64,000 nt of DNA from the NCBI RefSeq assembly GCF_004342485.1, contig NZ_SMBU01000024.1, positions 1 to 64,000 on the forward strand, in the 5' to 3' direction. Source of the stretch: Roseateles saccharophilus (GTDB lineage: Bacteria > Pseudomonadota > Gammaproteobacteria > Burkholderiales > Burkholderiaceae_C). Shown here one piece after another: positions 1-64,000 of this stretch. The notes beneath the pieces were generated by a model. That model saw only the letters and a list, made by a program, of their open reading frames with translations. It ran no database searches and had not been told where the DNA came from. The translations under genes were made by a program, and so were the position numbers. Within the stretch, counting starts at the first letter, position 1. Each line of letters begins with the position of its first letter.

Positions 1-534
1 CGCCGCCTGACGCGTCCTCCCATCGCGCCCCAACGCTCCGGCCGGCGTCAGGTCAGGCGTCGTCACGTCCGGCAGGAGAGGTCTTCCACATTAAGACTGC
101 AATGGGTCGTGACCGTGAGTTCAAGCGGAAGGGAAGCCGTCATTGGCGCGCGTGAACCGTCCAGGGCGCCCGACCACGGTAGGACCTTGTAAACCCGTCG
201 TTGCGATCAGCGGCTGTCGTCGGGCCGAACGACTGCTTGGCGCCATATAGCGTGCGTAGGCTCGCGACACCCGCTGCAAATCGGTCGCCCGTTCAAGAAC
301 TGGGACGCCCTTCGGTATCTCCGCCATCAATCCCGGCGAACCCCTCTCTGCCCGGAGGCAAGGCGCCTCGACCGTACCGACAGGCGCGCACCGCCGCCAA
401 GCGCCCGAGCGACGCCGCCGACCTGATCCGAAAACCGACCGCCCACACCTATCCCCAAATCGGATATCTCCGGGCAAACAAAGCATATTTCCGATCTAGC
501 GCATCGCCATAAGCTGCCGGCCGTTACTGCTGCA
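1..534. other. Leading non-coding stretch without a recognisable gene
   Basis: I find no convincing gene here on either strand. Short open frames exist on both strands, but they have no recognisable motifs and look like by-products of high GC. The sequence is mixed in composition and has the look of old, decayed intergenic DNA. The last 80 bases become more AT-rich and probably hold the promoter of the downstream galactonate operon. Confidence 0.5.
459..495. promoter_or_regulatory. Candidate operator/promoter of the galactan-galactonate operon
   Basis: ATCGGATAT at 459-467 and ATATTTCCGAT at 485-495 form an inverted pair (ATCGGA/TCCGAT arms) in the AT-rich stretch just before dgoD. A related TCCGATAT lies at 5757-5764, before the lactonase gene. 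LysR-type regulators often bind such spaced half-sites, and a GbpR-like LysR gene ends this operon. The assignment is an inference from position and similarity only. Confidence 0.3.
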
Positions 535-540
535 ATGGCC

Positions 541-1689
541 ATGAAGATCACCAAGCTCACGACCTACCGTCTGGCGCCACGCTGGATGTTCCTGAAGATC
601 GACACCGACGCCGGCATCAGCGGCTGGGGCGAGCCGGTCATCGAGGGCAAGGCCCGCAGCGTCGAGGCTACCGTGCACGAGTTCGAGCCCTATCTCGTCG
701 GCCAGGACCCGTCGCGCATCAACGACCTCTGGCAGGTCATGTACCGCGGCGGCTTCTACCGCGGCGGCGCCATCCTGATGAGCGCCATCGCCGGCATCGA
801 CCAGGCGCTGTGGGACATCAAGGGCAAGGCCCTGGGCGCGCCGGTCCACGAGCTGCTCGGCGGCCTGGTGCGCGACCGCATGAAGGTCTACTCCTGGGTC
901 GGCGGCGACCGCCCGGCCGACGTCATCCGCGACATCAAGCGGCTGCGCGAGGGTGGCTTCGACACCTTCAAGATGAACGGCACCGAGGAGCTCGGCATCG
1001 TCGACAGCGCGCGCAAGGTGGACGAGGCGGTGGCCCGCATCGCCGAGATCCGCGCGGCCTTCGGCCATGACATCGAGTTCGGCATCGACTTCCACGGTCG
1101 CGTGGCCGCGCCCATGGCCAAGCCGCTGCTGCGCGCGCTGGAGCCCTACCGGCCGCTGTTCGTCGAGGAGCCCGTGCTGGCCGAGCAGGACGAGCATTAC
1201 GCCCGCCTGGCCCAGCACACCAGCATCCCGCTGGCGGCAGGCGAGCGCATGTACTCGCGCTTCGAGTTCAAGCGCGTCTTCCAGGGCGGCGGCCTGGCCA
1301 TCGTGCAGCCCGACCTCTCGCATGCCGGCGGCATCACCGAGTGCGTCAAGATCGCGGCCATGGCCGAGGCCTACGACGTGGCCCTGGCACCGCACTGCCC
1401 GCTCGGCCCCATCGCGCTGGCGGCCTGCCTGCATGTGGACTTCGTCTCGCACAACGCCGTGCTGCAGGAGCAGAGCATGGGCATCCACTACAACCAGGGT
1501 GGCGAGCTGCTCGACTACGTGCTGAACAAGGAAGACTTCCACATCGAGGGCGGCACCATGAAGCCGCTGACCAAGCCGGGCCTGGGCGTGGTCGTCGATG
1601 AGGACAAGGTCATCGCCGCCAGCCAGGTCGCGCCCGACTGGCGCAACCCGCTGTGGCGCCACGCCGATGGCTCGGTCGCGGAGTGGTGA
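541..1689 (+). CDS. dgoD: D-galactonate dehydratase
   Basis: An enolase-superfamily enzyme that dehydrates D-galactonate to 2-dehydro-3-deoxy-D-galactonate. The 382-residue product follows the E. coli DgoD pattern closely. Metal ligands D183, E209 and E235 and catalytic H185 and H285 are all visible ([28 protein letters not shown]) at the family's usual positions. I place the start at 541 (MKITK) because that is where the family begins; an in-frame ATG at 535 would add two residues. There is no clear Shine-Dalgarno. The stop overlaps the start of dgoK (TGATG), so the two are probably translationally coupled. First gene of an 11-gene operon. Confidence 0.95.
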
Positions 1690-2612
1690 TGATCGGTCTT
1701 GACTGGGGCAGCACCAGCCTGCGTGCCATGCGCCTCGGGCCGGGCGGCGAGGTGCTGGAGCTGCGCCAGTCCGCCGCCGGCGCCTCGACGCTGCACGGCC
1801 GCGCCGAGGAGTTCGTCGCCGCGCTGGACGCGCTGATCCCCGACTGGCACGCGGGCTCGGCGCCCCTCCTCGCCTGCGGCATGGTCGGCAGCCAGCATGG
1901 CTGGCGCGAAGTGCCCTATGCCGACTGCCCGGCCGACGAGGCCGCGCTGCTGCGCCTGGCCGTCGACGTCGACTGGCGCGGCCGCACCGTGCGCCTGCTG
2001 CCGGGCCTGCGCTGCAACGGCGCGGCCGGCGCGCCCGACCTGATGCGCGGCGAGGAGACCCAGGTGCTGGGCGCGCTGCAGCTCGAACCCGCGCTGGCGC
2101 CCCAAGCCTGCCTGGTGCTGCCGGGCACGCACAGCAAATGGGTGCAAGTGCAGGACGGTCGCGTCGGCGGCTTCGCGACGCAGATGACCGGCGAGCTGTT
2201 CGCCGTGCTGCGCCAGCACTCGGTGCTGGGCCGGCTGATGACGGCCGACACCGCCGCGGCATCGGCCGAGGCCTTCGAGCAGGGCGTGGCCGCCGCGCGC
2301 GACCACGGCGAGGCCGGCCTGCCGAATCAACTCTTCGGCGTGCGCAGCCTGGGCCTGGCCGGCCGCCTCGCGCTCGCGGACGGCGCCGACTACCTGTCGG
2401 GCCTGCTGATCGGCCACGAACTGCGCGCCGGCCTGGCCTGGCGCGCGGCCCGGGGCCTGCGCGGCGCGGCGCTGCGCCTGATCGGCGAACCCGCCCTCTG
2501 CGAGCGCTATGCCCGCGCGCTGGCCCTGTTCGGTGAACCCGACGCGCAGGCCTTGTCCAACACCGCGCCGGCCGGCCTGTGGCGGCTGGCCCAACCAGGA
2601 GGCCTGCGATGA
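1689..2612 (+). CDS. dgoK: 2-dehydro-3-deoxygalactonokinase
   Basis: Phosphorylates 2-dehydro-3-deoxy-D-galactonate at C6, the second step of galactonate breakdown after DgoD. The 307-residue protein opens with the ASKHA-kinase phosphate loop (GLDWGSTSLRAM) and carries the DgoK-type stretch LPGTHSKWV. The ATG at 1689 lies inside the dgoD stop, a one-base TGATG overlap. The gene ends in an ATGA overlap with the aldolase gene, so dgoD-dgoK-dgoA form a coupled block. In-frame codons upstream of 1689 lie inside dgoD and give a sequence unlike the family N-terminus. Confidence 0.93.
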   Translation: MIGLDWGSTSLRAMRLGPGGEVLELRQSAAGASTLHGRAEEFVAALDALIPDWHAGSAPLLACGMVGSQHGWREVPYADCPADEAALLRLAVDVDWRGRTVRLLPGLRCNGAAGAPDLMRGEETQVLGALQLEPALAPQACLVLPGTHSKWVQVQDGRVGGFATQMTGELFAVLRQHSVLGRLMTADTAAASAEAFEQGVAAARDHGEAGLPNQLFGVRSLGLAGRLALADGADYLSGLLIGHELRAGLAWRAARGLRGAALRLIGEPALCERYARALALFGEPDAQALSNTAPAGLWRLAQPGGLR

Positions 2613-3247
2613 GCAGCAACAGCCCCAACCGCTTCGACGCCGCCTTCGCGGCCCTGCCCCTGGTGGCCATCCTGCGCGGCGTGAAGCCGGGCGAGGTGCT
2701 GGCCATCGGAGAGGCGCTGTACGAGGCCGGCTTTCGGCTCATCGAGGTGCCGCTGAACTCGCCCGAGCCGCTGGACAGCATCGCCCGCCTCGCGCAAGGC
2801 CTGCCGGGCGACGCCCTCATCGGCGCCGGCACCGTGCTCGACACCGAGGCCGTGGCCCGCGTGCAGCAGGCCGGCGGCCAGCTGATCGTGATGCCGCATG
2901 CCGACACCCAGCTCGTCGCGCTGGCCAAGGCACGCGGCCTGTACTGCGTGCCGGGTGCGGCCACGCCGACCGAGGCCTTCGCCTGCGTGCATGCCGGCGC
3001 CGACGCGGTCAAGCTCTTCCCGGCCGAGCTGATCACGCCGCCCATCGTGAAAGCCCTGCGCGCGGTGCTGCCCAAGTCGCTGCGCCTGCTGCCCGTGGGC
3101 GGCATCACGCCAGGAGGCATGGCCATCTACCGCCATGCCGGCGCCAGCGGCTTCGGCCTGGGTGGTGCGCTGTACGCGCCGGGCATGAGCGCGGCCGACG
3201 TGGCCGACCGCGCGCGCGCCTTCGTCAACGCCTGGCAGCCGCACTGA
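2609..3247 (+). CDS. dgoA: 2-dehydro-3-deoxy-6-phosphogalactonate aldolase
   Basis: A class I KDPG/KDPGal-type aldolase that splits 2-dehydro-3-deoxy-6-phosphogalactonate into pyruvate and D-glyceraldehyde 3-phosphate, the last step of the pathway. The 212-residue protein carries the Schiff-base lysine in AVKLFPAE (about K135), the catalytic glutamate in IEVPLNS (about E46), and the GAGTV and PVGGI phosphate-binding stretches. A strong AGGAGG at 2597-2602 supports the ATG at 2609, which overlaps the dgoK stop by ATGA. It follows DgoD and DgoK, so galactonate rather than gluconate is the likely substrate line. Confidence 0.92.
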   Translation: MSSNSPNRFDAAFAALPLVAILRGVKPGEVLAIGEALYEAGFRLIEVPLNSPEPLDSIARLAQGLPGDALIGAGTVLDTEAVARVQQAGGQLIVMPHADTQLVALAKARGLYCVPGAATPTEAFACVHAGADAVKLFPAELITPPIVKALRAVLPKSLRLLPVGGITPGGMAIYRHAGASGFGLGGALYAPGMSAADVADRARAFVNAWQPH

Positions 3248-3308
3248 CGGCCATATCGACGGCCGCAGCGACGACCGCGACACGACAACGACAACTCCCG
3301 GAGACCGC

Positions 3309-5708
3309 ATGAACCGCCCCACCAGGCTGATCGCCCTGGCCGCGCTGCTGTGCGCGCAGGCGCAGGGCCAGACGCTGCTCAAGCTCGACGCCAGCGCCCC
3401 CGCCACTGCGCCGGCCACCGGCCACCTGAAGCTCGGCAGCGGCAGCGCGCCGGGTGGCCACACGCTGGCCGCCAACAGCCAGTACCTGCTGCGCGACGGC
3501 CGGCCCTGGCTGCCGGTCATGGGCGAGTTCCACTATTCGCGCAGCCCCGCCGCGAGCTGGGCCGCCGAGCTGGCCAAGATGAAGGCGGCCGGCGTCGACA
3601 TCGTCGCGAGCTATGTCATCTGGAACCACCACGAGGCGGTGGCGGGCAGCTTCGACTGGCAGGGTAACCGCGACCTGCGACGCTTCGTGCAGCTCGCAGG
3701 CCAGGCCGGCCTGAAGGTGCTGGTGCGCCTGGGCCCCTGGGCGCACGGCGAGGCGCGCTACGGCGGCGTGCCGGACTGGGTCGTCGACGCCATGCCCACG
3801 CGCCGCGACGATGCCCAATACCTCGGTCATGTCGAGCAGCTCTATGCGCAGATCGGCGCCCAGCTGCGCGGCCAGCTGTGGAAGGACGGCGGCCCCGTCA
3901 TCGGCGTGCAGCTGGAGAACGAATACAACCTGACCGGCCCCGGCCGCGGCGAGGGTCATATCCGCAAGCTGAAGGCCCTGGCGCTGAAGGCCGGCCTCGA
4001 CGTGCCGCTCTACACCGTGACCGGCTGGGACGGCACGGTCTACCCCTCGGGCGAAGTGACGCCGGTGTTCGGCGGCTACCCCGACGAGCCCTGGGGCACC
4101 AGCACGACCGAGCTGCCGCCCAAGGAGACCTATGCCTTTCGCTTCGGCAGCCGCGTCAGCGGCGACCTCGGCGCGCAGACCGCGGCCAGCGCGCCCGGCA
4201 CGGCCGAGACCGACATGGACCGCGTGCCCTTCCTCGGCGCGGAATACGGCGCCGGCCTGCCGGCCATGTATCGCCGCCGCACGCTGGTCAGCCCCGACGA
4301 CATCGCGTCCATGCTGCCCGTGCAGCTGGGCTCGGGCGTGAACCTGCTGGGCTATTACATGTTCCACGGCGGCCGCAACCCGCTCAGCACCGCCGGCACC
4401 GGCCTGGAGGAAAGCACGCTCAGCGGCGGCTACAACGACACGCCGCGCATCAGCTACGACTTCAATGCGCCGCTGGGCCCCGACGGCCAGCAGCGCCCGG
4501 TGCTGCAGAGGCTGCGCCCGCTGCACTATTTCCTGCACGACTTCGGCGCCCCGCTCGCGACGATGACGGTGCGCAAGCCCGACGTGACGCCCGACACGCC
4601 GGCCGACCTGGCGCAGCCGCGCTGGTCGGTGCGCAGCCGCGGCGACAGCGGCTTCCTGTTCTTCAACAATCATGTGCGCCAGTACGCGATGCCGGCCCGG
4701 CAGGCGCTGCGCTTCAGCATCCAGTTGCCGAGCCGCACGCTGACACTGCCGAGCCGGCCGGTCGACATCGCCGACGGCGCCTATTTCGTCTGGCCCTTCG
4801 GCCTGGACCTGGACGGCGTCGCTCTCGACTACGCCACCGCCCAGCCCATCGCGCGCCTTGACGCCGGCCGCGACGGCATCGTCTATCTGTTCTCGGCCAG
4901 CGAGGGCATCCCGGCCGAGTTCAGCGTCGCCGGCAGCCTGCGCACGCTGCAGGCCGGCGGCGCCGCGCTGCAGCGCATCGGCGAGGCGAATGGCCGTGCG
5001 GTCAGCGTGCTGCTGCTCAGCGAGGCCCAGGCGCGCCAGCTCAGCATCGTCGAGCTGGGCGGCCAGCGCCGCGCCGTGCTCAGCGCGCAGCAGGTGTCGG
5101 TCGAGCGGGGCCGGCTGCAGCTGCGCTCGGTCGGCGAGCCCCGCATGCGGCTCGCCGTCTACCCGGCGCTCGCCAAGCCCCATGCCGACGGCGCCGCACT
5201 GATGGCCGCGAGCCCCGAGGGCGTCTTCCGGTGGCTGGAGGCCGCACTGCCGGCACACGACATCGCCGTCACCCCCCGCCTCGTGCGCGAGGCCGGCACG
5301 GCGCCGCCGGTGCTGCGCGGCGGCCTGGCCGGCGCGGCCCTGCAACCCATTCCCGAGGCCTTCGCCCAGGCGGCGAGCTGGCGGCTGGACCTCTCCACCA
5401 CCTCGCTGCAGGGCCTCGACGACGCACTGCTGGAACTGGACTTCGTCGGCGACATCGGCCGCCTGTTCGCCGGCACGCGGCTGCTGGACGACTGGTACTA
5501 CAACGGCCAGCGCTGGCAGGTGGGGCTGAAGCACCTGCAGGCCCTGCTGAAGCAGCCGCTGAGCCTGAGCGTGCTGCCTCTGCGCGCCGACGCACCCATC
5601 TACATCGACCGCGCCCACCGCCCCGATTTCGCGGACAAAAAGCCACAGGTCGCCGAACTGCGGGGGGTCAGCGTGAAGCCGGTCTACCGCCTGGAGATCG
5701 CGCCCTGA
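3309..5708 (+). CDS. Exported GH35 beta-galactosidase
   Basis: A glycoside hydrolase family 35 enzyme expected to remove beta-linked galactose from galactan or arabinogalactan oligosaccharides. The 799-residue product begins with a short signal peptide (cleavage likely after about residue 20). It shows the GH35 signature GGPVIGVQLENEY, with the acid/base glutamate near E205, and the nucleophile in FLGAEYG near E312. The remaining C-terminal half resembles the DUF5597-type beta domains seen in long GH35 proteins. GGAG lies just upstream of the ATG. It sits between the galactonate genes and the sugar importer, which fits an extracytoplasmic role in feeding galactose into the pathway. Confidence 0.88.
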   Translation: MNRPTRLIALAALLCAQAQGQTLLKLDASAPATAPATGHLKLGSGSAPGGHTLAANSQYLLRDGRPWLPVMGEFHYSRSPAASWAAELAKMKAAGVDIVASYVIWNHHEAVAGSFDWQGNRDLRRFVQLAGQAGLKVLVRLGPWAHGEARYGGVPDWVVDAMPTRRDDAQYLGHVEQLYAQIGAQLRGQLWKDGGPVIGVQLENEYNLTGPGRGEGHIRKLKALALKAGLDVPLYTVTGWDGTVYPSGEVTPVFGGYPDEPWGTSTTELPPKETYAFRFGSRVSGDLGAQTAASAPGTAETDMDRVPFLGAEYGAGLPAMYRRRTLVSPDDIASMLPVQLGSGVNLLGYYMFHGGRNPLSTAGTGLEESTLSGGYNDTPRISYDFNAPLGPDGQQRPVLQRLRPLHYFLHDFGAPLATMTVRKPDVTPDTPADLAQPRWSVRSRGDSGFLFFNNHVRQYAMPARQALRFSIQLPSRTLTLPSRPVDIADGAYFVWPFGLDLDGVALDYATAQPIARLDAGRDGIVYLFSASEGIPAEFSVAGSLRTLQAGGAALQRIGEANGRAVSVLLLSEAQARQLSIVELGGQRRAVLSAQQVSVERGRLQLRSVGEPRMRLAVYPALAKPHADGAALMAASPEGVFRWLEAALPAHDIAVTPRLVREAGTAPPVLRGGLAGAALQPIPEAFAQAASWRLDLSTTSLQGLDDALLELDFVGDIGRLFAGTRLLDDWYYNGQRWQVGLKHLQALLKQPLSLSVLPLRADAPIYIDRAHRPDFADKKPQVAELRGVSVKPVYRLEIAP

Positions 5709-5756
5709 GCGCGAGCTATTCCGGCGCCGGATAGATCGACCGAAAGAATTCATTAG

Positions 5757-5770
5757 TCCGATATGGAACG
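5757..5770. promoter_or_regulatory. Possible second regulator site upstream of the lactonase gene
   Basis: TCCGATAT followed by GGAAC lies in the 132-base gap between the GH35 and lactonase genes, the largest gap inside the operon. It resembles the ATCGGATAT/TCCGAT pair before dgoD. The gap could hold a secondary promoter for the lactonase, transport and GH53 genes. This rests only on shared sequence and position. Confidence 0.22.
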
Positions 5771-5840
5771 GCTCCGTAACTTAGCGAGCAGGGGCTGACA
5801 GCCCAGCCCCCCGACCAACAGAACACCGGAGACCGAGCCC

Positions 5841-6773
5841 ATGACCCGCCCCGCCCCGCGGCCCGCCACGACTGCCGAAGGCCGACTTGAGCTCGCTCTG
5901 CCGCAGGCCGCCACCCTCGGCGAGGGCCTGCTGTGGCAGGCCGGCCGCTGGTGGTGGACCGACATCGAGGGCGCCACGCTGTTCGCCTGGCGGCCCGGCA
6001 GCGAGGCGCCGCAGTCCTGCCGCCTGCCGGACCGGCTGGGCAGCTTCGCCCACTGCCGCTCCGGCCGCGTGCTGCTCGGCCTGGCCAAGCGCCTGTGCCT
6101 GGCCACGCTGGGCGACGACCTGGCGCTGGGCCAGCTGCAGACGATGGCACCGGTGGATGCGGCCGAGCCGCGCACCCGCATCAACGACGGGCGCACCGAC
6201 CGGCGCGGCAACTTCGTCTTCGGCACGCTGAACGAGGCGCGCGAGCGCAGGCCAATCTCCACGATTGCCAGCTTCTACCAGTTCTCGCTGCAGCGCGGCC
6301 TGCGCCGGCTGGCCCTGCCGGCGGTGGCCATCGCCAACAGCATCTGCTTCAGCCTGGACGGCCGCACGATGTACTTCTGCGACACGCTGAGCCAGCGCAT
6401 CCAGCAGTGCGACTACGACGCCGACACGGCCCAGGTCGACAACATTCGCGAGTTCACCCGCATGGACCGCCCCGACGCCTGGCCCGACGGCTCCATCGTC
6501 GACGCCGAGGGCTGCCTGTGGAATGCGCAATGGGGCGCCGGCCGTGTGGCACGCTACGACCCCGAAGGCCGGCTGCTGGACAGCTTTGCCGCGCCGGCCG
6601 CGCACACCAGCTGTCCCGCCATCGGCGGCGAGGACCTGGACCAGCTGATGGTGACCACCGCCCGCTCGGAGCTGGGCCGCGAGGCCCTCGCCGCGCAGCC
6701 GCTGTCAGGCAGCCTGTTCGGCCTGCGCCTGCCCAAGCCACTCGGCGTGCCCGACGCCCTGTTTGAAGACTAA
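5841..6773 (+). CDS. SMP-30/gluconolactonase-family sugar lactonase
   Basis: A six-bladed propeller lactonase of the SMP-30/LRE family, 310 residues, expected to hydrolyse the lactone made by the sugar dehydrogenase; from context that is D-galactono-1,4-lactone. Family metal and substrate positions are visible: the early glutamate in LGEGLLW, INDGRTD, the asparagine in ANSICFS and the aspartate in PDGSIVD. Start at 5841 is preceded by an ACCGGAGA Shine-Dalgarno. Close relatives also act on L-arabinonolactone or gluconolactone, so the exact sugar is an inference from the dgo genes in the operon. Confidence 0.85.
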   Translation: MTRPAPRPATTAEGRLELALPQAATLGEGLLWQAGRWWWTDIEGATLFAWRPGSEAPQSCRLPDRLGSFAHCRSGRVLLGLAKRLCLATLGDDLALGQLQTMAPVDAAEPRTRINDGRTDRRGNFVFGTLNEARERRPISTIASFYQFSLQRGLRRLALPAVAIANSICFSLDGRTMYFCDTLSQRIQQCDYDADTAQVDNIREFTRMDRPDAWPDGSIVDAEGCLWNAQWGAGRVARYDPEGRLLDSFAAPAAHTSCPAIGGEDLDQLMVTTARSELGREALAAQPLSGSLFGLRLPKPLGVPDALFED

Positions 6774-6789
6774 GAACACGGAGACAACG

Positions 6790-7773
6790 ATGTTGAAGAT
6801 GCAACGACGCGCCGCACTCGCCCTGGCCCTGCTGGCCGCCCCGCTGGCCACGTTGGCCGCCGAGCCGGTCAAGGTCGGCTTCCTCGTCAAGCAGGCCGAG
6901 GAGCCCTGGTTCCAGGACGAATGGCGCTTTGCCGAACAGGCCGCCAGGGACAAGGGCTTCACGCTGGTGAAGATCGGCATCCCCAACGGCGAGAAGATGA
7001 TGGCCGCCATCGACAACCTGGCGGCGCAGAAGGCCGTCGGCTTCGTCATCTGCGCGCCCGACGTGAAGCTGGGCGTGGCCGTGAACCGCGCCGCCAAGCG
7101 CCACGGCCTCAAGGTCATGTCGGTGGACGACCAACTCGTGGACGGCGCCGGCAAGCCCATCGCCGACATCCCGCACATGGGCATCTCGGGCTACGAGATC
7201 GGCAAGCAGGTCGGCCAGGGCCTGCTTGCCGAGATGAAGGCGCGCGGCTGGAAGCCGGACGAGGTCGGTGTGCTGCGCGTGGCCTTCGACCAGCTGCCCA
7301 CCGCCCGCGACCGCACGATGGGCGCCGTCGATGCGCTCAAGGCCGCCGGCGTGCCGGCCGCCAACGTCGTCGACGCGCCCCAGGCCAAGACCGACACCGA
7401 GAGCGCCTTCAACGCGGCCAACATCGCGTTCACGAAGAACGCCAAGTTCAAGCGCTGGGTGGCCTTCGGCCTGAACGACGAGGCGGCGCTGGGTGCCGTG
7501 CGCGCGGCGGAGGGCCGCGGCATCAAGCACGACGCGATGCTGGCCATCGGCATCGGCGGCAGCCAGACGGCAATGAACGAGTTCACCAAGCCGACGCCCA
7601 CGGCCTTCTACGGCACGGTGCTGATCAGCCCGAAACGCCACGGCTACGAGACCGCGGTGGCCGTGTACGAATGGGCCACGGCCGGCAAGCAGCCGCCCGC
7701 GGTCACGCTGACCAGCGGCACGCTGATGACGCGCCAGAACCAGGCCGAACTCCGGAAGCAGATGGGCCTCTGA
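6790..7773 (+). CDS. araF: Periplasmic sugar-binding protein, AraF type
   Basis: Substrate-binding protein of a pentose/hexose ABC importer, 327 residues. The signal peptide (basic MQRR, then an Ala/Leu-rich core, cleavage near LAAEP) is followed by a periplasmic-binding-protein type I fold close to the L-arabinose-binding protein. That protein also binds D-galactose. I chose ATG 6790 because ACGGAGAC lies just upstream and the signal peptide begins properly there; an in-frame ATG at 6763 overlaps the lactonase gene end. It is followed directly by the ATPase and permease genes. In this operon galactose is as likely a ligand as arabinose. Confidence 0.87.
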
Positions 7774-7774
7774 A

Positions 7775-9295
7775 ATGTCTTCCCTGCAGTTCGACAACAT
7801 CAGCAAGCACTTCCCCGGCGTCAAGGCGCTGAACGGGGTGAGCTTCGAGGCGCGGCCCGGCCAGGTGATGGGCCTGCTCGGCGAGAACGGCGCGGGCAAG
7901 AGCACGCTGCTGAAGATCCTCGGCGGCCAGTACCGGCCCGACGGCGGCCGGCTGCTGCTGGACGGCCAGGAGCGTCACTTCCACTCGGCCGGCGATGCCA
8001 TCGCGGCCGGCGTGGCCATCATCCACCAGGAGCTGCAATACGTGGCCGAGCTGACCGTGGCCGAGAACGTGCTGCTGGGCCGCCTGCCGACGCGCCTCGG
8101 CCTCGTGGACCACAAGGCCGCGCGCCGCCTCGTGGCCGAGCAGCTCGCGGCCATCGGCGTGGAGCTGGACCCGGCCGCACGGCTGTCGGACCTGTCCATC
8201 GCCCAGCGCCAGATGGTGGAGATCTGCAAGGCCGTCATGCAGGACGCCAAGGTCATCGCCTTCGACGAGCCCACCAGCAGCCTGTCGCACCGCGAGACCG
8301 AGATCCTGTTCCGCCTCGTCAAGCGCCTGCGCGCGGAAGGGCGCACGCTGATCTACATCTCGCACCGCCTCGAGGAGCTGTACGAGCTCTGCGACGCCTG
8401 CACCATCTTCCGCGACGGCCGCAAGATCGTCACCCACGACGCGATGGCCGCGGTGCCGCGCGAGCGCCTGATCGCCGACATGGTGGGCCGCGAGCTGCAG
8501 GACATCTACGACTACCGCAGCCGCCAGCACGGCCCGGTGCGCCTGGAGGCGCGCGGCCTGCACAGCGCCCGCCTGCCCGAGCCGCTGAGCTTCGCGGTGC
8601 GGGCCGGCGAGGTGCTGGGCTTCTTCGGCCTCGTCGGCGCCGGCCGCAGCGAGCTGATGCGCCTGCTCTACGGCGCCGACGCGCGCCGCGGCGGCGAGGT
8701 GTGGCTGGACGGCCAGCCGGTGTCCTCGGCCGGCCCGAGCGCCGCCATCGCGGCCGGCATCGTGCTCTGCCCCGAGGACCGCAAGGAGCAGGGCATCCTG
8801 GCCCACAGCTCGGTAGCCGAGAACATCAACATCAGCTGCCGCCGCCACGGCCTGGCAGGCGGCATCTTCCTGCGCCACCGCCAGGAGGCCAGCCGCGCCG
8901 ACGACTTCATCAAGAAGCTGCGCATCAAGACGCCCAGCCGCGAGCAGGAGATCCGCCTGCTGTCCGGCGGCAACCAGCAGAAGGTCATCCTGGCGCGCTG
9001 GCTGGCCGAGCCGGGGCTGAAGGTGCTGATCCTCGACGAGCCCACGCGCGGCATCGACGTGGGCGCCAAGAACGAGATCTACAAGATCATCCACGACGTC
9101 GCGGCCGCGGGCTGCTGCGTCATCGTCATCTCCAGCGAGCTGCCCGAGGTGCTGGGCATCGCCGACCGCCTCATCGTCATGCGCGACGGCCGCATCAGCG
9201 GCGAGCTCGCCCGCGCCGACGCCAGCGAGACCGCCGCGCTCGCGCTGGCCCTGCCCGACGACATCACGGGAGCGCCCGTCGCGCCCCTGCACTGA
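7775..9295 (+). CDS. araG: Sugar ABC importer ATPase, AraG type
   Basis: Energising subunit of the importer, 506 residues with two tandem ATP-binding domains, as in AraG, XylG and MglA. The first domain has Walker [10 protein letters not shown] and Walker [10 protein letters not shown]. The second has a degenerate Walker A (GLVGAGRSE), signature LSGGNQQK and Walker [10 protein letters not shown], which is normal for the family. The start codon lies two bases past the araF stop, so the pair is coupled. Works at the cytoplasmic face with AraH. Confidence 0.92.
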
Positions 9296-9297
9296 CC

Positions 9298-10287
9298 ATG
9301 AACACGACCTCCCTCCCCCAAACCGCCCCGCGCCCCGCCATGACCTCTCCCGCCCGCGCCCTGCTCAAGGAACACAGCATGACGCTGGGCTACGGCCTGC
9401 TCTTCGTCGTGCTGGCCTTCACGGTCGAGAACTTCTTCTCCACGGCCAACGTCATCGGCCTGCTGCTGTCGGTCGCGCAGATCGGCATGGTGGCCTGCAC
9501 GATGATGCTCTGCCTGGCTTCGCGGGACTTCGACCTCAGCGTCGGCTCGACCATCGCCTTCGCCGGCGTGCTGGGCGCGATGGTGCTGGAGCGCACCGGC
9601 AGCGTGGGCCTGGCCATCGGCGGCGGGCTGCTGGCCGGCGCGCTGATCGGCGCTGGCAACGGCGTGCTGATCGCCTATCTGCGCGTCAACGCGCTGATCG
9701 CCACGCTGGCCACGATGCTGATGGTGCGCGGCCTGGCCTTCATCGCGTCCAAGGGCCAGGCGGTGGGCATCGCCGACGAGGGCTTCATCAGCTTCGGCGA
9801 CACGACCTGGCTCGGCCTGCCGCTGCCGGTGTGGCTGACGGCGACCTGCTTCCTCGTCTTCGGCGTGCTGCTCAACCACACGGTGTTCGGCCGCAACACG
9901 CTGGCCATCGGCGGCAACCCCGAGGCCGCGCGCCTGGCCGGCGTGAAGGTGGAGCGGCTGCGCGTGTGGATCTTCCTGCTGCAGGGCGTCGTCACGGCCA
10001 TGGCCGGCCTGGTGCTGGCCTCGCGGATCACCAGCGGCCAGCCCAATGCGGCCACCGGCTTCGAGCTGGACGTCATCTCGGCCTGCGTGCTGGGCGGCGT
10101 GTCGCTGCAGGGCGGCAAGGCGCGCATCTTCGGCGTCGTCATCGGCGTGCTCATCATGGGCACGGTCGAGAACGTGATGAACCTGCTCAACGTCGACGCC
10201 TTCTACCAATATCTGGTGCGCGGCCTGATCCTGCTCGCTGCCGTGCTGCTCGACCAACTGAAGACCCGAGGCGAGCGCCGTGCTTGA
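9298..10287 (+). CDS. araH: Sugar ABC importer permease, AraH type
   Basis: Membrane subunit of the arabinose/galactose-type importer, 329 residues, with about ten hydrophobic segments and the ribose/xylose/arabinose permease hallmark near RLAGVKVERLRVW. The ATG at 9298 is two bases after the araG stop. The 3' end overlaps the GH53 gene by eight bases. Together araFGH make a complete importer, so this locus carries uptake, hydrolysis and catabolism in one unit. Confidence 0.91.
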   Translation: MNTTSLPQTAPRPAMTSPARALLKEHSMTLGYGLLFVVLAFTVENFFSTANVIGLLLSVAQIGMVACTMMLCLASRDFDLSVGSTIAFAGVLGAMVLERTGSVGLAIGGGLLAGALIGAGNGVLIAYLRVNALIATLATMLMVRGLAFIASKGQAVGIADEGFISFGDTTWLGLPLPVWLTATCFLVFGVLLNHTVFGRNTLAIGGNPEAARLAGVKVERLRVWIFLLQGVVTAMAGLVLASRITSGQPNAATGFELDVISACVLGGVSLQGGKARIFGVVIGVLIMGTVENVMNLLNVDAFYQYLVRGLILLAAVLLDQLKTRGERRA

Positions 10288-11446
10288 TCGACGCACCCTG
10301 CTGGCCTCGGCGCTGGCGACTGCGCTGCCCGTGCAGGCCGCCGCGCCCTTCCTGGCCGGCGGCGACATCTCGGCGCTGACCTGGATGGAGGCCGCCGGCG
10401 CGGTCTACCGCGACCGCGACGGCAGGCCCGGCGACTGCCTCGCCCTGCTGAAGCGCTACGGCCACAACATCGTGCGCATCCGGCTCTACGACCACACCGG
10501 CCCGGGCACCGGTGCCGACGGCTGGTACTGGCCCGAGGGCTCGATGGACCTGCCCGACGTGCTGGCCCTGGCGCGCCGCGCCAAGGCCCAGGGCATGCAG
10601 ATCCAGCTGACGCTGCACTACAGCGACTTCTGGACCAATTCCAAGACCCAGGACCCGCCCCATGCCTGGCGCCGCGAGCTGAAGCAGCTGCCCGACGAGG
10701 CGGCGCGCTTCGAGCGTCTGCACGCCCTCGTCGAGGCCCGCACGCGCGAGGTCATGCAGGCCATGGTGGATCAGGGCACGGCGCCGGAGTTCGTGTCGCT
10801 GGGCAACGAGATCGAGTCCGGCCTGCTCTACCCCTGGGGCCGCGCGACGCCGCAGAACTGGCCGCGCCTCGCCGCGCTGCTGAAGGCCGGCCACGCCGCG
10901 GTGAAGGCGGTGCACCCGGCCGCGCGGGTCGTGCTGCACCTGGACGGCGGCGGCGACGAGGCCAAGTACCGCGACTGGTTCGATCATGCCCGCGAGCAGG
11001 GCGTGGCCTGGGACGTCATCGGCTCGTCCTACTACCCGTTCTGGACCCGCAAGAGCGTCACGCAGATGGCCGCCTTCAGCGCCGCCGTGACGCAGCGCTA
11101 CGACTGCGACCTGCTGGTCATGGAGGCCGGCTTCAACTTCGCGGCCAAGCGCGCCGACGGCTGGCCCGGCCAGCTCGAGAACAACGGCCCCTATCCCGCC
11201 AGCATGAGCAGCCCCGAGGGCCAGCGCGACTTCATGGCCGAGCTGCTCGGCGCGATGAAAGCCACGCCGCGCGTGCTCGGCGTGCTGTATTGGGACCCGA
11301 TCATGATCGCCAACCGCAAGGTCGGCTGGGCGCTGAAGGAGGGCTCGGCCGAGCCCGGCCCCAACGTCGTCTCCAACACCACCCTGTTCGATTTCAAGGG
11401 CCGGGCGCTGCCCGTGCTCGACATCTGGAAGCGCTACACGCAATGA
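10280..11446 (+). CDS. GH53 arabinogalactan endo-beta-1,4-galactanase
   Basis: A family 53 endo-galactanase that cuts beta-1,4-galactan, the side chain of pectic rhamnogalacturonan I. The product has 388 residues. Acid/base glutamate near E177 (LGNEIESG) and nucleophile near E282 (VMEAGF) are both present. The N-terminus (MLDRRTLLASALA) has two arginines before a hydrophobic run, so Tat export is possible; cleavage is likely near VQAAAP. The start is a GTG at 10280 inside the last codons of araH, so translation is probably coupled. With GH35 it supplies galactose to the importer and the Dgo enzymes. Confidence 0.88.
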   Translation: MLDRRTLLASALATALPVQAAAPFLAGGDISALTWMEAAGAVYRDRDGRPGDCLALLKRYGHNIVRIRLYDHTGPGTGADGWYWPEGSMDLPDVLALARRAKAQGMQIQLTLHYSDFWTNSKTQDPPHAWRRELKQLPDEAARFERLHALVEARTREVMQAMVDQGTAPEFVSLGNEIESGLLYPWGRATPQNWPRLAALLKAGHAAVKAVHPAARVVLHLDGGGDEAKYRDWFDHAREQGVAWDVIGSSYYPFWTRKSVTQMAAFSAAVTQRYDCDLLVMEAGFNFAAKRADGWPGQLENNGPYPASMSSPEGQRDFMAELLGAMKATPRVLGVLYWDPIMIANRKVGWALKEGSAEPGPNVVSNTTLFDFKGRALPVLDIWKRYTQ

Positions 11447-12219
11447 GTTCAGTTCCCCGTTTGCAGGGCAAGGTCGCGCTGGTGACCGGCTCGACCCAGG
11501 GCATCGGCAAGGCCATCGCCCGGCTCTTCGTCGCCGAGGGCGCCAAGCTCATCCTGAACGGCCTGGCCGGTGAAGCCGCGCTGGCCGCGGAGCTCGTCGC
11601 GGAACTGGGCGAGGCCAACGCGATGTTCGTCGCCGCCGACATCGCCGACGAGGCCGCCGTGCAGGCCATGGCCGCCCAGGGCGCCGCGCGCTTCGGGCCC
11701 ATCGGCGTGCTCGTCAACAACGCCGGCATGGACGTCTTCGCCGAGCCGCTGGAGATGACTGCGGCGCAGTGGCAACGCTGCTTCGCGGTGGACCTCGAAG
11801 GCGCGCTGCACTGCAGCCGCGCCGTGCTGCCCGGCATGCTGGCCGGCGGCGGCGGCAGCATCGTCAACATCGCCTCGGTGCACGGCCACCGCATCATCCC
11901 GGGCGCCTTCCCCTACCCCGTCGCCAAGCACGCGCTGATCGGCATGACCAAGGCGCTGGGCATCCAGTACGCGGCGCGCGGCGTGCGCGTGAATTCGATC
12001 TCGCCCGGCCTCATCCTGTCCGAGCGCGTCGTCGAATGGTTGGCTAGCATCCCGGCGGAGGAAGCCCGGCGCCAGGTCGAGCTGCTCCCCTGCAAGCGCG
12101 TCGGCACGCCGGAGGAGGTGGCCTACACGGCCCTCTTCCTGGCCAGCGACGAGGCCCGCTTCATCAACGCGACCGACATCCTCATCGACGGCGGCCGCTC
12201 CCAGCTTTATCACGAGTAA
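11443..12219 (+). CDS. SDR-family sugar dehydrogenase, probable D-galactose 1-dehydrogenase
   Basis: A classical short-chain dehydrogenase of 258 residues with the NAD(P) motif TGSTQGIG (residues 15-22), NNAG, catalytic S145 and Y158-x3-K162, and a PG motif after it. General SDR sequence does not fix the substrate. The operon lacks another enzyme to oxidise galactose to galactonolactone, the step needed before the lactonase and DgoD, so galactose dehydrogenase is the natural assignment; L-arabinose oxidation is the main alternative. The start overlaps the GH53 stop by ATGA. Confidence 0.78.
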   Translation: MSSVPRLQGKVALVTGSTQGIGKAIARLFVAEGAKLILNGLAGEAALAAELVAELGEANAMFVAADIADEAAVQAMAAQGAARFGPIGVLVNNAGMDVFAEPLEMTAAQWQRCFAVDLEGALHCSRAVLPGMLAGGGGSIVNIASVHGHRIIPGAFPYPVAKHALIGMTKALGIQYAARGVRVNSISPGLILSERVVEWLASIPAEEARRQVELLPCKRVGTPEEVAYTALFLASDEARFINATDILIDGGRSQLYHE

Positions 12220-12234
12220 TCGCATCCCCGCGGC

Positions 12235-13200
12235 ATGCACGACCCCAAAGCCAACCGCTTCGTCCGCTCGCACCTGAAGACGCGCCATCTGGTGCTGCTC
12301 GTCGAGCTGGGCCGGCATGGCTCCATCCTGCATGCGGCGCAGGCGGCCCACCTGACGCAGCCGGCCGCGTCCAAGCTGCTGGGCGAGTTGGAGCACGCCC
12401 TGGGCGTGCCGCTGTTCGAGCGCCTGCCGCGCGGCGTGCAGCCGACGCGCTATGGCGAGGTGATGATCCGCCGCGCCGGCGCGGCCCTGGCCGAGATGGA
12501 CGCGGCCTACCAGGAGCTGATGGAGCTGCAGTCGGGCCTGTCGGGCCGGGTCGCCGTCGGCACCGTGATGACACCCTCCACCGGCCTGCTGCCCGAGGCC
12601 ATCAAGCGGCTGAAGGCAACCCACTCGCGCGTGCAGGTCTCGATCACGGTGGACACCAGCAAGCTGCTGATCCAGCACCTGCGCAACGGCGAGCTCGACC
12701 TCGTCATCGGCCGCATCCTCGACGCCGAATCGGCCGCCGAGCTGAACTTCGAGCCGCTGACCGACGAGCCGCACAGCCTCATCGTGCGCGCCGGCCATCC
12801 GCTGATGGAGCGCGAGAACCTGCGCCTGGAGGACCTGGCCTGCGAGGCCTGGATCATGCCGCCGCACGGCAGCATCCTGCGCGACCGGCTGACCGCGCTC
12901 TTCCTGTCCCACGGCCTGGACCAGCCGGTCGAGACGGTGGAGACGCTGGCCCTGCCCGTCATCACCAACCTGCTGCTCGGCAGCGACATGCTCGTCGCCC
13001 TGCCCCAGGAGCTGGTGCTGCCCTATCTCGACGCCGGCCTGCTGGCCGTGCTGCCCTTCGACCTGGGCCTGCGCATGGACGCCTACGGCATCGTCACGCG
13101 CCGCCAGCACCAGCTGTCGCCGGGCGCCGAGGCGACGCTGCGGACGCTGCGTGAGGTGGCCGCCGAGCGCTATCGCAGGCGACCGGAGCCGCGATCCTAG
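12235..13200 (+). CDS. LysR-family regulator, GbpR-like
   Basis: A LysR-type regulator of 321 residues with an N-terminal winged helix-turn-helix (residues about 14-75) and a periplasmic-binding-like effector domain. The N-terminal LKTRHLVLLVELGRHGSILHAAQ is of the GbpR/galactose-binding-protein-regulator kind, which in other Proteobacteria controls sugar-binding protein genes in response to galactose or arabinose. It ends the operon 15 bases after the SDR gene, so it probably regulates the locus, perhaps through the sites at 459-495 and 5757. Its stop codon lies inside a long palindrome. Confidence 0.87.
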   Translation: MHDPKANRFVRSHLKTRHLVLLVELGRHGSILHAAQAAHLTQPAASKLLGELEHALGVPLFERLPRGVQPTRYGEVMIRRAGAALAEMDAAYQELMELQSGLSGRVAVGTVMTPSTGLLPEAIKRLKATHSRVQVSITVDTSKLLIQHLRNGELDLVIGRILDAESAAELNFEPLTDEPHSLIVRAGHPLMERENLRLEDLACEAWIMPPHGSILRDRLTALFLSHGLDQPVETVETLALPVITNLLLGSDMLVALPQELVLPYLDAGLLAVLPFDLGLRMDAYGIVTRRQHQLSPGAEATLRTLREVAAERYRRRPEPRS

Positions 13201-13352
13201 AAGCGGCAGTTGGGCGCGCCCGAGGGCCTGTCGAAGCGGGTTGCAAGCAAGGCGCGACGACGACGTGGGCTCTCGCCCACGAGGAGGAGCAACACCGCTT
13301 GCGGCCCGCAGCGGCAGGCCAGCGGGTGTGCCCGACTGCCGTTTCTAGGATC
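13193..13352. repeat. 160-bp imperfect palindrome between lysR and putA
   Basis: The outer arms 13193-13215 and 13330-13352 are inverted copies differing at 2 of 23 positions. The next inner arms (about 13217-13246 and 13299-13328) also pair, with about seven differences. The centre holds GTGGGC-tctc-GCCCAC. The whole can fold into one long hairpin. It lies between convergent genes and overlaps the lysR stop, so it may act as a two-way terminator. Its length and layout resemble a small non-autonomous palindromic element; a similar one lies at 59455-59578. Confidence 0.6.
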
Positions 13353-13358
13353 TCCAGA

Positions 13359-16300
13359 TCAGTGCATGCCCGCCAGCAGCGCCGCGTTGCCGCCGGCCGC
13401 TGCCGTATTGACCGTCAGCGTCTGCTCCGCCGTGAAACGGTAGAGCTGGCGCGCATGGCCGGCCGCCGTCACCAGGGGCAGGATGGCGCCGGGACGAGCC
13501 GCCAGGATCTGCGCGAGGCGATGGGCGGTGGCGGCATCCGAGGACGCGAGCGCGACGCCGGCCAGGCGCGGCGCGGCGAGTACGCCGGCTGCGGCCGATT
13601 CGGGCAGCAGCGTCAGCGCATCGGCCGGCAGGCCGGCATGCAGCAGGGCCTGGCGCGCCTGCTCGGCGCCACCCAGCCAGACGACGCTGTTGCCGGCCAG
13701 CAGCGCGCTGACTACCGCGGCCAGGCCGCTCTCGGCGCGGCCCAGCACGGCGAAGACGCCACGGGCGTGGTGGCGCAGCGTGTTGCTCTCGCCGGTGGGG
13801 CCGGGCAGCACCGCGTCGGCGAACAGGGTCTGCGCGGCATTGAAGAGGCTGCGCAGCGCGATGGCCGTGGGCGCGTCCAGCGTGTCGGAAGCGCGGCGCA
13901 GCGTGGTGATGCGCTCCATCAGCGGCGTGTCGCGCCAGGCGGCGTCGGCGCCCAGGGCCAGCGGCGTGGCCGGGCCATCGAGGGCGAGTGCCGGGGCCGG
14001 TGCGTCCACGCGCGGCTCGGCCGTGAAGCGGCGCAGGTAGTCGGGGCCGCCAGCCTTGGGACCGGTGCCTGACAGGCCCTCGCCGCCGAAGGGCTGCACG
14101 CCGACGACGGCGCCGATGATGTTGCGGTTCACGTAGACATTGCCGATGCGGGCCTCGTCGGCCAGGCGCTGGGCGCGGCTGTCGATGCGGGTCTGCAGGC
14201 CCAGCGTCAGGCCATAGCCGAGTGCGTTGATGTCCTTGATGACTTCGTCGACCGAATCCTGGAAGCGCACCACATGCAGCACGGGGCCGAAGATTTCCTC
14301 GCCGAGCTGCTGGATGCGCTCCAGCTCGAAGGCCACGGGGCGGATCTGGCGCGGCAGCACGTCGTGCACGGGCGCCTCGGCAATCAGCTTCGCGTCGCGC
14401 TTCAGGCGCTCGACATGCCGGGCGATGTTGGCATGGGCCTCGTCGTCGATGACGGGGCCGACGTCGGTCGCGAGTTGCTCGGGCTTGCCGACCCAGAGCT
14501 GTTGCAGCGCACCCTTGAGCATCTCGACGACGCCGTCGGCGATGCTGTCCTGCACGCACAGCAGGCGCAGCGCCGAGCAACGCTGGCCGGCGGAGCGGAA
14601 GGCGCTCTGCACGACGGCGTCGATGACCTGCTCGGGCAGGGCGGTGGAGTCGACGACCATCGCATTCAGGCCGCCGGTCTCGGCGATCAGCGGGATCGGT
14701 GAGTTCTGTTTTGCAGCCAGCGCCTTGTTGATGATCTGCGCGACGGCCGTGGAGCCGGTGAAGCAGACGCCGGCCGTGTGCGCGTGGGCCACCAGGCCGG
14801 CGCCGACGGTCTCGCCGGCGCCGTGCAGCAGCGCGAGGGCATCGGCCGGCACGCCGGCGGCGTGCAGCAGCTCGACCATCTTCAGCGCGACGAAGGGCGT
14901 CTGCTCGGCCGGCTTGGCGGCCACGGCGTTGCCGGCCACCAGGGCCGCGGCGACCTGGCCCGCGAAGATCGCGAGCGGGAAGTTCCACGGGCTGATGCAG
15001 ACGAAGACGCCACGGCCCTGCATCAGCGCGGCGTCCTGCTCGGCGATATCGGCGTAGTAGCGCAGGAAGTCCACGGCCTCGCGGACCTCGGCGACGCAAT
15101 CGGCCTGGGTCTTGAAGGCCTCCTTGACGAGCAGGGCGCAGAACTCGGGCAGGCGAGCGTCCAGCGCGTCGGCGGCGCGGCGCAGGATGGCGGCGCGCTG
15201 CGGCACGGGCGTGCCGTTCCAGCTCGCGAAGCCGGCCTGCAGGCGCTGCATCGCGGCGTCGACCTCGGCGGCCGTCGCCTCGGGCACGGGCTCGACGCGC
15301 ACGGCCTCCAGCGCGGCCTGCAGCGGCAGGCGCTGGGCCGGGGCGGTCAGGTCGGCGCCGGTGGAGTTGGCACGGCCGCGGCCCTGCTCGTCGAGGTAGA
15401 GGGCCGGAGGCAGCGGCAGGGCGCTCGTGTCGCGCAGGCCCTGCAGCGGCGAGCCCAGCAGCTCGGGCACCTGCACCAGCGGGTCGGCCAGCTGGTGCAC
15501 GAAGGAGGAGTTGGCGCCGTTCTCGAGCAGGCGGCGCACGAGATAGGCCAGCAGGTCGCGGTGCTCGCCGACCGGCGCGTAGACGCGGCAGGGGATGGAG
15601 CCGTCCTTCAGCACCTCGCGGTACACCCCCTCGCCCATGCCGTGGAGCCTTTGCATTTCAAAGGCTGCGCCGGCCGCGCGCGCCATCTGCACGATGGCCG
15701 CGATGGTGCCGGCGTTGTGGCTGGCGAACTGCGGGTAGATGACGTCGGCGTGCTGGATCAGCGCGCGGGCGCAGGCCAGGTAGCTGACGTCCGTGTGCTG
15801 CTTGTGCGTGAACACCGGGTAGTGCGAGAGGCCCAGCTCCTGGGCACGCTTGATCTCGCCGTCCCAGTAAGCGCCCTTCACCAGCCGCACCATGAAGCGC
15901 AGGCCATGCCTGCGGGCTATTGATCCGACCTCGTCAATGACGGCGATCGCGCGCGTCTGGTAGGCCTGCACGGCGAGGCCGAAGCCGCGCCACTGCGGGT
16001 AGGCGCGCGCGATCTGCGCGGCCAGGCTGTCGAGCACGTCGAGGGACAGTTCGAGGCGGTCGACCTCCTCGGCATCGATGGTCAGGTTGATGTTGGCGTT
16101 GGCCGCCAGCTCGATGAGCTGCCAGACACGCGGCAGCAGCTCGGCGAACACGCGGTCGCGCTGCAGCACCTCGTAGCGGCTGAACAGCGCGCTGAGCTTG
16201 ATGGAGATGCCGTCCGAGGCCTCCGGGCCGACATCACCAGCATGCGCCCGCTGGCCGGCCGCGATGGCCTTGATCGCGCCGACATAGGCGGCCTGGTAGC

Positions 16301-16928
16301 GGCGCGCGTCGTCCTCGGTGCGGGCGCCTTCGCCCAGCATGTCGTAGCTGAAGCGCAATTGCTTCTGCACCTTGCGGGCCGCGTCGGCCTCGCCCATGGC
16401 CTCGCCGATGTTGCGGCCCAGCACGAACTGCCGGCCCAGCAGCTGGATGGCGCGCACGGTAGCCGCGACGACGGTCTGAGCGCCCAGGCGCTTGAACAGG
16501 CCGCCATCGTCCTCGGCGCCGGGCAGGAAGCGCTTGGACAGCGAAATCGCCGAGGCCGACAGCGCGGCCAGCATCTTGTGCGGGCTGCCGGCGCTGGCGC
16601 CGTCGAAGTCCGCGCGGCCAAGCTGGTCGGCCGTCAGCGCGATGGCCGTGGGCGCGTCAGGCACGCGCAGCAGGGCCTCGGCCAGGCGCATCAGCGCCAG
16701 GCCCTCGCTGCTGGTGATGGGGTACTCGCGCAGCAGCGATTCCATCGCCCAGAACGGCGCCGGGTTGCGCCTCACCTGCTCGACCCAGGGGCCGGCCATG
16801 GCGATCACGCCGGACCAGTCCAGCCCGCCACCCAGGCGCTCCGCCAGGGCCTGCACGACCGGTGCCTCGGCGCGGTAAGGGTCGGGCAGGCGGGTTTGCT
16901 CGGGCGGCGCGACGAAGGGCGTGGACAT
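13359..16928 (-). CDS. putA: Bifunctional proline dehydrogenase / L-glutamate gamma-semialdehyde dehydrogenase
   Basis: Oxidises proline to glutamate in two steps: FAD-dependent proline dehydrogenase (N-terminal half), then NAD-dependent aldehyde dehydrogenase (C-terminal half; catalytic cysteine in SAGQRCSA). The 1189-residue protein starts with the alpha-helical PutA domain and lacks the ribbon-helix-helix DNA-binding domain of E. coli PutA. It is therefore not self-regulating. It has the extra C-terminal ALDH-like tail of long type B PutAs. AGGAG precedes the ATG at 16928; an in-frame ATG upstream at 16985 lies in the promoter region. It diverges from an Lrp-type regulator. Confidence 0.95.
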   Translation of the reverse strand: MSTPFVAPPEQTRLPDPYRAEAPVVQALAERLGGGLDWSGVIAMAGPWVEQVRRNPAPFWAMESLLREYPITSSEGLALMRLAEALLRVPDAPTAIALTADQLGRADFDGASAGSPHKMLAALSASAISLSKRFLPGAEDDGGLFKRLGAQTVVAATVRAIQLLGRQFVLGRNIGEAMGEADAARKVQKQLRFSYDMLGEGARTEDDARRYQAAYVGAIKAIAAGQRAHAGDVGPEASDGISIKLSALFSRYEVLQRDRVFAELLPRVWQLIELAANANINLTIDAEEVDRLELSLDVLDSLAAQIARAYPQWRGFGLAVQAYQTRAIAVIDEVGSIARRHGLRFMVRLVKGAYWDGEIKRAQELGLSHYPVFTHKQHTDVSYLACARALIQHADVIYPQFASHNAGTIAAIVQMARAAGAAFEMQRLHGMGEGVYREVLKDGSIPCRVYAPVGEHRDLLAYLVRRLLENGANSSFVHQLADPLVQVPELLGSPLQGLRDTSALPLPPALYLDEQGRGRANSTGADLTAPAQRLPLQAALEAVRVEPVPEATAAEVDAAMQRLQAGFASWNGTPVPQRAAILRRAADALDARLPEFCALLVKEAFKTQADCVAEVREAVDFLRYYADIAEQDAALMQGRGVFVCISPWNFPLAIFAGQVAAALVAGNAVAAKPAEQTPFVALKMVELLHAAGVPADALALLHGAGETVGAGLVAHAHTAGVCFTGSTAVAQIINKALAAKQNSPIPLIAETGGLNAMVVDSTALPEQVIDAVVQSAFRSAGQRCSALRLLCVQDSIADGVVEMLKGALQQLWVGKPEQLATDVGPVIDDEAHANIARHVERLKRDAKLIAEAPVHDVLPRQIRPVAFELERIQQLGEEIFGPVLHVVRFQDSVDEVIKDINALGYGLTLGLQTRIDSRAQRLADEARIGNVYVNRNIIGAVVGVQPFGGEGLSGTGPKAGGPDYLRRFTAEPRVDAPAPALALDGPATPLALGADAAWRDTPLMERITTLRRASDTLDAPTAIALRSLFNAAQTLFADAVLPGPTGESNTLRHHARGVFAVLGRAESGLAAVVSALLAGNSVVWLGGAEQARQALLHAGLPADALTLLPESAAAGVLAAPRLAGVALASSDAATAHRLAQILAARPGAILPLVTAAGHARQLYRFTAEQTLTVNTAAAGGNAALLAGMH

Positions 16929-16968
16929 GGCGGTCTCCTGTGGGATATGGCAATGTATCCAGGGTCTT

Positions 16969-16986
16969 CTTGGATTAAATTCCAAG
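16969..16986. promoter_or_regulatory. Candidate Lrp-type operator in the putA/lrp intergenic region
   Basis: CTTGGA-ttaaat-TCCAAG is a perfect inverted repeat with six-base arms and an AT-rich centre. It lies in the 87-base gap between the divergent putA and Lrp/AsnC genes. This form (paired arms around an A/T core) fits sites bound by Lrp/AsnC proteins. Control of putA and autoregulation is the likely role. Confidence 0.55.
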
Positions 16987-17015
16987 GATCACGACTTCGG
17001 CCGAACAAAATCCAT

Positions 17016-17480
17016 ATGGACGACGAGATCGACAAGATCGACGAACGCATCCTGCGCGTGCTGCAGGCCGACGGGCGCATCTCCAACCTCAAGCTGGCCG
17101 AAACCGTACACCTGTCGCCCACCGCCGTGCTGGAGCGTGTGAAGCGGCTGACGCGCGACGGCTACATCCTGGGCTACGAGGCGCGGCTGAACCCGGCCAA
17201 GCTGGGCGCGGCCATGCTGGTCTTCATCGAGGTGCACCTGGACCGCACCGTGCAGGACGTGATGGACACCTTCAAGGCCGCCGTCCAGGCCCGGCCCGAG
17301 ATCCTGGAATGCCACCTCGTGGCCGGCGGCTTCGACTATCTGCTGAAGACCCGCGTGCGCGACATGGGCGCCTACCGCGAGTTCATCGGCAGCGTGATCT
17401 GGACGCTGCCGGGCGTGCGCGAGACGCGCACCTATGCGGTGATGGAGGAAGTGAAGGCGACGACGGCGCTGCCGATCTGA
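17016..17480 (+). CDS. Lrp/AsnC-family regulator of putA
   Basis: A 154-residue leucine-responsive-type regulator with an N-terminal helix-turn-helix (residues about 7-60, DERILRVLQADGRISNLKLAE) and a C-terminal RAM/effector domain. It diverges from putA, as the putR/lrp activators of proline use do in other Proteobacteria. I chose ATG 17016 (MDDEIDKIDE) because it gives the normal family length; an ATG at 16952 would place the start inside the putA upstream region. Proline as inducer is an inference. Confidence 0.88.
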   Translation: MDDEIDKIDERILRVLQADGRISNLKLAETVHLSPTAVLERVKRLTRDGYILGYEARLNPAKLGAAMLVFIEVHLDRTVQDVMDTFKAAVQARPEILECHLVAGGFDYLLKTRVRDMGAYREFIGSVIWTLPGVRETRTYAVMEEVKATTALPI

Positions 17481-17488
17481 GCGCGGAG

Positions 17489-17512
17489 CGGGCTGGGTTT
17501 CGCCAGGGCCCG
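17489..17512. terminator. Hairpin between convergent lrp and torT-like genes
   Basis: CGGGCTGG pairs with CCAG-gg-CCCG across a gtttcg loop, a stem with a two-base bulge, in the 41-base gap between convergent genes. No long T run follows. It is a plausible weak terminator. Confidence 0.35.
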
Positions 17513-17521
17513 TGCGCCTGC

Positions 17522-18670
17522 CTATTTCTCGTCGGCCGGGCTGTAGGAGAACACCGGCACGAAGTCATCCGGCGCGATGGTCGTGTCGAATCTGTAGTCC
17601 GGATAACTGCTCTGATCCACCAGGCCCAGCTTGATCAGGATGGTGTGAGGGGAGTTTCCGGAACGCCCCTCCAGGTAATTGACCACCGCATCGGTCACCA
17701 CCCTGGCCTGGCTGACCGCCTTGGTGTCGACCGCGGCTGAAATATGCCCCTGCCGGATCAGCTCGGCGATTTCCCGCGTCAGGTCATAGGCGATGACCCT
17801 GACCTGCTTCTGCAGCCCCGCCTCCCGGATTTCGGCGCTGGCAGGGGGCGCGCAGCCGGTACAGCCAATGACGTAGTCGAGCGACTGGCCATGCTCGCGC
17901 AACAGCTGCCTGGCCAGTTGCCCCTGCACATGGCGGTCGCTGTCGCCGTATTTCACGTCGACGATATTGACGGCGATAGGTGCCTTTCTGAGCACTTCGC
18001 GGGTGCCGTCCACCTCGCCGCTGACCCAGCCGGCGCCCCGCGGCCCCGGCAGCAGGCCGACATTGATGGACTTCATGCCGCGCCGCAGCGCATCGTGGAC
18101 CATCCAGCGTGCCGCCTCCACGCCCATGCCCTTCAGCGAGGTGGTGACCTTGATCGCCAGGTCGTCGCTGGTGCTGTCGTTGGCCAGCTCGAACACCGGT
18201 ATGCCCTGGGATTTCGCCCAGGCAATCGACGCGTTGTTGGCCGTCAGATCAATGGGCGACAGGACGATGGCGTCGTATTTGTCGGCCGTCACCTCGGCCA
18301 TCTTGCGCAACTGGCCCTTGATGTCGTCATAGCCGTCGGCAATGAAAATCCTGACCCCCACGCCCAGGCGCTGCGCCTCGGTGATCACGCCGTAATTGCA
18401 GCCCACCCAGTACGGGTCCTTGATATGCGGGAACAGATAGGCAATGCGCCACGGCTTGCGGGCCCGCTCCGCCATCGGGAAATAACCCCGCTTCACATTG
18501 CCGGTCTCCAGCGCATCGTCGGCCGTGCCATTCGGCTTCAGCGGCGGAAAGATCGAGAAGGTGACGACGGGATCGAAACCCTTGACCACGGGATTCGCCG
18601 CCGCAGCCACGGCCAGCGCCAGCATGCCCCCCAGGGCAAGTGCCTTCAAGGCACCGAATGATGCGGTCAC
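17522..18670 (-). CDS. torT: TorT-like periplasmic binding protein
   Basis: A 382-residue periplasmic-binding-protein type I fold with a signal peptide (ALGGMLALAVAAAANP). It is closest to TorT, the sensor that binds TMAO and signals to the TorS kinase. Typical stretches include KDPYWVGCNYGVITEAQ and GCTGCAPPASAEI. No torS, torR or torA lies nearby, so its partner is unknown. Composition is visibly less GC-rich than the flanking genes, suggesting transfer. It could instead serve as a sugar ABC binding protein without its transporter. CGATC-ctgtc-GATCG (18719-18733) lies upstream and may be a control site. Confidence 0.78.
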   Translation of the reverse strand: MTASFGALKALALGGMLALAVAAAANPVVKGFDPVVTFSIFPPLKPNGTADDALETGNVKRGYFPMAERARKPWRIAYLFPHIKDPYWVGCNYGVITEAQRLGVGVRIFIADGYDDIKGQLRKMAEVTADKYDAIVLSPIDLTANNASIAWAKSQGIPVFELANDSTSDDLAIKVTTSLKGMGVEAARWMVHDALRRGMKSINVGLLPGPRGAGWVSGEVDGTREVLRKAPIAVNIVDVKYGDSDRHVQGQLARQLLREHGQSLDYVIGCTGCAPPASAEIREAGLQKQVRVIAYDLTREIAELIRQGHISAAVDTKAVSQARVVTDAVVNYLEGRSGNSPHTILIKLGLVDQSSYPDYRFDTTIAPDDFVPVFSYSPADEK

Positions 18671-18760
18671 GCTGCTGCCCCCCTGAATCAGCCCATTCCG
18701 GGCATTCGAGTTGAGGTTCGATCCTGTCGATCGGACTCGGCTATTGAACGGTCCGCCGCC

Positions 18761-19456
18761 TCAGCCCAGAGTCTGCCCGAAGAACCGCATCGCGCGGTCC
18801 CAGGCCTGCTGCGCCCAGGCCGCGTCGTACTGCGTCCTGGCGATGCGGCCAGGCCCCTGGGCCGTCTCGTTGGCGAAGCCGTGGTGGGCCAGGTAGCGGT
18901 GGCCCTCGTAGCGCGCGCCGGCCTCGCGCAGCCTGGCCTCCAGCGCGTCCACGCCGGCGATGGCGAAGAACTCGTCCTGCAGGGCCCAGTGGGCCTGCAG
19001 CGGCAGCCTGATCTTGCTCGCGTCCACATATTCAACCGGCGGCATGCCGTACCAGACGACGGCAGCGTCGGCCTCGGGCACGAGCATGGATGACAGCAGG
19101 GTCAGCGCGCCGCCCATGCAGTAGCCGGTCACGCCGACCTTGCCGCTGCCGAGCTGCAAGCCCTTCAGATAGCTCACGGCGCCACGCACGTCCTGGGACG
19201 CGGCTTCGCCGAAGTCCAGGCCCGTCATCAGGTGGTGGGCCTCCTCCTCCTCGACGGTGCTCTTGCCGCGGTAGAGGTCGGGCACCAGGGCCGTGAAGCC
19301 GGCGCTGGCCCAGCGCCGGGCCACGCCGCGGATCTGCTCGTTCAGGCCCCACCACTCCTGGATGACGACGACGGCGCCCAGGGGCGCCTCGGCTTCGGCC
19401 AGATATCCGGACACGCTGGCGCCATCGGGGCGCTGGAACTGGACGGTCTTGGGCAT
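18761..19456 (-). CDS. Dienelactone hydrolase family protein
   Basis: An alpha/beta hydrolase of the dienelactone hydrolase family, 231 residues, cytoplasmic. The family Cys-Asp-His triad is visible: C113 in GYCMGG, the aspartate in ALQDEFF and the histidine in LAHHGF. The conserved glutamate in QEWWG is also present. AGGAG precedes the ATG at 19456. No aromatic-ring cleavage genes are adjacent, so the substrate is unknown; many such proteins are general carboxymethylenebutenolidase-like esterases. Confidence 0.85.
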   Translation of the reverse strand: MPKTVQFQRPDGASVSGYLAEAEAPLGAVVVIQEWWGLNEQIRGVARRWASAGFTALVPDLYRGKSTVEEEEAHHLMTGLDFGEAASQDVRGAVSYLKGLQLGSGKVGVTGYCMGGALTLLSSMLVPEADAAVVWYGMPPVEYVDASKIRLPLQAHWALQDEFFAIAGVDALEARLREAGARYEGHRYLAHHGFANETAQGPGRIARTQYDAAWAQQAWDRAMRFFGQTLG

Positions 19457-19535
19457 GGTGAACTCCTGCGTTGGAGACTGGAGTCTGCCTTGCCCGGCGC
19501 CGGTTTTGCCGCGCGGGAGGAGAATGGCGGCTCCC

Positions 19536-20141
19536 ATGAAGATCGAACGCATCGTTTCCACCCGCCTGCCGACGCCGTATGGCGAGTTCGCCATCCACGG
19601 TTTCCGCGAGAGCAAGAGCGGCCAGGAGCATGTCGTGCTGAGCATGGGCGAGCTCACCGGCGACGAGCCGCCCCTCGTGCGCGTGCACTCCGAGTGCATG
19701 ACCGGCGAGGTTTTCGGCTCGCTGCGCTGCGACTGCCGGCCGCAGCTGGAGAGCGCGATGAAGCGCATCGCGGCGCAGGGCCGCGGCGCCATCGTCTACA
19801 TGCGCGGCCATGAGGGCCGGGGCATCGGCCTGGTGCAGAAGCTGCGCGCCTATGCCGAGCAGGACGCCGGCGCCGACACCATCGAGGCCAATGCGGCGCT
19901 GGGCCTGCCCGTCGACGCGCGCCGCTACGACGCCGCCGCCTGCATGCTGCGCGCGCTGGGCGTGAACCGCGTGCGCCTGCTGACCAACAACCCGCTGAAG
20001 ATGGCGGCGCTGGCCGAGTTCGGCATCGAGGTCGTCGAGCGCGAGGCCTCGCTGACCCGGCCCGGCCCCGAGAACGAGCGCTATCTGCGCACCAAGGCCG
20101 ACCAGATGGGTCATCACGACCTCGGTCATCTGTTCGAATAG
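19536..20141 (+). CDS. ribA: GTP cyclohydrolase II
   Basis: Catalyses the first step of riboflavin synthesis, converting GTP to the 2,5-diamino pyrimidinone plus formate and pyrophosphate. The 201-residue stand-alone enzyme has zinc ligands C54, C65 and C67 (SECMTGEVFGSLRCDC) at the positions used by E. coli RibA, and GHEGRGIG. I prefer ATG 19536 (MKIERI) because it matches the family start; an ATG at 19524 sits almost on top of the GGAGG. It is divergent from the dienelactone hydrolase gene. Confidence 0.93.
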   Translation: MKIERIVSTRLPTPYGEFAIHGFRESKSGQEHVVLSMGELTGDEPPLVRVHSECMTGEVFGSLRCDCRPQLESAMKRIAAQGRGAIVYMRGHEGRGIGLVQKLRAYAEQDAGADTIEANAALGLPVDARRYDAAACMLRALGVNRVRLLTNNPLKMAALAEFGIEVVEREASLTRPGPENERYLRTKADQMGHHDLGHLFE

Positions 20142-20167
20142 CGCCCTCGGCCACGGCGCAGCGCAAG

Positions 20168-20229
20168 GCGGGCGCAAGGCCCGCGACAGCGGGCGTTCAC
20201 ACCGCTGAGATGCAGGCCCGTTAGCCTGC
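20168..20229. terminator. Paired hairpins after ribA
   Basis: GCGGGC-gcaag-GCCCGC (20168-20184) and GCAGGC-ccgtta-GCCTGC (20212-20229) are two perfect six-base-pair hairpins in the gap between ribA and the ABC permease gene. The first is a plausible terminator of ribA, although no T run follows. The second lies just before the permease start and could affect its leader. Confidence 0.35.
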
Positions 20230-20250
20230 GCGCCGCCTTTGCTGAGGACC

Positions 20251-21978
20251 ATGGCCGACCGTCGCTTCTTCCCCCGCCCCGTCGTCGAGGCCAGCTTCAA
20301 CCGCTGGGACTGGGCGCTGCTGCCCCTGGTGATGTCCGTGCTCATCCTGCTGGCGCTGGCCGCCTCGCAGATGGCCAAGCCCTTCCACCTCGGCGAGCAG
20401 CTGCCGCTGAGCCTGGACGTCACCTACCTGCCCTACTACCTGCTGCGCACCACGCTGCGGATGTTCATCGCGCTGGCGGCGTCGGTGGTGTTCGCCTGCG
20501 TGTTCGCGGTGCTGGCGGCCAAGGTGAGGGCGGCCGAGAAGGTGCTGGTGCCGCTGCTGGACATCCTGCAGTCCATCCCCATCCTGGGCTTCCAGGCGAT
20601 CGCGGTGGCGCCCTTCATCGCGCTGTTCCCGGGCAACCTGTTCGGCGTGGAGCTGGCGGCGCTGTTCGCCATCTTCACGAGCCAGGCCTGGAACATGGCC
20701 TTCAGCCTCTACCAATCGCTGCGCACGGTGCCCGGCGAGCTGCAGGAGGCGGCGCGCATCTTCCAGCTGTCGGGCTGGCAGCGCTTCTGGCGGCTGGAGC
20801 TGCCGTTCGCGATGCCGGGCCTGCTGTGGAACATGATGATGAGCATGTCCGGCGGCTGGTTCTTCGTCGTCGCGTCGGAGGCGATCTCGGTGGCCGGCCA
20901 GGACATCAAGCTGCCCGGCGTGGGCTCCTACATCGCGCTGGCCATCGAGGCCAAGGACCTGGCCGCCATCGGCTGGGCCATCCTCGGCATGCTGATCGGC
21001 ATCCTGCTCTACGACCAGCTGTTCTTCCGCCCGCTGCTGGCCTGGGCCGACAAATTCCGCTTCGAGGAGTCGGGCGGCGAGAACGCGCCCCAGTCCTGGC
21101 TGCTGACCTGGCTGCGCCGCACCGAGCTGCTGCAGCGTCTGAGCGAGTGGCCGGCGCGCTGGATCACGGCGAGCTTCCGGCCGCTGCGCAAGACCTACGA
21201 CGGCCGCTCCATCCGCGCCCGCCCCAAGCCCGCCAACCCGCTGTGGGCGCGCGGCTGGGACGCGCTGATCGCCGCCCTGGTGCTGTTCGCGCTGTGGCGC
21301 ATGCTCAGCTTCATCCATGCCGAGGTGGGCTGGGGCGAGGCGGCCCATGTGTTCAAGCTCGGCCTGTTCACGCTGACCCGCGTGCTGTCGCTGATCGCCG
21401 TGGCCTCGCTGATCTGGGTGCCCATCGGCGTGTGGATAGGCCTGAACCCGCGCATCGCCGGCCGCGTTCAGGCGGTGGCCCAGTTCCTCGCGGCCTTCCC
21501 GTCCAACCTCGTCTTCCCGGTCGCGGTGCTGCTGATCGTCAAGTGGGGCCTCAACCCCGACATCTGGCTGTCGCCCCTCATCATCCTGGGCACGCAGTGG
21601 TATCTGCTGTTCAACGTCGTCGCGGGCGCGTCCACCATCCCGACCGAGTTGCGCCTGGCCGCGCAGAACCTCGGCCTGAAGGGCTGGCTGGCCTGGCGGC
21701 GCTACCTGCTGCCGGCCATCTTCCCGAGCTTCGTGACCGGCGCCATCACGGCCAGTGGCGGCTCCTGGAACGCCAGCATCGTGGCCGAATACGTGACCTG
21801 GGGCGACACCCATCTGCAGGCCGCCGGCCTGGGCAGCTACATCCAGCAGATGACGACGGCCGGCGACTTCCCGCGCATCGCGCTGGGCATCGGCGTCATG
21901 TGCGTCTTCGTGATGGCGCTCAACCACTGGGTCTGGCGGCGGCTCTACCGCCTCGCCGAAGACCGTATGCATTTCTGA
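20251..21978 (+). CDS. Double-domain ABC permease, NitT/TauT type
   Basis: A 575-residue inner-membrane protein with two tandem permease domains of the nitrate/sulfonate/bicarbonate kind. Each half carries its own EAA-type loop (ELQEAARIFQLSGWQRFWRLELPF and ELRLAAQNLGLKGWLAWRRYLLP), so both halves of the usual dimer are in one chain. About twelve membrane segments are visible. TGAGG precedes ATG 20251. The ATPase gene follows at 12 bases. No periplasmic binding protein is encoded nearby, so the substrate is unknown. Confidence 0.86.
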   Translation: MADRRFFPRPVVEASFNRWDWALLPLVMSVLILLALAASQMAKPFHLGEQLPLSLDVTYLPYYLLRTTLRMFIALAASVVFACVFAVLAAKVRAAEKVLVPLLDILQSIPILGFQAIAVAPFIALFPGNLFGVELAALFAIFTSQAWNMAFSLYQSLRTVPGELQEAARIFQLSGWQRFWRLELPFAMPGLLWNMMMSMSGGWFFVVASEAISVAGQDIKLPGVGSYIALAIEAKDLAAIGWAILGMLIGILLYDQLFFRPLLAWADKFRFEESGGENAPQSWLLTWLRRTELLQRLSEWPARWITASFRPLRKTYDGRSIRARPKPANPLWARGWDALIAALVLFALWRMLSFIHAEVGWGEAAHVFKLGLFTLTRVLSLIAVASLIWVPIGVWIGLNPRIAGRVQAVAQFLAAFPSNLVFPVAVLLIVKWGLNPDIWLSPLIILGTQWYLLFNVVAGASTIPTELRLAAQNLGLKGWLAWRRYLLPAIFPSFVTGAITASGGSWNASIVAEYVTWGDTHLQAAGLGSYIQQMTTAGDFPRIALGIGVMCVFVMALNHWVWRRLYRLAEDRMHF

Positions 21979-21989
21979 TGGAGGCCGCC

Positions 21990-23285
21990 ATGACCACCTT
22001 GATCGAACTGAAGGACGTGGCCAAGGGCTTCAAGTCCGCCGACGGCAGCCTGCGCTCGGTGCTGGACGACGTGGACTTCCGCCTGGCCAAGGGCGAGATC
22101 GTCGCGCTGCTGGGCCAGAGCGGCTCGGGCAAGAGCACGCTGCTGCGCATCATGGCCGGGCTGATCCCGGCCGACGCCGGCGACGTGCGCTACCGCGGCC
22201 AGCCGCTGTTCGGGCCGGCCCAGGGCATCGCGATGGTGTTCCAGAGCTTCGCGCTGTTCCCCTGGCTGACCGTGCAGCAGAACGTCGAGCTCGGCCTGGA
22301 GGCGGCCGGCGTGGCCGAGGCCGAACGCGCCGAGCGCGCCGAGAAGGCCATCGAGCTGATCGGCCTGGCCGGCTTCGAGGGCGCGCTGCCGCGCGAGCTG
22401 TCGGGCGGCATGCGCCAGCGCGTGGGCCTGGCGCGCGCCCTCGTCATGGAGCCGCCGGTGCTGCTGATGGACGAGGCCTTCTCGGCGCTGGACGTGCTGA
22501 CCGGCGAGCGCCTGCGCAACGAGATCCTGGAGCTGTGGGACGGCGGCCAGATGCCCACGCAGGCCATGCTGGTCGTGTCACACAACATCGAGGAGGCCGT
22601 GATGATGGCCGACCGCGTGCTGATCTTCGCGAGCAACCCGGGCCGGGTGCGTGCCGAGCTGCCCATCACGCTGCCGCGCCCGCGCCGCGCCGACAGCCCC
22701 GAGGTGCGCCTGCTCATCGACGAGGTCTACCGGCTGATGACCAGCGCCACCACGGTGACCGGCGCGCCCGAGGAGGCGCCCCGGCCCCACCTCAGCGACC
22801 GCCTGCCCGAGGCCGACGTGGGCCGCATGGAAAGCCTGCTGGAACTGCTGGGCGACGAACAGTTCAAGGGCCGCGCCGACCTGCCGCAGCTCGTCGAGGA
22901 GAGCGAGCTCACCGACGAGGAGGTGCTGCCGCTGGCCGACGCGCTGCACCGCCTGGGCCTGGCCCAGCTCAGCGGCGGCGACCTGCTGATGACGCAGCTG
23001 GGCCACAAGTACGTCGAGGGCAGCCACGAGTTCCGCCGCCAGGTCTTCGGCCAGCAACTGCTCGAGCATGTGCCGCTGGCCGCCTTCATCCGCCACAGCC
23101 TGGAGCAGGAGGCCGACGGCGAACTGAAGGAAGAGCCCTTCCTGAAGCTGCTCAGCGAGAGCATGGACGTGCAGGAGGCCGAACGCGTGCTGCGCGTGGC
23201 CATCGAATGGGCGCGCTATGGCGAGGTCTTCGAATACAACTACCACACCGGCATGATTCACCTGCCGGAGGCCGACGAGGACTGA
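21990..23285 (+). CDS. NitT/TauT-type ABC ATPase with C-terminal AAA-associated domain
   Basis: Partner ATPase of the fused permease, 431 residues. The first 250 residues are a standard importer ATPase: Walker A GQSGSGKST, signature LSGGMRQR, Walker B LLMDEAFSALD. The C-terminal 170 residues match the AAA-associated regulatory domain seen in a subset of nitrate/sulfonate-type ATPases, with long charged helices (MESLLELLGDEQFKGRADL). GGAGG lies five bases before ATG 21990. The transported compound cannot be told from the sequence. Confidence 0.87.
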   Translation: MTTLIELKDVAKGFKSADGSLRSVLDDVDFRLAKGEIVALLGQSGSGKSTLLRIMAGLIPADAGDVRYRGQPLFGPAQGIAMVFQSFALFPWLTVQQNVELGLEAAGVAEAERAERAEKAIELIGLAGFEGALPRELSGGMRQRVGLARALVMEPPVLLMDEAFSALDVLTGERLRNEILELWDGGQMPTQAMLVVSHNIEEAVMMADRVLIFASNPGRVRAELPITLPRPRRADSPEVRLLIDEVYRLMTSATTVTGAPEEAPRPHLSDRLPEADVGRMESLLELLGDEQFKGRADLPQLVEESELTDEEVLPLADALHRLGLAQLSGGDLLMTQLGHKYVEGSHEFRRQVFGQQLLEHVPLAAFIRHSLEQEADGELKEEPFLKLLSESMDVQEAERVLRVAIEWARYGEVFEYNYHTGMIHLPEADED

Positions 23286-23304
23286 GGGGCGGCCGGCCAG
23301 GACT

Positions 23305-23320
23305 GCTTGTCCGGGCAAGC
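23305..23320. terminator. Hairpin after the ABC importer genes
   Basis: GCTTGTC-cg-GGCAAGC forms a seven-pair stem with one G-T wobble, 20 bases after the ATPase stop. It is a plausible weak terminator. Two further small inverted repeats follow: CAATCC-gaac-GGATTG (23328-23343) and ATTTG-ccag-CAAAT (23366-23379), then the palindrome GATTAATC (23382-23389). These lie in the AT-rich leader of the kinase gene and may be control sites. Confidence 0.4.
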
Positions 23321-23424
23321 GACCGTGCAATCCGAACGGATTGGCAGCACGGTCTGATTTGCCACATTTGCCAGCAAATTTGATTAATCTGATAATGGCG
23401 CGGATCCACCTACCGATCTGACCC

Positions 23425-25791
23425 GTGCCCGCCCGCCCTCGCGTCCCCGATCTCCGCAGCCGGTTGTCGCTGCTGGCGCCCACGCCGGCCACGCGGCGGC
23501 TGCTGCGCGTGATCTGGCCCTTCCTGGCGGCGATGGCGCTGCTGCTGCTGCTCACGGCGGCCAGCTTCGCGCTGCTGTCCGCGGGACGGGCCTATGTCGA
23601 GGGCGAGAGTCTGTGGTCCAAGGGGCAGAAGAACGCCATCCAGGCCCTGGCCCGCTACAGCGACAGCTGCGAAGCGCGCCACTTCGCCCATTACCAGGCC
23701 GAGATCGCGGTGCCGCTGGGCGACCGCCTGGCACGGCTGGAGCTGCTCCGGTCCCGACCCCGGCTCGAGCGCGCCACCGCCGGCTTCCTGCAGGGCGGCA
23801 ACGACCCGGCGGAGATCCCGGGCATGATCTTCCTGTTCCGCCATTTCAGGTCCCTCCCGGTGTTCAGCGAGGCCCTGGACATCTGGACCCGGGCCGACGG
23901 GCTGCTGCTGCGCATCGACGCCGCGGCCGAGGCGCTGGACGAGGCGGTGCGGCGCGACTGCGCCAACCCGGCGGCGCGGCGCGCGGTCCTGGACGAGATC
24001 TACCGCCTCAACGACACGCTGACGCCGCTGCAGCGCCAGTTCTCCGAGGCACTGGCCCGCGCCAACCGCCTGATCAACACGGTGCTGCTCGCGCTGATGG
24101 CCGCCCTGAGCCTGGTGCTGGCGGCGCTGGGCATCGTGCTGTCGCGGCGCGTCGTGCAACAGGGCGCCGCGGCCGAGCGCTCGCTGGCCCTCAGCGAAGA
24201 CCGGCTGCGCCTGGCCGCCACCGGCAGCAACCAGGGCCTGTGGGATCTGGAGGTCGGCACCGACACGCTCTACCTCTCGCCAGGGCTGCGGCAGATGCTG
24301 GGCTTCCCGGCCGACGCGGCCCGTGTGGACGCCGCCGACCTGCGCGACCGGGTCCATCCGCAGGACCGCGCCGGCTCGCTGGCCGCGCCCTGCGCCGGCG
24401 CGGCGGCAGACGGCAAGTTCGACGAGGAATTCCGGCTGCGCACGGCCGACGGCAGCTATCGCTGGTTCCGCGCCGCCGGCCAGGCCATCGGCGACGCCCG
24501 CGACCGATGCAGCCGCGTCGTCGCGTCCATCCAGGACGTCACGGACCGCCATCTGCTGCAGCGCTCGCTGCTGGCCGAGCTGCGGCAGCGGCGCTCGGCG
24601 CTGGCGACGCTGCGCGCGATGCTGCCGACGCTGGGCCCGCTGCCAGCGGCAGACGCCATCGTGCAGGACCAGGACGACATCGCCGCGGTCACGCGCGCCG
24701 TTGCGCTGCTGTCGGCGCGCCAGGTCGAGACCCATGCCCGGCTCGAGGCCATCCTCGAACTGAGCCGCGACGCCTTCGTGTCCTTCGACGCCGACGGCAA
24801 GGTCAGGCATGTGAGCCCGGCCTTCGCCGCCATCACCGGCGTGGCACCTGACGAGGTGATGGGCCGCACCGCCACGCATTTCAGCGCCCGCATGAACCGC
24901 CAGTGCAGCCCCGGCCAGCGCTTCCCGTCCCTGGAGCAGCTGCGGGACGCGGGCCAGGACGGGCTGCTGGACTTCGAGCTGGCGCTGCCGCAGCCGCGCA
25001 CCCTGACCGCCGAGCTGAACGAGGGCAGCCACGAGGCCATACGCAGCGTGCTGTGCCTGCGCGACGTGACGCGCCAGCGCGCGCTGGACCGCCTCAAGAG
25101 CGAGTTCATCTCGCTGGCCGCGCACGAGCTGCGCACGCCGATGGCGAGCATCTTCGGCTTCGTCGAGCTGCTGCTGTCGCAGCCCGCCACGCTGGAGCGC
25201 CGCACCGAGGCGCTGATGGTCATCCACCGCCAGGCCCGCCTGATGATGGGCATCATCGACGACCTGCTGGACCTGGACCGCCTGCAGGCCGGCGGCGCCG
25301 CCGAGCTGCACATCGACAGCGTCGACCTGAACGCGCTGCTGCACAAGGCCTGCGCCGACTTCGCCCCGCCTGCCGGCCGCGAGCCGCCCCTCATCGAGGC
25401 GCTGCCGCCCGCGGCCGTCATCGATGCCGACGCCGACAAGGTCAGGCGCGTGCTGCTCAACCTGCTGTCCAACGCCTACAAATACTCGCCCGCGGGCGGG
25501 CCGGTCAGGCTGGGCATCGTCGAGGCCGACGGTCCGGCGGGGCTGGGCCTCTATGTGCAGGACCAGGGCATCGGCATGACGCCCGAGCAGCTGGCGCGGG
25601 TCGGCGAACGCTTCTACCGCGCCGACGGCTCCGGCAAGCTCCCCGGCACGGGCCTGGGCGTCAGCATCGCCAGGGAGATCCTGCACCTGCACGGCGGCCA
25701 TTTCGACATCGAGAGCACCGAAGGCGTCGGCACGCGCGCGACGGCCTGGTTCAGGCGCTCCGCGGCGGTGGCCCAGCGCCGCCGCGCCTGA
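23425..25791 (+). CDS. Membrane-bound PAS sensor histidine kinase (orphan)
   Basis: A 788-residue sensor kinase. A first membrane helix (about residues 28-52) and a second (about 213-237) enclose a periplasmic helical domain of roughly 160 residues. Two PAS domains follow (about 255-365 and 440-550), then HisKA with phospho-accepting H567 (AAHELRTPM) and an ATPase domain (NLLSNAYKYS, DQGIGM, GTGLGVSIA). The start is a GTG at 23425 without a clear Shine-Dalgarno. No response regulator gene is adjacent. The signal is unknown. Confidence 0.85.
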   Translation: MPARPRVPDLRSRLSLLAPTPATRRLLRVIWPFLAAMALLLLLTAASFALLSAGRAYVEGESLWSKGQKNAIQALARYSDSCEARHFAHYQAEIAVPLGDRLARLELLRSRPRLERATAGFLQGGNDPAEIPGMIFLFRHFRSLPVFSEALDIWTRADGLLLRIDAAAEALDEAVRRDCANPAARRAVLDEIYRLNDTLTPLQRQFSEALARANRLINTVLLALMAALSLVLAALGIVLSRRVVQQGAAAERSLALSEDRLRLAATGSNQGLWDLEVGTDTLYLSPGLRQMLGFPADAARVDAADLRDRVHPQDRAGSLAAPCAGAAADGKFDEEFRLRTADGSYRWFRAAGQAIGDARDRCSRVVASIQDVTDRHLLQRSLLAELRQRRSALATLRAMLPTLGPLPAADAIVQDQDDIAAVTRAVALLSARQVETHARLEAILELSRDAFVSFDADGKVRHVSPAFAAITGVAPDEVMGRTATHFSARMNRQCSPGQRFPSLEQLRDAGQDGLLDFELALPQPRTLTAELNEGSHEAIRSVLCLRDVTRQRALDRLKSEFISLAAHELRTPMASIFGFVELLLSQPATLERRTEALMVIHRQARLMMGIIDDLLDLDRLQAGGAAELHIDSVDLNALLHKACADFAPPAGREPPLIEALPPAAVIDADADKVRRVLLNLLSNAYKYSPAGGPVRLGIVEADGPAGLGLYVQDQGIGMTPEQLARVGERFYRADGSGKLPGTGLGVSIAREILHLHGGHFDIESTEGVGTRATAWFRRSAAVAQRRRA

Positions 25792-25801
25792 TCTGCGCGG
25801 T

Positions 25802-26554
25802 TCAGGCCAGGGCCGCGCGCGTGGCCTCGTCCGCCGGGAACAGGTGCTCGACCTTCAGCGAGGCCAGCGTGATGTCCAGCGGCGTGCCGAAGCTCGTGAA
25901 CGCGGAGAAGAAGCTCAGCACCCGCCCGTCCGCGGCGCGCAGGCGCAGCGCGAGCACTGGCAGGCCGCCCGGCTCGACGGCGCCCCAGGGCTGCAGCATC
26001 GCCCCCAGTTCGTCCAGCAGCGCGCGCAGCCGCGGCAGGTGCTCGGCCTCGCGGCTGGCGCGGGCCCACAGCTCGCCACAGAGTTCGGCCTCGTTCACGC
26101 ACAGGGCGCGCAGGCCGCCGGGCGCGAACACGGCGCGCAGCAGGTTCAGCGGCCGGCCGAGCATGGCCTCGGCCGGCAGACCCAGCAGCGCAAGCAGCCG
26201 CGCCAGGCCGGCATTGGCCATGACGACGTTGTAGTCGCCGTCCAGCACCAGGGCCGGCGTCGGGTCGTGGGCATGCAGCAGCTGGGCCAGCGCGGCGCGC
26301 ACCGGCGCCATCTCTGGCGCATCCAGCGCACGCTCGGCATGGGCCGGCGCATAGCCGGCGGCCAGCAGCGCCTGGTTGCGCTCCTCCAGCGTGGCGCCGA
26401 GGGCGTCGAGCAGGGCCAGCAGCGTCTCGCGGCCGGCGCGCGAACGGCCGGTCTCGATGCAGCTGAGATGGCGTTGCGAGACGCCGGTGCGCAGCGACAG
26501 CTCCAGCTGGCTGACGCGGCGCGACTTGCGCAGGGCGGCGAGGGTGGCGGTCAT
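25802..26554 (-). CDS. XRE-family regulator with MmyB-like ligand domain
   Basis: A 250-residue regulator: an N-terminal XRE helix-turn-helix (residues about 3-60, VSQLELSLRTGVSQRHLSCIETGRS) and a C-terminal MmyB-like, PAS-related domain (VLDGDYNVVMANAGLARLLALL). Members of this family bind fatty-acid-like ligands in one known case. It diverges from a small membrane protein gene across a 49-bp palindrome. I chose ATG 26554; an ATG at 26563 is possible, and longer starts would run into the palindrome. Confidence 0.85.
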   Translation of the reverse strand: MTATLAALRKSRRVSQLELSLRTGVSQRHLSCIETGRSRAGRETLLALLDALGATLEERNQALLAAGYAPAHAERALDAPEMAPVRAALAQLLHAHDPTPALVLDGDYNVVMANAGLARLLALLGLPAEAMLGRPLNLLRAVFAPGGLRALCVNEAELCGELWARASREAEHLPRLRALLDELGAMLQPWGAVEPGGLPVLALRLRAADGRVLSFFSAFTSFGTPLDITLASLKVEHLFPADEATRAALA

Positions 26555-26574
26555 ACGGCGCATTCTGCGGCGCG

Positions 26575-26623
26575 GGCCGGCGTGGCCGCGATGACCCCGG
26601 AGGTCATTGCGGCCACGCCGGCC
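26575..26623. promoter_or_regulatory. 49-bp near-perfect palindrome between divergent genes
   Basis: Arms 26575-26596 and 26602-26623 are inverted copies matching at 21 of 22 positions, with the five-base centre CCGGA. The inner core is ATGACC-ccgga-GGTCAT. It lies between the starts of the XRE regulator gene and the small membrane protein gene, so it is not a terminator for either. An operator for the regulator, controlling both genes, is the simplest reading. Confidence 0.6.
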
Positions 26624-26652
26624 GCTGCCGAGCATGGCGCCACCTCAACCCG

Positions 26653-26976
26653 ATGGAGAAAGCCATGCGAACCGTCCTGATCCTTGCCCTGGCCCTGTTC
26701 GGCGCCTTCACGCTGGCCGCGATGTGGCAGGTCGGCTATGTCGGCATCTGGCAGGCCGGCCTGGCCAACTGGGGCGCCGCGCAGGTACTGGCCGACCTGG
26801 TGATGATGAGCCTCGTCGTGCTCCTCCTGCTGCAGCGCGACGCGCAGGCGCAAGGGCGCAGGCTCTGGCCCTATGCGCTGATCACGCTGGCGGCGGGCTC
26901 GCTCGGGCCGCTGCTGTACCTGCTGCTGGCGCGCGGTGGCAAGCCGCGCGGTAGCGGGGGTGGGTCAGCGGCATGA
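26653..26976 (+). CDS. Small membrane protein, DUF2834-like
   Basis: A 107-residue protein with three hydrophobic segments (about 6-25, 42-60 and 72-93). The segment WQVGYVGIWQAGLANWGAAQ, the charged loop and the WPYALITLAAGSLGPLLYLL ending resemble the DUF2834 family of small membrane proteins of unknown function. A GGAG-rich leader precedes ATG 26653; a second ATG follows at 26665. It is the divergent neighbour, and likely target, of the XRE regulator. Confidence 0.7.
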   Translation: MEKAMRTVLILALALFGAFTLAAMWQVGYVGIWQAGLANWGAAQVLADLVMMSLVVLLLLQRDAQAQGRRLWPYALITLAAGSLGPLLYLLLARGGKPRGSGGGSAA

Positions 26977-27142
26977 GGGCGTGCGAGCCTGCAGAGCTTG
27001 TCGCGTCACCCGGTCCCTGCCCTCCTGTCGTCGGCAAATGCATTTTTCCGACCCGATGCCGGCAGTCGTGAATGCACACGCCGATCGCAGCCGGCGCCCG
27101 GGGGCATGCGAGTGGATCGACGAATCCAGCCCCGCACTGTGT

Positions 27143-27161
27143 CATGCTGCGGCGCAGCATG
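27143..27161 (+). promoter_or_regulatory. Perfect hairpin enclosing the patatin start codon
   Basis: CATGCTGC-ggc-GCAGCATG is a perfect eight-base-pair hairpin. Its 3' arm contains the proposed ATG (27159) and its 5' arm contains the alternative ATG (27144). In mRNA it would hide the start codon and could limit translation. Confidence 0.45.
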
Positions 27162-28193
27162 TCTATCTGGTCCTCCTCCCCGCGACCGATCAGCCTCGCG
27201 CTGCAAGGCGGCGGCGCGCATGGCGCGTTCACCTGGGGCGTGCTCGACGGGTTGCTGGATGCAGGGGCGCACCCCATCGCGGCCGTCAGCGGCACGTCGG
27301 CAGGCGCCATCAACGCGGTGCTGCTGGCACACGGGCTGCTGAGCGGCGGTCGCGAGGGCGCGCGAGCGGCGCTGGCAGGATTCTGGGAGGACCTCGGCCG
27401 CGTCGTGCCGTGGGAGATGCTGGGCTGGGTCGCCAGCGACGGCGACCGTCTGACCCCGGCAGGCCGCCTGATGCTGCAGTGGGCAAACTTCATGGCGCCG
27501 CTGCAGGACGGCATGCTGCGCCTGGACCCCCTGCGCGACCTGCTTCGACGCCACGTCGACTTCGACCTGCTGCGCCGGCAAACGCGATTGCGCCTGCATA
27601 TCGCCGCCACGCACGCGAACAGCGGCCGGCTTCGGGTGTTCTCCCACGACGAGCTCACGGTCGAGGCGACGCTCGCGTCGGCCTGCCTGCCGACGCTGCA
27701 GCCTCCGGTCCTCGTGGACGGCGAGCCGTACTGGGACGGCGGCTACAGCGCCAATCCGGCAATCTTCCCGCTGGTGCGGGAGCGTGCCGCCTCGGACGTC
27801 GTGGTCGTGATGCTGAGCCCCAGGACGCTGGGCGACACACCGCGCACCGCGGAGGAGGTCCGCGTGCGCGCAGTGGAGATCGCCTTCAACGCAGCGTTTC
27901 TGTGCGAGATGCGCATGCTGTCCGACGCGTTGTCGCTGGCGCGCCGCGCGCTGTGGCCCGGACCGCTCGAACGCCGCCTGCGTGCGATGCGCTGGCACCT
28001 GATCGACGGACACGACACGCTCTCGGCGCTGCCCGTGGACAGCAAGCTGATCGCACACCCCCAGCTGCTCGGGCGCCTGCACACTGCCGGCCGCGATCGG
28101 GCGGCTGAGTGGCTCGCGGTCCACGGAGCGGCCATCGGCCGTCACAGTAGCGCGGACCTGCAGCGGCTGTTCGGCACCGACAACCGCCAATAG
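27159..28193 (+). CDS. Patatin-like phospholipase
   Basis: A cytoplasmic patatin-family lipid acyl hydrolase, 344 residues. The oxyanion loop LQGGGAHGAF (about residues 15-24), the nucleophile elbow GTSAG with S47, and the DGG motif carrying the dyad aspartate (YWDGGYSANP) are all present. I chose ATG 27159 (MSIWSSS) because the patatin domain begins at once. ATGs at 27144 and 27072 would add 5 or 29 unsupported residues. No partner gene suggests a specific substrate. Confidence 0.86.
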   Translation: MSIWSSSPRPISLALQGGGAHGAFTWGVLDGLLDAGAHPIAAVSGTSAGAINAVLLAHGLLSGGREGARAALAGFWEDLGRVVPWEMLGWVASDGDRLTPAGRLMLQWANFMAPLQDGMLRLDPLRDLLRRHVDFDLLRRQTRLRLHIAATHANSGRLRVFSHDELTVEATLASACLPTLQPPVLVDGEPYWDGGYSANPAIFPLVRERAASDVVVVMLSPRTLGDTPRTAEEVRVRAVEIAFNAAFLCEMRMLSDALSLARRALWPGPLERRLRAMRWHLIDGHDTLSALPVDSKLIAHPQLLGRLHTAGRDRAAEWLAVHGAAIGRHSSADLQRLFGTDNRQ

Positions 28194-28482
28194 GTTGGCG
28201 GCGCTGCCCCTGCAGCGAGGTGATGCCTGCAAATCACTTGCCGACCCGGCTTGACGTCACTGGGCTTGTTCAACGTGGCCCACGTCGGCATCTGGCCAGA
28301 AGCGGTCGGCTGCGATCTGAGCCAAAAGCAGCCATCAACCTGCCTTTCTGCTGTCGCGGAAGGTCGCAGTTGCAGAGGCTGCCTGCAACTCGCCCGGCAT
28401 GTGCGGCCGGACGTCGAGGCTGTGCAGACGCGGGCGACATGCAGCGCTCGCGAGGCACGGCAGACATCGATTGCGGATGCCT
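28194..28482. other. Gene-free gap between patatin and metalloprotease genes
   Basis: No gene is supported here. Composition is more even than in the flanks and short frames on both strands lack motifs. The two neighbouring genes converge on it, so it probably contains their transcription ends, but I see no strong terminator. Confidence 0.4.
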
Positions 28483-30717
28483 TCAGGGGCAGTCGGCCGG
28501 TTTGACGAAAGACGGCGAGGTCGTGACCGAGAAGTCCGGGTTGATCACCGCCGACGAGCCGACTCCGATGCCGAACTGCGCGTAGGCCGCCCAGATGGTG
28601 CAGCGGTCGGCGGGGTGGTTGCTGTGCGCCACGGCCTGCAGTTGCCCGTCTCGCATGTTCTCGTAGGTCGGGGACGAGGGCGTGTAGTTCATCGCGTCGA
28701 CGAACAGGTCGAACAGGTCGTCGCGTCGAGCTGACCCGAACGATTCAATCAGGCGCCACATCACGGCGGCAAATATCTCGCCGTCGTTATGCACCTCGGC
28801 GCCGTGCACATCGGCGTAGGTGAGCGGATAGCCGGAATAGCGATAACGGCGCACGCCGCTCGGAATTCCTGCGGAATAAGCAGCCAGGACATCCGCCCCG
28901 TTGATCAGCATGGCGACCGTGTCACTCGCGCCTTCACCGATCGCCCCGGCAATGGGCCCCCACATGTCCCCGATCATCCGCCATGTGAGCCCGTGCCCGT
29001 ACTCGTGATAGACGGTGCCGGAATCGAGCGCGGCGTCTCGCAGTAGCGTTGCGGCAAGTCTGCCTTTCGGGGCCACCAAGGCCTTCAACATATTGCCGTC
29101 GGTCTGGCTGACGAGAACAGAGGGAATACCGGGGCTCGTCACCGGCAGGTTGCCTGCACCCACCATCTGGAACAGTGACTCCGCACGGTTGTCGACGATG
29201 ATGACGCCAATGGCGCCGGCATTCGCAGCGTTGATGGCCTTGATCTGGAAGAAGCAAGTTCCGCGGTCGATGATGGCGATCTTGCCTGCTACACCTGGCG
29301 TGATGGCCGAGCACCCGTCTGCCGGCGTAGCAACCACCATCTCTGCTGTCGCCGTCGATCCGATCGCCTGGGTGTCGGTCTGATTGCTCAGGTTGCCCGT
29401 GGGCGGCGGCAGCGGCATCACCCAGGGCGACGGGCCGAACGCCGCGTGATAGGCGTAAATGGCCGTGGAAGGGCTGGAGACATAGACCCGCGCATCGCCG
29501 CCGCCGAACAACTGGTCGTCAAACAGAAACATGTTCATCCGCGGGTGGTACCCGTCGGGTGGCGTCGCGAAGCTCGAGTTGTCCCGGTAGAACAACAAGT
29601 AGGACCCCGCGTGCGCAACGGCGAATACGCTGTCCTGACCCAGTCCGAACTTCCAGTTACCGAAGTTCTGATCTTGAAAGTTGCCCTCGGTCTCGGTGAA
29701 GCCGTGGATGTACAAGATGTCGTGCACCCGATTGTTCAGGTAGAACAGGTTCGTCGCCGCAACGCGCCGGTTCATGAAGTAGTCGGGCTGGTAGTTGAGA
29801 TTTTCGGTGTATAGGAAGTCCTGCTGCCCGAGCACAGGGGTCGTGCAGCAATCGCGTATGTAGTTCAAGTTGCTGTCGAGGAAGGCACTGACGTTGTTCC
29901 CCTGAAGAAACTGGCGCGTGTTCTGTTCGGGGTAAAGCCAGCCCTTCTGCGACGGGGAGGTGCCAGGATGGGCGCCCTCGACGATGGTTTGCGGTCCAGC
30001 CGCCGGGCTGTCGAGGAACACGTTGTACGAGTCGCTGGCAGTACGACTTATCTGCTGCAGCAACGTGCCGTCGCCGCCGACCAGCGTGTTGAGCAGCTGA
30101 TTCGTGCTGTCCGCCCACGTCTCCACCAGCCATCCCTGTGCCAGACTGCCGTCCGCCATGGGCACGGCCACCGCAGTGACTCGCGGCTGCTGGTAGAAGA
30201 AAGTGCCACCATCAAAACTGCTCGTCGCGCCTTGGCTCGTGGTCGCAGTGAACTGCAGAGCAACGCCCGGGTACAGCTGGGTCGCGGCGATTTGCAGCGC
30301 CTGCGTGGCATTGATGGTCGAGGCCTTCGACGGCCCGCCAGGCACGTTGGCTAGGTGGTCGATGATCTGCAGCACCGTGCCATCGGCGCCGATCGCCGCC
30401 CTGACATAGGCCTTGTAGACCGCAAGGCCGTCACTGCTGGACTGCTGGTAGACCACATGGGTGACGCCGCCCCTGCCGTGCCGTTCTTCCGTTTGCTGCA
30501 GGGACCCAAGGCTGCCCTGGGCGTGCCCGTGCGACAGCAAGGCACTGCTCAGTGTCGGGAGTGTCCCGCCATTGTTGGTGTTGCCCAGCGGTCCGCTGAC
30601 ATCGGGTCGCAGGATCTGCGGGGGGCGCTCCTGTAGTGCCGGCGCCGCCATCGCGGCCCCAGCTGCTACGCCAAAGACCGTGAAGGCCAATGAAAGTCTT
30701 GTGCGATATCCGATCAT
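28483..30717 (-). CDS. Secreted M36 (fungalysin)-type zinc metalloprotease with PA domain
   Basis: A 744-residue exported protease. A signal peptide (cleavage near AAMAAPAL) leads to a propeptide. A PA domain inserted near residues 440-545 (AGKIAIIDRGTCFF) comes before the zinc site HEYGH (H571, E572, H575), with the third ligand in GEGASD (E595). This is the fungalysin layout. ATG 30717 is preferred to ATG 30726 because AGGAG lies nine bases before it but directly abuts the other. GC is clearly lower than in neighbours, suggesting transfer. It is likely extracellular and degrades protein. Confidence 0.88.
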   Translation of the reverse strand: MIGYRTRLSLAFTVFGVAAGAAMAAPALQERPPQILRPDVSGPLGNTNNGGTLPTLSSALLSHGHAQGSLGSLQQTEERHGRGGVTHVVYQQSSSDGLAVYKAYVRAAIGADGTVLQIIDHLANVPGGPSKASTINATQALQIAATQLYPGVALQFTATTSQGATSSFDGGTFFYQQPRVTAVAVPMADGSLAQGWLVETWADSTNQLLNTLVGGDGTLLQQISRTASDSYNVFLDSPAAGPQTIVEGAHPGTSPSQKGWLYPEQNTRQFLQGNNVSAFLDSNLNYIRDCCTTPVLGQQDFLYTENLNYQPDYFMNRRVAATNLFYLNNRVHDILYIHGFTETEGNFQDQNFGNWKFGLGQDSVFAVAHAGSYLLFYRDNSSFATPPDGYHPRMNMFLFDDQLFGGGDARVYVSSPSTAIYAYHAAFGPSPWVMPLPPPTGNLSNQTDTQAIGSTATAEMVVATPADGCSAITPGVAGKIAIIDRGTCFFQIKAINAANAGAIGVIIVDNRAESLFQMVGAGNLPVTSPGIPSVLVSQTDGNMLKALVAPKGRLAATLLRDAALDSGTVYHEYGHGLTWRMIGDMWGPIAGAIGEGASDTVAMLINGADVLAAYSAGIPSGVRRYRYSGYPLTYADVHGAEVHNDGEIFAAVMWRLIESFGSARRDDLFDLFVDAMNYTPSSPTYENMRDGQLQAVAHSNHPADRCTIWAAYAQFGIGVGSSAVINPDFSVTTSPSFVKPADCP

Positions 30718-31419
30718 GAGAATCATCTCCTCGCGAGTGGCATAAAGCGTCTTGACTGCCGGCTTTGGGGAGCGGGCCCAATTCGAGTCGAACCCCTCGT
30801 CTCACACAAATCTGCGCCGGCGGAGCACTCAAGAGACACGAGTGTCGTGACTCATGCCTTCGACGTCTAGGGGGCAGTCCGCCCCTCATTCGCGGGTTTG
30901 CCCAGTAGCGGGATCGCCTGACGCCAGCGACGCACTTCAGATACCACTGGGACTGGCCGTAAACGCAATCAAAGGCGTGCGGCATGAGCGACTGCTCTTG
31001 GAGTAGGCGAACGTCCGAGTGGGGTCGGTGAGACGCTCGCCTAACCCGTTAGCCGTTGTTCATGGCTTGCCGAACGGCGCTTCACGCCCGAGTGACCGGT
31101 GCCAGAGCTTCTGCCGCCAACCGCTTCACGGACTCCGAGAGTCAGGTGGCCGCCGAGGCGCTCATTCAAGGCGCCGGCCGCGAACGACGGCGCCAGCCTG
31201 AAGGCGACGCCGGCCTTGCAGCGAAAGCGGGCGTAACAGTCCGGCCAGCACGCCTCGAATACGATGGGCCGGTCCTCCATCGGCAAAGACCCAGCCCATG
31301 CGATGCCTCGGCATCACGATCATGCTCACCCTTGCGGCCACCACTCATGCGGGCGCCCAGGAGTGCGCGCGACTCCGCCACACGCAGGCCCGGCCCTTGC
31401 CCGCCCAGGACGGCAAGCC
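30718..31419. other. 702-base gap without a supported gene; contains a strong hairpin
   Basis: No gene is convincing on either strand. A notable inverted repeat, TAGGCGAACGTC (31004-31015) with GACGCTCGCCTA (31032-31043), matches at 11 of 12 positions. It is followed by GCCTAACCCGTTAGCC (31039-31054). The stretch has mixed composition and looks like decayed DNA next to a probably acquired protease gene. Confidence 0.45.
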
Positions 31420-32703
31420 ATGACCCCGATTCAGCAATGGCATGCCACCCGCAGCCTGCGCCTGCTGCTGCAGACGCTGCGCGACATGATGGTCTCGATG
31501 GGGCCGCTGCTGCTGCTCGGCGGAGGCCTGCTGGTAGCGGCCTATTGGTGGCTGGATCCGCAGCCGCCGCGCCAGGTGAGGCTGGCCACCGGCCCGGCCG
31601 GAAGTGCTTACGCCGGCTTCGGCGAGGGCTATGCGAAGGCGCTGGCGCGCGAGCGCATCCAGGTGGAGCTGATCGCCAGCGAAGGCGCGCAGGACGATCT
31701 GGCCCATCTGCGCGCTGGCACGGCCGATGTGGGCTTCGTACGCGGCGGCATGGCCGATCCGGCGGCCGATACCGAGGCCGGCATCGTCTCGCTGGGCAGC
31801 CTGTTCTACGAGCCGATCTGGATCTTCTATCGCCGCGATCTCCGCATCGCGCGCCGCCAGCCCGGCGGCGAACTGCAGAGCCTGGTCCAGCTGCGCGGCC
31901 TGCGAGTCAATGTGGATCAGGACGGCAGCGGGGTACCGCAGATTGTTGAAAAGCTGCTGGCGCTGAACCAGCTGAAGCCGACCGATCTGCGGCTGTCCAA
32001 TCTGGCGCCCGACGCCGCCGGCGCGGCCCTGCGCCAGGGCAGGCTGGACGCCACGGTGCTGATCTCGGCGCCGCAGGCCGGCCTGATCCGCGCGCTGCTG
32101 CGCGACCCGGCCATTGCGCTGATGGCCTTCGAGCAGAACGAGGCCTATTCGCGCCAACTGCCCTTCCTGTCTACCGTGAGGCTGCCGCGCGGTGTGGTGG
32201 ACCTGGCGGCCGATTTGCCGCCGCACGACGTCCCGCTGCTGGCCACCACCACCGCACTGCTGGCGCGCGAGCAGACGCACCCTGCGCTGCGCCAGCTGTT
32301 CGCGCAAGCGGCCCTGGGCCAGCACAGCGAGGCCGGCTGGTTCAATGGCGCGCGCGACTTCCCCAACACCCGCACCAGCGAGCTGCCGGTCAGCGCCGAG
32401 GGCGACCGCGCGATCAACGGCACGCCGCCGGCCTGGGCGCGCTACCTGCCCTTCTGGGCCGGCAATTTGCTGGAACGCATGTGGCTGGTGGTCGGCGGCC
32501 TGCTGGTGTTGATGCTGCCGCTGTCGCGCGTCGTGCCGCCGCTCTACACCTTCCGCGTGCGCTCGCGCGTGTTCCGCTGGTATGCGCGGCTGCGCGAGGT
32601 GGAAGCAAGACTGGAAACCGGCACAGGCGAGCGCGACGCCTTGCTCGACGAACTGGACCAGCTGGATCGTGTCACACACCGCATTGCGGTGCCGCTGTCC
32701 TAA
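31420..32703 (+). CDS. TAXI-family TRAP solute-binding protein, truncated by a nonsense codon
   Basis: A membrane-anchored TAXI-type solute-binding subunit, 427 residues as read, with an N-terminal membrane helix (about 31-48), a periplasmic binding domain (ATGPAGSAYAGFGEGYA) and a second helix near 350-370. AGGA precedes ATG 31420. The TAA at 32701 replaces what relatives have as tyrosine. In the same frame the sequence continues as AEELYALRNNIHAVRKRLLA and stops at 32799, matching the normal family tail. The last 31 residues or so are thus lost unless the stop is read through. No TRAP permease lies nearby. Confidence 0.8.
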   Translation: MTPIQQWHATRSLRLLLQTLRDMMVSMGPLLLLGGGLLVAAYWWLDPQPPRQVRLATGPAGSAYAGFGEGYAKALARERIQVELIASEGAQDDLAHLRAGTADVGFVRGGMADPAADTEAGIVSLGSLFYEPIWIFYRRDLRIARRQPGGELQSLVQLRGLRVNVDQDGSGVPQIVEKLLALNQLKPTDLRLSNLAPDAAGAALRQGRLDATVLISAPQAGLIRALLRDPAIALMAFEQNEAYSRQLPFLSTVRLPRGVVDLAADLPPHDVPLLATTTALLAREQTHPALRQLFAQAALGQHSEAGWFNGARDFPNTRTSELPVSAEGDRAINGTPPAWARYLPFWAGNLLERMWLVVGGLLVLMLPLSRVVPPLYTFRVRSRVFRWYARLREVEARLETGTGERDALLDELDQLDRVTHRIAVPLS

Positions 32704-32799
32704 GCCGAAGAGCTTTACGCGCTGCGCAACAACATCCATGCGGTGCGCAAGCGTCTGCTGGCGCAGCGGTCCCAGCCACCGGACGGACCGACCGACTGA

Positions 32800-33192
32800 T
32801 CAACGAGCGGCGCGGCGGCGTGCTGTCCGCCCATTTCGCAACCGGGCCGTGCGGCGCGATGACGTGCAGCGCGTCGCCGTCGTCCAGCCAGATGCCGACG
32901 GCATGGCCGAAATGGCCTTCGAACCACAGGTGCACGCCGGCCTGGTTGACGACCTCCCAGGGCAGGCCGGGGCAGCATTGCTGGAGCCGGCGCTGCAGCG
33001 CAGCTTCGCGCGCGGGGTCGAGGTCGTCGGCGCAGAAGTAGGCCAGGTCCACGTGGGCCGGCACGCTGGGCGTGGCGTGGCCGTGCAATGCATGCCACAC
33101 CAGGTTGCGCGGCGCGCCGCGCCTATGCACCACTGGGCCAGGCCCAGCCCGCGTCCGGCACGCAGCGCGCTCAGCCGCGCCTCGTCGCTCAT
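32800..33192 (-). pseudogene. Decayed nucleotidyltransferase-family (DUF925-like) gene
   Basis: The first 24 codons from ATG 33192 read SDEARLSALRAGRGLGLAQW then CIGA. A frameshift near 33115-33120 moves the continuation to another frame, which reads RNLVWHALHGH, VDLAYF and NQAGVHLWFEG, all typical of the nucleotidyltransferase-fold family. The usual segment before the LDDGDALHVIAPHG stretch is missing, and so is the C-terminal third. One frameshift, one internal deletion and one truncation make this a remnant. Its start overlaps the acyl-CoA synthetase stop (ATGA), showing it was once the operon's last gene. Confidence 0.72.
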
Positions 33193-34853
33193 CCCTTGGC
33201 CTTCTCGCGCTCCTGCAAGGCCCGCCACATGACCTTGCCGGCGCCGCTCTTGGGCAGGCTGTCGACGAACTCGACCAGGGCCGGCACCTTGTAGGCCGCC
33301 ATATTGGCCTTGCACCAGTCGCGCAGCTGCTCGGCCGTCAGCGACTCGTGCCCCGCGCGCCTCACGACGACGGCCTTGACCGTCTCGCCGCGGTAGGCGT
33401 CGGGGGCCGAGATGATGCAGGCCTCGGCGATGCCGGGGTGGGCGTGCATCAGGTTCTCCACCTCGCTCGGCCAGACCTTGAAGCCACTCGCGTTGATCAT
33501 GCGCTTGAGGCGGTCGGTCATGAAGAAGTAGCCGTCGGCATCGACGTAGCCGATGTCGCCGGTACGGAAGAAGCGCTTGCCGTCGAAGTCCAGGAAGGCC
33601 GCTTCGGTCGCCTCGGGCCGGCCCCAGTAGCCGGCGAACACCATGGGGCCGTGCACGATGATCTCGCCGCTCTCGCCCACGGGCAGCTCGCGCAGCGTGT
33701 CCGGGTCGATCACGCGGGCGTCGCAGCTCATATAGGGCACGCCCAGGCATTGCTGCTTGGGCGCGTCGTAGGGGTTGCTGTGGCTGGGCGCGGCGGTCTC
33801 GGTGAGACCGTAGCCCTCCATGTAGCGCAGGCCCCAGCGCTGCCACAGGCGCTCGGCGATGGCCTGGGGCATGGCCGCGCCGCCGCCGCCGATGGAGATC
33901 ATGCTGCCGAGGTCGAAGCTGTCCACCTGAGGGCTGGCCAGCAGGTCGATGACCATGGTGGGGATGTTGGTCCAGCGCGTGACGCGGTGCTCCTGGATGA
34001 GCCGGGCCGCGTACTCGCGCTGCCAGCGCGGCATCAGCACCAGGGCCGCGCCGCAGGCCAGCGTGCCGTGCAGCACGACGACCATGCCGGTGATGTGGAA
34101 CATGGGCACGACGCCGAGCACCACGTCCTCGTGGTTGGCATTGGCCCACAGGCAGCCGGCGAAGACGTTGTGCTGCAGGCTGCGGTGCCTGTGCATGCAG
34201 CCCTTGGGGTTGCCGGTGGTGCCGCTGGTGTAGGGCAGCAGGGCGAGGTCGTCGGCGCCCACCGTCATGGTCGGCGGCGCGGCGCTGCAGGCCTGGGCCT
34301 CGGCCCAGGGCGTGCAGCCCGCGGGCAGCGCGATATCGGCGTTGAGCCAGTCGGCCCAGCCCGGGGGCAGGCCGGCGCCGTCGGTGCGGCCGCCGGGCAG
34401 CACCTCGGCCAGATGGGTGACGACCATGTCCCTGGCCGCCATGCCGGCGGCGAGCCACTCGGCGCTGAGGTCGGCGCTGGTGATCGCGAGCACGGCGCCG
34501 CTGTCCTCGATGAGATGCCTGAGCTCGGCCGCCCGGTTCATCGGGTTGACGGGCACGACGACGGCATCGGCACCGAGGATGGCGTAGTGGGCGATGACGA
34601 GCTGCGGGCAGTTCTGCAGGCCGACGAGCACGCGGTCGCCTCGTCTGATGCCGCGCTGGGCCAGCCAGGCGGCCAGGCGCTGCACCTGGGCGGCCAGCTC
34701 CGCATAGGTCGTCGTCTGGCCGAGGAAGACCAGGGCCGGCCGGTCGGGAAAGCGGCGGGCGTTGACGAAGAGGTTGTCGGGCAGGGCCGTGGCCGGCGGG
34801 CTGATCGCGTGCGGCACGCGCGCCGGCCAGAACTTGTGATGGGCTCGGGTCAT
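33189..34853 (-). CDS. Long-chain acyl-CoA synthetase, AMP-forming
   Basis: A 554-residue AMP-dependent ligase of the fatty-acid-CoA type. It activates a carboxylic acid to acyl-AMP and then to the CoA thioester. The nucleotide loop LLPYTSGTTGNPKG, the EGYGLTETA motif, the TGDIGY motif and the terminal catalytic lysine in PKSGAGKVMW are present. The start ATG 34853 overlaps the EamA stop (ATGA), and GGAG lies upstream. The stop overlaps the decayed nucleotidyltransferase start. Substrate chain length cannot be read from sequence. Operon with the EamA, CWC and PD-(D/E)XK-like genes. Confidence 0.88.
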   Translation of the reverse strand: MTRAHHKFWPARVPHAISPPATALPDNLFVNARRFPDRPALVFLGQTTTYAELAAQVQRLAAWLAQRGIRRGDRVLVGLQNCPQLVIAHYAILGADAVVVPVNPMNRAAELRHLIEDSGAVLAITSADLSAEWLAAGMAARDMVVTHLAEVLPGGRTDGAGLPPGWADWLNADIALPAGCTPWAEAQACSAAPPTMTVGADDLALLPYTSGTTGNPKGCMHRHRSLQHNVFAGCLWANANHEDVVLGVVPMFHITGMVVVLHGTLACGAALVLMPRWQREYAARLIQEHRVTRWTNIPTMVIDLLASPQVDSFDLGSMISIGGGGAAMPQAIAERLWQRWGLRYMEGYGLTETAAPSHSNPYDAPKQQCLGVPYMSCDARVIDPDTLRELPVGESGEIIVHGPMVFAGYWGRPEATEAAFLDFDGKRFFRTGDIGYVDADGYFFMTDRLKRMINASGFKVWPSEVENLMHAHPGIAEACIISAPDAYRGETVKAVVVRRAGHESLTAEQLRDWCKANMAAYKVPALVEFVDSLPKSGAGKVMWRALQEREKAKG

Positions 34854-35725
34854 GCAGAGGTCTCCGTTGGCTTTCTCGCGACGACGAGGTAGACGCCGAG
34901 CAGCGTCACCCCCATGCCCGCGATGGCTTGTGCGCCGAGTGTCTCGCCGAACAGCAGCCACGCCATCACCGAGGTGACAGAGGGCACCAGGTACATGGTG
35001 CTGGACACCGCCGTGACGCGGCCATGGCGCAGCATGTAGAACATCAGGCTGATGCCGCCGGCCGTCAGCACGAGCACGCTCCAGGCCATCGCCACCAGCA
35101 CCGACGCGTTCCACTCGATGCGCATCGGCTCCAGCGCCCAGGCCAGCGGCAGCGTGGCGGCCAGCGCGGCGGCGAACTGCACGACCTGGCCGGTGCGCAG
35201 GTCGAAGTGGGGCACGAAACGCTTCTGGTAGAGCGTGCCGCCGGTGATGGCCAGCAGGGCCATCAGGCACAGCAGCAGCGGCGGGCCGAAGCTCGCCGCC
35301 AGCGTCAGCTTGTGCCAGATGACGAGGACGACGCCGGCAAGGCCCAGGGCCACGCCCAGCCACTGCCGCGGCGCGACGCGCTCGCCGATCAGCGGCGCCA
35401 GCGCGGCCACGAGCACCGGCTGCAGGTTGACGATCAGCGCCGCCGTGCCGGCCGGCAGGCCCTGGCGGATGGCGACCCAGACGCCGCCGAGGTAGAGAGA
35501 CTGGATGCCCAGGCCGGCGACGGCCAGGTGCAGCATGTCGCGCCGCGAGGGCCAGGGCGCGCGGGCCGCCAGGGCCAGCGCGAGCATCAGCGCGACGACG
35601 CCGGCATAGCGCCAGCTCAGGAAGGTCAGCGGGTCGGCATAGGGCGCGGCCAGCTTGGCGACGATGTAGCCGGTGGCCCAGATGAAGATGAAAAGAGGCG
35701 GGGCGAGGCGGTCGAAGGCAGACAT
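34850..35725 (-). CDS. EamA/DMT-family transporter
   Basis: An inner-membrane exporter of the drug/metabolite transporter superfamily, 291 residues with about ten hydrophobic segments in two EamA repeats. Typical stretches are FIWATGYIVAKLA at the start and PAGTAALIVNLQPVLVAALAPLIGERV at the end of the first repeat. Its stop overlaps the acyl-CoA synthetase start. The exported compound is unknown; amino acids or related metabolites are common for the family. Confidence 0.85.
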   Translation of the reverse strand: MSAFDRLAPPLFIFIWATGYIVAKLAAPYADPLTFLSWRYAGVVALMLALALAARAPWPSRRDMLHLAVAGLGIQSLYLGGVWVAIRQGLPAGTAALIVNLQPVLVAALAPLIGERVAPRQWLGVALGLAGVVLVIWHKLTLAASFGPPLLLCLMALLAITGGTLYQKRFVPHFDLRTGQVVQFAAALAATLPLAWALEPMRIEWNASVLVAMAWSVLVLTAGGISLMFYMLRHGRVTAVSSTMYLVPSVTSVMAWLLFGETLGAQAIAGMGVTLLGVYLVVARKPTETSA

Positions 35726-35763
35726 GCGGCCATCATGCCTGCCCGCTCTGCCTCAACGCGGCA

Positions 35764-36000
35764 TCAGCCCGGCATAGGCGGCCCGGCGTTGGCCGCGTCG
35801 CTGCGCGCATCGCGCTCGAGCAGCTCGCGCAGGCAGGGCATGCAGAGGCAGCCGTCGTAGCGCGCGGCCAGTTCGGCGCGCAGGCGATCGGTCAGGCGGA
35901 TGCCGTCGCAGGCGCATTGGCCGGCCTGGGCGCCGCATTCGAAGCCGCCACGGCAGCGCGGGCAGCGGGCGTCGAGCATGGGGCCGTTGCGTGGAGTCAT
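35764..36000 (-). CDS. Small cysteine-rich CWC-type protein
   Basis: A 78-residue protein with paired cysteines (CPRC, CGAQAGQCAC and CLCMPCLREL) spaced as in the cysteine-rich CWC family, which probably binds metal. Function is unknown. The ATG at 36000 overlaps the stop of the upstream PD-(D/E)XK-like gene (ATGA), and EamA starts 38 bases downstream, so it belongs to the same operon. Confidence 0.75.
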   Translation of the reverse strand: MTPRNGPMLDARCPRCRGGFECGAQAGQCACDGIRLTDRLRAELAARYDGCLCMPCLRELLERDARSDAANAGPPMPG

Positions 36001-36686
36001 AGCGGCGATTGTGGATCGTCGTCGGGAGGCAGCAGCGGCGTCGCGCGCGCCAGGGCCATCCAGGTGGCGAAGTCGGGCCTGTGGGCGCGCTTGGGCGCGG
36101 GGCGGGCCAGTTCGAGATGGCTGGCGTGGCCGATCAGCACGCCGTACTCCGGCGGGATCTCGTCCGGCGCAGCGATGCCGGCCTTGATGACGAACCAGCA
36201 CTGGCCGCACAGCGCGCGGTAGGCGGCCGACTTGGCCGGGCGGCGCAGCTCGCCGAGCAGGTCGGCGCGGCTGACCTTGATCTCGTGGATGGCGGGCTCG
36301 AGGTAGTCCTCCACGGTGCTATGGCGGATGGAATAGACGTCGGGCATCGCGTTGACCCACTGCATCCTGCCGTCCTCTCCGGCCAGGCCGGCGCGCAGGC
36401 TGAGGCCGCGCCAGGCGATGCGGCCGCCGCGCTGCATCTCGGTGGCGACGCGCTCGACGAGGGCCTCGTGCGCGTCGCGGGCTGCCCGGTTGCGGCTCAG
36501 CGATTCGGCGATCAGAGCCACGCCCGCGTCGGTCACGCGCAGGCGCTCGCGGCCATCGGCCTCCTGCAGGCGCTCGACCCAGCCGGCGGCCAGCAGCTCG
36601 ATCTCGACGAGGTCCTGGCTGGGCCAGCCGGCGCTGCGCCAGAGCTGGCGCAGGCGCTGCAGGTGGATGCGGGCCGGTGCGGACAT
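35997..36686 (-). CDS. PD-(D/E)XK nuclease-like protein (unassigned function)
   Basis: A 229-residue protein. The first 85 residues look like a winged-helix module (LRQLWRSAGWPSQDLVEIELLAAGWVERL). The second half carries MPDVYSI followed by HEIKVSRADLLGELR. This D-x(n)-E-x-K arrangement is the core of PD-(D/E)XK nucleases and resembles the MmcB group linked to DNA repair. ATG 36686 (MSAPARI) is chosen over an upstream in-frame ATG that lies in the terminator region. It is first in a five-gene operon. Nuclease activity is inferred from the motif only. Confidence 0.6.
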   Translation of the reverse strand: MSAPARIHLQRLRQLWRSAGWPSQDLVEIELLAAGWVERLQEADGRERLRVTDAGVALIAESLSRNRAARDAHEALVERVATEMQRGGRIAWRGLSLRAGLAGEDGRMQWVNAMPDVYSIRHSTVEDYLEPAIHEIKVSRADLLGELRRPAKSAAYRALCGQCWFVIKAGIAAPDEIPPEYGVLIGHASHLELARPAPKRAHRPDFATWMALARATPLLPPDDDPQSPL

Positions 36687-36712
36687 GGCGCGATCTTCGC
36701 GCCGGAAAGAAC

Positions 36713-36743
36713 AAAGCCCCCGGCCGGCGGGCACGGGGGCTTT
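36713..36743 (-). terminator. Strong rho-independent-type hairpin after the DUF4397 gene
   Basis: AAAGCCCCCG pairs perfectly with CGGGGGCTTT around an 11-base loop. It lies 20 bases past the DUF4397 stop on the minus strand. It also precedes the start of the PD-(D/E)XK-like gene, separating the two units. Confidence 0.8.
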
Positions 36744-36762
36744 GCGTTCGGGGCGGCCGAGC

Positions 36763-38091
36763 TTACGGGCGCTCGCGCTTGGGCAGGGCGCCCATGCCGG
36801 GAACGGGCATCAGCGTCGTCGTCGTCGACGCGGTCGACGTGGTCGGCACGGCGAAGAAGGTCCAGACGCTGTTGGCCGGGAAGGCCAGGTCGGACTTGGT
36901 GTAGATCGACGCGGCCGAGGTCGGCACGGTCACGTCCACCTGCGAGCTCGTCGTCGACGAGATGCTGGCGGGCGTGGAGCTCATGCCGGGCGACACGTTG
37001 GCGGCCAGCGCGCTGAAGTCGACGTTCAGCGAGGAGGTCAGCGTCGGCAGCGCGTTCACGAGGCGGATCTTGACGTTGCCGTTGACCGTGGGCAGGCGGT
37101 TGTCGTCGCTCAGCACCGACATCTTGGGCGCGGAGGCGTCGCCCCAGACCAGCAGCGTGTAGTCGCCGCCGGCGGTCAGCGTCGGAGGGGTGAAGCTCAT
37201 GCCCAGGCCGTCGACGTTGACGCTCAGCGTGCTGGCGCCCGAGGCCGTCGTGACGTAGGGGCTGATCAGCGGGCTGATGGCGGTGCTGCCGAACATGGCC
37301 TGGCCGTTGATCGACGAGGTCACGGTGCTGCCGTTGGTCAGCGCGGCGACGGTGCGCACGCGGGACTGCGTGTTCGGGAAGTTCTGGGCCGCGCCCTTCT
37401 GGACCAGGGTGATGCCGTTGACCAGCACGCCGCCGTCGGTGGCGGTGAGGATCAGCGAGTTGACGCTGGCGGAACCGAGCGTGATGGCCGGGATGTTCAG
37501 GCGCAGGTCGCTGCGGTTGTTGTAGCCGGTCACGCAGACACGGAAGGTGCCCGAGTTGATCTGGATGTAGCCGCTTCCGGCGCCACCGGCCAGGTTGGTC
37601 GTCAGCGCGGTCTCGGTGGTGAGCGAGCAGTCGGCCGCGGAGGTCAGGTAGATGTCCATCGCGCCGGCGTCGGGCGCCAGATTCAGCACCAGCAGCGAGG
37701 CCTTGTTGGCGTCGGGGGCCGTCTGGGCTTCCTGCAGCAGCGTCGTGCGGATGGCACCGGCGAAGCCGTAGGTGATGTAGGTGTAGTTGCTGCCCGAGCT
37801 CAGCGTCGGCGTCGTCGCGGCGACGCTGGTGCCGACGTCGCTGGTCAGCACCTTGGTGGCGGTGTTGTTGGTGTCGACCGTGCCGTAGTCACCCACGGTG
37901 GCGTAGGCGATCTTGCTGTTGATGGTCTTGTCGTTGACCGTCAGGTCCAGCGCTGCGTAGGAACGGGTGGCATTGAGCAGGCGGACCTGCGTGTTGCTGC
38001 CGCTGCCGCCGCTGCCGCATGCGGTCAGGAAGGCCGTGGCCGTCAGGCTCAGCGTCAGGACCATCCGGGTGGCCCAAGGGGTGAATCGCAT
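36763..38091 (-). CDS. DUF4397-domain lipoprotein
   Basis: A 442-residue exported lipoprotein. The signal peptide ends in the lipobox LTAC with C25 as the lipidated residue, followed by a Gly/Ser-rich linker. Two DUF4397-type beta-rich modules follow (repeated VRLLNA/IRLVNA, GSNYTYITYG and GGDYTLLVWG). The body is Thr/Ser/Ala-rich. Role unknown; cell-surface beta-sandwich proteins of this kind may act in adhesion or envelope structure. A strong hairpin follows the stop. Confidence 0.82.
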   Translation of the reverse strand: MRFTPWATRMVLTLSLTATAFLTACGSGGSGSNTQVRLLNATRSYAALDLTVNDKTINSKIAYATVGDYGTVDTNNTATKVLTSDVGTSVAATTPTLSSGSNYTYITYGFAGAIRTTLLQEAQTAPDANKASLLVLNLAPDAGAMDIYLTSAADCSLTTETALTTNLAGGAGSGYIQINSGTFRVCVTGYNNRSDLRLNIPAITLGSASVNSLILTATDGGVLVNGITLVQKGAAQNFPNTQSRVRTVAALTNGSTVTSSINGQAMFGSTAISPLISPYVTTASGASTLSVNVDGLGMSFTPPTLTAGGDYTLLVWGDASAPKMSVLSDDNRLPTVNGNVKIRLVNALPTLTSSLNVDFSALAANVSPGMSSTPASISSTTSSQVDVTVPTSAASIYTKSDLAFPANSVWTFFAVPTTSTASTTTTLMPVPGMGALPKRERP

Positions 38092-38235
38092 CGAGAACTC
38101 TCCGAAAAAACCAAACCCGCCGGGCCGAATCCCAAGAACGCGGACTCGCGATTAGAACTCATGCCGGAGGCATCGCCATTTCCACCATCTAGCAGGGGGT
38201 GAAGAACTGTTGCTGCGGACTCACCGCCGTGCTGA

Positions 38236-40335
<2,100 letters not shown>

Positions 40336-40350
40336 GGCCGCGGGGGCGGC

Positions 40351-40572
40351 TCAATTCCTGGAGAGTTCCCAGAGCTGATACAGCGTGTCGTTGTCGTGTT
40401 CGGCGACTTCCAGGCCCTGGGCCAGGTCGAAACTGGAGTCGTACCAACTGCAATCGATCTTGCGGGACCCCGTCGACCCCGCCAGGCGCTGCGCACTGCC
40501 CAAGGTCAAGGCCATGTTCTGGGGCAGCTTGGAGTTGGACCAGGGGAACTGCGAGGCGTCGAAGAATTGCAT
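40351..40572 (-). CDS. Small uncharacterised protein
   Basis: A 73-residue protein with no domain I recognise (MQFFDASQFPWSNSKLPQ at the start, then SWYDSSFDLAQGLEV, ending in LYQLWELSRN). I chose ATG 40572 because GGAG lies six bases before it; an ATG at 40605 lacks such a site. The sequence is hydrophilic, has a protein-like composition and ends 15 bases from the convergent fadH stop. It is probably a cytoplasmic protein. Function unknown. Confidence 0.55.
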   Translation of the reverse strand: MQFFDASQFPWSNSKLPQNMALTLGSAQRLAGSTGSRKIDCSWYDSSFDLAQGLEVAEHDNDTLYQLWELSRN

Positions 40573-40674
40573 GGTGGCTCCGGGTTCTGAGGGGTTGGAC
40601 GTCATGGCAAACGTCACACCGTCAGCATCGGTTCCGGCCTGTTTACGGGCCATCGCCCGAAGGGTGGAGCGATG

Positions 40675-40690
40675 GGGGAGGGCGCTCCCC
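40675..40690. repeat. Hairpin in the small-protein/alkD gap
   Basis: GGGGAG-ggcg-CTCCCC forms a perfect six-pair hairpin, and further C and G runs (40695-40720) could pair with it. The following GGGGCCAGAGTCAAGTTCCA (about 40731-40750) resembles short sequences often seen beside REP-type transposase genes. No transposase is present. Confidence 0.3.
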
Positions 40691-40812
40691 GCCATCCCCC
40701 GGATCTCCCTCCAAAGGGGGATATAAAGTGGGGCCAGAGTCAAGTTCCATGGACTGACAGCCAAGGCTTTCCGGCACCGAGTCGCCCTCAAAACATCGCC
40801 TCCGACCCCCAA

Positions 40813-41487
40813 TTAAGGGCGACGGCTCAGTTCCCGCCGCGCATCGCTACCAATCCATCGGGACGACTTCTCGCTCCGTTCACAAAGGCGCCCCGCCACA
40901 GTAAGCGCCGGCTCACGCAGCGCCGGGCTGCGCTTGCCGATTTGGCGCAGCGCCCAGTTGACGGCCTTCTTGACGAAGTTGCGCTCGTCGCCCGCCGCCG
41001 CCTCGATCAGCGGCAGGCGGGCCAGGAAGTCGGCATCGGGCCGCTGCTTCTGGTGCACGGCCGCCACGGCCAGCAGCGCGAAGCCGGCGCGCTTCTCGAA
41101 CTCGGCCTCGCGCGCCGCCCAGCGCGGGATGGCCTCCCAGGCCAGCGGGCTCTTCACGAAGGCATGGGTGCAGGCCTGGTCGCAGACGTCCCAGGCGCGC
41201 ATGCCGGCCACCCAATGGTCCATCTGCTCGACGGTCAGCCGGGCCGGCTCGGCCAGCATGCCGGCCAGGATCTGCGCGTCGGGGATGCCGCTGTCCCACA
41301 GCGCCAGGGCCAGCTCGTGATCCCGCCCGACCTCGCGGGCCAGCGCGCGCAGCGTCGGCACGGCCAAGCCCAGGCGGCCGTCGCCCGTGAGGCCGAAGCG
41401 AGCCATCGCGTCGAGCTGGTCGGGCCGCGAGTGTTCGCGCAGGGCGGTCAAGGCTCCGTCCAGGCGACGATCTAGCTTATTCGGCAT
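40813..41487 (-). CDS. AlkD-like DNA alkylation repair protein
   Basis: A 224-residue all-helical protein of the AlkD/HEAT-like family, whose members remove bulky or cationic alkylated bases from DNA. Recognisable stretches are LALALWDSGIPDAQILAGML, MDHWVAGMRAWDVCDQ and the conserved NFVKKAVNWALRQIGKR near the end. ATG 41487 gives the normal length. It diverges from the thioredoxin-like gene over a 66-base gap. The exact lesion it acts on is not known. Confidence 0.85.
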   Translation of the reverse strand: MPNKLDRRLDGALTALREHSRPDQLDAMARFGLTGDGRLGLAVPTLRALAREVGRDHELALALWDSGIPDAQILAGMLAEPARLTVEQMDHWVAGMRAWDVCDQACTHAFVKSPLAWEAIPRWAAREAEFEKRAGFALLAVAAVHQKQRPDADFLARLPLIEAAAGDERNFVKKAVNWALRQIGKRSPALREPALTVAGRLCERSEKSSRWIGSDARRELSRRP

Positions 41488-41553
41488 GCGCAGATTCTGT
41501 GGCGTGCGTGCGGCGCAAAATGCCAGCTTCGACACGATCGATCCCCAGGCCCG

Positions 41554-43113
41554 ATGAAGATCACCACCTCTGCTGCGCCCACCCTGGCCGCCCTGGCCAC
41601 CGCCCTCCTCCTCGCCGCCGCGCCGGCCGCCCAGGCCAGCACCGGCCCCGGCGTCGCCTGGCAGGCCGCCGCGGCCGATGCCGACATCGACCGCTACTTC
41701 GTGCGGGCCAAGGCCGAGAAGAAGCCGGTGCTGCTGTACTGGGGCGCCAAGTGGTGCCCGCCTTGCAACCAGCTCAAGGCCACCCTCTTCAACCGCGCGG
41801 ACTTCATCGAGCAAAGCAAGGCCTTCGTCGCCGTGGGCATAGACGGCGACGCCCCCGGTGCGCAGAAGCTCGGCACGCGCTTCAAGGTGCGCGGCTACCC
41901 GACGCTGATCCTGTTCAACCCCAATGGCAGCGAGATCACCCGCCTGCCCGGCGAGGCCGACGCGGCCCAGGTCATGAAGGTGCTGCAGCTCGGCCTGTCC
42001 AGCGGCCGGCCGGTCAAGGCCGTGCTGGCCGACGCCCGGGCCGGCAAAAAGCTCAGCGCCAACGAATGGCGGCTGCTGGGCTTCTACGGCTGGGAGACGG
42101 ACGAGCAACAGCTGCTGCCGGCCGAGCAGCGCCCGGCGACGCTGGCCCAGCTGGCCAAGGCCAGCGAGGGCGTGGATGCCGAGACGACGTCGCGGCTGTG
42201 GCTGAAGTCCGTCGGCGCGATGGCCGAGGGCAAGGCGGCCGACCCCGCCCAGCTGCCGCGCCTGCGCGCCGTGCTGGCCGACCCGGTCCAGGCCCACGCG
42301 CAGATGGACGTGCTGACCAACGAGGCGCCCGACCTCGTCAAGGCCTTCGCGCCGCAACCTGGCGACGCGCGCAACGCCCTCGTCACCGAGTTCGACGCCG
42401 CGCTGAAACGCCTGAATGCGGACGCGACGCTGTCGCGCGCCGACCGGCTGAACGCGCTGCAGGGCCGCGTCGACCTGGCACGCCTGGACACGCCCAGAGA
42501 CGACCCCAACCCCAAGGGCATCCCGGCGGCCCTGCTGGCCGAGGCGCGCGACCAGGCCGGCCGCGCCAACCGCGAGATCACCGATGGCTACGAGCGCCAG
42601 GCCGTCGTCACCGAGGCCGCCCATCTGCTGGGCAGCGCGGGGCTGTGGAAGGACAGCGACGAGCTGCTGAAGTCCGCCCTGGCCCGCAGCCACTCGCCCT
42701 ACTACCTGATGAGCCAGCTCGGCGGCAACGCGAAGAAACAGGGCAGGAAGGCGGACGCGCTGCACTGGTACGAGGAGGCCTTCAACAAGAGCGAGGGCCC
42801 GGCCACACGGCTGCAATGGGGCTCCAACTACTTCGCCGCGCTGGTCGAGCTGGCGCCGGCGGACACGGCCCGCATCGAGAAGACGGCCGCCCAGCTGTTC
42901 GCCGAGGCCGAGAAGGACCCCGGCGCCTTCTACGAGCGCAGCGAGCGCTCGCTGAAGAAGGTGGCGACGCTGCTGGCCGACTGGAACAAGACTCCCGCCC
43001 AGGCCGCCGCCGTGGGCCGCCTGAAGGCCCAGCTCGACGGCGTCTGCGGCAAGCTGGACGCGGGCGACGCCAAGGCCAGGTCGGCCTGCCAGGGCCTGAT
43101 GAAGAAGGCCTGA
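41554..43113 (+). CDS. Exported thioredoxin-fold protein with long helical tail
   Basis: A 519-residue protein: a signal peptide (cleavage near AAQAST), then a thioredoxin domain (residues about 35-155) with active-site C68-P-P-C71, the cis-proline stretch RGYPTLILF and an N-terminal helix. About 350 residues of helical, TPR-like sequence follow (YLMSQLGGNAKKQGRKADALHWYEEAF). It is likely a periplasmic thiol reductase or chaperone. The tail is much longer than in DsbD- or TlpA-type proteins, so it may bind a partner. Confidence 0.8.
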   Translation: MKITTSAAPTLAALATALLLAAAPAAQASTGPGVAWQAAAADADIDRYFVRAKAEKKPVLLYWGAKWCPPCNQLKATLFNRADFIEQSKAFVAVGIDGDAPGAQKLGTRFKVRGYPTLILFNPNGSEITRLPGEADAAQVMKVLQLGLSSGRPVKAVLADARAGKKLSANEWRLLGFYGWETDEQQLLPAEQRPATLAQLAKASEGVDAETTSRLWLKSVGAMAEGKAADPAQLPRLRAVLADPVQAHAQMDVLTNEAPDLVKAFAPQPGDARNALVTEFDAALKRLNADATLSRADRLNALQGRVDLARLDTPRDDPNPKGIPAALLAEARDQAGRANREITDGYERQAVVTEAAHLLGSAGLWKDSDELLKSALARSHSPYYLMSQLGGNAKKQGRKADALHWYEEAFNKSEGPATRLQWGSNYFAALVELAPADTARIEKTAAQLFAEAEKDPGAFYERSERSLKKVATLLADWNKTPAQAAAVGRLKAQLDGVCGKLDAGDAKARSACQGLMKKA

Positions 43114-43151
43114 CGCCAGCCGCCCCGCGTTTCTTGCCGCTCATGCGGCGC

Positions 43152-43196
43152 CGCTGGCCACTCATCCCGCCGGCGGCGCGGGCGCAGTGGCCAGCG
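43152..43196. terminator. Hairpin after the thioredoxin-fold gene
   Basis: CGCTGGCCAC (43152-43161) pairs perfectly with GTGGCCAGCG (43187-43196). The 25-base loop itself contains CCCGC/GCGGG. It lies 39 bases past the thioredoxin-fold gene and before the next operon. No T run follows. Confidence 0.5.
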
Positions 43197-43237
43197 CCGG
43201 ATACTGCGCGCCATCCCAACGACAAGAAGAGATTGGC

Positions 43238-44695
43238 ATGCGTGATTGGCGAGGGCGCCTGCTGGCGCTCCTGATGACGACGGGCCTGGGAGGCACGGCG
43301 CTGGCGGCGACGCCGGAGATGAAAGCCTGCCGCATCGACGGCATTCCCAACGAGCTGCAATGCGGCAGCCTGCAGCGCCCGCTGGACCCGGCCCGGCCCG
43401 ACGGCGTCAAGGTCGACATCCACTACCTCGTCGTGCCCGCGCTGGCACGCAACAAGCTGCCCGACGCCGTGCTGATGCTGGCCGGCGGCCCCGGCCAGAG
43501 CGCGATCAACGTGGCCTCGCGCGTGCTGCCGCGGCTCTCGCGGCTGAACAACCGCCGCGACCTCGTCTTCATCGACCAGCGCGGCACCGGCCAGTCCGCG
43601 CCGCTGGACTGCCCGGACGACAGCAAGCTGCCCATCGGCGAACAGCTGGAACCGGCCGCGCAGATGCGCCGCATCGACGCCTGCCGCGCCGCGCTGGAAA
43701 AGCTGCCCTACGGAGACCTGCGCTTCTTCACGACGACCATCGCGATGCAGGACATGGACGCCGTGCGCGAAGCGCTGGGTGTACCGCAGTGGAACCTGAT
43801 CGGCGGCAGCTACGGCACGCGCGCCGCGCTGGAATACCTGCGCCAGTTCCCGACCCGGGTGCGCCGCACCGTCATCGACGGCGTCGCGCCGCCGGACATG
43901 ATCCTGCCGGCCAGCTTCTCGACCGACACCCAGGCCGCGCTGGACAAGCTGATCGAAGCCAACGCCAAGACCCACCCAACGCTGCGCGCCGACTGGCAGG
44001 CCCTGCTCGCCTCGCTGCCCCGCCAGGTCACGGTGGCCCAGCCGCTGACCGGCGCGGCCGAGCACTTCACGGTCGACCGCGGCCTGCTGCTGCGCGCGGT
44101 GCGCCCGCCGCTCTACCAGCCGGCACTGGCCGCCGCCCTGCCCGCGGCCCTCCACGCGGCGGCCACCGAGGGCCGCTTCGAGGGCCTGTTCGGCCTGACG
44201 ACGGCCTTCGGCAGCGGCAAGGGCATGAAGCTCGCGATGGGCATGCACTTCTCGGTCATGTGCGCCGAGGACGCTCCGCGCATCGCCCAGGCGACGGACG
44301 CGCCGGGCGCGGACTTCCGGACCCTCGACGCCGAGATGTACAGCCGCGTCTGCCGCAACTGGCCGCGCGGCGAAGTGCCGGCGGACTTCTACAAGATTCC
44401 GCCCGCGCCCGGCCCGGTGCTGGTGATGAGCGGCGGCGCCGACCCGGCCACGCCGCCGCGCCACGGCGAGCGCGTCGCCAAGGCCCTGGCGGCCGGCCAT
44501 GCCGAGCGGGTGCAGCACATCGTCGTGCCCGAATCCGGCCACGGCGTGATGGGCGTGGGCTGCGTGCGCGACATCGTGTTCCGCTTCATCGACGCGAAGA
44601 CCGACGCCCAGGCCCTGCCCCAGGACGCCGCCTGCGCGACCCGCATCCCGCGCCCCGTCGCCTTCCAGCCCGTTCAGGAAGGGGCGGCGAAATGA
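43238..44695 (+). CDS. Exported alpha/beta hydrolase, prolyl-aminopeptidase/TAP-like
   Basis: A 485-residue alpha/beta hydrolase with a signal peptide (cleavage near TALAAT). It has the HGGPG-like loop LAGGPGQS, the nucleophile S191 in IGGSYGTR, the acid in SGGADPATPP and the histidine in ESGHGVMG. This is the layout of tripeptidyl/prolyl aminopeptidase-like secreted hydrolases. The start ATG 43238 has AGAAGAGA upstream. Its stop overlaps the NatA start (ATGA), so it is the first gene of a four-gene unit. Confidence 0.84.
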   Translation: MRDWRGRLLALLMTTGLGGTALAATPEMKACRIDGIPNELQCGSLQRPLDPARPDGVKVDIHYLVVPALARNKLPDAVLMLAGGPGQSAINVASRVLPRLSRLNNRRDLVFIDQRGTGQSAPLDCPDDSKLPIGEQLEPAAQMRRIDACRAALEKLPYGDLRFFTTTIAMQDMDAVREALGVPQWNLIGGSYGTRAALEYLRQFPTRVRRTVIDGVAPPDMILPASFSTDTQAALDKLIEANAKTHPTLRADWQALLASLPRQVTVAQPLTGAAEHFTVDRGLLLRAVRPPLYQPALAAALPAALHAAATEGRFEGLFGLTTAFGSGKGMKLAMGMHFSVMCAEDAPRIAQATDAPGADFRTLDAEMYSRVCRNWPRGEVPADFYKIPPAPGPVLVMSGGADPATPPRHGERVAKALAAGHAERVQHIVVPESGHGVMGVGCVRDIVFRFIDAKTDAQALPQDAACATRIPRPVAFQPVQEGAAK

Positions 44696-45474
44696 TCGAG
44701 ATCCAGGACGTTCACAAGCAGTTCGTCGCCCAGAGCGGCGGCAGCCTGTTCAAGCGCGGTACCAGGCGCATCGTGCATGCGGTGCAGGGCGTGAGCCTCG
44801 CAGCCGCCAACGGCCGCATCACCGGCCTGCTGGGCGCCAACGGTGCCGGCAAGACGACAACGCTGCGCATGCTGGCCGGCCTGCTGCCGCCGGACGCGGG
44901 CCACATCACGGTCGACGGCATCGCGGTCAAGGAGGATGCCCTGAAGGCCCTGGGCCGCATGGGCATCCTCGGCGACGCCCATGGCCTCTATCCGCGGCTG
45001 TCGGCGCGCGAGAACATCGTCTACTTCGGCCGCCTGCAGGGCATGAGCCCTGAGGCCGCCAACGCGCGCGCCGAGGAGCTGGCGCGGCTCCTGGAGATGC
45101 AATCCATCCTGGACCGCCGCGCCGACGGTTTCAGCCAGGGCGAGCGCATGAAGACGGCCCTGGCCCGCGCCCTGGTGCACGACCCCGCCAACATCGTGCT
45201 GGACGAGCCCACCAACGGCCTGGACGTGCTCGCCACCCGCGCGCTGCGCGAGGCCCTGCGCTGGCTGAAGAGCCCGGCGGGCGGCGGCAAATGCATCGTC
45301 TTCTCGACCCACATCATGCAGGAGGTGGAGCAGCTCTGCGACGAGGTCGTCGTCGTGTCCCACGGCCGCAGTGTCGCGCGCGGCAGCGTGCCGGAGCTGC
45401 TGGCCCAGGCCGGCGAAACCCGCTTCGAGGACGCCTTCGTGAAGCTCGCATTCCCAGAAGAGGTGGCCGCATGA
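44692..45474 (+). CDS. natA: ABC exporter ATPase, NatA type
   Basis: A 260-residue ATPase of the NatA/CcmA class with Walker A GANGAGKTTT, a degenerate signature FSQGERMK and Walker B NIVLDEPTNGLD. In B. subtilis NatAB expels sodium; here the substrate is not known. The start overlaps the hydrolase stop and the end overlaps the NatB start, both by ATGA, so the three are translationally coupled. Confidence 0.87.
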   Translation: MIEIQDVHKQFVAQSGGSLFKRGTRRIVHAVQGVSLAAANGRITGLLGANGAGKTTTLRMLAGLLPPDAGHITVDGIAVKEDALKALGRMGILGDAHGLYPRLSARENIVYFGRLQGMSPEAANARAEELARLLEMQSILDRRADGFSQGERMKTALARALVHDPANIVLDEPTNGLDVLATRALREALRWLKSPAGGGKCIVFSTHIMQEVEQLCDEVVVVSHGRSVARGSVPELLAQAGETRFEDAFVKLAFPEEVAA

Positions 45475-46634
45475 AACAGGCCCTGATCGTTTTCGTCAAA
45501 GAGCTGAGCGACGCGCTGCGCGACCGCCGCACGCTGCTGCGCCTGCTGATCCCCGCCGTGCTGATGGGGCCGCTGCTGCTGACCGCCCTGTCCGGCCTGA
45601 TCGCGTCGCTGGAGGAGCGCGCCGACAAACGCGAGGTCCTCGTCGTCGGCATGGACGCCGCGCCGACGCTGGCCAACTACATCGAGCGCCAGACCTACAC
45701 GATGAAGCCCGCGCCCGCCGACTACGAGGCCCGGCTGCGCGCGACGACGCTGCTGGAGCCCGTGCTCGTCGTGCCCAAGGACTTCGAGGCCAAGCTGCGC
45801 ACCGGCGAAGCGCCGACGGTGGAGATCGTCAGCGACAGCGCCAACCAGCGCGCGATGGCCGGCACCGGCCCGCTGCGCGGCCTGCTGCTGGGCTTCAGCC
45901 ACGAACGCGCCATGCTCAACCTCGCGATGCGCGGCGTCTCCACCGAGCTGCTGGAACCCGTGGACGTGCAGGAGCGCGACCTCGCCAGCGCCCAGGCGCG
46001 TGCGGCGCGGCTGACCAGCATCATCCCGATGTTCATCATCATGGCCGTGCTCTACGGCGCGCTGACCGCCGCGCTGGACAGCACGGCCGGCGAACGCGAG
46101 CGCGGCTCGCTGGAGCCGCTGCTGATGAACCCAGCACCCCACGGCGCCATCGTGGCCGGCAAATGGGGCGCCGTCGCGCTGCTGGGCATGGCCGTGGCGC
46201 TGATGTCGTCGCTGAGCTTCATCCCGGCGCAATGGCTGCTGAAGAGCGACGTGCTGCAGGCCCAGTTCAGCTTCGGCGGGCCTGAGGTGCTGGCCTTCTG
46301 GCTGCTGCAGATCCCGCTCGCGGCGGGCCTGTCGGCCCTGCTGATGGCCCTGGCCATCCGCTCCAAGACCTTCAAGGAGGCCCAGGCCAGCAGCACCCTG
46401 GTCATCACGGCCGTCAGCCTGATGCCCATGGTCAGCCTGTTCAACCCGGGCGGCGACGCACCCTGGTATCTCTGGGTGCCGGGTCTCGCGCAGAACACGC
46501 TGATGCTGCAGGTGCTCAAGGGCGAGGCGCTGCGCTGGGCCCAGGTCCTGCCGGGCGTGCTGGTCGGCTTCGCGCTGGCGGCCGTGGCGCTGGCCTATGT
46601 GGCCCGCTCGATGCGCGCGGCGGTGGCACGATGA
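45471..46634 (+). CDS. natB: ABC exporter permease, NatB/ABC-2 type
   Basis: The membrane partner of the ATPase above, 387 residues. One N-terminal membrane helix (about 22-45) is followed by a large extracytoplasmic loop and then five or six helices near the C-terminus. GERERGSLEPLLMNPA is typical of the NatB/ABC-2 family. It is coupled to the ATPase gene by ATGA and to the following lipoprotein gene by ATGA. Confidence 0.87.
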   Translation: MKQALIVFVKELSDALRDRRTLLRLLIPAVLMGPLLLTALSGLIASLEERADKREVLVVGMDAAPTLANYIERQTYTMKPAPADYEARLRATTLLEPVLVVPKDFEAKLRTGEAPTVEIVSDSANQRAMAGTGPLRGLLLGFSHERAMLNLAMRGVSTELLEPVDVQERDLASAQARAARLTSIIPMFIIMAVLYGALTAALDSTAGERERGSLEPLLMNPAPHGAIVAGKWGAVALLGMAVALMSSLSFIPAQWLLKSDVLQAQFSFGGPEVLAFWLLQIPLAAGLSALLMALAIRSKTFKEAQASSTLVITAVSLMPMVSLFNPGGDAPWYLWVPGLAQNTLMLQVLKGEALRWAQVLPGVLVGFALAAVALAYVARSMRAAVAR

Positions 46635-47134
46635 AGTCCGCTGCCAGCGCCGTCGCCGCGGCCCTGCTGGCCGGCTGTGCCGCCTACCAGGGCTTCCAGC
46701 CGGCCACGCCCGACGGCTACGACGGCCCCACCGTCAATGTCGCCGACCAAACCTCCCAAGTGAGCGGCAGCCTCGTCCACGTCTTCGAGATGACGCAGGT
46801 CGACGGCCGCCGCCTGCTCAGCACCAGCATCGCGACGCTGCAGGCCAACCAGGGCCGCGGCTTCAGCGTCGCGCCGGTGGCCTTGAGCAACGAGGTTCCG
46901 CCGCGCCCGGCCCGCGTGCGGCTGCAGGCCGTCACGCAGTACGCCGCGCCCATCCTCGCGATGACCCACCCGACCTGCCGCGTGGAGGGCGACGTAGCCT
47001 TCGCGCCCGAGGCCGGCAAGCGCTACCGCGTGGCCGGGCGCATCGCGGCGGCGGAATGCGCGGCGTGGATCGAAGACCTGGCCACGGGCCAGCCGGTCAC
47101 GTACAAGGTCTCGGGCAAGGGCACGGGGCCCTAA
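46631..47134 (+). CDS. Small lipoprotein of unknown function
   Basis: A 167-residue protein with signal peptide and lipobox LLAGC (lipidated C16). The mature part is beta-rich (GSLVHVFEMTQVDGRRLLSTS, KRYRVAGRIAAAECAAWIED) with two further cysteines that may form a disulfide. I recognise no domain. ATGA coupling to natB suggests it works with the exporter. Its TAA stop overlaps the stop of the convergent minus-strand gene by two bases. Confidence 0.75.
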   Translation: MKSAASAVAAALLAGCAAYQGFQPATPDGYDGPTVNVADQTSQVSGSLVHVFEMTQVDGRRLLSTSIATLQANQGRGFSVAPVALSNEVPPRPARVRLQAVTQYAAPILAMTHPTCRVEGDVAFAPEAGKRYRVAGRIAAAECAAWIEDLATGQPVTYKVSGKGTGP

Positions 47135-47631
47135 GCCAACCGTCGCGCGGCGGCCCTCAGCAGCGCCCGTGAATACCAGCGGTGAAAGCCCATCAGCGCA
47201 TGGACGGGCCAGCCGAAGCGCGGCTCGCCGCCCGGGCCCCGCCGGCGCGGGATCAGGGCCGAGCCGAACCACAGAATCGTCGCGCCGCCCTCCCCCGCCT
47301 CGGCCTTGAACCAGGAGCGCGTGACGCCGCTGTCCTCGTGCATCAGCAGCTCACCGGCCGCGCGCGCCTCGACGGTCCAGGCCGCCATGCGCCCGTCCTC
47401 GCCCCGGGCAATGGCGCGCACATCGGCATCGCTGGACGGGCGGCCGCTGCGGGCGATCAGCCAGCGCTCGAGCTTGAACAGGCGCGTCGTGTAGAAGGCC
47501 TCGACAAACTCGGCCAGCGTGATCGTTCGCGGCAGGCGCAGCATGTAGGCATCGGCGAAGGCGCCGCGCTGGGCGGCCAGGCGGCCGAGCAGGCTGGCGG
47601 GAGGAACCGGGGTGTCTGCGACCGTAGGCAT
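47131..47631 (-). CDS. Uncharacterised protein (SRPBCC-like appearance)
   Basis: A 166-residue protein without a domain I can name. It has an acid-rich N-terminal helix region (TITLAEFVEAFYTTRLFKLERWLI) and a C-terminal beta-rich part (ATILWFGSALIP) ending in a basic helix (HRWYSRALLRAAARRLA). It is likely cytoplasmic or membrane-peripheral. The start ATG 47631 has GGAGG-like sequence upstream. Its stop shares bases with the convergent lipoprotein stop. Confidence 0.65.
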   Translation of the reverse strand: MPTVADTPVPPASLLGRLAAQRGAFADAYMLRLPRTITLAEFVEAFYTTRLFKLERWLIARSGRPSSDADVRAIARGEDGRMAAWTVEARAAGELLMHEDSGVTRSWFKAEAGEGGATILWFGSALIPRRRGPGGEPRFGWPVHALMGFHRWYSRALLRAAARRLA

Positions 47632-47661
47632 GGTCGCGCAGTCTGCCGTAGATCGATGACG

Positions 47662-47922
47662 TCAGGCCCGAGGCGCCGTCTGTTCTTCCATCCAACCCAG
47701 CCAGCGCATCGCCTGCTCGCGGCTGCCGCCGCACATGTCCTCGCCCGGCTGCAGCGAGCCGCAGACGGCCGGGCGCTCGGGCCGGCCGAAGATCATGCAG
47801 CGGTCCTCGTCGTCCAGCTGCGCGCAGCGCACACCAGCCGGCTTGCCGTTCGGGTGGCCTGGGATGGGCGAGCTGATCGACGGCGCGATGCAGCAGGCGG
47901 CGCAGCGGGGGCGGCAATCCAT
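47662..47922 (-). CDS. YkgJ-family cysteine cluster protein
   Basis: An 86-residue protein with the cysteine cluster of the YkgJ/Fe-S-cluster-binding-like family: CRPRCAACC near the start, then [14 protein letters not shown] and [17 protein letters not shown]. The cysteines probably bind a metal or cluster. It lies upstream of the uncharacterised gene at 47131-47631 with a 30-base gap, on the same strand, and diverges from mnmG. Confidence 0.8.
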
Positions 47923-47962
47923 CGCTGAATTGTCCCTTCACAGCCCCGCCGGACGGGGTGAC

Positions 47963-47971
47963 TTATCCACA
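47963..47971 (+). other. Perfect DnaA box upstream of mnmG
   Basis: TTATCCACA, the strict DnaA-box sequence, lies 67 bases before mnmG in the gap to the divergent ykgJ-like gene. Only this one copy is seen nearby, so it is not an origin by itself. A hairpin, CCCCG-ccgga-CGGGG, lies just before it, and another, TGCCCG/CGGGCA (47995-48016), lies in the mnmG leader. Confidence 0.5.
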
Positions 47972-48037
47972 GCCGCTTCGTAAAATTCGGGGTTTGCCCG
48001 AGCCCTCGCGCGGGCACCTGCTCTTTCCAGGACCGAG

Positions 48038-49983
<1,946 letters not shown>

Positions 49984-49987
<4 letters not shown>

Positions 49988-50610
49988 GGGCCACGCTCGA
50001 AGCGGCGGCCACGCAACTCGGTCTCGAACTCTCGCCCACCCAGGTCGACCAGCTGCTGGCCTACCTGGCCCTGCTGCAGAAGTGGAACAAGGTCTACAAC
50101 CTGACCGCCGTCCGCGACCCGGCGCAGATGCTAAGCCACCACCTGATCGACAGCCTGTCGGTCATCGCACCGCTGCAGAAGCACGGTGCACCGGCCCGGT
50201 TGATGGATGTGGGCGCCGGTGGCGGCCTGCCCGGCGTCGTCATCGCGATCTGCTGCCCCGGCACCGACGTCAGCTGCGTGGACGCCGTCGCCAAGAAGGC
50301 GACCTTCATCCAGCAGGTCGCCGCCGAGCTGAAGCTGCCCAACCTGCACGGTGTGCACAGCCGGGTCGAGCAGCTGAAGACCGAAGCCTTCGGCGTCATC
50401 ACCTCCCGCGCCTTCGCGTCTCTGGTCGACTTCACCAGCCTGACCCGCCAACACTTGGCCAAAGGCGCGGTCTGGATGGCCATGAAGGGCCAGCACCCGG
50501 CCGACGAGATCACCGCCCTGCCCGCAAGCGTGGACGTGTTTCACGTGGAACAACTCGCCGTCCCGGGCCTGGATGCCCAGCGCTGCCTGATCTGGATGCG
50601 GCCGCGGTAA
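49984..50610 (+). CDS. rsmG: 16S rRNA (guanine-527-N7) methyltransferase RsmG
   Basis: SAM-dependent methylase of 16S rRNA G527, 208 residues. The family core [17 protein letters not shown], the [13 protein letters not shown] stretch near the start and [10 protein letters not shown] are present. The start overlaps the mnmG stop (ATGA). A parS-like site lies near its 3' end. The short gap to parA holds the inverted repeat GCGGGT/ACCCGC (50648-50674), a possible terminator or leader hairpin. Confidence 0.95.
50537..50552. other. parS-like site 3 (inside rsmG)
   Basis: TGTTTCACGTGGAACA differs from the 16-base parS consensus at one position (G for A), read as VFHVEQ in rsmG. It is probably bound by ParB together with the two sites in mnmG. 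Confidence 0.7.
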
Positions 50611-50716
50611 CGCGGCCACAGCGGGGCGCCTGCAAAAGGGCCACTTCGCGGGTCCCGCCCGAGGGTCGACCCGCCCTCTCCCCGTTACGATGCCCGCAGT
50701 CCGAGAACTGGAACCC

Positions 50717-51490
50717 ATGGCCAAGATTTTCTGCATCGCCAACCAGAAGGGCGGCGTCGGCAAGACCACCACCACCGTCAACCTCGCCGCCGGCCTGGCC
50801 CAGATCGGCCAGCGCGTCCTCGTCGTCGACCTCGACCCCCAGGGCAATGCGACGATGGGCTCGGGCATCGACAAGCGCAAGCTGGAGCTGACCGTCTACG
50901 ACGTGCTGCTGGAGTCCGCCTCCCTGCCCGAGGCCAAGGCCCGCGCCGAGAAGGCCGGCTACGACGTGCTCGGCGCCAACCGCGAGCTGGCCGGTGCCGA
51001 GGTCGAGCTGGTGGAGCTGGAGCGCCGCGAGGCCAGGCTCAAGGCCGCCCTGGCCGCCGCCGGCCCGGACTACGACTTCATCCTGATCGACTGCCCGCCC
51101 TCGCTGTCCATGCTGACGCTGAACGGCCTGTGCAGCGCCCACGGCGTCATCGTGCCGATGCAATGCGAGTACTTCGCGCTGGAAGGCCTGACCGACCTGG
51201 TCAACACGATCAAGCAGATCCACGCCAACCTGAACCCCGACCTGCAGATCATCGGCCTGCTGCGCGTCATGTTCGACCCGCGCATCACGCTGCAGCAGCA
51301 GGTCAGCGACCAGCTCAAGGCCCACTTCGGCGACAAGGTCTTCGACACCGTCATCCCGCGCAATGTGCGCCTGGCCGAGGCACCGAGCTACGGCCTGCCG
51401 GGCGTCGTCTTCGACCCCAGCTCCAAGGGCGCCCAGGCCTTCCTCGACTTCGCCAAGGAGATGGTGAAGCGGATCGGGACGATGCGGTGA
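50717..51490 (+). CDS. parA: Chromosome-partitioning ATPase ParA (Soj)
   Basis: Walker-type ATPase that drives separation of ParB-parS complexes, 257 residues. The deviant Walker A KGGVGKTTTTVNLA, the DLDPQGNAT stretch and FILIDCPPSL are present. ATG 50717 (MAKIFCIANQ) is the family start; an ATG at 50690 would add nine residues. It ends in a GTGA overlap with a GNAT gene. Its partner parB lies about 8.7 kb downstream rather than next to it, so the par pair has been split. Confidence 0.94.
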   Translation: MAKIFCIANQKGGVGKTTTTVNLAAGLAQIGQRVLVVDLDPQGNATMGSGIDKRKLELTVYDVLLESASLPEAKARAEKAGYDVLGANRELAGAEVELVELERREARLKAALAAAGPDYDFILIDCPPSLSMLTLNGLCSAHGVIVPMQCEYFALEGLTDLVNTIKQIHANLNPDLQIIGLLRVMFDPRITLQQQVSDQLKAHFGDKVFDTVIPRNVRLAEAPSYGLPGVVFDPSSKGAQAFLDFAKEMVKRIGTMR

Positions 51491-52230
51491 ACCCGCTGGC
51501 CCTGCGCGCCGAGCTTGCTGGTCTCGACGCCAGCGCGCCGCCCCAGCAGGCCGACATCGACGGCTGGCTGATCCGCCTGTCGCCGGGCAAGGCCAAGCGC
51601 TCGCGCTGCATCAACGCGCTGCGCTGTGGGGCTCTGTCGCTGGACGAACTGCTGGCCCGGTGCCAGGCCGCCTACGACGCCGCAGGCCTGCCGTTGGCCG
51701 TCCGCGTGACGCCCTGGAGTCAGCCCAGCGACCTGGACGCAAGGCTGGCCGCCAAGGGCTGGGAGGCCTTCGATGCGGCCGACGTGATGGTGCTGGACCA
51801 CCTCGCGCCCGAGCCCGCGCCGGCCCCCCTCCAGGCCCTGTCCGCACCCGACTACGCCGCCCTGGTCGGCGCGCTTCGCGGCTCCACGCCCACGGCCGTC
51901 GCCGCCCATGCCGAGCGCATCGCTAACGCCCCGGTCGCCTACCAGGGCTTTGCGCTGAACGACGCCGGGGGCCGCCTGCTCGCCTGCGGCCAGATGGTGG
52001 TCGATGGCGACATCGTCGGCCTCTACGACATCGCCTCGGCCCTGCCCCGCCAGGGCCATGGCGAGCGCCTGTGCCGTGCGCTGCTGGCTCTCGCCCATGC
52101 GCAGGGCGCACGCCAGGCCTATCTGCAGGTAGGCAGCGACAACGAGGTCGCCAAGCGCCTGTATGCGCGTCTGGGCTTCGTCTTCGCCTATCGCTACCAC
52201 TACCGCAGCCCCGAAGCCGAGCTGACCTGA
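51487..52230 (+). CDS. GNAT-family N-acetyltransferase
   Basis: A 247-residue acetyltransferase. The C-terminal half carries the acetyl-CoA binding pattern LPRQGHGERLCRALLALAHAQG and the beta-strand YLQVGSDNEVAKRLYARLGF. The N-terminal half (WLIRLSPGKAKRSRCINAL) is of the kind found in two-part GNAT proteins. The start is GTG at 51487, inside the parA stop (GTGA), so translation is coupled. Substrate unknown. Confidence 0.83.
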   Translation: MNPLALRAELAGLDASAPPQQADIDGWLIRLSPGKAKRSRCINALRCGALSLDELLARCQAAYDAAGLPLAVRVTPWSQPSDLDARLAAKGWEAFDAADVMVLDHLAPEPAPAPLQALSAPDYAALVGALRGSTPTAVAAHAERIANAPVAYQGFALNDAGGRLLACGQMVVDGDIVGLYDIASALPRQGHGERLCRALLALAHAQGARQAYLQVGSDNEVAKRLYARLGFVFAYRYHYRSPEAELT

Positions 52231-52279
52231 GCCTGGATCCGGCAGACGGGCGGACGGGCCAGAGCCACAATCCGCAGCG

Positions 52280-53491
52280 ATGCCGACCAACGACGACGAC
52301 GCCCCCTGGCAGGGCCACACCCAAGGCTCTCGGGAATACCGCCTCATCCTCGCCGCGCTGACCTGTGCCGGCATCGCCACCTTTGCCCAGCTCTACTCGC
52401 CGCAGGGCGTGCTGCCCCGTATCGCCGAGAACCTGGGCGTGCGGCCCGACCAGGCCGCGCTGCTGATCTCGGCGGCGACGATAGGCCTGGCCCTGGGCGT
52501 GCTGCCCTGGTCCTGGCTGGCCGACCGCATGGGGCGCGTCCGGGCAATGAAGACCTCGCTGGTCGTGGCCACCCTGTGCGGCTTCGCGGTGACGGCATGG
52601 CCCGGGTTCGAGGGCATCCTGGTGCTGCGGGCGCTGGAGGGCTTCGCGCTGGGCGGGCTGCCGGCGGCGGCCATCGCCTACCTGAACGAAGAGGTACACC
52701 CCTCGCAGGCGGGCATGGCGGCGGCCATCTATGTATCCGGCACCACGGTGGGCGGACTCAGCGGGCGCGTGCTGTCGGTGCCGGTGGCCGATGCCTTCGG
52801 CTGGCGAGTCGCCATCCTCGTCGTCACGGCCCTGGGCGCGCTGGCCACGCTGGCCTTCATGCTGAGCATCCCCAAGGCACGCGGTTTCAAGCCCGATGCG
52901 CAGACTCGCCTGCCCCTGATCGACGCCATCCGGCTGAACCTGCGCCCCGACATGCTGGTGCTGTTCGCACAGGGCTTCCTGCTGATGGGCGGGCTGGTCG
53001 CCATCTACAACTACATGACCTTCCACCTGGAAGCGCCGCCGTTCTCGCTCAGGCCCACCACCATCTCACTGCTGCTGTTCTCGTATCTCGCGGGCACCTT
53101 TTCTGCCAGCTGGGCCGGTGGCCGGGTGCGGCGGCATGGGCGGCTCAAGGTGCTGTGCTCTTCCATCGCCATCATGCTCGGCGGCGCCGCGCTGATGCTG
53201 GGCACGCTGACGGCCGCCTTCGTGCTCGGCCTGGTGCTGTTCACCGCCGGCTTCTTCGCCGCCCATGCCATCGCCGCCGGCTGGGTGGGCCAGCGGGCCA
53301 CCGGGGGCCGCTCCCAGGCGGCATCGCTCTACAACCTGTTCTATTACGCCGGGTCGAGCTTCTTCGGCTGGTTCTGCGGGCTGGTGTTCGTGTCGCTGGG
53401 ATGGACGGCGACGGTGTGCACGGTGATAGGCATGGCCGTGCTGGCGGCCGTGCTGGTCACCTGGCACGCACGAAGCGCTGCACCGCCATAG
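52280..53491 (+). CDS. MFS transporter, YnfM-like
   Basis: A 403-residue major facilitator with about twelve membrane segments. The loop-2/3 motif LADRMGRVRAMK and the first-segment FAQLYSPQGVLP are typical of the YnfM branch, whose substrates are mostly unknown. Its last 35 bases overlap the end of the convergent membrane protein gene. Confidence 0.85.
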   Translation: MPTNDDDAPWQGHTQGSREYRLILAALTCAGIATFAQLYSPQGVLPRIAENLGVRPDQAALLISAATIGLALGVLPWSWLADRMGRVRAMKTSLVVATLCGFAVTAWPGFEGILVLRALEGFALGGLPAAAIAYLNEEVHPSQAGMAAAIYVSGTTVGGLSGRVLSVPVADAFGWRVAILVVTALGALATLAFMLSIPKARGFKPDAQTRLPLIDAIRLNLRPDMLVLFAQGFLLMGGLVAIYNYMTFHLEAPPFSLRPTTISLLLFSYLAGTFSASWAGGRVRRHGRLKVLCSSIAIMLGGAALMLGTLTAAFVLGLVLFTAGFFAAHAIAAGWVGQRATGGRSQAASLYNLFYYAGSSFFGWFCGLVFVSLGWTATVCTVIGMAVLAAVLVTWHARSAAPP

Positions 53492-53930
53492 CCCGCGCCG
53501 CGAAGGCGCCGCTGAACATGCCGAGGGCGGCGCTGACGACGGCGACGAACCAGGCCTGCTGCACCACATGGGCGCCGACGCCCGCGGCAAAGCCGAGCGC
53601 GAACTTGGCGACGAAGATGCCCACCATCAGCGCCAGCGGCAACCAGCTGCCGGGCACGCGCACCGCGTCACCCTCACGCGCCAGCCCGCGCGGTGCCAGG
53701 ACCGGCGCGCCCAGGAACATCGAAGCCGCAAAGCCCGCCGCCCAGGCCGCGATCGGCAGCGGCTCGGTGCCGAATGCCGTCGTGACGCCGTACAGCGAGA
53801 AGACCAGCATCGCCAGGGCCATGCGCGCCATCGCGCCCGGCTCGACGACGCGGTCGCGCGACTGGCGGATGCCCAGCACGACGAGGCCGGCGAGGATGGC
53901 GAAGGGCCAGACGGGAAGGGAGGCGGTCAT
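53457..53930 (-). CDS. Small integral membrane protein, DUF6622-like
   Basis: A 157-residue protein with five hydrophobic segments. The N-terminal pattern LPVWPFAILAGLVVLGIRQSRDR is like that of the DUF6622 group of unknown function; this match is tentative. Its 3' end overlaps the MFS gene by 35 bases, in a convergent arrangement, so the two transcripts would be antisense there. Confidence 0.65.
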   Translation of the reverse strand: MTASLPVWPFAILAGLVVLGIRQSRDRVVEPGAMARMALAMLVFSLYGVTTAFGTEPLPIAAWAAGFAASMFLGAPVLAPRGLAREGDAVRVPGSWLPLALMVGIFVAKFALGFAAGVGAHVVQQAWFVAVVSAALGMFSGAFAARAMAVQRFVRAR

Positions 53931-54059
53931 GGCAGGTCTCTGCTGAGGTTGCGATGGACCTGACTGTGCGGCGCCCCCGGCCGCCGCGCGAGCGGCCTGC
54001 GACGGATCGACAGCGCGGGGCGCGAAACGCCAGCCGGCGCCGCGAAGCGCCCTGCCCGC

Positions 54060-54437
54060 TCAGGCCCCTGGTGCGTGGCAGACGGCCTCGACGTTGTGCC
54101 CGTCGGGGTCGATGACGAAGGCGGCGTAGTAGTTGGCGTGGTACTTCGGGCGCAGCCCCGGCGCACCGTTGTCCCGGGCGCCGGCGGCCAGAGCCGCGCG
54201 ATGGAAGGCATCCACCTGAGCGCGCGTGCGAGCGATGAAGGCGATGTGCAGATGCGCCGGCTTCTCGCGGGTCTGGAACAGGATCAACGACGGGACCTCG
54301 TCCTTGACGACGAACTCGACGCCGTAGGACGGCTCCCCCTCGGCCCCCACCGCGACGCCGAGCGGCGCCAGGGCCTGGGCGTAGAAGGCCTTGCTGGCGG
54401 CGAAGTCGCTGACGCCGAACTTGACGTGATCGAACAT
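54060..54437 (-). CDS. VOC-family (glyoxalase-like) protein
   Basis: A 125-residue protein of the vicinal-oxygen-chelate fold with two babbab units. It begins MFDHVKFGVSDFAASKAFYAQAL and ends with AFVIDPDGHNVEAVCH, the usual second metal-binding strand. Likely a small lyase or antibiotic-resistance-like enzyme, or a binding protein; the substrate is not evident. Confidence 0.83.
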   Translation of the reverse strand: MFDHVKFGVSDFAASKAFYAQALAPLGVAVGAEGEPSYGVEFVVKDEVPSLILFQTREKPAHLHIAFIARTRAQVDAFHRAALAAGARDNGAPGLRPKYHANYYAAFVIDPDGHNVEAVCHAPGA

Positions 54438-54455
54438 GAGGTCTCCCGCAAGGAC

Positions 54456-55808
54456 TCAGCGCAGTCGCCGGTCCAGCCAGTTCAGCACCCGCAGGTCCTG
54501 GAAGTAGTTGGTGTGATGCGTCTCGGCGCTCACGCCGAGGTCCTCCCACTGCGGCGCGGCCAGCGTGAGGCTGCCCAGTCGGTTCATGGCCGCGCTGTCG
54601 ACGACCAGGTCGTTGGGCTGGTCGAAGATCAGGTCGGCGCCGTAGTACATGGCCTGGCCCTTGAGGTGGGTCACGCGTTTCCACAGCTTCCACAGCGGCT
54701 CGTTGACTTCGCTGGGCTGGAAGCTGCCGCCGATGGCACGCACGTCGGTGCTGCCCGGCAGCGGGTAGAGCTGGGCCAGTTCGAGGTTGTTGTCCACCCG
54801 CCCCATCGCCAGCAGTCCCGGCACCAGGCCCACGGCGGCGTCGGTCAGTGGCGTGCGGGCCCCCAGCTGCAGCAGCTTGCCCAGCACGCAGGCCAGGCCG
54901 CCCACCCCCAGGGCGAGTGTGTCCAGGCCCGGCGGGGCGACCTTGCGCGCCTTGGAGGCGGCCTCGGCCACGGCGTCGGCAAAGCTGGCCAGCGTGTCCA
55001 GGGCCTGGCGCAGCTTGTCCGGCGCGGCCAGCGAGGTGCCGGCCAGAGGCGCACCGACGAACAGGGCCTGGCGGGCGCGCAGGCCCGGCGACATGCGCAG
55101 CAGCCAGGAGATGACCAGGCCGCCACGGCTGTGGCCGACGAAGTCGAACTCGGCCGGACAGGGTTGCAGCGCGTCGCGCAGGGCCAGCGCGTTCAGCCAG
55201 GGCGCGACGGACAGCGTCGGATGGTCGAAGGCCAGCACGGCCGCATAGCTGCCGCGCGCATCGGCCAGGCGCTGCAGCAGGGCCTCGCCCTCGGCCGTCG
55301 CGGTGAACTCCTTGGCATACATCGCACTGGCGCTGAAGGTGCCGTGCACCAGCACCAGCACACGGCCCTTCAGCCCGGCCAGGAAGCCGGCCGGCAGGGG
55401 CAGCCAGGCCCGGCCGTCCCAGCGGCGCAGGCCGTCGGCCGGCGCGGCCAGCTCGGCCAGCACGGGGTTCAGCTGGCGGTCCAGCCTGACGAGGCCGGCC
55501 GTCACGGCGTTCTCGCCCAATTCGGGGAAGGCGATGCGCTGCACCGTCTCACGCGACTCGGGCGCGAAGCTACGCCAGCTGCGCCGGCCCTGGCTGCCGA
55601 GCTGGCGCAGCGGCGGCTCGTAGACCCAGCGCAGCAGGCCATCGTCACGCACCAGGCGCACGGCGGCGCGGCCATCGGCGGCCTGCGGGTCGAAGCCGCG
55701 GCGGCGGCGCTGCTGGATGGGCGCACGCATCGCGTCGCCGGCGGGCGCAGACACGTCGAGCTGCTCGCCCACCTGGGCCCACAGGGCCTGGCTCGCGATG
55801 CTGTTCAT
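54456..55808 (-). CDS. Lipase-like alpha/beta hydrolase paired with a CHAT-like protein
   Basis: A 450-residue alpha/beta hydrolase without signal peptide. After an N-terminal region of about 145 residues, the strand VLVLVHGTFSASAMYAKE gives the oxyanion loop. The nucleophile elbow is FVGHSRGG with S227. A likely acid is in DLVVDSAAM and the terminal histidine in ETHHTNYF. ATG 55808 is preferred over 55889, since the extra residues overlap a hairpin-rich gap. It lies downstream of a pseudo-CHAT/transglutaminase gene on the same strand. Lipase genes beside CHAT or caspase genes are known from bacterial conflict systems, so a joint role is possible. Confidence 0.78.
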   Translation of the reverse strand: MNSIASQALWAQVGEQLDVSAPAGDAMRAPIQQRRRRGFDPQAADGRAAVRLVRDDGLLRWVYEPPLRQLGSQGRRSWRSFAPESRETVQRIAFPELGENAVTAGLVRLDRQLNPVLAELAAPADGLRRWDGRAWLPLPAGFLAGLKGRVLVLVHGTFSASAMYAKEFTATAEGEALLQRLADARGSYAAVLAFDHPTLSVAPWLNALALRDALQPCPAEFDFVGHSRGGLVISWLLRMSPGLRARQALFVGAPLAGTSLAAPDKLRQALDTLASFADAVAEAASKARKVAPPGLDTLALGVGGLACVLGKLLQLGARTPLTDAAVGLVPGLLAMGRVDNNLELAQLYPLPGSTDVRAIGGSFQPSEVNEPLWKLWKRVTHLKGQAMYYGADLIFDQPNDLVVDSAAMNRLGSLTLAAPQWEDLGVSAETHHTNYFQDLRVLNWLDRRLR

Positions 55809-55870
55809 TGGTGCACCCTTCGACCTGCGGCCTTGCCTGGCCGACAGTGCGGCCAGGCGTTCGCCAGGCA

Positions 55871-55927
55871 TGGAATGCCCACAGGGCATCCCATGTCCGG
55901 GCTCACTCCCGCCAAGCGGGAGCGAGC
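55871..55927. terminator. Two hairpins between the CHAT-like and lipase-like genes
   Basis: ATGCCC-aca-GGGCAT (55875-55889, extendable to 55871-55893 with one mismatch) and GCTCACTCCCGC-caa-GCGGGAGCGAGC, one mismatch in 12 (about 55901-55927), lie in the 145-base gap. They could reduce transcription from the upstream gene into the downstream one. Confidence 0.5.
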
Positions 55928-55953
55928 TTGCTTGGGGCGGCCCGGCGCGGCGC

Positions 55954-58455
55954 TCATGGTGCGTCCCTCAGCAGCGGCAGCGGCGTGATCTGGCGCTGCC
56001 GCGCGGTGATGATGTCCAGCATGGAGTCGTAGTCGGCGCGGTCGTTCAGCGCGTCGACGCCGGCCTCGATGGCCTCGACGAAGCCGCAGTGCTCGGTCAG
56101 GCGCACGGTCTCGATGGGCACGAGCTTGCGTTCGGCGATCAGCTGCCTCACCTCGTCCCAGCTGGCGCGGCCGGCATGCCAGGGCACGGTCTGGGCATTG
56201 GCGGCCGAGCTGCCGCCGGCGTCGGCCTGCACGGCGCCGCTGTAGCTGCCCGTCATCTGCATATAGGCGTCGCGGAAGGACGGGTGCCGCCACCAGCCCG
56301 GCAGCGCATGGCCCTCGAGCAGGAAGACGACGGGGTAGATGTCCACCAGCTCCAGGCAGGCCGCGAACAGCAGGGCCAGATCGATGCAGGTGCCGGCACG
56401 GTCGGCCAGCACGGTGGAGGGCATGCGCAGGCGCTGCGAGTCCAGCTGGCGGCTGTAGCTGGGCGGCGGATTCACATAGCCCAGCTGCCAGTCGTGCAGC
56501 AGCGTGGCCCAGATGGCCTCGACCTGGCGGTCCACGCCGCGCAGCAGCTCCTCGTCGATGCGGCCGTCCGCCACCACCGCGCCATCGGGCACGCACTGGT
56601 AGCCCTCGAAACCGGCCGTGGGGTCGTCGCGCAGCACGCGGTTGTAGCGCTGCGACTGCGACACCGCGCGCACCACGGCCGGGTCGCGCGGCAGCACGAA
56701 GGAGGGCAGCCACTGGCCGTCGCGGCGGTTGTCGCGCCACTGGTCCACCGGCAGCAGGCGCAGGCGGTGGCTGTCGTGGTAGAGCAGCCTGCCGCCCTGG
56801 CTCACGCGCACCTGCAGGCTGGTGTTGATGGCCTCGTGCACGCCGCGGGCCACGTCGGCCGTCAGCGGCACATGGATGTCCTTGGTGAGGTTCTCGCGCT
56901 CGTGCTGCATGACGACGCGCCGCTCGAAGCGCGCCTCCTCGTCGCCCATGTGCACGGCCACCTCGACATCCAGCGGCTCGGCCTCGGCCGGCGCATCGCA
57001 GCTCAGCACGAAGCGCTTGAACAGGGGCTGGGCGTTGTGCAGCACCGCATAGTTCAGCTCGGGGAAGGGCTCGATGGCGCAGCGCACCTCGGGCGAGGCC
57101 GGTGCCGGCGCCGCCACCTCGGCGGCAGCCGCAGCGAGCGCCCTGCCCTCGGCCGCGTGCGCGGCGCGCGTGGCCGGGTCGACGAAGACCGGGCCGTCCA
57201 GCCACAGCGTCACGCCGGTCGCGTCCACCGATTCGGGCAGGGCGCGCACCTCCTCCCAGGCGCGGCCGAAGGCGGCCGGCAGGTCGAAGCCGCTCGCGAA
57301 CAGATGGCGCAGCAGCTGCACCAGCGCGTATTCCGCGAGCGAATCGTCGAAGGCATCCTGGAAGCCCAGGGCCGCCCGCGTCGCGCCTTCGGCGATCAGC
57401 ATGGGCGCCAGGCGCGCGGCGCTGTTCCATACGTTCAGCGTCGTCAGATAGGGCGGCGCGGTGCCCACGGCATCGGCCACGGCGCGGGCCAGCGCCTGGG
57501 CATGCACGAGGCGGGGGTAGCCGGCCGAGCCGCGCAGCAGCAGGCCGTCCGGCAGTCGGCGCGAGTCGGCCAGCAGCTCGTCGATGAGCTGCTGGCGGCC
57601 GGGTGCGCCGGCCTCATCCGACTCGGGCGCTTCGACCAGGGCCGCCTTGCCCAGCAGCGCGCCCAGCTCGCGCAGGCCCTGGTGGCTGTCCATGCCGGCA
57701 AAGTGCAGCAGATGCGGCGGGCGGGCCTTCAGCTCGGCCACCAGCTCGTCCAGGCTCGGGTAGTTCAGCACGCGCGGCGACGGCACCTCGGGCGGCAGGG
57801 CCGCGGCCAGGTTCTTCAGCTCGGCCTCCACCGTCCAGCGCTCGCCCAGCTCGGTCGGCAGGGTGCTGACGAAGAGCACGCGCAGCGCCTGCCACGCCGG
57901 CATGACGACGGCCTCGCGCGGCACCGGCCACCACTCGCCCTCGACCTCGTGCTGCAACTGCAGCTCGCGGATGACGGTCAGCGGCGTGGGGCGCTCGGTG
58001 GCGCCGCGGCGCTGCTCGCGCGTGGCCGCGGCCAGCACGTATTCCCACGGGAAGATGCGGCCCTCCCAGCACAGCGCTTCGTGGCGGTAGGGCACGCGCA
58101 CGACCAGCGCCGGCGCCTGCCCCAGCGCCCGCAGCCCGTCGTCCCCCAGGCCCAGCGTCCTCAGCGTGTCGCGGGCGTCGAGCTGGTGCTGCTCGCGCAC
58201 CTTGGCATCACGCACCCAGCGCTGGCGCGAACGCAGCACATAGGTCCAGCGCAGCGCCTGCTGGGCCATGCTCTGGCGCGAGCGCAGGTCCACGCTGGCC
58301 AGCGGCAGGCCCAGCGCGTTGCCGGCGCTGGCGATGTGCACGCCTTCGAGCAGGCGCTCATGCTCGGGCAGCAGTCCGGTCTTGCCCACGGGACGGTCCT
58401 CATGTCGTCGAGACGGACCGCAGTATCGCGACGCCGCGCCCGCGCGCAACGCCAT
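55954..58455 (-). CDS. Degenerate CHAT-domain protein with transglutaminase-like domain
   Basis: An 833-residue cytoplasmic protein. The N-terminal half has the CHAT (caspase-like) fold: PHLLHFAGMDSHQG (H251, M255) and LNVWNSAARLAPMLIAEGA around W343. At the two places where active CHAT proteases carry GH and a cysteine (HFAGHG, LNACESA), this one has M255 and W343. A beta-rich middle follows. A transglutaminase-like domain then has C690 in AGTCIDLALLFAACLE, H716 in LEGHALPGWW and VPIETVRLT, as in DUF4011-type proteins. Starts at ATG 58455 or GTG 58389, which has AGGA upstream. Function unknown. Confidence 0.72.
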   Translation of the reverse strand: MALRAGAASRYCGPSRRHEDRPVGKTGLLPEHERLLEGVHIASAGNALGLPLASVDLRSRQSMAQQALRWTYVLRSRQRWVRDAKVREQHQLDARDTLRTLGLGDDGLRALGQAPALVVRVPYRHEALCWEGRIFPWEYVLAAATREQRRGATERPTPLTVIRELQLQHEVEGEWWPVPREAVVMPAWQALRVLFVSTLPTELGERWTVEAELKNLAAALPPEVPSPRVLNYPSLDELVAELKARPPHLLHFAGMDSHQGLRELGALLGKAALVEAPESDEAGAPGRQQLIDELLADSRRLPDGLLLRGSAGYPRLVHAQALARAVADAVGTAPPYLTTLNVWNSAARLAPMLIAEGATRAALGFQDAFDDSLAEYALVQLLRHLFASGFDLPAAFGRAWEEVRALPESVDATGVTLWLDGPVFVDPATRAAHAAEGRALAAAAAEVAAPAPASPEVRCAIEPFPELNYAVLHNAQPLFKRFVLSCDAPAEAEPLDVEVAVHMGDEEARFERRVVMQHERENLTKDIHVPLTADVARGVHEAINTSLQVRVSQGGRLLYHDSHRLRLLPVDQWRDNRRDGQWLPSFVLPRDPAVVRAVSQSQRYNRVLRDDPTAGFEGYQCVPDGAVVADGRIDEELLRGVDRQVEAIWATLLHDWQLGYVNPPPSYSRQLDSQRLRMPSTVLADRAGTCIDLALLFAACLELVDIYPVVFLLEGHALPGWWRHPSFRDAYMQMTGSYSGAVQADAGGSSAANAQTVPWHAGRASWDEVRQLIAERKLVPIETVRLTEHCGFVEAIEAGVDALNDRADYDSMLDIITARQRQITPLPLLRDAP

Positions 58456-58464
58456 GTTTCACCT

Positions 58465-59412
58465 TCAGACCAGGCCCAGGCTTTCCTCGACGCCCAGGTG
58501 CACGTTCATGCTCTGCACGGCCGCGCCGCTGGCGCCCTTGCCGAGGTTGTCCAAGCGCGACAGCAGCAGCACCTGGCTGTCCGAAGCGAACACGAACAGA
58601 TCGACGCGATTCGTGTCGTTGCAGGCCTGCACGTCGAAGAAGCCGGCCTCCAGCGTGGCCGCGTCGCGCAGCGGCATCACGTTGATGAAGCGCTCGCCGG
58701 CGTAATGGGCGGCCAGCGCGGCCTGCACGGCCTCGGGCGTAGCTCCGGCCTTGAGCTGGCTCAGGTGCAGCGGAACGCTGACGGCCAGGCCCTTGTAGAA
58801 GCTGCTCACCACCGGCAGGAAGACCGGCGGCGTGGCCAGGCCGGTGTGGGCCATCATCTCCGGCAGATGCTTGTGCTTGAGCGCCAGGCCATAGGGCCGC
58901 GGCGCGGCCAGGTGGGCGGGCAGCGGCTGCTGCTCGTACTCGGCGATCATGCTCTTGCCACCGCCCGAATAGCCGGTGATGGAGGTGGCGCTGACCGCCG
59001 CCTCACGCGGCAGCAGGCCGGCGTCCACCAGCGGGCGCACGGCCAGGATGAAGGCGCTGGCATGGCAGCCCGGATTGGCGATGCGCTTGGCCTGGCGGAT
59101 GGCCTCGCGCTGGCCGCGGGCGAGCTCGGGCAGGCCGAAGGTCCAGCCCGCCACCGTGCGGTGGGCCGTGCTGGCGTCGATCAGGCAGGTATTGGGGTTG
59201 GTGATCATGGCCGCGGCCTCGCGCGAGGCCGCGTCGGGCAGGCACAGGAAGGCCACGTCGGCCGCGTTCAGCAGCCGGGCGCGCTCGGCCGGGTCCTTGC
59301 GCTTGTCGGCGGCGATCTTCAGCACCTCGATGTCGTGCCGCGCCGCGAGGTAGTCGTGAATCCGCAGGCCCGTCGTGCCCTCCTGGCCATCCACAAACAC
59401 CTTGAACGTCAT
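58465..59412 (-). CDS. argC: N-acetyl-gamma-glutamyl-phosphate reductase
   Basis: Arginine-synthesis enzyme that reduces N-acetylglutamyl phosphate to the semialdehyde using NADPH. The 315-residue product is of the shorter type 2 class. Catalytic C116 is in NPGCHAS, the NADP loop is [12 protein letters not shown] and YSGGGKSMI is present. ATG 59412 has GGAG eight bases before it. The next gene on this strand, the CHAT-like one, begins nine bases after the stop at the outer start. The upstream gap contains a 124-base palindrome. Confidence 0.93.
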
Positions 59413-59454
59413 CGCCGCTGCTCCAGTCGCTGAGAATTGAACTAGAAAGGATAA

Positions 59455-59578
59455 GGCAAGGCTGAGCAAGTCCCCGCGATGCGGCGCGCCCTGGTTTGGG
59501 CGAGCGGCAAGGCGCAAACCGCAGCCGCCCGCTCAAAGCAGGGATGCGCTGCGCGCGAGGGACTTGGTCAGCCTTGCC
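59455..59578. repeat. 124-bp imperfect palindrome between argC and the RBBP9-type gene
   Basis: Arms 59455-59474 and 59559-59578 are inverted copies differing at 1 of 20 positions. Inner stretches (around 59489-59512 and 59522-59545) also pair with few differences. The unit can fold into one long hairpin. It lies between divergent starts, so it is not a terminator. Layout and size resemble the 13193-13352 palindrome, and both contain GCAAGGCGC near the centre. Confidence 0.6.
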
Positions 59579-59590
59579 CAAGGGCAAACC

Positions 59591-60130
59591 ATGAAATCAG
59601 AGCGCGTACTGCTTCTCCCCGGCTGGCAGAACTCCGGCCCCGACCACTGGCAAAGTCACTGGGAACGCCTGCATGGCGACGAGCGCGTGGAGCAGCACGA
59701 CTGGGACTGGCCCAAGCGCGGCGACTGGATGGCCCGGCTGGACGAGGCGCTGCTGCAGGACGACGCTCCGGCCCTGCTGGTGGCCCATTCGCTGGGCTGC
59801 CAGCTGGTGGCCGCCTGGGCCGAGCACTCCCAGCACACCGCGCGCGTGAAGGGCGCCCTGCTCGTGGCCCCGCCCGACACCGAGCACGAGGCCATGCCGC
59901 CGCAACTGCACAACTGGCGGCCCATCCGCCGCCCGCGCCTGCCCTTCCCCAGCATCACCGTCATCAGCAGCGACGACCCCTACGGCGCCGCCGAACGCAC
60001 GCTGCAAATGGCCCAGGACTGGGGCTCGCAGGTCGTCATGGCCGGCCCGCGCGGCCACCTGAACTCCGCGTCCGGCCTGGGCGACTGGCCCGAGGGCCGG
60101 CAGCTGCTGGAAGACCTCGCCAGGCGCTGA
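59591..60130 (+). CDS. RBBP9/YdeN-family alpha/beta hydrolase
   Basis: A 179-residue small serine hydrolase of the RBBP9/YdeN family. LLLPGWQNSGPDHWQSHWE near the start, nucleophile S67 in VAHSLGCQL, the acid in SSDDPYG and the histidine in PRGHLNSASGLGDWP are all present. ATG 59591 is chosen; an ATG at 59564 lies in the palindrome region. It is followed by parB after 16 bases. Physiological substrate unknown. Confidence 0.86.
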   Translation: MKSERVLLLPGWQNSGPDHWQSHWERLHGDERVEQHDWDWPKRGDWMARLDEALLQDDAPALLVAHSLGCQLVAAWAEHSQHTARVKGALLVAPPDTEHEAMPPQLHNWRPIRRPRLPFPSITVISSDDPYGAAERTLQMAQDWGSQVVMAGPRGHLNSASGLGDWPEGRQLLEDLARR

Positions 60131-60146
60131 AGGACAATCCGCGCCC

Positions 60147-61124
60147 ATGGCGACCAAGAAACCCAAAGGCCTCGGCCTCGGCCTCGAAGCCCTGCTCGGC
60201 CCCAAAGTCAGCGACACCCCCGCCGCCGAACGCGACGGCACGCCCACCACGCTGAAGCTCGAACAGCTGCAGGCCGGCAAATACCAGCCGCGCACGCGCA
60301 TGGACGAGGGTTCGCTCTACGAGCTGGCGGAGAGCATCAAGGCCCAGGGCATCATGCAGCCGATCCTTGTTCGCCCGTTGGGCGAACAAGGTCGGCAAGC
60401 CGCCCGAAACGACAAGTCGCAGGGGCCCTCCCCTGCGACGGGCACCGCTGCCACCGATTCGATACTGCCGCAGTACGAGATCATTGCCGGCGAGCGGCGC
60501 TTCCGCGCCGCACGGCTGGCCGGCCTGCGCGAGGTGCCGGTGCTGGTCAAGGCCGTGCCGGACGAGTCCGCCGCCGCGATGGCGCTGATCGAGAACATCC
60601 AGCGCGAAGACCTGAATCCGCTGGAAGAAGCCCAGGGCCTGAAGCGCCTCACCGACGAGTTCGGCCTGACCCACGAGCAGGCGGCCCAGGCTGTGGGCCG
60701 TTCGCGCAGCGCGGCCAGCAATCTGCTGCGGCTGTTGAACCTCAGCAGCCCGGTGCAGAACATGCTGATGGCCGGCGACCTGGACATGGGCCACGCCCGC
60801 GCACTGCTGCCGCTGGAGGGCGCCGTGCAGATCACGACGGCCAGCGAGATCGCGGCCAGGAAGCTCAGCGTGCGCGAGGCCGAGAAGCTGGTCGCCAAGA
60901 CCCAGGGCGCCGCGCGCCAGGCACCGCTGCTGCGCGTGAAGAGCGACAAGAGCCGCGACGTGCTGAGGCTGGAAGAGGAGCTGGCCGACGCCCTCGGCGC
61001 CACCGTCGAAGTGCGCGTGAAGAAGCGCAGCAAGCGCGGCCAGAGCGGCGAGCTGGCCATCCACTTCGACTCGCTGGACGCGCTGTCGGGCATCCTCGAC
61101 CGGCTGCGCGGCGGCGCGGCCTGA
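60147..61124 (+). CDS. parB: Chromosome-partitioning protein ParB with an inserted segment
   Basis: CTP-dependent DNA clamp that binds parS, 325 residues. The N-terminal KGLGLGLEALLG, the CTPase motif YEIIAGERRFRAA, NIQREDLNPLEEA and the helix-turn-helix LTHEQAAQAVGRSRSAASNLLRL are present. Between ILVRP and YEIIAGERRF, where relatives have only a few residues, about 32 extra residues (78-109, rich in Gly/Ala/Thr/Gln) occur. Their DNA contains two perfect hairpins. The frame stays open, so the protein is probably still made. It is separate from parA by about 8.7 kb. Confidence 0.92.
   Translation: MATKKPKGLGLGLEALLGPKVSDTPAAERDGTPTTLKLEQLQAGKYQPRTRMDEGSLYELAESIKAQGIMQPILVRPLGEQGRQAARNDKSQGPSPATGTAATDSILPQYEIIAGERRFRAARLAGLREVPVLVKAVPDESAAAMALIENIQREDLNPLEEAQGLKRLTDEFGLTHEQAAQAVGRSRSAASNLLRLLNLSSPVQNMLMAGDLDMGHARALLPLEGAVQITTASEIAARKLSVREAEKLVAKTQGAARQAPLLRVKSDKSRDVLRLEEELADALGATVEVRVKKRSKRGQSGELAIHFDSLDALSGILDRLRGGAA
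60365..60391. repeat. Perfect 12-bp hairpin in the parB insert
   Basis: CCTTGTTCGCCC (60365-60376) pairs perfectly with GGGCGAACAAGG (60380-60391) around GTT. It lies at the border of the extra segment in parB. It is read in frame and adds no stop. Confidence 0.8.
60416..60439. repeat. Perfect 10-bp hairpin in the parB insert
   Basis: GTCGCAGGGG (60416-60425) pairs perfectly with CCCCTGCGAC (60430-60439) around CCCT. It is the second palindrome of the in-frame insert in parB. Confidence 0.8.
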
Positions 61125-61166
61125 GGCGCTGGCGCCAGCTGAAGCCACCACGTTAGCGGCCCGCGT

Positions 61167-61197
61167 GGGGCCTGTCAGCACGGGGTCACAAGGCCCC
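61167..61197 (+). terminator. Possible parB terminator hairpin
   Basis: GGGGCC at 61167-61172 pairs with GGCCCC at 61192-61197, with a few further pairs inward, 42 bases past the parB stop. No T run follows. Confidence 0.4.
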
Positions 61198-61298
61198 CGT
61201 ATTCGTGTGGTTTGCCCGAAAAGTGCCAGGTCTTGCCTGGCAGGCGGGCGTATGCTGATCTGGCACCCTGTCAACGAAAGAACGTCGAGTCCGTTTGT

Positions 61299-61314
61299 TG
61301 GCAGGCAGACAGCA
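61299..61314 (+). promoter_or_regulatory. Weak sigma-54-type promoter candidate before prkA
   Basis: TGGCAGGCAGACAGCA has the -24 GG and -12 GC at the right distance for sigma-54 and matches 9 of 12 consensus positions. The yeaGH operon of E. coli is known to be influenced by nitrogen control, which motivates the reading. The match is not strong. Confidence 0.25.
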
Positions 61315-61477
61315 GCTTATTCTTCAGATTGCAAAATGGTCGGCGGCAGCAGGCTGCCGACAAGCCGAGTGGAGATTCTGATGACGCCTTGCAGTTGAGG
61401 CGCGATCAGAACCCCCCAGCCAGCTCGGGCACGGATCGTGCTCGCGCCCTGTGGAGTTCAAACCGCAGGAGATCGGC

Positions 61478-63400
61478 ATGGACGTCATCAGCCATTTCGC
61501 AGCGCGCTACGAGCGCAGCAAGGTCGAGGAGCTCTCGCTGGAGGACTACCTCGCGGAGTGCAAGAGAAACCCGCTGGCCTATGCGACGGCCGCCGAGCGC
61601 ATGCTGCAAGCCATCGGCGAGCCGCAGATGCTGGACACGCGCAACGACCCTCGGCTGTCGCGCCTGTTCGCCAACAAGACGATCAAGATCTACCCGGCCT
61701 TCGCCGAGTTCTACGGCCTGGAAGAAGCCATCGAGCAGGTGGTGTCCTACTTCAGGCACGCGGCGCAGGGCCTGGAGGAAAAGAAGCAGATCCTCTACCT
61801 GCTGGGCCCCGTCGGCGGCGGCAAGAGCTCGATCGCCGAGCGGCTGAAGACCCTGATGGAGCAGGTGCCCTTCTATTCGCTGGCCGGCTCGCCGGTGAAC
61901 GAAAGCCCGCTCGGCCTCTTCGACCTCGTCGAGGACGGCCCGCTGCTGGAGCGCGACTACGGCATCCCGCGCCGCTACCTGAACCGCATCCTGTCGCCCT
62001 GGGCCGTCAAGCGCCTGGACGAGTTCGGCGGCGACATCCGCAAGTTCAAGGTCGTGAAGCGCTACCCCAGCGTGCTCAAGCAGATCGGCGTGGCCAAGAC
62101 CGAGCCGGGCGACGAGAACAACCAGGACATCTCCAGCCTGGTCGGCAAGGTCGACATCCGCAAGCTCGAGACCTATGCCCAGGACGACCCCGATGCCTAC
62201 AGCTACTCGGGCGGCCTGTGCCTGGCCAACCAGGGCCTGCTGGAATTCGTCGAGATGTTCAAGGCGCCCATCAAGGTGCTGCACCCGCTGCTGACCGCCA
62301 CGCAGGAGAGCAACTACAAGGGCACCGAGGGCTTCGGCGCCATCCCCTTCGACGGCATCGTGCTGGCGCACAGCAACGAGAGCGAGTGGAAGACCTTCCG
62401 CAACAACAAGAACAACGAGGCCTTCCTCGACCGCGTCTACATCGTCAAGGTGCCCTACTGCCTGCGCGTCAGCGAAGAGGTCAAGATCTACGAGAAGCTG
62501 ATCCGCGGCTCGTCGCTGGCCGAGGCCAAGTGCGCCCCGGGTACGCTGAAGATGATGAGCCAGTTCGCGGTGCTGACGCGCCTGAAGGAGCCCGAGAACT
62601 CGTCGCTGTATTCCAAGATGCAGATCTACGACGGCGAGAACCTGAAGGACACCGACCCGCGCGCCAAGAGCTACCAGGAGTACCGCGACTACGCCGGCAT
62701 CGACGAGGGCATGAGCGGCATCAGCACGCGCTTCGCCTACAAGATCCTGTCCAAGGTCTTCAACTTCGACCCCGCCGAAGTGGCCGCCAACCCGGTGCAC
62801 CTGATGTATGTGCTGGAGCAGCAGATCGAGCGCGAGCAGTTCCCGAAGGAGCTGGAGGAGAAGTACGTCGGCTTCATCAAGGAGCAGCTGTCGCCGCGCT
62901 ATGCCGAGTTCATCGGCAAGGAGATCCAGACCGCCTACCTGGAGAGCTACAGCGAGTACGGCCAGAACATCTTCGACCGCTATGTGATCTATGCCGACTA
63001 CTGGATTCAGGACCAGGAGTACCGCGACACCGACACCGGCGAGGTCTTCGACCGCTCGGCGCTGAACGCCGAGCTCGAGAAGATCGAGAAGCCCGCGGGC
63101 ATCTCCAACCCCAAGGACTTCCGCAACGAGATCGTCAACTTCGTGCTGCGGGCGCGTGCCAACAACAACGGCAAGAACCCGAACTGGACCAGCTACGAGA
63201 AGCTGCGCACCGTCATCGAGAAGAAGATGTTCTCCAACACCGAGGAGCTGCTGCCCGTCATCAGCTTCAACGCCAAGGCCAGCGCCGAGGACGCCAAGAA
63301 GCACGAGAACTTCGTGCAGCGCATGGTGGACAAGGGCTACACGGCCAAGCAGGTGCGGCTGCTGTGCGAGTGGTATCTGAGGGTGCGCAAGTCCAGCTGA
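61478..63400 (+). CDS. prkA: PrkA-family serine protein kinase (YeaG)
   Basis: A 640-residue AAA+-type protein kinase close to E. coli YeaG along its whole length. The Walker A loop GPVGGGKSS, the YPAFAEFYG start of the core, the NNKNNEAFLDRVY stretch and the C-terminal kinase part (NPNWTSYEKLRTVIEKKMFS, RVRKSS at the end) are present. AGGAG lies seven bases before ATG 61478; an ATG at 61451 would add nine residues. It is followed after 15 bases by the yeaH-type gene, as in enterobacteria. Role in stress and nitrogen-starvation responses is known for relatives. Confidence 0.94.
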   Translation: MDVISHFAARYERSKVEELSLEDYLAECKRNPLAYATAAERMLQAIGEPQMLDTRNDPRLSRLFANKTIKIYPAFAEFYGLEEAIEQVVSYFRHAAQGLEEKKQILYLLGPVGGGKSSIAERLKTLMEQVPFYSLAGSPVNESPLGLFDLVEDGPLLERDYGIPRRYLNRILSPWAVKRLDEFGGDIRKFKVVKRYPSVLKQIGVAKTEPGDENNQDISSLVGKVDIRKLETYAQDDPDAYSYSGGLCLANQGLLEFVEMFKAPIKVLHPLLTATQESNYKGTEGFGAIPFDGIVLAHSNESEWKTFRNNKNNEAFLDRVYIVKVPYCLRVSEEVKIYEKLIRGSSLAEAKCAPGTLKMMSQFAVLTRLKEPENSSLYSKMQIYDGENLKDTDPRAKSYQEYRDYAGIDEGMSGISTRFAYKILSKVFNFDPAEVAANPVHLMYVLEQQIEREQFPKELEEKYVGFIKEQLSPRYAEFIGKEIQTAYLESYSEYGQNIFDRYVIYADYWIQDQEYRDTDTGEVFDRSALNAELEKIEKPAGISNPKDFRNEIVNFVLRARANNNGKNPNWTSYEKLRTVIEKKMFSNTEELLPVISFNAKASAEDAKKHENFVQRMVDKGYTAKQVRLLCEWYLRVRKSS

Positions 63401-63415
63401 GAAAGCAGGCTCTCG

Positions 63416-64000
63416 ATGTCCCTTCAACAGATCATCGATAGACGGCTGTCGGGCAAGAACAAGTCCATCGGCAACCGCGAGCGCTTCCTGCGCCGCCACA
63501 AGGAGCAGATCCGCGAGGCGGTAAAGCGCGCGGTGGACGGCCGCGGCATCCGCGACATGGAGCGCGGCGAGGACGTGCACATCCCGAAGAAGGATCTCAG
63601 CGAGCCCGTCTTCGGCCACGGCGATGGCGGCGTGCGCGAGGTCGTGCGGCCGGGCAACCAGGAGTATGTGAAGGGCGACCGCATCGCCAAGCCCAAGGGC
63701 GGCCAGGGCGGCGGCAGCGGCGGTGGCCAGGCCAGCGACCAGGGCGAGGGTGAGGACGACTTCGTCTTCCACCTCAGCAAGGAAGAGTTCATGCAGGTCT
63801 TCTTCGAGGACCTGGCCCTGCCCAACCTCGCCCGCACCTCGCTGGCCGACACGCCCGAATGGCGCAGCCAGCGTGCCGGCTTCGTCTCCGACGGCACGCC
63901 CACCAACCTGCACGTCGTGCGCTCGATGCGCGGCGCCCTGGGCCGGCGCATCGCGCTGGGCATGGACAAGAGGCGCGAACTGCACGAGCTCGAAGCCCGC
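63416..64000 (+). CDS. YeaH/DUF444-family protein, 5' part
   Basis: The start of a YeaH-like (DUF444) protein; 195 codons are in the window and the gene runs off the right edge. It begins MSLQQIIDRRLSGKNKS, then has the typical REAVKRAVDGRGIRDM, a Gly-rich linker (GGQGGGSGGGQ) and HLSKEEFMQVFFEDLALPNL. In relatives the missing C-terminal part holds a von Willebrand A-like domain. It lies 15 bases after prkA, the usual pairing, and both act together in stress responses. Confidence 0.9.
   Translation, partial: MSLQQIIDRRLSGKNKSIGNRERFLRRHKEQIREAVKRAVDGRGIRDMERGEDVHIPKKDLSEPVFGHGDGGVREVVRPGNQEYVKGDRIAKPKGGQGGGSGGGQASDQGEGEDDFVFHLSKEEFMQVFFEDLALPNLARTSLADTPEWRSQRAGFVSDGTPTNLHVVRSMRGALGRRIALGMDKRRELHELEAR

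What the first reader, a model, noticed from the sequence alone, without database searches (positions are those of the whole stretch)
54456..58455. Candidate two-gene conflict-type system: pseudo-CHAT/transglutaminase protein plus lipase-like hydrolase
The larger protein has a CHAT fold whose catalytic positions read M255 and W343 instead of His and Cys, joined to a transglutaminase-like domain that keeps C690 and H716. The smaller is an intracellular GHSRGG hydrolase. CHAT proteases with effector hydrolases, and this kind of transglutaminase-like domain, are known from bacterial defence and conflict loci. A dead CHAT used as a scaffold or sensor with a live transglutaminase-like part and a lipase would be a new combination. 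Function is inference.
Basis: partly seen in the sequence, partly recalled or inferred. Interest (0 to 1): 0.62.

Follow-up and report, generated by a model that had tools for sequence, protein, structure and literature searches.

The report
Dead-CHAT/transglutaminase protein paired with lipase
Two neighbouring bacterial genes, one a protease-like protein whose caspase-type half has lost its active site and the other a lipase-like enzyme, are inherited together as a unit, which fits an uncharacterised defence or self-killing module but has not been shown to be one.

Summary
Protein A (55954-58455, minus, 833 aa) models as a CHAT/caspase fold (best PDB match SAVED-CHAT, Z 19.8). Its catalytic positions lack His and Cys in 21 of 21 full-length relatives. 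Its C-terminal half keeps Cys690, His716 and Glu782 and is colinear with the N-terminus of the DUF4011 helicase that NCBIfam calls anti-phage ProA. Protein B is a DUF7379 alpha/beta-hydrolase with Ser227, Asp400, His432 invariant in 22 of 22; its likely start is 55808.

The pair is real. In 399 family genomes A and B hit the same 14. In 20 of 21 loci B's start codon overlaps A's stop by 4 bases. In 13 of 22 loci the pair follows argC at one site, where A and B diverge together (rho 0.91) while flanks stay 87-96% identical. Elsewhere DUF7379 is fused to CHATs with intact His-Cys motifs or to caspases.

Best reading: a split conflict-type module with a dead CHAT, a candidate live cysteine peptidase and a lipase effector. 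Defence function is inferred. No defence island surrounds it here, and no full-length copy was found on plasmids, phages or viral contigs.

The parts
55954..58455 (-). Gene A, 833 aa: dead CHAT domain plus Ig-like/transglutaminase-like module
57136..58353 (-). CHAT/caspase-fold region, residues about 35-440; position 255 (Met, codon 57691-57693) and 343 (Trp, codon 57427-57429) replace catalytic His and Cys
   Evidence: model and fold search; conservation; profile alignment of the His position
55957..57093 (-). ProA-type module, residues 455-833, with invariant C690 (56386-56388), H716 (56308-56310), E782 (56110-56112)
54456..55808 (-). Gene B, 450 aa from the likely start: DUF7379 alpha/beta-hydrolase; S227 (55128-55130), D400 (54609-54611), H432 (54513-54515)
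55698..55709 (-). Arg-rich motif near the N-terminus of B (R34-R37; R36 and R37 invariant in 22 of 22), candidate cleavage or membrane-binding site (inference)
55815..55965 (-). Dispersed repeat inserted at the A/B junction in this genome; 14 further partial or near-complete matches in the same genome
58465..59421 (-). argC, directly upstream of A and read in the same direction; fixed flank of the insertion site

Best explanation
A two-gene intracellular conflict (immunity or regulated cell-death) module. Shown: A and B are linked, overlap at the gene junction in most relatives and are inherited as a unit; A has a CHAT fold without the catalytic dyad; A also has a Cys-His-Glu module shared with ProA; B has an intact serine-hydrolase triad. 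Inferred: A holds B inactive; the dead CHAT acts as a docking or sensing surface, as pseudo-caspases do; a trigger (phage or other stress) activates the transglutaminase-like cysteine peptidase, which cleaves or releases B; B then attacks membrane lipids or lipoproteins and stops the cell.
For: Co-occurrence 14 and 14 of the same 399 family genomes and adjacency in 21 of 22 loci. Start codon of B at -4 relative to A's end in 20 of 21 loci. Dead dyad in 21 of 21 and in two further relatives at 34-36% identity, where the positions read Val and Tyr. C690, H716, E782 invariant in 21 of 21 A proteins and in 13 of 13 rows when ProA is included. NCBIfam antiphage_ProA is hit by 21 of 21 A proteins, and ProA-type proteins also match PADLOC PDC-S37 and Hhe (2 of 2 scanned). 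DUF7379 is fused to CHAT (3) or caspase C14 (2) in the 5 single-chain proteins scanned. In-place divergence of the cassette against conserved flanks. Purifying selection on all three parts, with the CHAT part evolving faster than the transglutaminase-like part in 6 of 6 pairs.
Against: No PADLOC family matches A or B. The window neighbourhood is housekeeping, not a defence island. No full-length copy on plasmids (0 of 72,556 records at 80% coverage), phages or viral contigs. The ProA score is 157 bits against a cut-off of 1500, because only its N-terminal module is shared. Transglutaminase fold is not confirmed by structure. A-B binding, proteolysis and toxicity are untested.
Confidence: 0.4

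Rival explanations
1. A housekeeping or envelope-stress regulatory pair. A regulates B, a lipid or lipoprotein esterase, in response to a cellular signal and has no role in conflict.
For: Fixed chromosomal site beside argC/parB in 13 of 22 loci, presence in 14 of 20 genomes of the genus, no plasmid or phage copies, no PADLOC match.
Against: Patchy occurrence (14 of 399 family genomes), an empty site of about 100 bp in G604 and no pair at the site in three others, and allele-like divergence of the pair against 87-96% identical flanks are unusual for a housekeeping pair. Relatives of the parts occur in conflict-type proteins.
Confidence: 0.27
2. The transglutaminase-like module is not a protease but a transferase, deamidase or amide-forming enzyme that modifies B or a cell target; the pair is a toxin-regulator pair.
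For: The third invariant polar residue is Glu782, not the usual Asp or Asn (recalled), and the fold was not confirmed.
Against: None direct. Transglutaminase-like peptidases, as well as caspases, are named in conflict systems (passages of PMC7159879 and PMC8195603).
Confidence: 0.15
3. A toxin-antitoxin-like addiction pair kept by its own selfish value: B is the toxin and A its neutraliser, swapped among strains by recombination.
For: Strict pairing and unit exchange.
Against: The 833-aa, three-part A with a conserved active site is far from a simple antitoxin; no mobile-element copies found.
Confidence: 0.1

Closest known systems
DUF7379-CHAT single-chain proteins (L044, L045, L055; annotated CHAT protein WP_051420469.1 of Ruegeria pomeroyi)
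   Same: Same hydrolase family (PF24096) combined with a CHAT domain.
   Different: There the two are one chain and the CHAT His and Cys are present in 4 of 4. Here they are two chains, the CHAT is dead and a ProA-type module is added.
NCBIfam NF058533 anti-phage protein ProA (DUF4011 helicase with MTES_1575 nuclease; PADLOC PDC-S37, Hhe-like)
   Same: Colinear N-terminal module of about 330 residues with the same invariant Cys, His and Glu.
   Different: A lacks DUF4011, helicase and nuclease parts and scores 157 bits against a cut-off of 1500. In ProA the module is N-terminal; in A it is C-terminal behind the CHAT.
SAVED-CHAT and TPR-CHAT (Craspase) proteases
   Same: CHAT fold (Z 19.8 to 8tl0, Z 15.0 to 7y9x).
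   Different: Those have a His-Cys dyad (H585 and C627 in TPR-CHAT, passages of PMC9729208). No CRISPR gene was noted beside A, and no SAVED domain was detected by Pfam.
FLIP(L), the human pseudo-caspase
   Same: Caspase fold without catalysis used to regulate partner activity (abstract of PMC7586951).
   Different: Eukaryotic, unrelated domain set; analogy only.

Membership tests
CHAT peptidases (PF12770) | CHAT/caspase fold | tested here: met
   Model 184-424 to 8tl0 Z 19.8, rmsd 2.8, 190 residues; 44-424 to 7y9x Z 15.0.
CHAT peptidases (PF12770) | Pfam CHAT model match | tested here: not met
   No CHAT hit at E up to 1.
CHAT peptidases (PF12770) | Catalytic His-Cys dyad | tested here: not met
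   Position 255 is M10 F6 V2 L2 C1 and position 343 is W19 E1 D1 in 21 sequences. The His position is backed by profile alignment (probability 43%, E 2.5e-4, 72 columns, which do not reach the Cys). The Cys position rests on the LNV-W-NSAAR motif and the model strand.
DUF7379 (PF24096) | Pfam model above gathering score | tested here: met
   87.2 bits against 33; 22 of 22 relatives match at E 0.001.
Serine alpha/beta-hydrolases | Fold and conserved Ser, acid, His | tested here: met
   Z 16.6 to 6wpx over 219 residues, rmsd 4.2; S227, D400, H432 invariant in 22 of 22. Activity not tested.
Anti-phage ProA (NF058533) | Full-length score above curated cut-off | tested here: not met
   157 bits against 1500; only profile positions 1-240.
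Anti-phage ProA (NF058533) | N-terminal transglutaminase-like module | tested here: met
   21 of 21 A proteins match; shared invariant Cys, His, Glu in 13 of 13 rows.
Transglutaminase-like superfamily | Recognised fold | tested here: inconclusive
   DUF553 E 0.1 for A, 20.3 bits against 20.5 for one ProA N-terminus; model low confidence; no transglutaminase among 6 PDB sequence hits at E up to 5.
Known anti-phage systems in PADLOC 2.0.0 | Model match for either protein | tested here: not met
   0 families at E up to 1.
Anti-phage defence system | Protects cells against phage or plasmid | not testable with these tools
   Needs experiment.
MoxR-vWA (VMAP) ternary conflict systems | Linked MoxR and vWA genes | not tested
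   Neighbours were not searched for these families.

The most novel reading that the evidence does not exclude
A protease-swap immune module. An ancestral CHAT-lipase protein was split, its CHAT lost catalysis and became a fast-evolving trigger sensor, and proteolysis passed to a transglutaminase-like peptidase borrowed from the ProA anti-phage helicase family. On infection this peptidase cuts the conserved Arg-Arg motif at B's N-terminus and frees a membrane-destroying lipase. Alleles are exchanged in place at the argC site, giving strain-specific immunity.
Probability: 0.18. Interest if true: 0.78.

Novelty: new variant of a known kind. Interest (0 to 1): 0.52.

Why it matters
If it works as proposed, it is a bacterial counterpart of pseudo-caspase control of cell death, with a second cysteine enzyme and a lipase as the executioner. 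It would also link the ProA-type module and the DUF7379 hydrolases, two poorly understood parts, in a small two-gene system that can be tested in a laboratory host. The fixed-site, in-place exchange gives natural allele pairs for finding the trigger.

Tried and rejected
Dead ends. PADLOC on A and B: nothing. Sequence search of the PDB with A and B: chance hits only; with the ProA-type module profile: no transglutaminase. The paper that named ProA was not found: searches listed nothing that I recognised as it. Searches for the combination or for DUF7379 listed no paper on this pair; I saw listings only, and only 12 of 65 papers were listed.

Rejected ideas. B starting at 55889: the relatives start at the equivalent of 55808 and the extra stretch is a dispersed repeat. 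A as a ProA member: cut-off not met. A as an active CHAT protease: dyad absent. Mobile-element cargo: no support. Defence-island location: not seen in the window; in other loci a few conflict-type neighbours were noted from a hand-picked set, not a systematic test, so no enrichment is claimed.

Limits. Searches of 399 and 398 genomes scored only the best 2 (A) or at most 4 (B) candidates per genome, so misses are possible. Of 22 loci, two partial A copies (L020, L022) were dropped from the residue counts; L019 was dropped from the flank comparison, which used 12 loci plus the window. The correlation uses non-independent pairs and is descriptive. One search contained the window row out of frame and was replaced. 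Domain limits in the dN/dS test were set by distance from the C-terminus. My simple gene finder miscalls some genes. The fold search gave ranges, not residue pairs, so the equivalence of 255 and 343 to catalytic positions is by motif, model and a weak profile alignment.
Full report
What is there. Gene A (55954-58455, minus strand, 833 aa) lies 9 bases downstream of the argC stop and is read in the same direction; gene B follows it. The third-position G+C of A and B (0.94 and 0.93) equals that of argC (0.93) and is close to parB and mnmG (0.90, 0.92), so the pair does not look foreign by composition. The window is one contig of a 5.77-Mb genome in which A occurs once. The nearest named relatives are Pelomonas and Roseateles (record titles).

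Gene B's start. The 477-aa ORF starts inside a stretch that is missing in the 3 relatives aligned across the junction. That stretch matches 14 other places in the same genome, one over 142 bases at 92% identity and most only over about 40-60 bases. In 20 of 21 relatives a start codon (19 ATG, 1 GTG) lies 4 bases before the end of A; in L018 the gap is 94 bases.

Domain anatomy of A. Pfam finds nothing above cut-off. An AlphaFold2 model from 21 sequences is good over residues 41-440 and poor beyond about 570. The good part matches SAVED-CHAT 8tl0 best (Foldseek E 9.6e-10; Z 19.8 over 190 residues, rmsd 2.8), then the Cas7-11-Csx29 and Craspase entries, gingipains, separases and caspases. The catalytic His position is M10, F6, V2, L2, C1 and the Cys position W19, E1, D1 in 21 sequences; two more distant relatives read Val and Tyr. 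CHATs fused to DUF7379 elsewhere keep His and Cys in 4 of 4. Profile alignment puts Met255 on their His, though with only 43% probability and without reaching the Cys. Several neighbours of the lost site stay invariant (G254, D256, N344, R348), so the pocket region is kept for something.

The C-terminal half. Residues 468-726 match the first 240 positions of NCBIfam antiphage_ProA (E 4.4e-46), and all 21 A proteins match that family. Alignment shows colinearity to the end of A, with C690, H716 and E782 invariant in 13 of 13 rows including six ProA N-termini. ProA carries behind this module DUF4011, helicase, a MTES_1575 nuclease and DUF3320, and matches PADLOC PDC-S37 and Hhe. A has none of these. 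A transglutaminase-like fold is likely but unproven: DUF553 is weak in A and just below cut-off in one ProA. On plasmids, A matched 74 records, none over 80% of its length; the 15 listed all match only this half, and those with an annotated gene under the match are DUF3320 or DUF4011 proteins.

Protein B. It is DUF7379 (87 bits, cut-off 33; 22 of 22 relatives). The model has a well-predicted hydrolase core (blocks 131-250 at 75-92 pLDDT, mean of the whole 65) and matches lipases and esterases (Z 16.6 to 6wpx, 219 residues, rmsd 4.2). S227, D400 and H432 are invariant in 22 of 22, as are R36 and R37 near the N-terminus.

Pairing. Of 22 GTDB loci with an A relative (44-89% identity), B is adjacent in 21 and the other is cut by the contig end. 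In 399 genomes of the family, A is found full length in 13 and as a fragment in G530; B is found in exactly those 14. G530 has an A fragment on another contig and one stop inside B, so that copy looks decayed. The other 17 A hits cover only the ProA-type columns.

Location and evolution. In 13 of 22 loci argC precedes A. In the genus, 14 of 20 genomes have A. Of the six without, the site could be inspected in four: about 100 bases between argC and the GNAT gene in G604, no A or B in G607 and G601, and a pirin, a weak DUF4231 and a DUF4062 protein in G596. In 13 genomes with the pair at this site (12 loci plus the window), flank identity is 87-96%, A 46-92% and B 46-91%. A and B identities correlate (rho 0.91) and neither follows the flanks (rho -0.28, -0.27). 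L005 and L014 are sisters by flanks (support 0.997, 95% identity) but share only 49% in A and 48% in B. In-place replacement of the whole cassette is the simplest reading; strong local acceleration is not excluded. dN/dS is 0.15-0.47 for the CHAT part, 0.10-0.26 for the ProA-type part and 0.19-0.36 for B in six pairs, with CHAT above the ProA-type part in 6 of 6. The dead CHAT is thus maintained and the faster-evolving part of A.

Wider context. The five single-chain DUF7379 proteins scanned, taken from the strong hits, combine it with CHAT (3) or caspase C14 (2). One of them lies beside TIR and caspase-like genes. The only plasmid hit of B is a CHAT-domain protein of Ruegeria pomeroyi followed by an AAA ATPase gene. 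Published analyses of conflict systems describe many caspase domains in effector position as inactive and suggest regulatory or peptide-binding roles (passages of PMC7159879). Alpha/beta-hydrolases aimed at membrane lipids and transglutaminase-like peptidases are named among effectors (passages of PMC8195603).

Mechanism. Shown by sequence: linkage, unit inheritance, dead CHAT, conserved Cys-His-Glu module, conserved hydrolase triad. Inferred: complex formation, the CHAT as sensor or scaffold, activation of the cysteine enzyme by a trigger, cleavage or release of B, lipid attack and cell arrest. I give this about 0.4. The main rival is a non-conflict regulatory pair, favoured by the fixed chromosomal site and the lack of mobile copies.

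Verdict. Observation confirmed; interpretation partly supported. A new variant of a known kind: a split hydrolase-CHAT module with a dead CHAT and a borrowed ProA-type enzyme domain.

Noticed in passing
window 55815-55965: Dispersed palindrome-rich repeat inserted exactly at the A/B junction; 14 further matches in the genome, one nearly full length.
   Followed up: partly
L112 11517-16264 (G596, argC site): A genome without the pair carries a pirin gene, a weak DUF4231 and a 768-aa DUF4062 protein next to argC.
   Followed up: partly
L016 15238-17463: AAA_13 ATPase matching PADLOC PDC-S06 about 3.6 kb from the pair.
   Followed up: no
L048 2420-7599: In G096 a subtilase gene directly precedes the A relative, perhaps a third component.
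   Followed up: no
L055 1717-10309: DUF7379-LCAT-CHAT-TPR-S protein of 1872 aa between a TIR gene and a caspase-like gene.
   Followed up: no
G391:C35 and G019:C178 (L090, L077): ProA-type module in open frames of only 361 and 321 aa, possibly stand-alone or cut.
   Followed up: no
MT836269.1 10551-11303 (hit H16): An unannotated record labelled Bacteriophage sp. holds a weak match (23%) to the ProA-type half of A.
   Followed up: no
G530 contigs C57 and C372: Apparently decayed copy: B with one in-frame stop, A only as a 97-aa open frame on another contig.
   Followed up: no
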